A stretch of 35,181 nucleotides of DNA from Sulfobacillus benefaciens. GTDB taxonomy: Bacteria > Bacillota > Sulfobacillia > Sulfobacillales > Sulfobacillaceae. The notes below the pieces were generated by a model, which did not search any database, had not been told where the DNA came from, and saw only the letters and a list, made by a program, of their open reading frames with translations. The translations under genes and the position numbers were made by a program. Positions within the stretch are counted from its first letter, which is position 1; the number at the start of each line of letters is the position of its first letter. Below are positions 1 through 35,181 of this stretch, piece by piece. The stretch is from the NCBI GenBank assembly GCA_003023725.1, contig PXYT01000040.1:1-35181 (forward strand), given 5' to 3'.

Positions 1-336
1 CGTCGCGGAGTGCGTGGGAGACTGTGTTGTATGGGTAGGAGAAGCCGTACTCCGCGCCGGTGATGCCGTGGACCGCTTGGTGACCGACACCGTCTTTGTC
101 TGGGACACGGAGGTCTTGAGCGACGGCACATGGGACGTGGGGGATGCGGTCGGCTGAGACGTCCCGGAGGACGTTGGGGCCGAGTGAGAACTCGCGGACA
201 AGGCATGGCGTGCTCCGTGTATCGGCGGAGCCGCCTGGACCGGGCCCAAAGATACCAGCCAGGCCACAAAGCCGCCGCCGGCTAAGGCAATAGCCGTTCC
301 GCCGACAATCCCCCACAATTTGCGTGATCCCCACAT
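1..336 (-). CDS. Membrane-anchored Ser/Thr-rich protein, N-terminal part only
   Basis: The reading frame is open to the left edge of the window, so only the first 112 residues are visible. The ATG follows a strong AGGAGGGG ribosome binding site. The protein has a short basic start (MWGSRK), one hydrophobic segment at about residues 8-28 and then a low-complexity stretch of Ser, Thr, Pro and His, as in exported proteins whose linker crosses the cell wall. The hydrophobic segment could be a signal peptide (a VQA-A type cleavage site is visible near residue 35) or a membrane anchor. The layout resembles the bitopic protein at 13667-14584. The function is unknown because the folded part lies outside the window. 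Confidence 0.7.
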   Translation of the reverse strand, partial: MWGSRKLWGIVGGTAIALAGGGFVAWLVSLGPVQAAPPIHGARHALSASSHSAPTSSGTSQPTASPTSHVPSLKTSVSQTKTVSVTKRSTASPARSTASPTHTTQSPTHSAT

Positions 337-384
337 AACGGCCCCTCCTTTTTGGATTTCGCACGGAATATGTCCCCACTCTTT

Positions 385-401
385 CCGGGCGGGACGCCCG
401 G
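385..401. repeat. Short GC-rich hairpin between two genes
   Basis: CCGGGCG and CGCCCGG are separated by three bases. The hairpin lies between the stop of the lipoprotein gene at 455 and the start at 336. No run of T follows on either strand, so a Rho-independent terminator is not supported. Confidence 0.35.
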
Positions 402-454
402 ACGACCAGCTATGCTCCTCTTACAAGGATTCGATCTCGCGGCCAGAACTCCTG

Positions 455-1075
455 CTATTGCCGCGTAATTTTTCCCCGCTCTGTCCAGTTCAGCGCCGGG
501 AGCCTATAAGGCGTGCCCTGAGCTGTCTTCACTTGCTGCGCCGGGGTGGACACAATCCACGTCCACTGCGCTTGTTGCAACACGCCGTGGGGTCGTGCCA
601 AGGTGGCTGTGAGCAACACCGTAGCCCGTAAAGCTTGATGACCCAACTTGACCGTCGTGTGCCATTCTTTGGTGATTTGCGCGGTCTGGGCGGATACGCG
701 CAAGGGGTGTGTCAGGGTCATAGGAACCGTCAGCAAGGGCTGCGAGGGCCACGCGGATGCGGTATGCGTCCACATCAGAGCCTCTCGGGCCACGGTGGCC
801 GTCGTCGGCGTAGACCGAGTTCCTGACGGAGGCAAGATGGAGGTAAACCCCCGAGATCCGATTTGCTCGCGCAACTGCGTCCAAACGGGATGGGACGTAT
901 TGCGGAGGACGCCTTGCCACGTGATGTTCAACGGTTGCGGAGTACTGGGCACAGTTTCCACGAGATGCACCTGGTACTGCACCGGCGCGGCTCCGAACCA
1001 GCCACAACCGCTAAGCAGTGACAGAATACTGATGGCTCCTATCCAAGCCCCGTTTCTAAGTGTGCGATGACGCAT
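455..1075 (-). CDS. Lipoprotein of unknown function
   Basis: This 206-residue protein has a lipoprotein signal. A basic start and a hydrophobic stretch end in LLSGC, with the lipidated cysteine at residue 24. It should therefore sit on the outer face of the membrane. A TTG lies nine bases upstream in frame, but GAGGAGG is nearly in contact with it, so the ATG at 1075, about ten bases from the ribosome binding site, is the better start. The mature part has many Thr, Gln and Trp residues and no motif I recognise. The gene lies downstream of the secretion operon, and other lipoproteins at 2445 and 29382 show that this element exports several surface proteins. A role at the transfer channel or in surface exclusion is possible but only inferred. 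Confidence 0.75.
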   Translation of the reverse strand: MRHRTLRNGAWIGAISILSLLSGCGWFGAAPVQYQVHLVETVPSTPQPLNITWQGVLRNTSHPVWTQLREQIGSRGFTSILPPSGTRSTPTTATVAREALMWTHTASAWPSQPLLTVPMTLTHPLRVSAQTAQITKEWHTTVKLGHQALRATVLLTATLARPHGVLQQAQWTWIVSTPAQQVKTAQGTPYRLPALNWTERGKITRQ

Positions 1076-1125
1076 GGGTGCCAATCCTCCTCGATTGAGT
1101 CATAAAGGTGTGAAAAGTTATGCAC

Positions 1126-1593
1126 TTACGTTTGCAGCCACCGATCCGTGGAACGCTGGCACTGAATCACCAAAGGCAGCCGATGTTTCCATGCTGTCGG
1201 AATAGCCCGGGCCATCAGCACGAACGGATGCGTCGCATACTGTGTCAAAACCCGGTCCCACTCTGTCAGCGGTAAAGCCCAAAAACCAAGCAGCGTATCC
1301 CTCGGTTCTTCCGCTAGAACACCGTCCAGGCGGTCTGACCAGGGCAGGAGGTGCTGGATGGCCCATCGGGGCGGCGCCGGAATAAGATCCGGGGCATCCA
1401 GCATGAGGCTCGGCGGAAAAATAAAGAGACGCCGAGTAAAAATGTGGGCTTGATTCCACTGGTCCATCAAAGTGTCCAGCGCTTGACTCGCCAATTCGTC
1501 CTCCGCTCCAAGATTTTGGATGACCCATAAAGGACTGCCGACATCCATCGGCCACAGCAATCCGCGACCTATTAAAGTACGGTCATAAATCAT
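1126..1593 (-). CDS. Trp-rich cytoplasmic protein of unknown function
   Basis: The 155-residue product starts at an ATG preceded by GAGAGGAG at good spacing. The open frame runs about 80 codons further upstream, but that part overlaps the divergent plus-strand gene and has no ribosome binding site. No signal peptide or membrane segment is visible. The protein is rich in Trp, Leu and Pro. Its WDRVLTQYATHP stretch weakly recalls WDRLAQCIAQEG in the small protein at 12490-12834, which may indicate a family of small Trp-rich proteins on this element. It is transcribed divergently from the gene at 1652 with only 58 bases between the start codons. I cannot assign a function. Confidence 0.6.
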   Translation of the reverse strand: MIYDRTLIGRGLLWPMDVGSPLWVIQNLGAEDELASQALDTLMDQWNQAHIFTRRLFIFPPSLMLDAPDLIPAPPRWAIQHLLPWSDRLDGVLAEEPRDTLLGFWALPLTEWDRVLTQYATHPFVLMARAIPTAWKHRLPLVIQCQRSTDRWLQT

Positions 1594-1651
1594 AATGAAA
1601 CTCCTCTCATGTCTCGTCATAACCGACAAAATTCGATACACTGGAGAACAA

Positions 1652-2146
1652 ATGGCATGGAGGGAATTATGTGATATGAACAATAGTGGTCCGCCATTGA
1701 CTGTTGTTCCCATTTTCAGTGATGATGGTCGTCCTGTTCCTGAATTCCTCGCGGTTCTGTGGCACAACCGATTGCGATTGCGGTGTGTCATTGACGTACG
1801 TAGCCTGGATTTTGCGGCAAAGACTATCAATCATTATTGGATTGCTGTACTCTGTCCGGATTGGCTTAATCAGTTGGGTACGTTTTACGTAATGGGAGGA
1901 CACACTGCTGAATCGCGTAATGCTTTGGCAAAAGGCCCAACAATGCGCCAACATGAAACTCTCATGACATTTTTGCAAAAACACGTGGATATTCCGGTTA
2001 TTTCAACGACTGCTCCATTCGATACGTCAAAGGTTGTTAACCAGTTTTATCGTGAAACTGTTGATTTAACCGACATGCTATCTTGGTTAAGAATTATCTG
2101 GAACACCATAGAAGATCATATACCAGCATGTTCCACGAAAGAATAA
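1652..2146 (+). CDS. AT-rich plus-strand gene, unknown function
   Basis: This is the only convincing plus-strand gene in the window. The 164-residue product starts at an ATG with GGAG seven bases upstream. An ATG at 1595 in the same frame lacks a ribosome binding site. The region is visibly richer in A and T than its neighbours and uses AT-ending codons freely, which suggests a separate origin. The protein appears soluble. It mixes hydrophobic strands (TVVPIF, WIAVLC) with a helical C-terminal region that contains Trp. No catalytic motif is recognised. Opposite orientation and different composition suggest an inserted cargo gene; a defence or addiction role is conceivable but unsupported. Confidence 0.7.
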   Translation: MAWRELCDMNNSGPPLTVVPIFSDDGRPVPEFLAVLWHNRLRLRCVIDVRSLDFAAKTINHYWIAVLCPDWLNQLGTFYVMGGHTAESRNALAKGPTMRQHETLMTFLQKHVDIPVISTTAPFDTSKVVNQFYRETVDLTDMLSWLRIIWNTIEDHIPACSTKE

Positions 2147-2277
2147 CGGAACCTGCATCGACAGTCTGGGCAATCAACGATCATGACGCAGCCGGAAAAT
2201 ACTGAGGACGGGTGTAAGCCGTAGCGATTAACTGCACGGTGGAAAAGGTGTCTAACAGGAGATAAGCAATGCAGGTG
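2147..2277. other. Intergenic stretch without a recognisable feature
   Basis: This space lies between the convergent ends of the plus-strand gene at 2146 and the small minus-strand ORF ending at 2278. No gene with a ribosome binding site and no strong terminator hairpin was seen here. Confidence 0.5.
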
Positions 2278-2400
2278 CTAACGCGCAATGTCACAGTGCC
2301 CCGTGCTAACCGGTCCGAGGAATGTTACGGTCGCCTCACCCCGCAATAGCGCGAGGATCAATGATATTTGGTTCGCATTGAACATGTCGGACAGTTCCAT
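2278..2400 (-). CDS. Small 40-residue protein at the end of the secretion operon
   Basis: An ATG at 2400 is preceded by AGGAGG nine bases upstream, as strong a ribosome binding site as any in the operon. It opens a 40-codon frame beginning MELSDMFNANQIS and ending at a TAG. It starts 44 bases after the lipoprotein stop at 2445 on the same strand, so it is probably co-transcribed. The central part (ISLILALLRG) is hydrophobic but short for a membrane helix. Such short frames can arise by chance, and the ribosome binding site is the main support. Confidence 0.5.
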   Translation of the reverse strand: MELSDMFNANQISLILALLRGEATVTFLGPVSTGHCDIAR

Positions 2401-2444
2401 GAGTATCGCCTCCTAATGTGTAGAAATGGCCACCATCAGTCTGG

Positions 2445-3077
2445 CTACTGTCGCAACGGTTGTCCCACGGGCTTTTCTCCGGAGTTCCGCGCAAAGTGGG
2501 CCGCACTCGTGGATTCATGCCAGAGCAGCCCCAGTTGCGACCCGATCTCGGCGGGTTCCGCCACCGGTCCGTGGACCGTCGCCTGCCATTGACCGTGCGT
2601 ATCGGTCCACAGCACAAAGAACTTGCCATATCCGTGGTACGGAGATTTTTGCGGAAGAATGACTAAAATGCTAAGCGGATGCCGCGGGCCTCCGTTGGCG
2701 GGTTCGGGGAATATCACCCAGCCCAAGGGTGCTCCGACATGCCCCGCCCAGGCCGCCCACGTCATCGGGACGGGCGATCCCGGCCACTGGCCTTGATGCA
2801 ATTCGCGCATCCAGTCCAGCGTCGTGCGCAAAGGTGTGGGCAGAGACGCCGGCGGATGATTCCACGCACTGTGCCGCCACGGCTCCACCCCGAGCCGCCA
2901 CCAGACGGTACCCCGAACAAAACGCGGCATGACGGTGACGGATTGTGCCGACGATCCTAACCACACCGTTTGCCGGGCAGAGCCCGGCGGATGGCTGGGC
3001 GTGGCCGCTGTCCCGCATCCCGTAAGCAGGATCAGCCCCATCACCAGGCCTGTTCCTAACCCGCCCCGGCGTCTCAT
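2445..3077 (-). CDS. Lipoprotein encoded in the secretion operon
   Basis: The 210-residue product begins MRRRGGLGTG and has a lipobox LLTGC with cysteine 21, so it should be lipidated and held outside the membrane. The start overlaps the stop of the CpaE-like gene in an ATGA, which indicates translational coupling. The frame is open for another 151 codons upstream, but that part is antisense-like, low-complexity and overlaps the neighbour, so it is not used. The mature part is Trp-rich (for example TVWWRLGVEPW) and has no motif I recognise. As the last large gene of the secretion operon it may be a surface part of the transfer channel, which is inference from position. Confidence 0.75.
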   Translation of the reverse strand: MRRRGGLGTGLVMGLILLTGCGTAATPSHPPGSARQTVWLGSSAQSVTVMPRFVRGTVWWRLGVEPWRHSAWNHPPASLPTPLRTTLDWMRELHQGQWPGSPVPMTWAAWAGHVGAPLGWVIFPEPANGGPRHPLSILVILPQKSPYHGYGKFFVLWTDTHGQWQATVHGPVAEPAEIGSQLGLLWHESTSAAHFARNSGEKPVGQPLRQ

Positions 3078-4471
3078 GGCGACGGCACCCGCGCTCCTTG
3101 CGTCTTGGGAGCTTTTTTGCGCCCGATGCGGACCGGGCGATCCGGGGGAGTCGAGCCGGCCACCGGGTCCGACGCGGTAACAATGGACGCCATCAACCGC
3201 AGCCACCACTTTTCCTGACGCGCCGCCACCGGCTGATGCGCTTGAAACGCCGTCTCCCACCGTTTGGGTTGATCGGGAATGACGGCCCATAAGGGATGCT
3301 GCAGATGCACCGCGGCAATTTCTTGCGGCGGCACGCCGCCTTTGCGCACGCGGTTGACCACCAGCCGCCGGGCAGCCCGGGGAATCCGCAAGTGGTCGAG
3401 TTTCTCCCAGAGCGTCAGTGTTTCCAGTACCGCCACGGATTCGGGTGTGGTGATGACCACCACTTGATCCACGTTTTGCAACGCTTCGTCCCAAAGCGGA
3501 TGCGTGGGCTGGGCCGGTAAGTCCAACCAAATAATTCGGGCCAGGTGACGGGCCTGGCGGATCATTTCCGTGACCAAGCCCGGCGGAACTTGGGCCAGCA
3601 TGGTATGGGAACGCAAAGGACCGGGCACCAGCCGGGCGCCCGTGCGAATCTCGACGGCCCGGTGCAAATATTCCCGAATTTCTTGCTTGTCCTGCGGCGT
3701 CAGCCGTTCGCCCATCGTGGATTCGTCCACCGTCGGCGTCGGAGCCAGGGACGTCAACAGCTGTTGCAAATGAATGGCATAAGGGCGGTTGGCCTCGCGA
3801 AAATACACGGGCAGCGCAGGTTTGTCCATATCCAAATCCAGCGCCAGACTGCCTTGATTGGCCGTGGCCCAGAGCGCATTGGCGATAAACCCGGTTTTGC
3901 CGCTGCGTCCTTGTGCGCTAATCACAGCAATGACGGTGGACGGCCCGCTGACAGCGGGATCCGTCCGTCTGAGCGCGACTTGTCGCGGCATGGTGTCGGG
4001 CAACGGCGGCCCGATGCCGTCCGGCGTGCCCAAATACGGTTGGACATTCTGCCAACGCCAGTCCGCCGTGACCAGTTGCACCAAATCGTCATATTGAAAT
4101 TCGTCGGCAATGAGGCAGTTGTAAATCTGATACGCGGCCAAGGTCGTCAACAAGGACCGGTATTCCGGAGCCGGGGCACCAAAGAGCACAGCAATGCGGA
4201 GATCCGGCCACTTCAATTTGAGGTGGATCAACACCTGATCCAACGGTGTCGCCCCGGCCAGCCAAGGCGTAACCAAGAGCGTCGTCCACGGGCACGTGGT
4301 TTGATAATCGGCTATCGCCGCCAATCCTTCGGTGGTCGTGGCCGCCTCTTTCGCCGACCAACCGGGCAAATGATCCTGAACCAAGGCGCCGGTGATCTGT
4401 TGAGCCAACTCCGGCGACACGTCTCCCAAGGCGTGTCCCAAAATCCATTCCATACTTCTTTCCTCCGACAT
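3074..4471 (-). CDS. CpaE/MinD-like P-loop ATPase with N-terminal receiver-like region
   Basis: The product has 465 residues. Residues 1-150 resemble the receiver-like region of CpaE/TadZ proteins. Residues about 178-400 form a ParA/MinD-type ATPase. Its P-loop AQGRSGKT at 186-193 keeps the catalytic lysine, and a LALDLDMDKP stretch near 209-218 matches the second nucleotide-binding motif. Proteins of this family place pilus or secretion machines at membrane sites. A strong AAGGAGGTGG site precedes the ATG. The start lies 15 bases after the GGDEF-EAL stop, and the stop overlaps the next gene, so these genes form one operon. The family assignment rests on motifs and length; the exact partner is unknown. 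A second, degenerate relative is at 6560-7801. Confidence 0.8.
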   Translation of the reverse strand: MSEERSMEWILGHALGDVSPELAQQITGALVQDHLPGWSAKEAATTTEGLAAIADYQTTCPWTTLLVTPWLAGATPLDQVLIHLKLKWPDLRIAVLFGAPAPEYRSLLTTLAAYQIYNCLIADEFQYDDLVQLVTADWRWQNVQPYLGTPDGIGPPLPDTMPRQVALRRTDPAVSGPSTVIAVISAQGRSGKTGFIANALWATANQGSLALDLDMDKPALPVYFREANRPYAIHLQQLLTSLAPTPTVDESTMGERLTPQDKQEIREYLHRAVEIRTGARLVPGPLRSHTMLAQVPPGLVTEMIRQARHLARIIWLDLPAQPTHPLWDEALQNVDQVVVITTPESVAVLETLTLWEKLDHLRIPRAARRLVVNRVRKGGVPPQEIAAVHLQHPLWAVIPDQPKRWETAFQAHQPVAARQEKWWLRLMASIVTASDPVAGSTPPDRPVRIGRKKAPKTQGARVPSP

Positions 4472-4486
4472 GACTCCACCTCCTTC

Positions 4487-6466
4487 TTAGGGCTTTGCGT
4501 GGGCCACCGCGTTCGTGTGCATCCCGGCGGCCGGCGCGAGCTCTCGCATCCCGGCCAGCAACGCGCCTTTCATCGGCGCGCTGGCTTGGGCGTCCCGAGT
4601 CACCGATTCCCAATGGGCATGATAGTGATCATGTTCCCGGGCCAGGTCGGTCTGCATGAACCCCCGGTCGCGCAGATAATGAGTCAGCGGACACGCCTCG
4701 GCCCGGCCGTGAGAGCCGGTCGCCCGCGGCAACACGCGATCCAAAAACTGATAAGCCAAATGGGCCGCGTAGGCGCCCAACAACGAGCGCGGCTGAGTGC
4801 CGGCGGGCTGTGGCGTAAAGGCCTGCAGCCAATGCAGCAACTCCGTCAGCGGCATGGGTTTGGCGAACACATAGCCTTGAATCCGGTCGACGCCCAAGAC
4901 TTGCAAGGCGTCCAAAATCTCCAGTGTCTCCACGCCTTCTGCCACAAAATGCGCTTGAAAACCCCGGGCCAGCGTTTGAATGCTAATCACAAACAGCAAA
5001 TCATCCGGATCATCCGGAATGTGCCGCACAAACGCTTGATCCAATTTAAAGGTGTCGATGGGCAGTTCTTTAATGCGCAAGAGGGAAGAATACGCCGAGC
5101 CCACGTCGTCCAGGGCCAATTGAAACTGCCGCGCTTTCAGAATTTGCAATTGGGACTTGGCCAAATCCCGAGACAGAAAATCACTGGTTTCCAAGAGTTC
5201 CAGAGTAATCCGATCCGGTTGCACCCGGGCCTGCCGCACTTGCTCCCCAATGTGGTCGATACAGGCAGGAGACAGCATGGAGGGTTCCAGATTCAAAGCT
5301 ACCGACAACGGCTGAGGAGTGTGTCCCCAGACATCCAACTGCTGAATATCCCGTAACACGTGGTCCAGCACGCCAAAGGTCAAGGTTTCCAATTCCTGGG
5401 GACTGAGCTGCGGCAAAAATTGAATCGGGCTCAACAGCCGGGCCCCGTCCTGCAGCCGCACCAAGGCTTCCAAGCTTTGCACCGTGCCGGTTTGCCCATC
5501 CACAATCGGTTGGTAATGCACCCGCAAATGTTGGGGAATCGCAGCATGAAACCGGGACGGCGCCGCCGGCGGCTGATACCAGGTCCAGACCCGGTCGCGA
5601 TGCGCCTTGGTTTCCTTGCTGCGGTACAAAGCCCAATCGGCATGCCGAATCAAGCCATCAGGATCGCTGCCGTCTTCGGGCGCCACCGTCAGCCCGACAC
5701 TCGCATGCACGCAGACCGACTCGCCATCCGGCAGCACCACGGGTTCCGTCAAATCGGTCAAGCAGTCCTGTAAAAAGGTTTCCACCGCGGCGAACTGCGT
5801 AAAGCCGCCCAGCACAAACAAAAATTCATCCCCGCCAATACGGGCTACCCGGTGGGGTCCATGCATCCAAGTCAGCAAGCGATGGGACCAATCCCGCAAG
5901 AGCTGATCGCCGGCTCCGTGCCCATGCGTGTCATTGACCGGTTTGAAGTCATCCAAATCCAGCATGCCCACCACCAACAGCGTCTGATCCTGATGCGCTT
6001 GCGTCAGCATCGCCGGCAAGGCGGCCAGAAAGGCGGCGCGATTTTCCAATCCCGTCAAATCGTCGTGACTGGCCCGGTAGCGTTGCCGGACGGCTTCTTC
6101 TTCCAAGTGATGCCGGGTATCCCAAAGATCGAAACTTTGACCGAGGACAGCACCCGCCCACCGCACCAAATCCTGCACTGCACTGTCGGCACTGGCGGCG
6201 GCATTCATCCAAATGCGCAAGGTGCCCCACCGTTGGCCGCCGCGCCGTATCGTACTGACTAAGACCACCGACTCCGGTTGCGGTGCGCCTTCTTGCCGCA
6301 TCGGCTGCCGTTGGTGCCACACCGCCGCGGCGTGAAAGACCCCTTGGCCCAAAATATGCTGTAAAAATTGCTGCACAAGCGTGGCCTCGTCCGCCGCGGC
6401 CAAGACGAGATCCGGCGGCTGTAAGACCGTGTAAAATAATGCCCGCAAACGCGCATCGGTGTCCAT
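4487..6466 (-). CDS. Dual GGDEF-EAL cyclic-di-GMP enzyme with C-terminal zinc-binding-like region
   Basis: The 659-residue protein lacks membrane segments. Residues 1-120 look like a GAF-type sensor. The GGDEF domain (about 130-295) keeps GGDEF at 211-215 and metal-binding Asp 170. The upstream product-inhibition site RxxD is replaced by HGPH. The EAL domain (about 305-545) keeps E333 of EAL, N392, E423, the DD pair 453-454, K474, E510 and Q530, so both synthesis and breakdown of c-di-GMP look chemically possible. The C-terminal 110 residues carry H569, C592 in CPLTHYL and a cluster H612, H614, H616, H618, which resembles the zinc-binding CZB domain. GGAG precedes the ATG. The gene lies between two CpaE-like genes in the secretion operon, so it may tune transfer or surface attachment. 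Confidence 0.93.
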   Translation of the reverse strand: MDTDARLRALFYTVLQPPDLVLAAADEATLVQQFLQHILGQGVFHAAAVWHQRQPMRQEGAPQPESVVLVSTIRRGGQRWGTLRIWMNAAASADSAVQDLVRWAGAVLGQSFDLWDTRHHLEEEAVRQRYRASHDDLTGLENRAAFLAALPAMLTQAHQDQTLLVVGMLDLDDFKPVNDTHGHGAGDQLLRDWSHRLLTWMHGPHRVARIGGDEFLFVLGGFTQFAAVETFLQDCLTDLTEPVVLPDGESVCVHASVGLTVAPEDGSDPDGLIRHADWALYRSKETKAHRDRVWTWYQPPAAPSRFHAAIPQHLRVHYQPIVDGQTGTVQSLEALVRLQDGARLLSPIQFLPQLSPQELETLTFGVLDHVLRDIQQLDVWGHTPQPLSVALNLEPSMLSPACIDHIGEQVRQARVQPDRITLELLETSDFLSRDLAKSQLQILKARQFQLALDDVGSAYSSLLRIKELPIDTFKLDQAFVRHIPDDPDDLLFVISIQTLARGFQAHFVAEGVETLEILDALQVLGVDRIQGYVFAKPMPLTELLHWLQAFTPQPAGTQPRSLLGAYAAHLAYQFLDRVLPRATGSHGRAEACPLTHYLRDRGFMQTDLAREHDHYHAHWESVTRDAQASAPMKGALLAGMRELAPAAGMHTNAVAHAKP

Positions 6467-6524
6467 CCACTTCGTCTCCTTTCATTTAAGCCAGGCACGG
6501 GTCGACACACCCGCTCAACTCGTT

Positions 6525-6550
6525 CCCGCTGGGGGACCAGCGGGTTTTTT
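6525..6550 (+). terminator. Rho-independent terminator pointing along the plus strand
   Basis: CCCGCTGG and CCAGCGGG form an eight-pair stem with a GGGA loop, followed directly by six T on the plus strand. No plus-strand gene lies upstream of it. On the minus strand, where the operon is transcribed, the hairpin is preceded by A and not followed by T. It may stop antisense transcription. Confidence 0.7.
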
Positions 6551-6559
6551 CTCCCTTCT

Positions 6560-7801
6560 TTAGGCTTGCGTGTGCCGGGCGCGCACCCGCTCAACCCACT
6601 GGCCCAGGACCTCGCCGGCCCAAGCCATCCCGTGCTGAGTGCCATGGAACAGACCCGACACCACACCGGACAGCACAGATCGGCCCACCCGGCGTGTTTT
6701 GTCCGGCAAGGCGGGCAGCACCGGCGCGAGAATGGCGTCCCAGGCGGCACTGGCGGGATCGGCAAACACATCCGGCGCACAAGCGATGGGCATGCCCGCC
6801 AGACCCTCCAAGTCCTTCAGACGTTTTTGAATCTCCGCGGCCTGCGGACCGGGGGCGACCAGATACTGGCCTTTGGCGACATCTAATCCCTTGCGTCCTT
6901 CCCGCACGCCGCGTTCCCAATCGCTCCAATACCCCCAGCGATGCCAGTGACCGGGACCGACCAGCACGATCAGATCGGCAAAAACCGGGAGGCTTTGCCA
7001 GAGGGTATGGCAATCGACGAGAATATAGGACCATTTCCGTTGCACTGGCAGAAGATCCCACCGGTCATCCGGGCCGGCCACCGTTGCCTGCAAGGCCGGT
7101 TGCCAGTCGGCAAACGTTTGGGTCCGGACTTTGGCCAATTCCACTAACACGCTGGGTTGATGCAAGGCTTCCAATCGTTCGGCCATGCCCGCAGCCGCGC
7201 AACTGGCTCCCATGCCGGGAGCCAAGCTCGCCACGGCGATAATGACCGGTTTCGCCGGCGACACCACCACCACTTCCCGCCGCCCCGGAGGCGCGGGTTC
7301 GGCGGGGGCGGCCGCAAAGATCGGGCCTTCGTCGGGCGACCTCACGGCGTCCGGGCGATCCCCCGACAGGGCTTCGTCCCACTTGCGAATGGCATCCGGT
7401 CCGCCCAGCACGGTGACAGCGTCGGACCATTTCCACGGTGTGATCAGCCGGTGCTGCAAGTCCTGGGTAAAGGTATCGCCTTCGAAGACCCAGTCGAAAA
7501 TTTGAGCGCGCAGCAGCAAATAGAGCCACCGGGTGGCCCGGGGATATTCCGCCAGCGACGGAAACGCCACCACCCACCGCAAATCCTCGCGATCATACTT
7601 GCGGCGAATCAGCCAGTCGACCAAATCGTCCGTTCCCGGCGTCAAGCTGTTGACGATGACCACATCGGCTTCCACGGTCGCCAAATGCTCTTGGGCCCGG
7701 TCCAGTAATTCGTCGGTTTGCACCACCTGGCCTCCGACAGCCTGAATCAACGACAGCATGCGTTCTTGTGGCACTTGAGGCCAAATCAGCCAGATCCGCA
7801 T
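6560..7801 (-). CDS. CpaE-like protein with degenerate P-loop
   Basis: The product has 413 residues. Residues 1-120 look like a CheY/CpaE receiver fold (MRIWLIWPQ, then ADVVIVNSLTPG), followed by a Pro/Ala linker and a ParA/MinD-like domain from about 185. Where the family has a GKT P-loop this protein has SLAPGMGAS at 192-200. The lysine is missing, and the second motif reads VELAKVRT without the expected Asp. It is therefore probably unable to hydrolyse ATP. Degenerate TadZ/CpaE proteins that act as positioning scaffolds are known in the family. The start has GAGGG seven bases upstream. Together with the intact paralogue at 3074-4471 it may form an active/inactive pair. Confidence 0.75.
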   Translation of the reverse strand: MRIWLIWPQVPQERMLSLIQAVGGQVVQTDELLDRAQEHLATVEADVVIVNSLTPGTDDLVDWLIRRKYDREDLRWVVAFPSLAEYPRATRWLYLLLRAQIFDWVFEGDTFTQDLQHRLITPWKWSDAVTVLGGPDAIRKWDEALSGDRPDAVRSPDEGPIFAAAPAEPAPPGRREVVVVSPAKPVIIAVASLAPGMGASCAAAGMAERLEALHQPSVLVELAKVRTQTFADWQPALQATVAGPDDRWDLLPVQRKWSYILVDCHTLWQSLPVFADLIVLVGPGHWHRWGYWSDWERGVREGRKGLDVAKGQYLVAPGPQAAEIQKRLKDLEGLAGMPIACAPDVFADPASAAWDAILAPVLPALPDKTRRVGRSVLSGVVSGLFHGTQHGMAWAGEVLGQWVERVRARHTQA

Positions 7802-7908
7802 CGTCTTACCCTCTTTTCCATGATAGGGCGGGGCCTGCCGTTCCCGGTGAAGACCTTCTCAGGCCCGGTGGCCCACCCGCAAACACCATACCGGCACCTC
7901 ATATCCGT

Positions 7909-8199
7909 CTAATCGCCCCAGGTGCTGCCTTTGCGAGCACGAAAGTAGTAGTCCCATCCGCGCCGGGCCCAGGTCAGCGCCCGATCGCCGTGATCCAGTG
8001 GCCACCGCACCAAGGCGATGACGGTGGAGGTGCCCATAATCAGCACCGCTTCCAAAATATGCGGAATGATCGCGCCGTGCTCCCGAAAAATTTCAAAGCC
8101 GAGCACGGCGCCGCCAATCAAGATGACAAACGACCCGGCGTCCAAATTAAAGATCCACCGAGCCGCCTGCCGATATTCCGCTGGCACAATCACCTGCAT
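7909..8199 (-). CDS. PrgI-family type IV secretion membrane protein
   Basis: The 96-residue protein begins MQVIVPAEYRQAARWIFN, then has two hydrophobic segments (about 22-40 and 47-65) and a basic, aromatic tail (WDYYFRARKGSTWGD). This layout matches PrgI-type proteins, the small VirB3-like membrane components of Gram-positive conjugation systems. Its position just after the TrbL/VirB6-like gene fits that role. In related systems a VirB4 ATPase usually follows PrgI; here CpaE-like genes follow and no VirB4 is in the window. AGGGAGGTG precedes the ATG at good spacing. Confidence 0.72.
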   Translation of the reverse strand: MQVIVPAEYRQAARWIFNLDAGSFVILIGGAVLGFEIFREHGAIIPHILEAVLIMGTSTVIALVRWPLDHGDRALTWARRGWDYYFRARKGSTWGD

Positions 8200-8229
8200 C
8201 GTTTTGCACCTCCCTGCAATCTCTGATAC

Positions 8230-10056
8230 TTACGCCCCGGTCTTGCCGCCCGGAGTCGGGTTGCTGCTGCCGTATGAGCCGTTATAATAATTGGCCTGAG
8301 TGTTCTCCGCATGGGGGATGTTCTTCAGCACGCTGGTTTGCATCTTGTCATACAACGTGCCTTGCCACGACCCTTTAGCAAATTGCGTCTGGTAAACCCC
8401 TTGTCCGGTTTGAGGATTGATCACCGGCTTATACCCCTGCGCCGTCGCTTGCTTAATCGCAGCCGGATTCACGGGCACTTGCATCTGAGCGCCTGTGCCA
8501 GGATGCTCATAGAGGCGGGAAATACTGGAATTCGTCAAATTGGCTGCTTGCGCAATGCCGTCATCCAGGGACGCAGTGGGATCGGATCCGGCCAGGCGGC
8601 GACCGGTGGCCTCGACGCCATCTTGAGCCAAACTCATCGTCGCGGCTTGCGATTGGGCCATGGTCGCCCGGGAATGCTCCGGCGCACTGCTGCCCACGCC
8701 ATGGGTCGCCATGCTGGCGGCGGCGCCGCCGGCGGCCATATTGCCCAACGTAGCCATTGGCTGATAGGCCATGCTGGCTGCGGTACGCAGGGGTTTGGAC
8801 ACGGTTCGGGCCGCGCTGCCGGCCGCGCCTGCCGCCCCTTTGGCAGCCCGGGCCAGGGTAGGATGCGCCTCCGCCATGTCACTGGCGGCCTGGCTGACCG
8901 CCTGGCCCGCCTTGGAATTCCGAGCGGCATACCCCATCTGGCTCATCTTCTGACTGACAGCTTGACCCACGGCGGAATTCTTGACCCGATCGCCCACACT
9001 GGGCCGTCCGGACCATCCCATCGCCGTCGCCGCCGCGGCTCCTTGCCGGCCTTGGACGGCCATAGAAACAGCCTGGCCGGCCGGAGACATTTTGGCGGCC
9101 GCGCCAAATCCCTTGGCTCCCATATATCCCAGGGCCATTCCGGCCAAGAGATGTCCGGAGCCGGCATTGTGATGGCCGGTGAGATTCGCCAGAATCTGGG
9201 GTGCCCGCGCCGCCAGAGTGAAGGTGGTAATAGCCAGCAAGATCCGCACAAACTGGGTGTCAATCGAGGCAGATCCCGAAGCAGCCGCGGCAGCGGCTGT
9301 ACCCGTCCCGCTGGGACTGATAAAACTAAAGCCCACCCAAAGAATAAACGCCATGGCCAGTTGGTTGAACACGGCACCCATGGCTTCGCTCCAGGCCCAC
9401 TTGAACGGCGTCTTGTTGCCGTTGATGCCCAAGGCCGCCGTTAAGGGCAACAGCCCTCCATACAGCACCAAGTCGATTTGCCGCATCAGCCAGACGCCTG
9501 CGGCCCAAAGCGCCAGGGCTCCCATCAGCAGCAGCACCAAAGGCGACATGAGATCGGTCCAAATCACCATCGTCGTACTCATCGCCGAGGTGGCCGTGTT
9601 CACATGTGTGCTAAAGAGCGCGATGGCCGAGGCATCAATACTTCCCTTCAAGGCCTGGGTTCCCGCATTGGAAATCTGGACCAACAAGTTCAGAAACGTC
9701 CAGCCTCCCACTAACACAATCAACCACACCATCAAGCCTTCGGCGACTTCTCCCCAGCTCTTGCGCCCGCCAATATTCCCCGCCATATGGGAAAACACTG
9801 CAAAGAGCAGCATCGTCAAGGCGACCATAGCGGAAATCACCGCCAGCGTTTCCCACACTCCCAGCAGCACGCCGCCCACGGAATGCGGTTGATTGGTAAT
9901 GGAAAAGGGTTTAAATATCGTATTATTCAATACGGGCAGCACGATCGTTTGTAAGACAAAGGTGACGATCTTGTCGGCAAAATAGCCGGTAATGGCCATG
10001 ACCGCCTTAAAAATCGCCGCCCCAATGTTCCCGAGTTGATTAATCAGCCAACTCAT
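8230..10056 (-). CDS. TrbL/VirB6-like polytopic channel protein
   Basis: The 608-residue protein has about six to eight hydrophobic segments in its first 330 residues (for example AVISAMVALTMLLFAVF and LVLLLMGALALWAAGVWLM). A long Ala/Gly/Ser-rich tail with repeated AGQAVSQ-like units follows (about 330-520), then a more polar end. This is the usual shape of TrbL/VirB6 proteins, the inner-membrane core of a type IV secretion channel. An N-terminal amphipathic start and the position between a pilin-containing group and PrgI support the call. The gene overlaps the upstream one by 17 bases, and AAAGGA lies just before the ATG. The repeated tail could be prone to slippage. Confidence 0.8.
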   Translation of the reverse strand: MSWLINQLGNIGAAIFKAVMAITGYFADKIVTFVLQTIVLPVLNNTIFKPFSITNQPHSVGGVLLGVWETLAVISAMVALTMLLFAVFSHMAGNIGGRKSWGEVAEGLMVWLIVLVGGWTFLNLLVQISNAGTQALKGSIDASAIALFSTHVNTATSAMSTTMVIWTDLMSPLVLLLMGALALWAAGVWLMRQIDLVLYGGLLPLTAALGINGNKTPFKWAWSEAMGAVFNQLAMAFILWVGFSFISPSGTGTAAAAAASGSASIDTQFVRILLAITTFTLAARAPQILANLTGHHNAGSGHLLAGMALGYMGAKGFGAAAKMSPAGQAVSMAVQGRQGAAAATAMGWSGRPSVGDRVKNSAVGQAVSQKMSQMGYAARNSKAGQAVSQAASDMAEAHPTLARAAKGAAGAAGSAARTVSKPLRTAASMAYQPMATLGNMAAGGAAASMATHGVGSSAPEHSRATMAQSQAATMSLAQDGVEATGRRLAGSDPTASLDDGIAQAANLTNSSISRLYEHPGTGAQMQVPVNPAAIKQATAQGYKPVINPQTGQGVYQTQFAKGSWQGTLYDKMQTSVLKNIPHAENTQANYYNGSYGSSNPTPGGKTGA

Positions 10057-10801
10057 GGTCCTTTCCCTTCTTTCTTTGAGCCTGCGGATCCCCGGGTTCG
10101 GCGGACGAGGCGGAATCCGCCGCGCCTATCAACCGGTCTATGTCGGCCTCCGTCATGGTGCCCCGCCGGACGATTTTAAAGGGGGTTTGCGGTTTCGGTG
10201 GAAAGAGCCGCACCTCCCAAGAGGCCAGCCAAAACAAGACCGCCGCCACCCCGAACGACACCACGGCCAGGGAGACGTCATAGCGCCACCATAAGCCGCC
10301 CAGGGTATTCATGGCCCGGGCGGATAAAATTGACCAATGCTCCATCGGGACGGGCAGCGTCCGGCCCCAGGGCTTGAGAAGCCACACCACGCTTTGTTGT
10401 AACAGCCACAGCACGTTGTTGGGTACCACCCGGCTCCAGGCGGCGCTGTTCCACGCCATCCAGTGGGTAGCGCCAGGTTGATTCGACGCCAGGGCGTAGA
10501 TCATCACCCCATCCACGCCCCACGCCCAAATCCGGCCCAAAAACGTCACCACGGCAATCAGGCTATCCGTCACGATTCCGGAGTGTTCCGGAGCACGCGT
10601 CTCCGCACGGATGGCGATAAACAAGCCCGCGATCCCACTGTTGCACACCAGCAGAAAGGCCGCCCAGAGAAAAAAGCGCCATATCGCCCCGGGATTGTTC
10701 CCGGTCACCACCATCAGGGCCCCGGCACAGAACAAAAAGACATACAGTCCGAAGACGACTCGTTCGATACCATACAGCTCCAACCGATCATACTGATCCA
10801 T
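10040..10801 (-). CDS. Polytopic membrane protein of the secretion operon
   Basis: The 253-residue protein has about five hydrophobic segments (roughly 14-38, 43-68, 82-108, 130-150 and 180-200). Its cytoplasmic tail is charged and ends in a Lys-rich stretch. A GTG three codons upstream is in frame, but the ATG at 10801 lies better behind AAGGGG. The gene sits between the pilin and the TrbL-like gene and overlaps the latter, so it is probably a membrane part of the same channel. I do not recognise a named family. Confidence 0.72.
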   Translation of the reverse strand: MDQYDRLELYGIERVVFGLYVFLFCAGALMVVTGNNPGAIWRFFLWAAFLLVCNSGIAGLFIAIRAETRAPEHSGIVTDSLIAVVTFLGRIWAWGVDGVMIYALASNQPGATHWMAWNSAAWSRVVPNNVLWLLQQSVVWLLKPWGRTLPVPMEHWSILSARAMNTLGGLWWRYDVSLAVVSFGVAAVLFWLASWEVRLFPPKPQTPFKIVRRGTMTEADIDRLIGAADSASSAEPGDPQAQRKKGKDHELAD

Positions 10802-10831
10802 CCCACCCACCCCTTCTTCCGCCTGTTTAGT

Positions 10832-11224
10832 TTACAAACTGGCGATGAAGTTGACAATCTGCGGAGCAAACGCCGCTAGCAGCAACCCGACCACCGCCGC
10901 GCCAATGAGCTCTTTCGCCCGCTCTTTGGCCCGGGGGTCATGCACAAAGTGATTCATGATAGCTGCCGCCAGGATGACCACCAAGGCGGTGCCGCCCAAA
11001 ACCAACCGAATGGTGGCGGCGACGCTTTCCATCGCGGTGACGACCGGGGTGCTTAGGGCGGTGTTCCCATTGCCGTAGTTCACCGCGGGAATGCCCGCCG
11101 CAAACACCGAAGTCGGTACCAACACCGACAACAGGGTGCCAATCATCAGCGCCAGGGGCATCAGCCAAGACCAGCCGGGTGTCTTCGAAACCGCTTGCAC
11201 CTCTTGCGCGTCGTGTCCTTCCAT
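10832..11224 (-). CDS. VirB2/TrbC-like pilin subunit
   Basis: The 130-residue protein has a signal-like segment at about residues 18-42 ending in VFAAG. Two further hydrophobic helices (about 63-88 and 103-122) are separated by a charged loop containing HDPRAKERAKE. The pattern of a cleaved signal, a first helix, a basic cytoplasmic loop and a final helix ending in APQIVNFI is typical of VirB2/TrbC-type pilins. The frame is open 67 codons further upstream without a ribosome binding site, whereas AAGGAGG lies ten bases before the ATG at 11224. It is the first gene of the secretion operon and has a long leader with a hairpin element. Confidence 0.8.
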   Translation of the reverse strand: MEGHDAQEVQAVSKTPGWSWLMPLALMIGTLLSVLVPTSVFAAGIPAVNYGNGNTALSTPVVTAMESVAATIRLVLGGTALVVILAAAIMNHFVHDPRAKERAKELIGAAVVGLLLAAFAPQIVNFIASL

Positions 11225-11585
11225 GTGTCTTCCAACCTCCTTCAAAACACAACACGAACCATGACCGCATAGACGAGTTCTTCGTCCCCGCCCCATCCCG
11301 TATCCGGGACCCCCGACCGCCCAGGGAAACATCCCGGCTGGCGTGGGCCAAAGACCGGGATGGTGCCATTCAGTAACGTATGGAACAACATCACCTGAAG
11401 AGAATTTTGCGAAACACAGAAGCAAAGTAATAGCGTAGCGAAAACGGTTTTAAACAACGGACATTATGCCGTGATTCCGTGAACCTCCGAAGAACTCGAT
11501 CATTTTGAACACCACTCGTATTGAAATCGTTCGACAATATTCACTGCGACAGTTTTATCGGACGACTTGGGCGGCACCATTCTCG
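11225..11585. other. Long untranslated region ahead of the pilin gene
   Basis: No gene with a ribosome binding site is visible on either strand. The region is more AT-rich towards 11390-11585 and contains a 33-base hairpin element at 11330-11362. It probably holds the promoter and 5' leader of the secretion operon, but no clear -35/-10 pair could be chosen. Confidence 0.5.
11330..11362 (-). repeat. 33-base hairpin element, copy A
   Basis: CATCCCGG and CCGGGATG form a perfect eight-pair stem around a 17-base loop that contains GGGCCA (TGGCCC on the minus strand). A second copy of the same length is at 11931-11963, with 26 of 33 positions identical. The copy lies about 105 bases before the pilin start codon, in its likely untranslated leader. 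Confidence 0.65.
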
Positions 11586-11840
11586 CTAATCGTCGAGATG
11601 ATCGGAATTTTTCTCCATGGTGACGCTCCAGCTTTTCTGAACGGTGGCCACCCAGGATAACGCCTCGACTAAAGGACCCAGGGCAGTCAATCCCGCGGGA
11701 ATCGGATCGGCGTCCGACCAGGTTAAATGTGTTAGGCGTTGCCATTCATGCAGGGATTCGGGAGATAAAACGAGAATTTCTTGAATCGTGTTTTGCAAAC
11801 CTTGACGTGCCGTGTCCAATGCCTGAGTCAAAGTCGTCAT
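11586..11840 (-). CDS. Small soluble protein of unknown function
   Basis: The 84-residue product begins MTTLTQALDTARQGLQ and is mainly helical in appearance, with an acidic end (KNSDHLDD). GGAGG lies ten bases before the ATG, and a TTG one codon upstream is a less likely start. It is one of four small genes separated by long untranslated stretches between the pilin operon and the central gene run. No motif is recognised. Confidence 0.6.
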   Translation of the reverse strand: MTTLTQALDTARQGLQNTIQEILVLSPESLHEWQRLTHLTWSDADPIPAGLTALGPLVEALSWVATVQKSWSVTMEKNSDHLDD

Positions 11841-11930
11841 CAAACATTCGCCTCCGTAAAAGTCAGATGAGAAGGATGGGGACTACAGCGCGATCAATCT
11901 CCGTGATGACGCCAAACTACCAAGAAACAG

Positions 11931-11963
11931 CATCCCGACTAGGATGGGCCACAGGCCGAGATG
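11931..11963 (-). repeat. 33-base hairpin element, copy B
   Basis: This copy matches copy A at 11330-11362 in 26 of 33 positions with no gap. Two of the seven differences fall in the stem, and in minus-strand RNA both leave G-U pairs, so the stem survives on that strand. It lies about 90 bases before the start codon of the gene at 11840. Confidence 0.65.
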
Positions 11964-11997
11964 CTGTCGTCATCCCTGAATCAGGTGTCAAAGCGAC

Positions 11998-12192
11998 TTA
12001 CTCGCCGGCTGCCCAATCGTGCGAAGGAGTCGCGTGCAGAATAATCTCATGACGCAATCCCTCCAACTGAGCCGATAACTCCTGTTCGGCTGCCGTCAGT
12101 CGGGCAATCGCGTCGTCGATATGATCGGCGTCGGCGTAATTGAATGCATTGAGAGCATCTCGATAGGCTTGGCTTAAATCGGCCCAGGTCAT
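11998..12192 (-). CDS. Small helical protein, possibly DUF2508/YaaL-like
   Basis: The 64-residue product has a helical pattern (AYRDALNAFNYAD, then IDDAIARLTAAEQELSAQLE) that resembles the short YaaL/DUF2508 family, whose role is unknown. The similarity is only by eye. GGAGG precedes the ATG at good spacing. A 12-base palindrome lies 25 bases before the start and could be an operator. Confidence 0.6.
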   Translation of the reverse strand: MTWADLSQAYRDALNAFNYADADHIDDAIARLTAAEQELSAQLEGLRHEIILHATPSHDWAAGE

Positions 12193-12489
12193 AGCATTTT
12201 CCCTCCTATTCTAAAAACCGTATACGGTGTGGACATGCCGGGTTCGCCAAATGCAACACAATCGACCATCCCGGGCCAAACAATTTTAGTGGACCTCGCG
12301 AGTTCCCCCGATGATTCCCACCATATTGGTCAGTAGATAGCCGGTCCTTGAGGAATCACCAACACGAGAGGCACGAGATCCCAAACGTGCTGGATGATGA
12401 TTGGCATGGTCCAGCGTTGGCGAACCGTAAACCAATTTTCATGCGTTGAGATATGATGCTGCACAACCTTAACAGGTCTCCAAGGCCAA
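12193..12489. other. Untranslated region between two small genes
   Basis: This stretch has no gene with a ribosome binding site. It holds the palindrome at 12217-12228 and, near 12262-12275, a short TTTGGCCC/GGGATG match to part of the 33-base hairpin elements, too short to call a third copy. Confidence 0.45.
12217..12228. promoter_or_regulatory. Perfect 12-base palindrome, possible operator
   Basis: ACCGTATACGGT lies just upstream of the ribosome binding site of the gene starting at 12192. On the minus strand it is followed by TTTTT, so it could instead act as a weak terminator or attenuator. Confidence 0.4.
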
Positions 12490-12834
12490 TTAGTCCTTGA
12501 GAGGGTCGGCTGACTCCGAATACGCCAAGGCCATCCAAATAAGCCCCGGCACCACGGAGGACCAGGACCAACCTTCTTGTGCGATGCACTGTGCCAACCG
12601 ATCCCAATCTCTTCGAGTAAACACGGGTTGATGATGGCATGCTGCCCACCAATTGATGCGTACCAGCCAATGTTCGGGTTGGTGATGCAAATCGTCTCGC
12701 AAAATTTGCCACAAAGGTTCCGGCTCCGGCCATTGATCCACTAGCGTGCGAATCACCGGCAGGAAAGGGGTCGCGAGTGGTTGCAGGATTTTCCAAAACG
12801 CCGGCGAAACATCTTGTAAAGGCGGTGTACTCAT
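12490..12834 (-). CDS. Small Trp-rich protein, paralogue of its neighbour
   Basis: The 114-residue product is counted from the ATG at 12834. Its ribosome binding site (AAAGGA) is rather far upstream, so the start is less certain, and a longer in-frame version has no better site. The protein has many Trp residues (HWLVRINWWAACHH, then RDWDRLAQ). Its length and the order of its helices resemble the protein at 13040-13360, which suggests an old duplication. No function is known. Confidence 0.55.
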   Translation of the reverse strand: MSTPPLQDVSPAFWKILQPLATPFLPVIRTLVDQWPEPEPLWQILRDDLHHQPEHWLVRINWWAACHHQPVFTRRDWDRLAQCIAQEGWSWSSVVPGLIWMALAYSESADPLKD

Positions 12835-13039
12835 AGGGATAATTTCTGTCCTTTCTTTTCGGATAATCAGCCGGCCAAAGGGATAGCCCATAATCCCGTA
12901 ACCACACAATGTCATGTCGACGCCGGGACTCAACAGCCGATTCCGCTACCAGAGGGCTATGTGACAGTGTGCCACACCCGGTTTCCCCAATGTCCCACGT
13001 TTGCAGCTATCGTCAATGCGAGAGAACAATACCGCTGGG

Positions 13040-13360
13040 CTATGATTCACGAGAAGTCGACGCGTTAAGCACACTGGTCCACAACAACCCCGTGTCCCAG
13101 CCGCCGTTACGCGCAATCCAGGTCCATAGTCCTTGCCATTGAGCCCACGGCGGCATTTGGCCGGGGTCGTAACGCTTCACCAACATGCCGATGATTAAAG
13201 ACATCCATAACGAATCTTCGGGGGATCTGGCTTGCAATAACCCGTCGTGATATTCATTGGGCACTGCTTGAGGATGCTGGATCGCCCACTGCAGCAATGA
13301 GACGAGAGGCTGCGTGGCTGCATCGCCATCATCCCGGAGTAATTGTTCTAATGGATCCAT
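13040..13360 (-). CDS. Small Trp-rich protein of unknown function
   Basis: The 106-residue product begins MDPLEQLLRDDGD. AAAGGTGG precedes the ATG at eight bases. The middle (LWMSLIIGMLVKRYDPGQ followed by WAQWQGLWTWIARNGGW) parallels the neighbouring protein at 12490-12834. No signal peptide is seen. The direct repeat GTTGACAC occurs twice just upstream (13382 and 13397 area) and may be a binding site. Confidence 0.55.
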   Translation of the reverse strand: MDPLEQLLRDDGDAATQPLVSLLQWAIQHPQAVPNEYHDGLLQARSPEDSLWMSLIIGMLVKRYDPGQMPPWAQWQGLWTWIARNGGWDTGLLWTSVLNASTSRES

Positions 13361-13562
13361 TTTTAAAACCACCTTTGCGTTGTTGACACTGACCACCGTT
13401 GACACGCTATGACTTTCTGGAAGACCGTTTCCCAACGGGTTCTGTATTACTGAGCAACCTGCCTACCGACTTGGTACACGAAATATGTTGAAATTCTTGT
13501 TGCCACCCACGTCGTCAGACTAAAGTTCTAACCAGCGACATAAGAAATTCACAAGGGTTGAA
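13361..13562. other. Untranslated region ahead of the small gene at 13360
   Basis: Together with the terminator next to it this makes about 300 bases without a gene. It contains two GTTGACAC direct repeats 16 bases apart and a small hairpin in the region of CCGTTTCCCAACGG (about 13427-13440). It probably contains a promoter for the small gene, not identifiable with confidence. Confidence 0.4.
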
Positions 13563-13595
13563 ACACAAACCGCCAGAGCCCCAAGGGCCCTGGCG
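13563..13595 (-). terminator. Probable terminator of the central gene run
   Basis: On the minus strand CGCCAGGGCCC pairs with GGGCTCTGGCG around a TTG loop (ten canonical pairs and one G-U), then comes the T-rich GGTTTGTGTTTC. It lies about 70 bases after the stop of the gene at 13667 and separates the central run from the orphan genes. Confidence 0.65.
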
Positions 13596-13666
13596 CGAAC
13601 AAGATAACTCTACCGATAGACTGGTTGGCGCAATGCATGGCGGCCACACGCCTACAAGCATTCGTG

Positions 13667-14584
13667 TTAATACGCACTCGCTCCGGGCTGAGAAATCCCC
13701 GCTGCCGTCGAGGAAGGCTCCAACGCGGCCACATCCGTCACCGGAATCGCTTGCATGGTTTGTCCATTCATCAGCACATTCACAATTCCTCCCGATATCA
13801 GATGATTGGTCACACTCCAGGACATGTTCTCCGTAATCAGCACCGGAGCCGAGTGGGGAGGAGAGGCCGTTTGCCAGGGCATCGTCACCATAACGGTAAG
13901 ACGGGCAGGCTGATTGGTCGACGGAACGGCCGCATTCCACACCACTTGCCACGCAATGGGGTTTTGCGTGGATCCGTTCGCTTCGGCTTGGGTGGCTGTC
14001 ATCACGCCATTGCCAAAAATGGCCGGCTCATGCACGGTCAACTTCCACGGCAAATCATGGTGTAAGTCATAGGCTTGCTGCAGGGCGCCCGCCATGACGG
14101 TAGGCAACACATTAATCTGCGCGTTGGTCATATTCAGGGAATCGGGAACCGACAGAAAATCCGGCAGGGGGCGACTCGGTTGCGCATAAGTCCACCAGAG
14201 GCGGCCGCCATGAGCCAAGGGAGCCAGGATAAACCACATGTGGGCCTTGACCGGATCCGGGGCGATCCACAGCCGCGGCGCGGCGGTGCCCCATTGCCGG
14301 CTTAACACCGTCCGCATTTGCCGGGCCCAGGCCACCGATCCGAGCGGCTGGGGTGTGAGCCCCTGCGCATACCGCGTGCCCGGCACCCCGGGTGATCGGG
14401 TCTGCGAGACCGGCGTCTTCCGAACCGGATGCTTTGTCCCCCGTGCCGGATGCGCATGCCCGGCGGCAACCGGATGGTGTCCCGGCGCCGGGGCGTGGGC
14501 CGTGTGCAATCCGTACCACATCACCAGGCCACCGACTACGAGCACGCCCGCAAAGCCCGCTATCAGCTTTTTACGCGAAGCCAT
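13667..14584 (-). CDS. Membrane-anchored exported protein, possible transfer-channel component
   Basis: The 305-residue protein has a basic start (MASRKK), one hydrophobic segment at about residues 7-25, a His/Pro/Ala-rich linker (APAPGHHPVAAGHAHP) and an extracellular part of about 240 residues. That is the topology of VirB8-like channel proteins, but I see no sequence match that proves it. The GTG three codons upstream is too close to GGAAG, so the ATG is chosen. It is the last gene before the terminator and follows the protease and transglycosylase genes, in keeping with a cell-envelope function. Confidence 0.7.
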   Translation of the reverse strand: MASRKKLIAGFAGVLVVGGLVMWYGLHTAHAPAPGHHPVAAGHAHPARGTKHPVRKTPVSQTRSPGVPGTRYAQGLTPQPLGSVAWARQMRTVLSRQWGTAAPRLWIAPDPVKAHMWFILAPLAHGGRLWWTYAQPSRPLPDFLSVPDSLNMTNAQINVLPTVMAGALQQAYDLHHDLPWKLTVHEPAIFGNGVMTATQAEANGSTQNPIAWQVVWNAAVPSTNQPARLTVMVTMPWQTASPPHSAPVLITENMSWSVTNHLISGGIVNVLMNGQTMQAIPVTDVAALEPSSTAAGISQPGASAY

Positions 14585-14600
14585 CCCGCTCACTTCCTTC

Positions 14601-14640
14601 TTTTCTTCGTTCTCTTCTTCTTTTCTTCGTTCTCTTCTTC
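14601..14640. repeat. Perfect tandem duplication of 20 bases
   Basis: The 20-base unit beginning TTTTCTTCG occurs twice without a gap. It is pyrimidine-rich on the plus strand and lies between the protease stop (14650) and the ribosome binding site of the next gene, so its minus-strand RNA is a purine-rich GAAGAAGAGAA tract. Confidence 0.9.
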
Positions 14641-14649
14641 ACGTCGTGG

Positions 14650-15300
14650 TTAGCGCACCCATAACCCGATCTGATACGTTACCACTGCGACAATCAATGT
14701 TAATCCGCTCCACCCCACTCCGTCTATCATTAAAGCCCGCTGGTGATGGCGAGCCAGCTGCCGACCCCACCGGATCACGGCGGCGCGATCGGGATCCGCC
14801 ATCCCCTGTGTCACACGCATCACGGCTCCCTGATCCGCATCGTATTCGAGCCGCCGGCGGAACACCCCATCTAGGATCCATTGGGCCACCACCCCGCTGG
14901 CGAATGCACCTGGAAACACCATCTGTCCCCATCCCGCTCCGACGCCCCACAATACGGCCCATACCATATGCAGCCCCGCAAGCCTGACTGGCCAGCGCGG
15001 CTGATCGGCATGACACCGTTCATGCGCCACCACATGGGCTGACACCACATCCCACGTACTCGTCCACTGCCGGCTCAGAACGATGTGCCCGGCCCACGGA
15101 TCGTAGTGCGCAATCCGCGGTTCCCCCGTCCACTTGACGGCATGTTCCGGCCCCGTGTCCAACAAGTCGGGCATCGTCGGCAAGGATGCCGTGAGCCGCG
15201 GCGGCGGCGGATCTCGTCGAATTTGCCATCGGTACCCCACCAGACTGCCTCCCCAGAATTCCGCCGCCCCCACCGCCAAAAGACTCGCCAGCGCAATCAT
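14650..15300 (-). CDS. Membrane zinc metallopeptidase, YugP-like
   Basis: The 216-residue protein has an N-terminal membrane segment (about 1-22), the zinc motif HERCH at 93-97 within AHVVAHERCHADQ, hydrophobic segments near 105-150 and a final membrane helix. A later LEYDADQGAV supplies the EYDAD type of third zinc ligand found in YugP/HtpX-like peptidases. All visible catalytic residues are present. GGAG precedes the ATG. It lies among transglycosylase and exported-protein genes. A role in processing envelope or secretion proteins is likely but inferred. Confidence 0.72.
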   Translation of the reverse strand: MIALASLLAVGAAEFWGGSLVGYRWQIRRDPPPPRLTASLPTMPDLLDTGPEHAVKWTGEPRIAHYDPWAGHIVLSRQWTSTWDVVSAHVVAHERCHADQPRWPVRLAGLHMVWAVLWGVGAGWGQMVFPGAFASGVVAQWILDGVFRRRLEYDADQGAVMRVTQGMADPDRAAVIRWGRQLARHHQRALMIDGVGWSGLTLIVAVVTYQIGLWVR

Positions 15301-15405
15301 CCCATCTCCTCGATTCTCATCTTCTCCGTTTCCAGAAGACTTCGCGATAAGAGGGCGACAATCCTGTCTTGCCGACCGAGAATTTTTTCTTCAGAACCAA
15401 ACGCT

Positions 15406-15645
15406 TTACGGATCCAGCCGGGGATGGTCATGCATCCACTGCCCGGTCACCCAGCATCCGATGGCTAGGATGGCACATACAACCCCCGCCGGGCTGACCC
15501 ACGCCGGAGTATGCGCCCACCACCCCCAATAACGCCCCAGGTGAGCGCCCCACAGCAGTCCTAACCCCAGCGTCATCCATCCGAGTCCGATTGTCATCAC
15601 CCGCCAGATCCGCGGAGAATACGGCGTGTAATAGTGATGCAGCAT
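15406..15645 (-). CDS. Small two-helix membrane protein
   Basis: The 79-residue product has two hydrophobic segments (about 16-34 and 50-70), a Tyr-rich start (MLHHYYTPYSPR) and a Trp-rich loop. AAGGGGGG lies eight bases before the ATG, which is ten codons inside the longest frame. It sits between the transglycosylase and protease genes on the same strand. The function is unknown. Confidence 0.6.
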   Translation of the reverse strand: MLHHYYTPYSPRIWRVMTIGLGWMTLGLGLLWGAHLGRYWGWWAHTPAWVSPAGVVCAILAIGCWVTGQWMHDHPRLDP

Positions 15646-15717
15646 CGTGTGTTCCCCCCTTTCTGACGAGGTCATCCATCCTCCACGGCGGACGAACGCC
15701 AGAGGGTCGCCGCGTGG

Positions 15718-17319
15718 TTAAAAATTGATGGGCATATGCTCTTCTTTGGCAAACGCCACTGCGTTGGCATAGACTTCATCGGCATATTCGGTCATGGTCA
15801 AATTGTTGCCGGCACCGGGAGATGGCACCCAATTAAGCCGGCCAGACGCTTGGGACCACGGCATCCCGTATGTCACCCCAGAATTTTGCACATTGCCCGG
15901 GCCGCCGTAATACGCGGCGGACGCACTGCGCCAGGTGCCAAATTCCCCGTGTAAGGCCGCCAAAAATCCGGCCGCGGCCGGGGCCTCATCCGCCACGATG
16001 TCACACGCACTGACGGGAGTACCCGGGGGCGAATATTGGGTAAAGGATCCCGGCGAGAACATTTGCCAGACCCCACAGGCCACCGACGGTCCTTGATAGG
16101 TATAATCCACGCCCTTGGATTCCACGTACGCTTCCGCCACCAACCAGGGAATCGGAACGCCGGTCGCGGCCGAGGCCGCGTCAATGGCCGCCTTGTACCG
16201 TTTGTAGATTTGCAGCAAAGTGCCGGGACTGCCGGGCGGCGGAGCCGGTCCCACCGGGCCGCCATGGCCGGATCCAAAGCCCGAACCCGGCAGCGTCGTC
16301 GACGCCGTGAGTCCGCCGAACCATTTGGCGGTAATCGTCGCCGGATGGGTTTTGTTGACAAGAACTTTGGACGTCGTCACATAAAACACGGCATGATTGA
16401 AGATGAAGCCGTCGTGAACATGCGCGCTTTGTTTGCTGTCGCCTTCCACCGGCACCATGGGCACAATCTGGCCGGATGAACTCTTGAGTTGCATGGACAT
16501 TGGACCCAGAATATCTCGGCCCGTAACCTGGTCGTACACCCAATAACAGGGCGGCGGCTTCTTGGCATGCGGAGGCGGCGGGGGACAGACTTTGTACGGC
16601 GGCGTCCAGTTTAATTTGTACTTATTGCCAATCGGAGCGGACCCGGTAGCCATGACAAGAATTGGATGGGTTTTCGGATAGACCCATTCGACCGTGCTGG
16701 TGGCCGGCGTCGTCCCAAAACGCTTTGCCACCGGGTTGGTGGTCACAGCAGCCCAATCGGTCAGGACCGGCAGCGCCACGATTTGCGGTCCTTGTTCCAG
16801 CGTGTTGACATTGGTCCGCACCGTTTGGGCCCAATTGGAGCGGGATGGCACTAAGGTGGTACCCACGCCGTCTAAGGTCGCTTGCAAATTCTGGGCAACG
16901 GAATGCTCACGCAAATCGAGCGCGAACGCATTGGTCGCCAATAAGGGCCGGCCCATCTCCTGGGAATGCGGCAAATCATACAATCCGTAGCCACCCGGCC
17001 GGGTCCGATCCAAGGGCATGCCGCCGGACGCAGCCTGAATATCGCCCACCCACCACACGGCCGGGTATTGCGTCATAAAACTGTTGGCGGCATCCACATG
17101 CTGAATCAAATTGAGCCATTGCGTGCTGTAGGCGGCGTGGTCGGGCAAAGGCGGCGGGACTTTCTGGGCATGATAGGCCAATCCGCCGAAGACCATGAAG
17201 AACGCCATAATCACCACAAAAAATAAGGCCAGCCAACCTAAAATCGGCAATCCCACGCCCAGGCCCAGACCCAGCAGCCACCACATCAGCCGCCGTTTGG
17301 CCAGGGATTTGACATTCAT
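15718..17319 (-). CDS. Membrane-anchored lytic transglycosylase (VirB1-like)
   Basis: The 533-residue protein has a hydrophobic region at 12-47, an extracellular domain, a Pro-rich stretch (240-258), a Gly/Pro linker (345-366) and a C-terminal SLT-type transglycosylase domain (about 368-510). The catalytic glutamate is E400 in AYVESKGVDY, and GVWQMFSP follows as the usual second motif. Such enzymes open peptidoglycan for a transfer channel. Residues 65-150 contain a second lysozyme-like pattern (GGYGLYDLP and following) without a clear catalytic glutamate. A strong AAAAGGAGGGG precedes the ATG. Good confidence for the C-terminal domain, low for the first. Confidence 0.85.
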   Translation of the reverse strand: MNVKSLAKRRLMWWLLGLGLGVGLPILGWLALFFVVIMAFFMVFGGLAYHAQKVPPPLPDHAAYSTQWLNLIQHVDAANSFMTQYPAVWWVGDIQAASGGMPLDRTRPGGYGLYDLPHSQEMGRPLLATNAFALDLREHSVAQNLQATLDGVGTTLVPSRSNWAQTVRTNVNTLEQGPQIVALPVLTDWAAVTTNPVAKRFGTTPATSTVEWVYPKTHPILVMATGSAPIGNKYKLNWTPPYKVCPPPPPHAKKPPPCYWVYDQVTGRDILGPMSMQLKSSSGQIVPMVPVEGDSKQSAHVHDGFIFNHAVFYVTTSKVLVNKTHPATITAKWFGGLTASTTLPGSGFGSGHGGPVGPAPPPGSPGTLLQIYKRYKAAIDAASAATGVPIPWLVAEAYVESKGVDYTYQGPSVACGVWQMFSPGSFTQYSPPGTPVSACDIVADEAPAAAGFLAALHGEFGTWRSASAAYYGGPGNVQNSGVTYGMPWSQASGRLNWVPSPGAGNNLTMTEYADEVYANAVAFAKEEHMPINF

Positions 17320-17355
17320 GGCCTATCCCCCCTCCTTTTCCGATGCCGGACGGCG

Positions 17356-17493
17356 TTACCGGTCCGCCGATCGTCCACTCTGTTCCGCCAGGCCGGATCC
17401 CGAATGCCCCCGTCTGGTGGGACGCGTCTGCTCTTGATGGACAATGGCGCCCACACAAATCGCGATCGTGGCCACAATCCACAGCGCACTCAT
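17356..17493 (-). CDS. Tiny single-span membrane protein
   Basis: The ATG at 17493 overlaps the stop of the upstream gene as ATGA, a sign of translational coupling. The 45-residue product begins MSALWIVATIAICVGAIV, a clear membrane helix, and then has a basic, polar tail. Longer in-frame versions overlap the upstream gene and look antisense-like. The next gene (the transglycosylase) starts 36 bases further on. Confidence 0.6.
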   Translation of the reverse strand: MSALWIVATIAICVGAIVHQEQTRPTRRGHSGSGLAEQSGRSADR

Positions 17494-17777
17494 CGTCCGG
17501 CCTCGCACTCCGGCGACCACGTCACCCAAAAAGCGCCGGAATTCTCGGTTAAGAGCGGTTTCAGACCGGCCATTTGCTCGGCCCACTTCTGCCGGACCCG
17601 TTTTTGCCACACATAGCCGATATGTTGCCGGTCTCCTAATTCCACCGCCACCGGCACCGGCGTCTGATCGGGGACCAAACGCAAGGTCGCGGACACGATG
17701 TTTCCGTTTTGCACCTGCAATTCCAATCCGCCGTCATGCAATTCCTGGGTCCCATCGGGATAGGTCATTACCATCAT
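17490..17777 (-). CDS. Small soluble protein of unknown function
   Basis: The 95-residue product begins MMVMTYPDGTQELHDG and looks beta-rich in its first half (GLELQVQNGNIVSATLRLV) and helical later (KRVRQKWAEQMAG). AAGGAGG lies nine bases before the ATG. The first strand pattern, with alternating polar and hydrophobic residues, resembles small single-domain plasmid proteins, but no family is recognised. Confidence 0.6.
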   Translation of the reverse strand: MMVMTYPDGTQELHDGGLELQVQNGNIVSATLRLVPDQTPVPVAVELGDRQHIGYVWQKRVRQKWAEQMAGLKPLLTENSGAFWVTWSPECEAGR

Positions 17778-17831
17778 GATGGACTGCCTCCTTCGTTAAC
17801 CTTTAACAGTTAGCTTGTTGGTCCTTGTCCC

Positions 17832-18140
17832 TTAAGCCGAACGCCGCAACCACCCGCGGCGGCGGCGACGCCAGGGACGAGGTAATCTTACTGTCGTCAC
17901 CCGCCCAGTCGCCTGATAGCGCTGCAGTGCGTCATGAATCCAAGGCACCATCAGAAAGCCGGCGTCTTGGGCCATCAAAATTTCGGCCAGAGGGCGATCC
18001 AGCACAATGCGGGGCACCCCCCCTTCCGTCCAACACACGACGGCCGTCCGACCATCGACAATCGGCGCCCAGCCCAAATCAAAGGTGGCCAGTTGGCGGC
18101 GGCATTCCGCGGCCCACAGATCCCACCAGCGTTCTTCCAT
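17832..18140 (-). CDS. Small basic-tailed protein of unknown function
   Basis: The 102-residue product begins MEERWWDLWAAE and ends in an Arg-rich tail (PRPWRRRRRGWLRRSA) that could bind nucleic acid or phospholipid. GGAGG precedes the ATG at nine bases, and the longer frame upstream has no such site. The middle reads as a compact mixed fold without known motifs. Confidence 0.6.
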   Translation of the reverse strand: MEERWWDLWAAECRRQLATFDLGWAPIVDGRTAVVCWTEGGVPRIVLDRPLAEILMAQDAGFLMVPWIHDALQRYQATGRVTTVRLPRPWRRRRRGWLRRSA

Positions 18141-18211
18141 GATGTTGGTCCTCCTTGTGATTGTGCGTGACGGGGCGGGAACTGTGCCGAGAATGCCACG
18201 ACGGACGGACG

Positions 18212-18295
18212 TTATCGTGTGAGCACGCGGATCCACGCCCACACGGCTACGATGGTCAACGCCGCTCCCAAACTCGCCAGCATAGCCGTTTTCAT
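18212..18295 (-). CDS. Tiny membrane peptide coupled to the helicase gene
   Basis: The ATG overlaps the helicase stop as ATGA. The 27-residue product (MKTAMLASLGAALTIVAV and a short basic end) is a single hydrophobic helix. Overlapping stop/start codons and the membrane-like composition favour a real gene, though frames of this length occur by chance. Confidence 0.5.
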   Translation of the reverse strand: MKTAMLASLGAALTIVAVWAWIRVLTR

Positions 18296-19743
18296 GGCAT
18301 TTGTCGCGCTCCTTGGGGGCGGGACCCCTGAGGAGCCCGCAAGAGATCCCATGCCTCTTCGGGCAATCCCAGTTGCCGCGTCGCCCGGGTCATGGCCACA
18401 TACCATAAGTGCTGATCCTCCGGCGTCAATTGTCCGTTCAACGGGGCCAAATCGTCTAACACCACCACATGCGGCCATTCCAATCCTTTGGCCTTGTGGA
18501 TGGTGGCGAATTGCGCCGTCGCCTGCTCCGGGGTCCGGGAGGCGGCCCGCACCCGGCGTATCAAGCCCGGTAACCGCGATCCCCAGCGCTCCACAGCCCG
18601 GCACCGGCCTTGCCACTCCACATCCTCCACCGTTTCGGCATACTCTTGCAGCATGTCGAAATCGGCAAACAGCCGCAGAAACGGCAATTGTACGGGCTCG
18701 TTCTGCCACAGCCGCGCCGTGTCCTCCAGCCAGTCCAGGCGATAGCCCTCGATACCGCCGACCCAGCCTAGTTGCAATCCCGGATTGCGGTCCAGCCCGC
18801 TCACCGCTTCGGCAAAAAGCCCGCTGTTGGATCGCCCCACATACGCTACCGGCGGACTGCCTTTGCCGGCGTAAACCTGGCCGGATTCGGGTGCCAGTCC
18901 GCGCAAAGGCGGCAGTTGGGGCTGAAACCAACGCAAGATACGCGTAGCCCATCCGGCAATACCGGCGCCAAAGCGAAACGACGCCGTTAACCGCAAGTCT
19001 TGATCGGGACGAATCTGTTGCATTGCGTCAATCGCGCCCCGCCATCCGTAAATCGCCTGAAACGGGTCACCCACAAAGATTTGTTGAGCCCGGGTCTGCT
19101 GCCGGACTAATTGCAGTAACACCGGATTGGCGTCCTGAGCTTCGTCGAACAAAATGACGTCAAAGGGCAAGAGCGGTCGGCTCAACACGAACAACTTCAG
19201 ATAGCCGTCATGCAACATGCCAACGCGGCGGTCCTGAGGATCCTGCATGCAGCGCCACACCAGGCGGGCATCACGCACCGCCCGGGCCGGTTCCGCCCAG
19301 GCGAAGGGGCCCATCCAATCTCCGGCCTCCAGGGGCACATGGTGCTGACCAATGTCCGGATCGGGCGACGCCAGGTACTGCTGCAGCGTGCGCAACACCA
19401 CATCGGCCCAGACAGCTTCGGCACCGGTCGGGGTCGGACCCAACAGGCCGGTTTGCGCCAAAGCCCACGGCTTGAGCGTCGCCACCAGTTTGTCCCGGTA
19501 ATTGCGGCCTACCGCCCGGAACGCCAAGGCATGGCCCGTGCGCGCCGTCACAGAGCGGGGGAAACGCTCTTGAGCCTGCAATTGCACCGATTTATTGAAA
19601 GCCAGATACAAAGCGCGCTGGCCAGGATGCGCCTGGGCCCAGGCGACGAGCGACGCCGTTTTGCCGGTGCCGGCATAGGCGGTAACCCGCACAATATGTC
19701 CCTGGGCACGCGCAACCTGTTCCTGTTCCGGGGTCAGTCGCAT
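18292..19743 (-). CDS. UvrD/PcrA-type superfamily 1 helicase, short form
   Basis: The 483-residue protein begins MRLTPEQEQVARAQG. It has the P-loop AYAGTGKT at about 22-29, the Walker B box ILFDEAQDANP, the motif III-like VGDPFQAIYGWRGA, the TIHKAKGLEW motif and the final LWYVAMTRATRQLG. These are the superfamily 1A signatures, so ATP-driven 3'-to-5' unwinding is expected. PcrA and UvrD have about 720 residues, so the accessory 2B/1B insertions are reduced. The start is unclear: no ribosome binding site precedes the ATG, but a 32-codon upstream ORF with a good site overlaps it and may couple translation. Confidence 0.9.
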   Translation of the reverse strand: MRLTPEQEQVARAQGHIVRVTAYAGTGKTASLVAWAQAHPGQRALYLAFNKSVQLQAQERFPRSVTARTGHALAFRAVGRNYRDKLVATLKPWALAQTGLLGPTPTGAEAVWADVVLRTLQQYLASPDPDIGQHHVPLEAGDWMGPFAWAEPARAVRDARLVWRCMQDPQDRRVGMLHDGYLKLFVLSRPLLPFDVILFDEAQDANPVLLQLVRQQTRAQQIFVGDPFQAIYGWRGAIDAMQQIRPDQDLRLTASFRFGAGIAGWATRILRWFQPQLPPLRGLAPESGQVYAGKGSPPVAYVGRSNSGLFAEAVSGLDRNPGLQLGWVGGIEGYRLDWLEDTARLWQNEPVQLPFLRLFADFDMLQEYAETVEDVEWQGRCRAVERWGSRLPGLIRRVRAASRTPEQATAQFATIHKAKGLEWPHVVVLDDLAPLNGQLTPEDQHLWYVAMTRATRQLGLPEEAWDLLRAPQGSRPQGARQMP

Positions 19744-19832
19744 AGGCAAACGGAGCGCCGGATTGGGCAGGCACGCGGAACGACAAGGCCCGAATGCCCG
19801 GGCCGGGATAGTGTGACAACAGAATAGGTCAT
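19734..19832 (-). CDS. Possible short leader ORF of the helicase gene
   Basis: AGGAG lies about nine bases before an ATG at 19832. The frame codes for 32 residues (beginning MTYSVVTLSRPG) and ends at a TGA ten bases inside the helicase gene. It would supply ribosomes to the helicase start, which lacks its own site. The alternative is that the helicase uses an unusual start further upstream. Confidence 0.35.
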   Translation of the reverse strand: MTYSVVTLSRPGHSGLVVPRACPIRRSVCLCD

Positions 19833-19872
19833 TAATGGCAGCGCTCCTTTCTCTCCCAACAAGAGACTCAGC

Positions 19873-20856
19873 TTACCAGCCGAGTTTGGACGGAGCCGGT
19901 TGCGGGGGAGCCCGCCGCACCGGAGCCGCCGCGGAAGTCGGCGCTTTGACCACCGTAGGCGGAGGCGGAGCCGGCTCCAGCCGTTGGCGAAACCGCCGGT
20001 CTTCCCGATCCAGCACCGGTTGCACCCCGGGATGCCGAAACCACTCGGATTCCGGGGGTAACGGTCCCGGTTCCACGCTGGTCAGCGGGCGGGCAAATAC
20101 GGTCCAGTTCCGGCCCTCAATCCGCTGTGGCACCAGAGCCGTCTCGGCCTGTTGCACCAGATGACCGACCACCGGATTGCCCGGCTGCATCCGCTGCCCT
20201 TCCGCGACAAAGGCGTGGGCCTGTTGAGTTAAGGGCGTATCGTTCCACCGATCCACAATCGTAAACGCGCCTTGCTGCCCGGTGGTTTGCAGGCCAAACA
20301 GATGATACCGGGGCAACGTCAACAGCCGGGTCGGAGCCCCATCCTCCGGATCCGGATTGCACAACCCATCGGAGGTCCGGCGCGATCCCGCCAGCGGATC
20401 CCGCAAGCCTTTTTGCACCAACGCCTGCAGCCGGTCCTGCACGGGAGTCAACTGAGTCTCATCCAGTTCCACAAAACGCCGGTGGCCAATGCCAATCACC
20501 AGATGCGGTGCGTTGGGCGGCGGCACAGGCTGATCCGCCGTCGGATGCGACACCAACCAGCTGTCTTGCGCCGTCACCACCAGCCACTGCAGGGCTTCCG
20601 GCGCCGGATTAGCCGCCAATTCCTGTTGCGCTCCTTGCACGGCCCGGCGCACCAAAGGGGCCCAATCCACCGCCGTCCCCTCCGCAGCCCCAGGTATTTG
20701 CCAGCCTGGCCGGTCGGGCAAGGTGGCCAGCGCCTGATCCAGACGGGGGGCCGAAGCCGGACCCTCTGGCCCGTCCCAGGCCGTCAAAATGTCCTGGCCG
20801 TTGGTCAAAAATGTCACGCGGTGGGCCGAGGTGGCCACCGCATTCTGAGCTTCCAT
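19873..20856 (-). CDS. Replication-region protein of unknown function
   Basis: The 327-residue product has no signal or membrane segment. Residues 1-230 alternate strands and helices (HRVTFLTNGQDILTAWDG, LQWLVVTAQDSWLVSHP, HLVIGIGHRRFVELDE), and the last 50 residues are Pro/Ala-rich and basic. A strong AAGGAGG precedes the ATG. It lies between primase and helicase genes, which suggests a part in DNA metabolism. No catalytic motif is recognised. Confidence 0.7.
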   Translation of the reverse strand: MEAQNAVATSAHRVTFLTNGQDILTAWDGPEGPASAPRLDQALATLPDRPGWQIPGAAEGTAVDWAPLVRRAVQGAQQELAANPAPEALQWLVVTAQDSWLVSHPTADQPVPPPNAPHLVIGIGHRRFVELDETQLTPVQDRLQALVQKGLRDPLAGSRRTSDGLCNPDPEDGAPTRLLTLPRYHLFGLQTTGQQGAFTIVDRWNDTPLTQQAHAFVAEGQRMQPGNPVVGHLVQQAETALVPQRIEGRNWTVFARPLTSVEPGPLPPESEWFRHPGVQPVLDREDRRFRQRLEPAPPPPTVVKAPTSAAAPVRRAPPQPAPSKLGW

Positions 20857-20937
20857 AGCTATACCTCCTTCACCTGTCTTCTCGCATAGACGTCTTCTCG
20901 GATTTTTTGTCGAGCTTTTCCCCGTAAACCCGGGGGG

Positions 20938-22071
20938 TTACAACACAGCTCGGGATTCCGACGACGCGGTGGCTTGGACGCCCACCGGATGAAAAGGGGG
21001 CCACCGTGTCGTGCGAATCATTAACCCCGCTTGCAAGGCATCGTCCACACCTTTAGGTCCTTCTGCCCAATGCGCCAGCCGCACGGCAATGCCGGCTTGG
21101 GCGACCAGCGCCGCCAACTGATTTTGAGCACTCTGCACGATCTGGCGCACATCCGGCGTGCCGTCTTGATCAAAAGCCAAGACCACCGCCACGGGATGCC
21201 AAGCGGATAAGGCCCGGGCCAATTTCGGCCAGACCGTAATCCCCGGCAGGCCCAAGACCGGCTGATGCAAGAAGAAGGCGGCCACATCCGCCTTCAGCGG
21301 GCCTTCCGTCACCCACCATACACTGCGTGGCGTCACATAGGCCTGACCGGCCACGTGAAAGGGCGACCCCGGAGACGCGCCCGTCCACTGCCCATCATGC
21401 GGCGTGGACGTCAGCCATTGATACCGGGCACCGGGCGAATCGCGGCGAATTTGGCAGCCTTGAATCCGTCCCGCGTGATCGCGTACCGGAATCAACAAAC
21501 CGGGAGCGCCCTGTAATTTCCAGCCCCGGCCTTGCACACGGCGAGACACCCCCGGAATCCCCCGCAAATCCGGCACCGCCTGCAACATGGCCGCGATCAG
21601 ATGGTGCCGAGATCCACTGGGCAAGGACGCATACCCCGCCTGGGCAATCGCGCCGTCCGACAATCCGCGTTGCCGCAGGGCCTGGTGATGATCGGTCCGC
21701 AAGCCGGCGGCTTGCAGCAAGGCCTGAAAGGCGGCATGACGCCGAATGCGGGACGCCAACGGATCCGGAGCAGGCAAGGGCGGGGGAGCCGGAGCCGTGA
21801 CGACGGTGCCTTCCAACCGGTGAATAGCCTCAATGGTGGAACAGTTTTCGGTCAGCCGCACCCAATCAATGGCATCGCCGCCGACATTGCACACCCAGCA
21901 GCGCCACACATGATGGCCGGGTGAGACTTCAAAACTGGGATGCCGGTCGTCGTGAAAAGGACACTGCCCCCACCACCGGGATCCCCGGCGCGTCAACGGC
22001 ACCCGTTGCGTAATCAACCCGACCAAATCCACATCGGTTCGTAATTGGTGAAAATCCCAGGACATTGACAT
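20938..22071 (-). CDS. DNA primase with CHC2 zinc finger and Toprim domain
   Basis: The 377-residue protein starts with a CHC2 zinc-binding domain: C37, H40 (CPFHDDRHPSF), C58 and C61 (CWVCNVGGDA). A Toprim domain follows, with its acidic residue in VTEGPLKAD and the DxD pair in LAFDQDG. Together these define DnaG-type primases that make RNA primers. DnaG has about 600 residues; the C-terminal helicase-binding part is missing here, as in several phage and plasmid primases. The ATG at 22071 has GAGGTG at good spacing. The element encodes its own DnaB-type helicase, and the two probably work together. Confidence 0.87.
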   Translation of the reverse strand: MSMSWDFHQLRTDVDLVGLITQRVPLTRRGSRWWGQCPFHDDRHPSFEVSPGHHVWRCWVCNVGGDAIDWVRLTENCSTIEAIHRLEGTVVTAPAPPPLPAPDPLASRIRRHAAFQALLQAAGLRTDHHQALRQRGLSDGAIAQAGYASLPSGSRHHLIAAMLQAVPDLRGIPGVSRRVQGRGWKLQGAPGLLIPVRDHAGRIQGCQIRRDSPGARYQWLTSTPHDGQWTGASPGSPFHVAGQAYVTPRSVWWVTEGPLKADVAAFFLHQPVLGLPGITVWPKLARALSAWHPVAVVLAFDQDGTPDVRQIVQSAQNQLAALVAQAGIAVRLAHWAEGPKGVDDALQAGLMIRTTRWPPFHPVGVQATASSESRAVL

Positions 22072-22164
22072 CGTCTCACCTCTTCTGCTCGAGCCGCCGG
22101 CGAGTTCCCCAGGCGGGGACAACTTCCGGCTGGTAAATCTCTCACCTCACCCTCTTCTCCCGCT

Positions 22165-22686
22165 TTACCGGGCCGCCGCCCGCCCTGCTGCCACCAGAGA
22201 CCGGGCGTCTTCAGCCTGGGCAGACGCCTCCGGCTCGGTCTGCCGTGTCTTCTTCTTGGGCGACACCGGTTTCAGCGGCATCTGCCGGGTAGTCGCGCCT
22301 ACCCACTCGCTCAGCCAGGTGCTGATATCGACCGGGTCGGATCCGGAGGCCGTCGCGGTCATCATGGTCCCGCGTAATTGCGTCCGGTTCGTGCTAGCCC
22401 ACAAATCCGTCCAGGGAATAAACACCCGCAACACCGACGGCGCGTCCTGGCCCCAGGCGCCCTGGACTGTCCAGCCCAAACCAAAACCCAACGGCGTAAC
22501 GTAGTCGATCCACCCCGTTTGCGTGCTGGTCTTAGCGCGGCCGCTCACCCAGAATTGCGGGCCGGTCACGGTAATGGCCTGTCCCTGCCAGGCCCTGAAC
22601 TGTTGCGATAATTGCTGAATAGCCAGGCGCCAGACTTGATGCGCCCAGGATTCAGCCGTCTCTTCATACCCATAGGATCTGCTCAT
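22165..22686 (-). CDS. Replication-region protein of unknown function
   Basis: The product has 173 residues from the ATG at 22686. This ATG has no good ribosome binding site; a TTG at 22761 extends the frame by 25 codons, and AGGAGG lies inside that extension, so the start is uncertain. The main part is Trp- and Thr-rich and strand-like (TVTGPQFWVSGRAKTSTQTG, then GLGWTVQGAWGQD). The last 45 residues are basic and Ala-rich and probably disordered. No family is recognised. Confidence 0.6.
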   Translation of the reverse strand: MSRSYGYEETAESWAHQVWRLAIQQLSQQFRAWQGQAITVTGPQFWVSGRAKTSTQTGWIDYVTPLGFGLGWTVQGAWGQDAPSVLRVFIPWTDLWASTNRTQLRGTMMTATASGSDPVDISTWLSEWVGATTRQMPLKPVSPKKKTRQTEPEASAQAEDARSLVAAGRAAAR

Positions 22687-22816
22687 AGTGTCTCGCGACG
22701 CGTCCGGCTGATGGCCAGGCTCCGCCGCTCCCTCCTGTCTCTGTCGACCTATCGATGACAATCGCCAACGGCTTGCTCATGGGGATGAGGCCTTGGCATT
22801 CCCCGAGTCACCGTCC

Positions 22817-23248
22817 TTATACCGCAGCCCGAGCCGTGTCGTCCGGGGCCGTCTCGTCCGCTCCCGGAGTCGGCCATAATTGACTCACAGCCACCACCCA
22901 GGCCCGCACAGCGCGGACCCATTGGGGCAAACTCCGCTGGCTCCAGGCCTGGTCCAGCGCCTCTTCCGCCCGGTCTACGTCCGTCCAGTCCGCTTCCGGC
23001 GGAAAAGCGGGACCGGCGACCCAAGACACCGCCTGCGCCATCATGGCTTCTGCGATGGCGGTATCCCAATCCAATAGATCGGGCGGTTCCGGAACGGTCC
23101 ACAGCCACCCGGCCACGATGGCGGCCCGGTGACTCCGCAAGGCAGCCAATTCGCTGGCAGTCAACCCCGCGTTTTTCATCCGTAAAGCGCCTTGGGGCGT
23201 GACATAAAAAGACACGCCTCGCTGATGGGCTTCCTGCCACGTCTGCAT
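22817..23248 (-). CDS. Small protein with TubC-docking-like N-terminal region
   Basis: The 143-residue product is counted from the second ATG of the frame, which has GGAG eight bases upstream; the first is too close. Residues 10-45 (RGVSFYVTPQGALRMKNAG, then LTASELAALRSHRAAIV) follow the pattern of the TubC N-terminal-domain-like fold, often fused to or found near plasmid and phage replication proteins. The remainder is Trp-rich and helical. It lies between the Sak4-like and primase genes. The fold call is by pattern only. Confidence 0.6.
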   Translation of the reverse strand: MQTWQEAHQRGVSFYVTPQGALRMKNAGLTASELAALRSHRAAIVAGWLWTVPEPPDLLDWDTAIAEAMMAQAVSWVAGPAFPPEADWTDVDRAEEALDQAWSQRSLPQWVRAVRAWVVAVSQLWPTPGADETAPDDTARAAV

Positions 23249-23286
23249 CCGCATCGCTCCTTTCTTCACCCCGCAATCCCGGGGCC

Positions 23287-23997
23287 TTAACTGACCGGGT
23301 CGGACGCCAGGGCGCGTTCCGGATGCATAGCCGCGGCAATGGCATTGAGCAGCGATCCATCCGCGGGCCCGGTGGTGCCTTCCCGCAAAGCAAACAACCG
23401 GGATTTATCGGCGGTCACCCGGTGCTGCATGTCGATATGCAACACCAAGTCATATTCGTATTCAAAACGCTCGCGCATAACCGCCCGGGGACCTCCCGCC
23501 GTCACCTGGGTTTTCCCGGTCTGTTCCGCCGTATCCAGCAGCACCCGGGGTTTTTCCCGCAAGGTGACAATCACCGACAACGGCGTCCGGTTAATGGCGC
23601 CGAGCAACGCTTCATGGCGCGGGGTCACATCACGCCAGGCTCTGGCGCCCTTCACGCCCCGTTTCTGAATGCCGGCCAGGATGTCCAAACACCCGCCCGG
23701 CCCGTCCCATTCGGGCGACAGTGAATCAAACAGGATGACATCATAGTGAGCCGCTTCCACCATGCGAATAGCCTCGATAAACTGTTCCGGACTAAACGGC
23801 GGGGCCATTTCCGCCATATCCGCCGGAAAGCGCGCCGCATACAGACTGGAGGCCCCGTGCTCAGTATCCACCACCGCTACGCGCTGACCCAGTTGGTGGG
23901 CAATGGCGAGACCGGTATACGTTTTGCCGGCGCCGCTGGGTCCCCACAAGACCACGTTGAGTTTGCTGGGCGCGGCGGCGGGCGCAAAGGACAGCAT
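23287..23997 (-). CDS. Sak4/RecA-like P-loop ATPase
   Basis: The 236-residue protein has a P-loop GPSGAGKT at 19-26, a VAVVDTEHG segment and a Walker B strand (YDVILFDSLSPEW). These are features of the single-domain RecA-like ATPases of phages and plasmids, including Sak4-type proteins that assist single-strand annealing. VIVTLREKPRVLL and the later EYEYDLVLHIDMQHR fit the same fold. Expected role: recombination or repair of the element's DNA. AAAGGAG precedes both a GTG at 24000 and the ATG at 23997; the ATG is chosen. Confidence 0.8.
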   Translation of the reverse strand: MLSFAPAAAPSKLNVVLWGPSGAGKTYTGLAIAHQLGQRVAVVDTEHGASSLYAARFPADMAEMAPPFSPEQFIEAIRMVEAAHYDVILFDSLSPEWDGPGGCLDILAGIQKRGVKGARAWRDVTPRHEALLGAINRTPLSVIVTLREKPRVLLDTAEQTGKTQVTAGGPRAVMRERFEYEYDLVLHIDMQHRVTADKSRLFALREGTTGPADGSLLNAIAAAMHPERALASDPVS

Positions 23998-24033
23998 CAC
24001 ACTCGACTCCTTTCTTACGCATCACGAGGGGGG

Positions 24034-25452
24034 TTAAAATCCGAGCGGATTGGTACGGTGGGACACAGACTCGACCTGGGACACGGTGGCTGGGGGACGG
24101 GTCAAGGTCACCGTGATCCGGGCGGCCGTCACCGGCGCCGCCAGACCTTGTGCGCCCAAAATGGCCTCAAAGGCATCGGGCTGCGCACTCAACCAAATTT
24201 TGTGGGGATTCTCCGGGCGCATGAGCGGCCGGACGGCCACCTGATGGGCGGATAGCCGAGTACATTCCACCGCCAGCCACCGTGAGCCATGGGGAGTATC
24301 TTGCGCCATGACGCGCCACTGCGGAGCAAGAGAATCCGTCAACGCCAAAGCGCGAGTCCAGGGTCGGTCGTCCGGCACCGTATGAGCCGGGCCCACCGCC
24401 AGACCCTCGCGTTGCACGACCTGATGGCGCCACCGCATTCGCAGACCGGGAGCCTGATCAGATGATGCACAAGCCGGTGCCGCAGCCAAAGGGCCCAGAG
24501 AGGGCTGCAACGCCTGGTGCCCCGCCTCCCAAGACGGCCAGGTGTGCGGCACCGCCGGTTCCCAAGCCATGACGCGGCCGTTCTCCGTCAGTTGCGCCGC
24601 CACCCACCGTTCCGCGTGGGCAGGATGGGCGGCGTCTAGTGGCACCATCACCCAGGTGCCTTGCTGCCGTTGCCAGGCTTGATGTTGCTCGGGTGTCAGA
24701 TGGGCAATCAAGGCTTGATCCACCACCCGATCATCCAAATCGGGGCCGGCCCCGGCGATCGCCTTGAGCCGTTGTTTGAGATGTCCGATATCCGAGTCGG
24801 CCAACGGCGGAGGCGGAAAGAACTCCCACACCGGGCCCGCCCGCGTCATGACCCGGCGCAGCGCGGAATAGGCCGGGGAGGAGGTCTGCGGGATTTGCGC
24901 GATATCCCAGTGTTGCAGCTCCACCACCTGTTGCGGCGGCTGCCGGCCGTATTCTTGGCGGGCCGCTAAGTGGACTTGATCCACCAAAGCCCGGTGGGCT
25001 GCCGACAAATCCGCCGCGGGCGCCAACAGCGTGCCCCACTCGCCGCTCATGTTCCGGCACAGTTCCTGAGCCATTTGGGCCGTGGCCACATACCCGGCCA
25101 ACCCGTACAGAGCCGAGGTTTCCGTATCCCGCCAGCCCCATTGGTGAGACCCCTTGACGGTCCAATGATGCCGAGGCTGGGCCACCACATACCCGTCTTC
25201 CCAAGGCACAATATACAACCGTTCCGGTTGATGGTTAAGATTGACAAATCGCGGTGCGCAATAACGGTCCCAGACCTTGACGGTCAACGTGGTGGACAGC
25301 GCAATGACAGCCAGCGCGTTCAGCGTGGCGCCGGCGCCCACCGGATCCGGCACAATCCAACCTTGAGCCAACCAGCCGGCGCCGGTACCGATGGCCAGTT
25401 CCATTATCGTGTTGGCCCGGGAGGCCAACGACGGATGCGGATGCCGGTTCAC
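24034..25452 (-). CDS. Large membrane-associated protein of unknown function
   Basis: The 472-residue product starts at a GTG that overlaps the upstream stop as GTGA. Residues 15-60 contain one or two hydrophobic segments (MELAIGTGAGWLAQGWIV and LNALAVIALSTTLTV). The long remainder is soluble, Trp-rich and about 400 residues in size, with no motif I recognise. The gene lies in the central run next to another Trp-rich unknown (25449). A part in DNA transfer at the membrane is possible by position only. Confidence 0.7.
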   Translation of the reverse strand: MNRHPHPSLASRANTIMELAIGTGAGWLAQGWIVPDPVGAGATLNALAVIALSTTLTVKVWDRYCAPRFVNLNHQPERLYIVPWEDGYVVAQPRHHWTVKGSHQWGWRDTETSALYGLAGYVATAQMAQELCRNMSGEWGTLLAPAADLSAAHRALVDQVHLAARQEYGRQPPQQVVELQHWDIAQIPQTSSPAYSALRRVMTRAGPVWEFFPPPPLADSDIGHLKQRLKAIAGAGPDLDDRVVDQALIAHLTPEQHQAWQRQQGTWVMVPLDAAHPAHAERWVAAQLTENGRVMAWEPAVPHTWPSWEAGHQALQPSLGPLAAAPACASSDQAPGLRMRWRHQVVQREGLAVGPAHTVPDDRPWTRALALTDSLAPQWRVMAQDTPHGSRWLAVECTRLSAHQVAVRPLMRPENPHKIWLSAQPDAFEAILGAQGLAAPVTAARITVTLTRPPATVSQVESVSHRTNPLGF

Positions 25453-26135
25453 GACATGGGTTCCCGGCCGACCACCGGCTGAAACCCGTCGTACGCATCA
25501 GCCCAACGGGGCGCGGCCGTCTCAGCCCGATCAAAATACCCGCCGCCTAACGCCTGGAGCATAAGACATTGGCTCAACACCAACAGAGCCCACGACGTCG
25601 ATGGCGGCACCGTCAGCCCCCGATCCAGCCCTTGGGCATACCACGTGCTCAAAGCGACAGGCTCGCCCACCGGAACCAACGGCATCCACGGTGCGGCGTC
25701 GGCAATCCCCGGAATCCGCAGCGCACTTTGGGGCACCACGAACTGGCCGTGATCCACGGGCCATTGCTGGACCCACCGCAACAGCGCGCCGCCGGGATTC
25801 CAACCCACATCGTCCCAATGCATCCAGCCGATGTCGCGCCGGGCGAATTCGTAGAACGGCTGGGTGATACACAGCAGCCATTCCGGCCGTTCCCCCCAAC
25901 GGGCCAGAAGGGACTGCAGAGTGCGCTGCCGGTTACCGCCGGGGCGCCAGGTCCACCAATCTTGGGATTCTTGCGGCGATCGCCAGGGGTGAAAGGCCGA
26001 GCCCAAATAATAGCCCGCGCTATCTGCCCGGCCCCAGGCAATCCACCACGGCCGGGCCTGATACAAAGCCTTTTGCGCCTGAGTCATCCGGTACCAATTC
26101 GGCCGTACAGTCTCAGTGCGAAACCGTGATCGCAT
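25449..26135 (-). CDS. Trp-rich protein of unknown function
   Basis: The 228-residue product has an unusually high number of Trp residues (PWWIAWGRADS, SQDWWTWRPGGN, GWMHWDDVGWNP). It has one moderately hydrophobic segment near residue 190 (TSWALLVLSQCLMLQALGG). The ATG at 26135 sits behind AAGGGA, and a GTG just before it is also possible. It is coupled to the next gene by GTGA. The function is unknown. Confidence 0.65.
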   Translation of the reverse strand: MRSRFRTETVRPNWYRMTQAQKALYQARPWWIAWGRADSAGYYLGSAFHPWRSPQESQDWWTWRPGGNRQRTLQSLLARWGERPEWLLCITQPFYEFARRDIGWMHWDDVGWNPGGALLRWVQQWPVDHGQFVVPQSALRIPGIADAAPWMPLVPVGEPVALSTWYAQGLDRGLTVPPSTSWALLVLSQCLMLQALGGGYFDRAETAAPRWADAYDGFQPVVGREPMS

Positions 26136-26270
26136 CACGGACGTCCCTTCTTTCGTCTGTTTTCTTGCGATTTTCTCAACCGGCTTTCCATGCGAGATAG
26201 GCCGGACATTCCACTCCTCGTCCCTCCCCGCCGGGAAGGCGGGGACAGTCTGTGCGGGGGTGACGGGAAA

Positions 26271-26660
26271 TTAAACGGGACGCGGCGGCTGAGGCACTTC
26301 CCGGACATGGCGATGCCGCCAAATCCGCCGCATCACACGCCACGTCCGTCGATGATGGCGCGGCACCCGCCGCATATGGTAAATCACCAGCACCGTCAGC
26401 CAGCGGTGATGTGGCCGGGGGACTCCACTGCTCCGAATCCACTGTCGGGCGATGCGGGGGAAGTGCCGGGAGTCCGGATTTGCCGCATGCACTAAATGAT
26501 CGACAACCGCGTAAATTTTCCACCAGCGGGTCCGCATAAGGCCGATCACAAAACCCAAAATCACCAAACCCGGCACCACGACCGCCGTAAGCCAAACAGG
26601 ATTAAAATCCGCTGGCGCCGTCCGGGCTCCGGTCGTGACCAGCAAACGAGGATCTACCAT
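26271..26660 (-). CDS. Single-span membrane protein with very basic tail
   Basis: The 129-residue product is counted from the ATG at 26660, nine bases after AAGGAG. One membrane segment lies at about 25-46 (WLTAVVVPGLVILGFVIGLM). The cytoplasmic part is rich in Arg, His and Trp (RRVPRHHRRTWRVMRR), which suggests contact with nucleic acid or acidic lipid. It follows the VirB11-like ATPase gene on the same strand, so it could be a membrane partner of that ATPase; this is inference. Confidence 0.6.
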   Translation of the reverse strand: MVDPRLLVTTGARTAPADFNPVWLTAVVVPGLVILGFVIGLMRTRWWKIYAVVDHLVHAANPDSRHFPRIARQWIRSSGVPRPHHRWLTVLVIYHMRRVPRHHRRTWRVMRRIWRHRHVREVPQPPRPV

Positions 26661-26709
26661 CGAAACATGCTCCTTCACAACAAAATCGCGGCCTCATCCA
26701 CCAAGAGTC

Positions 26710-27234
26710 TTAGTCGGCAAACGCCGTCCGGACCGTGCCATCCGGTAACGGTTGAACCACCCGGGCGACGCGGCGGCGCCCCCGTTTGTCCCGCTGCATG
26801 GCGATAAGGAGATCGACCCCCTGGCTGATTTGAGCGGCTACCATGTCTTCGGGCAACGCCCACTGCCGCCGAGGCAGCAAGGCGCGGATATGGTCCACGA
26901 AATCTTCCGGCTGCCGCAAAGGCAGGGTGGCCAGCAGGCCGAGGGACGTGGTTAACCCGATCTCCAGATAATCCAGCAAGCGCGTCCCGCGTAATTCCCC
27001 CACAATCAGACGATCTGGCCGCCGCCGCAGAGCCTGGCGCAATCCGTCGGGCTCCTCGGTATCCTCCCAACCGGCCTGGGTGATGACACGAAGTCTCGTT
27101 AAATGCAATTCATCCCCCGCGTCGACGACGACCACCCGTTCGTGAGGCAGAATGCCGGTTTGCGCCAAGGCGCGTAACAACGTGGTTTTCCCGGTATCGA
27201 CGGCTCCGGTCACAATAATTGCGTCATGTCCCAT
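26710..27234 (-). CDS. Shortened VirB11/CpaF-like secretion ATPase
   Basis: The 174-residue product contains the catalytic half of a VirB11/CpaF-type ATPase: P-loop GAVDTGKTT at 10-18, VVVVDAGDELHL, the RRPDRLIVGELRG region at 71-83 (Asp box and Walker B) and a helical end. Full-length members have about 330-450 residues, so the N-terminal domain is missing. The region normally holding the His box reads LTTSLGLLATLPLR without its usual His. The start is an ATG inside the preceding small gene; it has no ribosome binding site of its own, so it is probably translated by coupling. It may be a specialised regulator or a remnant. Confidence 0.75.
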   Translation of the reverse strand: MGHDAIIVTGAVDTGKTTLLRALAQTGILPHERVVVVDAGDELHLTRLRVITQAGWEDTEEPDGLRQALRRRPDRLIVGELRGTRLLDYLEIGLTTSLGLLATLPLRQPEDFVDHIRALLPRRQWALPEDMVAAQISQGVDLLIAMQRDKRGRRRVARVVQPLPDGTVRTAFAD

Positions 27235-27398
27235 GTCATCATGCCGTCGGCCAGTAAATCTATCAGGTTCAGAAAACGTGGGGCCTTGGGAGGAGAGGAT
27301 GCAACAGACGGAGCAAGCGCATGATCCGCGTCCGCCAGGGGTAATCGCGGAGAGGCATCGCAATAGGGATGGAAGGGAAAGGTCGGAGAGTAGGACAT
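27210..27398 (-). CDS. Small protein overlapping the VirB11-like gene
   Basis: AAAGGAG lies nine bases before an ATG at 27398. The 62-residue product begins MSYSPTFPFHPYCDASP, is Pro-rich at first and then helical (FLNLIDLLADGMMTWDM). It overlaps the start of the ATPase gene by 25 bases, so it may mainly serve to couple that gene. The good ribosome binding site supports translation. The function is unknown. Confidence 0.55.
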   Translation of the reverse strand: MSYSPTFPFHPYCDASPRLPLADADHALAPSVASSPPKAPRFLNLIDLLADGMMTWDMTQLL

Positions 27399-27430
27399 AG
27401 AAATACTCCTTTCGTTTTGTACGTGAGAGA

Positions 27431-28615
27431 TCATCGCGACGCAAAACGCACCGTCGCGCCTTGCCACATCACCGGGATCGATCCGGTCGGCCCATTGCGG
27501 TTTTTGGCCAGCAACAATTCGGCCATCTCCCCTTCGGGCTCCCGGTAAATAAACGCCACGGCATCCGCGATTTGCTCCAGCGCGCCGGATTCCCGCAAAT
27601 CGCTCAAAACCGGCCGGTGATCCACCCGCTCCTCCACCTTGCGGCTGAGTTGCGCCAGAGCCACAATCAGCCGGTGATCCCGCCGCGCCCACCGCTTCAG
27701 TTCTTCGGCGATGTGGGTGACTTCTTGTTCTCGGGATACCGGCCGTCCGGTGGGATGCACAATTTGCAAATAGTCCACCACCACCACGTCACAACGCGGT
27801 CCGGTCAAATCAGCGCGGGCTACCGCGGCTTGCAAATCGGCCACACTCGATCCGTTGGCATCCATGACTCGCCAGGGCCACCGGCTCAAATCCTGCAAAG
27901 CCTGTTCCAATTGCGGGTCCAATAACCGAGCGGACAGTTCTTCCTCCGACCACCCCGTGCGTTGGCACAAGGCGCGGGTGCCAATGGCCGCCGGCGCCAT
28001 TTCCACACTGCAGAAGGCCACGCCGCGCCCACTGCGGGCGGTGTGCCAGGCCATCTGCAATCCCAAGGCGGTTTTGCCTTGGGAGGGCCGGGCGGCCAGC
28101 AGCACCAAATCATCGGGACCCCACCGGGCCGCGACGGCATCCCACAACGGAATGCCCGAAGCCAGCCAGCACGACGGTCCCGCAGCCAATGCCTCTAATC
28201 CGGCTTGGGCCGCTTCCGCGCCGGAGAGCACGGCGCCCCGCTGAGTGGCATTGAGCGCTTGATTTAAACTTTGCATGGCCCGGGCAGCAATGGCGGTCGG
28301 CGACACGTGGTCCCGTGGTTTCGTCAGCCAGCGTCCCAAGAGCTGCAATTGCCGTTGCAATCGCTGTTCCAACAAGATTGGCCAATAATCAGTGGACGGC
28401 GCGGCATTCAGCGAATGTCCCAACGCCGCTTCCAGAGCCGCCTGGTCGATCACATGTCCTGCGGACACCAATTGTTGCAACACATGCCAGGCGCGCTGAC
28501 TGTCCGGATGGGTAAACACTTCCGCCCCGGCATCCAGAACGGTGGCGCAAAATCCGGGATCGTAGGCCGCAGCAGCGAGCGTGGCTTGTTCGGCTTGAGG
28601 CCAAGTACTCGGCAT
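27431..28615 (-). CDS. dnaB: DnaB-type replicative helicase
   Basis: The 394-residue protein has a short N-terminal domain and a RecA-like C-terminal domain. It shows the P-loop ARPSQGKTA at 175-183, AFCSVEM, the Walker B strand VVVVDYLQIVH, and the SDLRESGALEQIADAVAFIYR segment, which is almost the same in bacterial DnaB. Chromosomal DnaB has about 450 residues, so the N-terminal part is reduced. The ATG at 28615 follows AAGGAGGG; the open frame continues upstream without a site. As the first large gene behind the small CRISPR array it opens the replication operon and presumably works with the primase at 20938-22071. Confidence 0.92.
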   Translation of the reverse strand: MPSTWPQAEQATLAAAAYDPGFCATVLDAGAEVFTHPDSQRAWHVLQQLVSAGHVIDQAALEAALGHSLNAAPSTDYWPILLEQRLQRQLQLLGRWLTKPRDHVSPTAIAARAMQSLNQALNATQRGAVLSGAEAAQAGLEALAAGPSCWLASGIPLWDAVAARWGPDDLVLLAARPSQGKTALGLQMAWHTARSGRGVAFCSVEMAPAAIGTRALCQRTGWSEEELSARLLDPQLEQALQDLSRWPWRVMDANGSSVADLQAAVARADLTGPRCDVVVVDYLQIVHPTGRPVSREQEVTHIAEELKRWARRDHRLIVALAQLSRKVEERVDHRPVLSDLRESGALEQIADAVAFIYREPEGEMAELLLAKNRNGPTGSIPVMWQGATVRFASR

Positions 28616-28673
28616 CGACAGCCCTCCTTGATTAATTCCCACAACGAGATCGGCGGGATACAGTTTGTATTTC

Positions 28674-28850
28674 TTAGCGCCGCTCGGCGTGAACGGCTTG
28701 CATGGCGGCCCGGGCTGCGGCGAGACCGGACGACGGGTGAGAAATTCCCACTGCATTCAGCCGTCTGTGCGCGTCGGGACTGTCATGAGACGACGGCGCG
28801 GGCGGCCGGACGAGAGGGAACGGATCGTCATGCAGTGAGTTTTGCCACAT
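28674..28850 (-). CDS. Small ORF between the CRISPR array and dnaB
   Basis: An ATG at 28850 is preceded by GAGGT at seven bases, within 31 bases of the last CRISPR repeat. The 58-residue product (beginning MWQNSLHDDPFPLVRPP) is Pro/Ala/Arg-rich, and its TAA lies 58 bases before the dnaB start. It has no recognised motif. It may be a small protein or leader peptide. The good ribosome binding site is the main support. Confidence 0.45.
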   Translation of the reverse strand: MWQNSLHDDPFPLVRPPAPSSHDSPDAHRRLNAVGISHPSSGLAAARAAMQAVHAERR

Positions 28851-28881
28851 CAGTGTGACCTCTTTTCGTTTTGGGCTGACG

Positions 28882-29177
28882 TTGTGAGTGCTAAGTAGGT
28901 AGGCTATAAACTCCTGGGGACTCAGGCCGGCATTCCGGGCGGCGAAAGTTTCAATTCCTCATAGGTAGGCTATAAACTTGATTTGATGGGCTTGAGCTTC
29001 TGTCGCCCAGCGGGGTTTCAATTCCTCATAGGTAGGCTATAAACCGGAGGCGCCGCGACGCCGTAGGCGGCGAAGTCTTTGTTTCAATTCCTCATAGGTA
29101 GGCTATAAACTGCTCTGGTCTCGCCGGAGTGGCGGGCCATCATCGTCGTTTCAATTCCTCATAGGTAGGCTATAAAC
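28882..29177 (-). CRISPR. Small CRISPR array, type I-B-like repeat, 5 repeats and 4 spacers
   Basis: Four identical 30-base repeats start at 28948, 29015, 29081 and 29148. On the plus strand they begin GTTTCAATTCCTCATAGG and end GGCTATAAAC. A fifth, degenerate repeat (28882-28911) keeps only the last 16 bases. Spacers are 36, 37, 36 and 37 bases. Read on the minus strand the repeat ends in ATTGAAAC, the crRNA handle known from type I-B systems, and the degenerate copy is then at the trailer end. The leader should therefore be on the right (29178 and up) and transcription runs towards dnaB. No cas gene is in the window. Confidence 0.97.
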
Positions 29178-29221
29178 CCGGTAACCCCGCTCCTCATCAA
29201 GGGTGCTAGGGAGCTCTGGCG

Positions 29222-29343
29222 CTGGCATAGAATGCCAGATTATTCTCGCCTATCCCTCCAACGCCCACAGCGTGGGCGTTTGCCGAATTCACCCCCTGTC
29301 GTCGATCCCCCGGGGTTTTTGCGCTACCGAAGGTCGACGACAG
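29222..29343. repeat. Three perfect hairpins between a gene end and the CRISPR array
   Basis: CTGGCAT/ATGCCAG (29222-29238, loop of 3), ACGCCCAC/GTGGGCGT (29261-29279, loop of 3) and CTGTCGTCGA/TCGACGACAG (29296-29343, loop of 28 that contains CCCCCGGGG and five T) lie in the 200 bases between the lipoprotein stop (29382) and the first repeat. They may be terminators, part of the array leader or an origin-like structure. Confidence 0.7.
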
Positions 29344-29381
29344 AGACTGGCGGCCTGTCTGACCGGTGAGTGTGCGACCCG

Positions 29382-30656
29382 TTACGATAACGCGGTCCCG
29401 CAACGAGTACAAAATTTTTCGTGCGTGATAAACGTGGCCCCACAATGCGGACAACGCACCCGCAAGGCCTGGCGGCGCCGGTAGGACCGTCCGCCCCAAA
29501 GGGCCAGACCGACAGCAATCACCGCCCCCAAACCCACGGCGGCCACATGATCCCACCGCAAGGTCGTCCATGTGACGTCCGTCGTCCACAGGCCGTCAGA
29601 AGCCAGCGTGGCGGAATGGGCTTGGACGGTGCCGCCCAACGGTACGTGATAGGCGGTTCGCCAGCCAACCAGCCCGTTCCAGCCGTTAGGTGTGTGCAAA
29701 TTCCACCCCGCCCACGTCGATGGCAACAGCCACAACGAAGACGGGGTAAACGTTAACGCCGTGGTGTACGTCTTTCGCCAAAAGGTTGGAGGTTTTGTCG
29801 TCGTCGTGGCATGCAGGGTGCCCCAAAGGCTATCGGATCCCGGCTTTAACGACACCTGGGCCGTCCACGAGGGAACGCCCTGGTGAGACGTCTCATGAGC
29901 ATGGGAATCGGCGCGGTGCCACCAAGACACAATGGCGGATTGGGTCGCCGGACTCATGGCATGCCAGGTTTTCGCCCCAAACGTCATGGTCCATGTACTG
30001 GATACGTGCGGTGTAGGGCTTAAGGTCACGGGCAATTGCAGCGTCCAATGCGGACGATACCACTGTACACCCCAATTCGCCGGCTGTGATCCCTGCTGCA
30101 GCGCATGACCCCACGACGGTTGGCCCGACGGCACGATCCAAGGCGGGCGAACCGTGTCCTGGCTGGCGCTGCTTTCCCAATTCCCCGCATAACTATTATG
30201 GGCAGCCTGCAGGGCCCGGGTGACCCAATTCCACTGATTGCCCGAATTGTTGTTCGGATCATGTACCACATAGGTTCGCGCCCAGGGCACGCCCGAAGAT
30301 GCTAGGGTCACCGGGTGAAAAGCCTGGGCCCCGGTGGCCGCCTGAAGAATGTGGTTCAGTTGGGCCAGCGTGCGAAACGAATCAGTAATGATCCACACAT
30401 CCTGACCAGAGTGGTTCTTCGTCGGCCCGGACACCACCGCGCCGGGCGGTTTAGCTTTTTTCAGCAACGTGGTCACTTGGGCTGGGGTAAGATGGCCCAC
30501 AGTCGTTAAATTGTGTGGGGTATCCGCCGCAGTCCAGGTAATCGTTCCAGACCCGTTGGGCTGAACCTGGGTGGTGACCGACACGGTCGCGCCACACCCC
30601 GCCAGAGTCAGGGCCAACAAGCCGCCGCTGACACCCCAAAGAATGCGCCGCTGCAT
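29382..30656 (-). CDS. Lipoprotein with C-terminal membrane helix and zinc ribbon
   Basis: The 424-residue protein has a lipobox LTLAGC with cysteine 21, a long Trp/Thr/Ser-rich extracellular part (about 22-370), a membrane helix near 375-395 (VGLGAVIAVGLALWGG) and a cytoplasmic zinc ribbon with CPHCG and CTRCG near the end. The lipid at one end and the zinc ribbon inside the cell at the other suggest a bridge or sensor across the membrane. Its ATG overlaps the stop of the upstream gene as TAATG. That neighbour carries a zinc ribbon at its N-terminus, so the pair may act together. No family is recognised. Confidence 0.8.
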   Translation of the reverse strand: MQRRILWGVSGGLLALTLAGCGATVSVTTQVQPNGSGTITWTAADTPHNLTTVGHLTPAQVTTLLKKAKPPGAVVSGPTKNHSGQDVWIITDSFRTLAQLNHILQAATGAQAFHPVTLASSGVPWARTYVVHDPNNNSGNQWNWVTRALQAAHNSYAGNWESSASQDTVRPPWIVPSGQPSWGHALQQGSQPANWGVQWYRPHWTLQLPVTLSPTPHVSSTWTMTFGAKTWHAMSPATQSAIVSWWHRADSHAHETSHQGVPSWTAQVSLKPGSDSLWGTLHATTTTKPPTFWRKTYTTALTFTPSSLWLLPSTWAGWNLHTPNGWNGLVGWRTAYHVPLGGTVQAHSATLASDGLWTTDVTWTTLRWDHVAAVGLGAVIAVGLALWGGRSYRRRQALRVRCPHCGATFITHEKFCTRCGTALS

Positions 30657-31252
30657 TATGCGGCCCTCCGCGTGGCCACAGCCCAGGATACCGTTCCCAG
30701 AATAGCCAAAACCAACCCCATTCCCACATGCACGGACAAGGACAGCGATCCGCCCATGACGTTGCCCAAGAGTCCGCCGCTGCCACTATTCAAAGACTGG
30801 GTGATGCTGCCCACAATGTGGGCCACGCCCAACACCAAGACAAATACCGTCAGCACGCTGCCCAAAAAGGCCGCGGACAAAAAGCGCTCCACGTCAGACC
30901 ATCCCTTGATGCGCCAGGCCGGCACCGCCGTCAAGGCTCCTAAGCCCAGCACCACCAACACCGCAATCCAGGCGAAAAATCCCAAGCGCAAGGGACTGAC
31001 GGCCAATCCCGCAGGCAAAGACACGGCCGGCAGGAAGAGACTGAGCAAAATGACCGCCAGCGAACCCAGCTTCCAGAAATCGCCGACTTGTGTCGTCAAA
31101 GTGACCGACCCGATGGACGGTAGAACCGGCTGGGATGACGAAGAGGTCTGGGGCGAAGCGAGAGGCGCGGCCTGTGCCGGCACCGCCGTGCCGCATTTGC
31201 CGCAAAAGGCCTGGCCTTCATGAACCGGAGCACCGCATTCGAGACAATTCAT
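30656..31252 (-). CDS. Zinc-ribbon membrane protein
   Basis: The 198-residue protein begins MNCLECGAPVHEGQAFCGKC, a four-cysteine zinc ribbon. A Ser/Pro/Gln linker and about four hydrophobic segments follow (near 70-88, 95-118, 130-152 and 170-190). GAGGAGG precedes the ATG at 31252; eleven codons of open frame before it have no site. Zinc-ribbon membrane proteins of this shape are common in Gram-positive bacteria and usually lack a known function. The gene is coupled to the lipoprotein gene at 29382 and follows recD2 by about 80 bases. Confidence 0.75.
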   Translation of the reverse strand: MNCLECGAPVHEGQAFCGKCGTAVPAQAAPLASPQTSSSSQPVLPSIGSVTLTTQVGDFWKLGSLAVILLSLFLPAVSLPAGLAVSPLRLGFFAWIAVLVVLGLGALTAVPAWRIKGWSDVERFLSAAFLGSVLTVFVLVLGVAHIVGSITQSLNSGSGGLLGNVMGGSLSLSVHVGMGLVLAILGTVSWAVATRRAA

Positions 31253-31299
31253 GAATAATTCCTCCTCAAATTTTTTTGGAGTCACACCCTTCGCACCCT

Positions 31300-31321
31300 G
31301 CCTGAGCCGGAGGGCTCAGGC
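31300..31321 (+). terminator. Hairpin with distant T-run, plus-strand direction
   Basis: GCCTGAGCC and GGCTCAGGC form a nine-pair stem with a GGAG loop between recD2 and the next gene. The run ATTTTTG follows nine bases later on the plus strand, which is a weak terminator arrangement. On the minus strand no T-run follows. Confidence 0.5.
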
Positions 31322-31334
31322 TTGAGGATTTTTG

Positions 31335-33557
31335 TTAACACGGTGGGGCGCGCAAAGCTTCCGGCAACCGAGTTTGCCGATTGCCGCCATCGCCGCGCTT
31401 CAGCGCTAGCCAGAGCACGGAGGCTTCCGTAAACAGCCAGAGCTCTTCGCGAGCCCGGGTCATGGCGGTGTAGACCAAGTTGCGGTACAGCATCACATAG
31501 GCGTCGTAAAAGAGGGAACAGACCACCACAGGATATTCCGAGCCTTGGGATTTGTGGACGGTGGTGGCGTAAGCCAGCCGCAAATCCCGGCCCTCCGTCG
31601 GGGAGAAAGCCACCACGTGATCGGCAAACTGCACCCAAAGCCGTGCGCCGTTGTCGTCATCGGGCCCGTCACCCCGAATAGCAACCACCTGGCCCATATC
31701 GCCGTTGAAGACGTTGTGCGCATAGGCATTCTTAATTTGCATCACCCGGTCTCCCACTCGAAAAGACAGGCCGCCTTGCGCCGTCCAAATCGGGTCGTGC
31801 GGACCGGCCGGATTCATCATATCCCGCAACAAGGGATTCAGAGCATCCGTGCCTAAGGGGCCGCGGCGAATCGGGGTCAGCACTTGGATATCGTGCCAAG
31901 GGCGTCCAGCTTGATGCAACGCCTGAATGCGTGCCAGCAAATCCCGTTGAACCCCGGTCTTATCGGCACCCTTCTCATAGCGGGCGATCATCACGTCGGC
32001 ATTGGCCGGCGGTACCCGGTGAGCCAACAAGTCATGGGCCGCGACGGTGATTCCCGAATTGGACCGGAAATTGTGGGTCAACGCGTAGACCGGCACTAAC
32101 TGGCTGTCAATCAGATCTTTCAGCACACTGCCCGGCCCGACTGACGGCAACTGGTGGGCATCGCCAATCCACACCACCCGCGTGTGAGCTGCGAGCGCTT
32201 GCCACAAGGCACTGGCCAATGGCAAATCCATCATCGACACTTCATCGACAATCAGCCAGGCGACATCCAGCGGATCCTCCGCGTTTTTGAGAAACGCCAT
32301 ATCGGTCGGTGACCAGCCTAACAGGCGGTGTAAGGTCAAGGCGGGATGGCCGGTCACCGCCGTCATCCGCTGAGCGGCCCGGGCTGTCGGTGCGGCCAAG
32401 ACAATCTGGTCGGAGGGCACGCCTTCATGCTGCGTTAACCAGGTCAGAAGCCCGTGCAAAATCGTGGTCTTGCCGGTCCCGGGACCGCCGGTAATAATGC
32501 TGAAAGCGGACTGCACAGCCCCGGCCAACGCGGCGCGTTGTGCGGACGCATACGTCATGTGCGTCTGGCTTTCCAGCCAGGCCCAGTCGACGCCGGACAC
32601 CCCGCCTGGTCCGTCTGGATGGCGGCGGATATCTCGGGCCAGGCGCCGCTCCATCCGATCCACCCAGGCCAAGAGCCACCGGCCTTCCGCGTCTTGGACG
32701 ACATCGGGCAAGGCGGCCAGCCGGGATTGCAGAGCCCCCAACGCCGTCCGCACGGTTTCGGGGTCTTGGTCGTGCAAAAGATCCACCGCCCGATCTTGCA
32801 ATTGATCGGAGGTTTGAAAACAGTCGCCTTGGGTCAATGCCGTCTCCAACCCAAAGCGCCAGACCGCTTCCAGCCGTTCGGGGCTTAAAGGCGCCCAGCC
32901 CAGCGACAACGCCATCCGGTCCGCGGTATGAAAGCCCACGCCCCAGGTGTCCTGGGTCAAGGCATAAGGGTTCGCCCGGACCCGAGCCATGGCGCGGGGG
33001 CCGTACTGAGCCGTCAACCGGCGGGCCACGGAAGGATCGATATCCCACTGCAACAACCAGATAATCACGTCATCGGCACCCTGGTGGTCGCGGAAGAATT
33101 GCTGCCACAGGCGGGCTTTATGCTCGGATACGCCTTTTAGCGCCGTCAGCCGCTCCGGATGCTCTCGTAGCATCGACAATGTGTCCGGGCCGAATGCGGC
33201 CACTAATTTCGCCGCCGTTTTCTCACCCAAATGCGGACAATGGGCGGTCGACAAATACCGGACCAGTCCCGATGCCGTCACCGGATCGGCAGCCTGAGCG
33301 GCTTGGACATGAAATTGCCGCCCATAACGAGGATGCGTATCCCAGTAGCCGTAGAACAACAGTGGCTGGTGAAAGGACAGATCGCCCAGCGCGCCGACCA
33401 CCGTGACAATCTCCGTCGCGTCCGATCCTGCGGTTTGCAACTCCGCTACTCCCACACACCACTCGGTGTCCGGATGGCGATAGCGAATCTGATGCAGACG
33501 GCCTGCCAGAATTTCGATTGAGTGCTGAATCGGTGGCCGTCGTTCGGTTGTGGGCAC
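31335..33557 (-). CDS. recD2: RecD2-type superfamily 1B helicase
   Basis: The 740-residue protein has the RecD2 layout. An N-terminal OB-like part is followed by helix-hairpin-helix repeats (100-200; for example LKGVSEHKARLW, then GVGFHTADRMA). The helicase core follows, with Walker A GGPGTGKTT at 357-365, WLIVDEVSMMDL, DAHQLPSVGPGS, TVHKSQGSEYP and YTAMTRAREEL. These predict 5'-to-3' DNA unwinding. The start is a GTG behind AAGGAGGG at seven bases. The large CRISPR array ends 28 bases before this GTG, so a promoter, if separate, must lie in or beyond the array. RecD-type helicases replace DinG in type IV-D CRISPR loci, which makes this neighbourhood notable. Confidence 0.93.
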   Translation of the reverse strand: MPTTERRPPIQHSIEILAGRLHQIRYRHPDTEWCVGVAELQTAGSDATEIVTVVGALGDLSFHQPLLFYGYWDTHPRYGRQFHVQAAQAADPVTASGLVRYLSTAHCPHLGEKTAAKLVAAFGPDTLSMLREHPERLTALKGVSEHKARLWQQFFRDHQGADDVIIWLLQWDIDPSVARRLTAQYGPRAMARVRANPYALTQDTWGVGFHTADRMALSLGWAPLSPERLEAVWRFGLETALTQGDCFQTSDQLQDRAVDLLHDQDPETVRTALGALQSRLAALPDVVQDAEGRWLLAWVDRMERRLARDIRRHPDGPGGVSGVDWAWLESQTHMTYASAQRAALAGAVQSAFSIITGGPGTGKTTILHGLLTWLTQHEGVPSDQIVLAAPTARAAQRMTAVTGHPALTLHRLLGWSPTDMAFLKNAEDPLDVAWLIVDEVSMMDLPLASALWQALAAHTRVVWIGDAHQLPSVGPGSVLKDLIDSQLVPVYALTHNFRSNSGITVAAHDLLAHRVPPANADVMIARYEKGADKTGVQRDLLARIQALHQAGRPWHDIQVLTPIRRGPLGTDALNPLLRDMMNPAGPHDPIWTAQGGLSFRVGDRVMQIKNAYAHNVFNGDMGQVVAIRGDGPDDDNGARLWVQFADHVVAFSPTEGRDLRLAYATTVHKSQGSEYPVVVCSLFYDAYVMLYRNLVYTAMTRAREELWLFTEASVLWLALKRGDGGNRQTRLPEALRAPPC

Positions 33558-33585
33558 GACAGTTCCCTCCTTGAAGTATCAGTAC

Positions 33586-35113
33586 GTTTTACTCCTTATG
33601 AGGAGAATCGGATTAAGGTGACCGCCGGGAATGGGTGCATGGATTCGACGATTATGTTTCACTCCTGTTTCACTCCTCATCAGGGTAATCGGATTAATGT
33701 AACGGTTAGTGGTGGAGGCCTTGCAGCACGGCCTGGTCGTTTCACTCCTCATGAAGGTAATCAGATTAATGTAACTAAAATCCGTAAATTCCTCGCGGCG
33801 GCCGATCCGGTTTCACTCCTCATGAAGGTAATCAGATTAATGTAACGTGCCGGATCCGGAACCGAGGGAGTCCGCAAACGTTTCACTCCTCATAAGATAA
33901 TCAGATTAATGTAACCTTGGGCATGCATGTATCCTATGTGTCTCACGCCGTTTCACTCCTCACAAGGTAATCAGATTAATGTAACGGTTGTGGGGGGCCT
34001 GGGGAGTGACACGAGAGCTGGTTTCACTCCTCACAAGGTAATCAGATTAATGTAACGTATACGACCCATTCCGAGTCGACGCAAATGCCGGTTTCACTCC
34101 TCACAAGGTAATCAGATTAATGTAACTTGAACTCGACGCCCAGGGGAATGTGCCGGTGGTAGTTTCACTCCTCATAAGGTAATCAGATTAATGGGACGCG
34201 GAGTGCAAGTGGATCAGTTGGCCGCCATTGCTGTTTCACTCCTCATCAGGACAATCGGATTAATGTGACCGAACCGCATCAATTTTTCCGTTTACCCGTT
34301 TCACTCCTCATAAGGGAATCAGATTAATGTAACGAAAAACGGCCAGCATGTGTCCTTTGGCTGGTCGGGGTTTCACTCCTCATGAAGGTAATCAGATTAA
34401 TGTAACCTGTATTGCGTTTAGGTCGCAGTCTCGGTCGAGAAGTTTCACTCCTCATGAAGGTAATCAGATTAATGGGACTAAAAGCGGTAAAATCTATCTT
34501 TGGATTTGGGCGGTTTCACTACTCACAAGGTAATCAGATTAATGTAACTCGAGGATTATGTGGCGGATGCCGCCACGGTATGGGTTTCACTCCTCACAAG
34601 GTAATCAGATTAATGTAACGGCAGCGCCAACGAGAGACCTTGCAGACCAGTTGGGTTTCACTCCTCACAAGGTAATCAGATTAATGTAACCGGGTAATCC
34701 AGTACTTAAAGGAGCGTGCGATGATGTTTCACTCCTCACAAGATAATCAGATTAATGTAACGTGGATCGGGCGGCAGCAGCCCGAGCATCTGATGTTTCA
34801 CTCCTCACAAGATAATCAGATTAATGTAACGCAAAGTCTGGCCGACACCATGCGTCACGATGCAGTTTCACTCCTCACAAGATAATCAGATTAATGTAAC
34901 CGCATTTGGGTCCGGGTACCCGTTTCCGAAGCCCAGTTTCACTCCTCACAAGGTAATCAGATTAATGTAACTTGAGATCCGCTACGGCGTGAAGACCTTC
35001 GCAGAGGTTTCACTCCTCACAAGGTAATCAGATTAATGTAACCCGCCATCGAGCACTCGGATGCTCCGCTTAAAGCAGTTTCACTCCTCACAAGGTAATC
35101 AGATTAATGTAAC
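33586..35113 (-). CRISPR. Large CRISPR array, 22 repeats and 21 spacers, variable 36-37-base repeat
   Basis: Repeats begin GTTTCACTCCTCA on the plus strand and end GATTAATGTAAC. The middle varies and gives 36- or 37-base units; consensus copies occupy the high-coordinate end. Most spacers are 33-36 bases; one (34270-34297) is 28. The first two repeats at the left end are the most divergent, as in a trailer. On the minus strand the repeat ends in AGTGAAAC, close to the handle of the small array. The leader should lie to the right of 35113, mostly outside the window. Only 28 bases separate the array from recD2. No cas gene is in the window. Confidence 0.97.
33656..33666. repeat. 11-base stub of a CRISPR repeat
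   Basis: GTTTCACTCCT stands directly before the complete second repeat, which starts with the same bases. The first spacer is thus 33 bases plus this stub. Confidence 0.85.
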
Positions 35114-35181
35114 GCGGCCCCGGAAAACGGCTCCGGGTCACGTGGTGCGGCTTGCTTTGCGCGAACCGTCTTATGCGACGA
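35114..35181. other. Presumed start of the CRISPR leader
   Basis: No further repeat occurs at the expected distance after the last consensus repeat, so the array ends at 35113. The remaining 68 bases are GC-rich and contain a small hairpin around CCCCGG and CCGGG. The leader and any cas genes would lie beyond the window. Confidence 0.45.

Follow-up and report, generated by a model that had tools for sequence, protein, structure and literature searches.

A CRISPR array beside recD2 in Sulfobacillus benefaciens probably belongs to a divergent RecD-type type IV system, with recD2 as a likely bystander

Does a helicase gene that lies next to a CRISPR array belong to the system that the array serves? 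The question is raised by a window of 35,181 nucleotides which is the entire contig C91 (PXYT01000040.1) of a draft genome of Sulfobacillus benefaciens (GCA_003023725.1; 4.56 Mb in 155 contigs), and near the right end of which a recD2 gene and an array are almost in contact. An earlier note, made from this DNA alone, took the two as a candidate type IV-D-like locus and gave, as the alternative, an ordinary helicase that sits beside the array by chance. The IV-D arrangement, in which RecD replaces DinG, was proposed by Pinilla-Redondo et al. (as cited in PMC7434947 and PMC11127173). The 2025 classification has three type IV subtypes and accords the RecD-associated variant no formal subtype status (PMC12669027), and what IV-D targets is given as unknown in a 2024 review (PMC11127173). 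The closeness of the pair, as the note described it, is confirmed by the coordinates: recD2 (31335–33557; 740 aa, GTG start) and the array (33586–35113) are both on the minus strand and 28 nt apart (33558–33585), and the array end that faces the gene, at 33586, is the leader-distal one.

The array, hereafter array A, comprises 22 repeats of 36–37 nt (in crRNA sense, GTTACATTAATCTGATTACCTTGTGAGGAGTGAAAC) and 21 spacers, mostly of 33–36 nt. It is followed by 68 nt of a leader that is cut by the contig end (35114–35181, minus strand), and these 68 nt are identical, in inverted orientation, to the leader of a second array on another contig of the same genome, C18. Perfect repeats stand at the leader end and degenerate ones towards recD2 (edit distance to the consensus of 0 versus 9; from left to right 9, 3, 2, 2, 2, 0, 0, 0, 3, 6, 2, 2, 4, 1, 0, 0, 1, 1, 1, 0, 0, 0). 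That the crRNA strand is the minus strand follows from these degenerate repeats, from the repeat's 3' end (...GTGAAAC) and from the leader shared with C18; the array and recD2 therefore run in the same direction, the gene lying in the leader-distal position. The folding of single repeats was set aside as evidence, the hairpins being weak and unequal. Elsewhere in the genome the repeat family is found only on C18, beside cas6, csf1-like and csf2 genes, and the repeat pattern had no match in GTDB genomes or in IMG/VR.

Since the window is a whole contig, nothing lies to the right of it in the present assembly, where the earlier note had thought that csf and cas genes might be found. Such genes were nevertheless found on two other contigs, C18, which has the repeat, and C21, reached by a search for csf3. 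Read in the direction of transcription, C18 (5040 bp) carries the leader, an array in which 27 or more repeats of the array A family can be recognised and a perfect one again adjoins the leader, and then cas6 (2455–3237; Pfam 4.4e-12), a csf1-like gene (3194–3928; 244 aa; csf1 being Cas8-like) and csf2, the Cas7 gene that is the signature of type IV (from 3928 to where the contig stops; PADLOC typeIV_Cas7 1.8e-31). The csf1-like product contains two CxxC motifs and has a weak Csf1_0_IV match (1e-3); its single-sequence structure prediction, with a pLDDT of 33, was useless. C21 (4879 bp) carries two ORFs (142 and 334 aa), csf3 (the Cas5 gene; typeIV_Cas5 1.2e-26) and, directly behind csf3, a recD that runs off the contig. 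Neither of these two contigs has a dinG. None of the curated NCBI models for csf1–csf3 reaches its cut-off (TIGR03115 5.4e-6, with csf2; TIGR03116 0.02; TIGR03114 no match, including with the csf1-like protein), and matches so far below the cut-offs mean that this type IV system is divergent. The csf2 of C18 matches the csf2 of the Thermoanaerobacterium locus weakly, and it had no match when searched against plasmids by tblastn. C91, C18 and C21 are three separate contigs, csf2 and the C21 recD both being cut by contig ends; their linkage is putative, and the effector genes of the system of array A most likely lie on C18 and C21 of the same genome.

Two further observations concern these searches. 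In the C18 array, some 150 bp of other sequence split one repeat (L009, 1284–1458), as if by a small insertion. A csf2-like match on a contig of another genome (G021:C339) was dropped as type IV, its neighbours resembling type III.

A search of 151 genomes with the spacers of the two arrays, in which two stretches were scored per genome, gave 8 distinct protospacers that were accepted. Spacer 6 of array A has a 34/34 match in G027, within a gene for a VirD4/TraG coupling protein, and spacer 25 of the C18 array matches at 88–97% in three genomes (G027, G008 and G002), in G027 within an ArdC-type anti-restriction gene. A single contig, G032:C209, is matched both by spacer 24 of the C18 array (34/34) and by spacer 18 of array A (94%), together with three weaker spacer matches. 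Spacer 5 of array A matches at 89% on G026:C48, next to an AAA_24 ATPase of which the window encodes a homolog. In other words, the two arrays aim at the same elements, which is strong evidence that both serve one system. Neither array had a match among plasmids and phages. The 5' flanks of the protospacers on the crRNA-sense strand are TTC (three times), CTC, ATC, TTT, ATT and GGG, such that T stands at −2 in 7 of the 8 (p about 0.0002 if T = 22%, some of the matches being partial). Judged from these few flanks, the candidate PAM is a TTC-like 5' motif; type IV-A of Pseudomonas aeruginosa is reported to have a 5'-TTC PAM (PMC8175902).

The window itself looks like a conjugative plasmid or an integrative element, encoding as it does a VirB2/TrbC-like pilin, an SLT transglycosylase, a VirB11/TadA-like ATPase, DnaB and a CHC2 primase; by megablast it had no match among plasmids. 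Some of the proteins of this element have homologs on the contigs targeted by the spacers, which fits competition between related plasmids. The apparently conjugative element also encodes a GGDEF-EAL protein of cyclic-di-GMP turnover (4487–6466) and, between array A and a smaller array described below, two adjoining genes (29382–31285) with likely membrane segments and a weak zinc-ribbon motif, placed at the C-terminus of one product and at the N-terminus of the other.

Two helicases of the RecD family come into question for the system, one beside array A and one behind csf3. The latter, on C21, has a single ortholog in 201 genomes searched, 46–47% identical, on contig C213 of genome G021, and a search of viral contigs with it returned nothing. 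At the G021 locus the end of a csf3 (49% over 43 aa) lies just upstream of recD and a CRISPR array just downstream. The N-terminus of this recD is in another frame, such that the copy may be broken or mis-assembled. The whole locus (L106, 3346–6600), with its csf3 end, its recD split over two frames and an array whose repeat is a different one, is a second, possibly decayed member of the C21-type variant.

The window protein, by comparison, has the features of canonical RecD2/YrrC (SF1B, TIGR01448; structure 3e1s). It matches TIGR01448 over its full length with 631.8 bits against a cut-off of 500, has the complete domain set (OB_YrrC, HHH_RecD2, SH3_13, AAA, UvrD_C_2) and finds its best PDB match in 3e1s (1.8e-62). 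In maximum-likelihood trees it falls inside the RecD2 clade, while the type IV RecDs, sampled as the C21/G021 pair and three from csf2 loci (two of class relatives, and that of pMU3262 of Thermoanaerobacterium), stand together across a supported split (99/96; 97/93 with E. coli RecD added), although their branches are very long, such that the joint placement may be an artefact and their mutual order is unsure. An AU test rejects a tree in which the window RecD2 is held with the type IV RecDs (p 0.00014). The earlier note had named in advance two results that would count against it. One was a grouping with housekeeping RecD2 proteins, and it is with these canonical proteins that the window RecD2 branches; the other was an element devoid of effector genes, and here effectors do exist, but on contigs whose linkage to C91 is putative.

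The surroundings of its relatives agree with this placement. The three nearest (L103, L104 and L105, at 62–67%; L153, L154 and L162, which are named records, cover the same loci) have neither arrays nor csf genes beside them: L103 and L105 (66–67%) adjoin a mandelate-racemase-like gene, L103 amid metabolic and tRNA-synthetase genes in a region that looks chromosomal, and L104 (62%) adjoins a ParB-like gene. RecD2 is not a core gene in this bacterial family, for which the relatives compared are Bacillota MAGs: a RecD2 match of any kind is present in 18 of the 41 genomes searched, its own included, and full-length RecD2 is absent from the near-complete genomes G003–G005 of the genus. Moreover, the GC content of recD2 (0.615) is that of the element backbone (0.60) and differs from that of the cas genes (0.53–0.57). 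Since the system has its own, different RecD, the adjoining recD2 is most likely an ordinary mobile-element helicase and part of the backbone of the element itself, as the alternative in the earlier note had it.

The overall emerging picture is that array A is very probably one of two arrays of a RecD-carrying type IV ('IV-D') system, with its effectors on C18 and C21 and with the window recD2 as a bystander. Of the proposal of a type IV-D-like locus, the part that concerns the array holds, given the repeat and leader in common with the csf locus, the RecD with csf3 and the plasmid-directed spacers; the part that concerns the window recD2 falls with the tree and the AU test. The observations that carry this reading are gene content, the common repeat and leader, the protospacers and the tree. 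From them we infer the linkage of the contigs and, beyond it, complex formation, interference, a role for RecD and adaptation in trans, along the following lines. Both arrays would be transcribed from the common leader sequence; Cas6 would cut the repeats of the transcript, and Csf1, Csf2 and Csf3 would assemble on the crRNA, as in type IV-A (PMC11127173, PMC8175902). The complex would then bind competing plasmids within genes for conjugation and maintenance, at sites with a TTC-like 5' flank, and there the C21 RecD, in place of DinG, may unwind the DNA at the bound target such that the plasmid is blocked. The Cas1 of a type I-B-like operon on contig C81, as the only Cas1 found in the genome, probably supplies new spacers in trans.

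It is also conceivable, if unlikely, that the window recD2 is a second helicase recruited to the system and co-transcribed with the array A precursor. The two leaders would then be divergent neighbours in one two-way locus, in which recD2, array A and its leader are read leftward and, on the other side, leader, array, cas6–csf1–csf2 and eventually csf3–recD are read rightward. C91 and C18 do end in identical, inverted leaders, and among the contigs of the genome there is no third that carries the leader; this would fit arrays that stand back to back, and missing short contigs fit as well. The 28-nt gap, read directly, contains a ribosome-binding site (AAGGAGG) alone and leaves little room for a promoter of recD2's own, which would fit co-transcription with the array; the stretch 33400–35181, between array and gene included, yielded no promoter- or terminator-like site, and every helicase motif of recD2 is intact. 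If C91 and C18 do stand back to back, recD2 would lie at the edge of the whole system and the array transcript could extend into it, and a type IV system would then have two helicases of different descent. The absence of arrays beside the three closest relatives, the grouping with canonical RecD2, the backbone-like GC content and the fact that the operon already carries its own RecD on C21 all speak against such recruitment.

Highly improbable, in our judgement, is a reading that detaches array A from type IV altogether, as an inactive remnant or as an array used by the chromosomal type I-B system. The genome does contain a type I-B-like operon (L032, on C81, 483–8936) with cas1, cas4, cas3, cas5, cas7, cas8 and a cas6-like gene, and the window holds a small second array (28881–29177) with a 30-nt repeat, GTTTCAATTCCTCATAGGTAGGCTATAAAC, one mismatch from that of a 23-repeat array on contig C8; by a pairing of repeat and operon that we infer, this 30-nt repeat probably belongs to the type I-B system. 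The degenerate repeats at the distal end of array A would also suit a remnant. The repeat of array A, however, measures 36 nt as against 30 nt and equals the one that precedes cas6–csf1–csf2, while its leader-proximal copies are perfect and, in relatives, the two arrays have spacer matches to the same plasmids. As to the 30-nt repeat, a congeneric species carries an array of 21 repeats (L114, on G002:C118, 4357–5688) whose repeat is close to it (CAATTCCTTATAGGTA...).

That the window recD2 is itself the IV-D helicase, as its 28-nt distance from the array and its PADLOC RecD_0_IVD match (203 bits) might imply, is scarcely tenable, since RecD2s of non-CRISPR, array-less settings score the same or higher with that model (201–257 bits), such that the match is no proof of IV-D, since the tree and the AU test reject it, and since a different RecD lies directly behind csf3.

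With recD2 taken as a bystander, the system can be set beside known ones. It resembles the type IV-D locus of pMU3262 of Thermoanaerobacterium saccharolyticum (NC_017998) in having csf2, csf3, cas6, a RecD-family helicase and arrays, with no cas1 or cas2 beside the locus and with plasmid-directed spacers. The order of the genes differs, being csf2 ... cas6, recD in pMU3262 and, here, array, cas6, csf1-like, csf2 on one contig and csf3, recD on another; in contrast to pMU3262, moreover, the C21 RecD is on a separate, deeply diverged branch, csf1 is barely recognisable and this genome has two arrays with one leader sequence. With the type IV-A (DinG) system of Pseudomonas aeruginosa it has in common Csf2, Csf3 and Cas6, with a putative Csf1, the targeting of plasmids and a 5'-TTC PAM (PMC8175902), here a candidate one, but it is RecD and not DinG that adjoins csf3. 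We conclude that the genome encodes a new variant within RecD-type type IV, on contigs that may be linked, and that the recD2 of the window is most likely a bystander.

RecD-type type IV systems are rare and among the least understood of CRISPR systems. The two arrays described here, with their protospacers in conjugation and anti-restriction genes of related plasmids and their candidate PAM, make the target, the PAM and the need for the helicase directly testable. The case shows, too, that a helicase which lies beside an array is not to be counted into the system without a tree.
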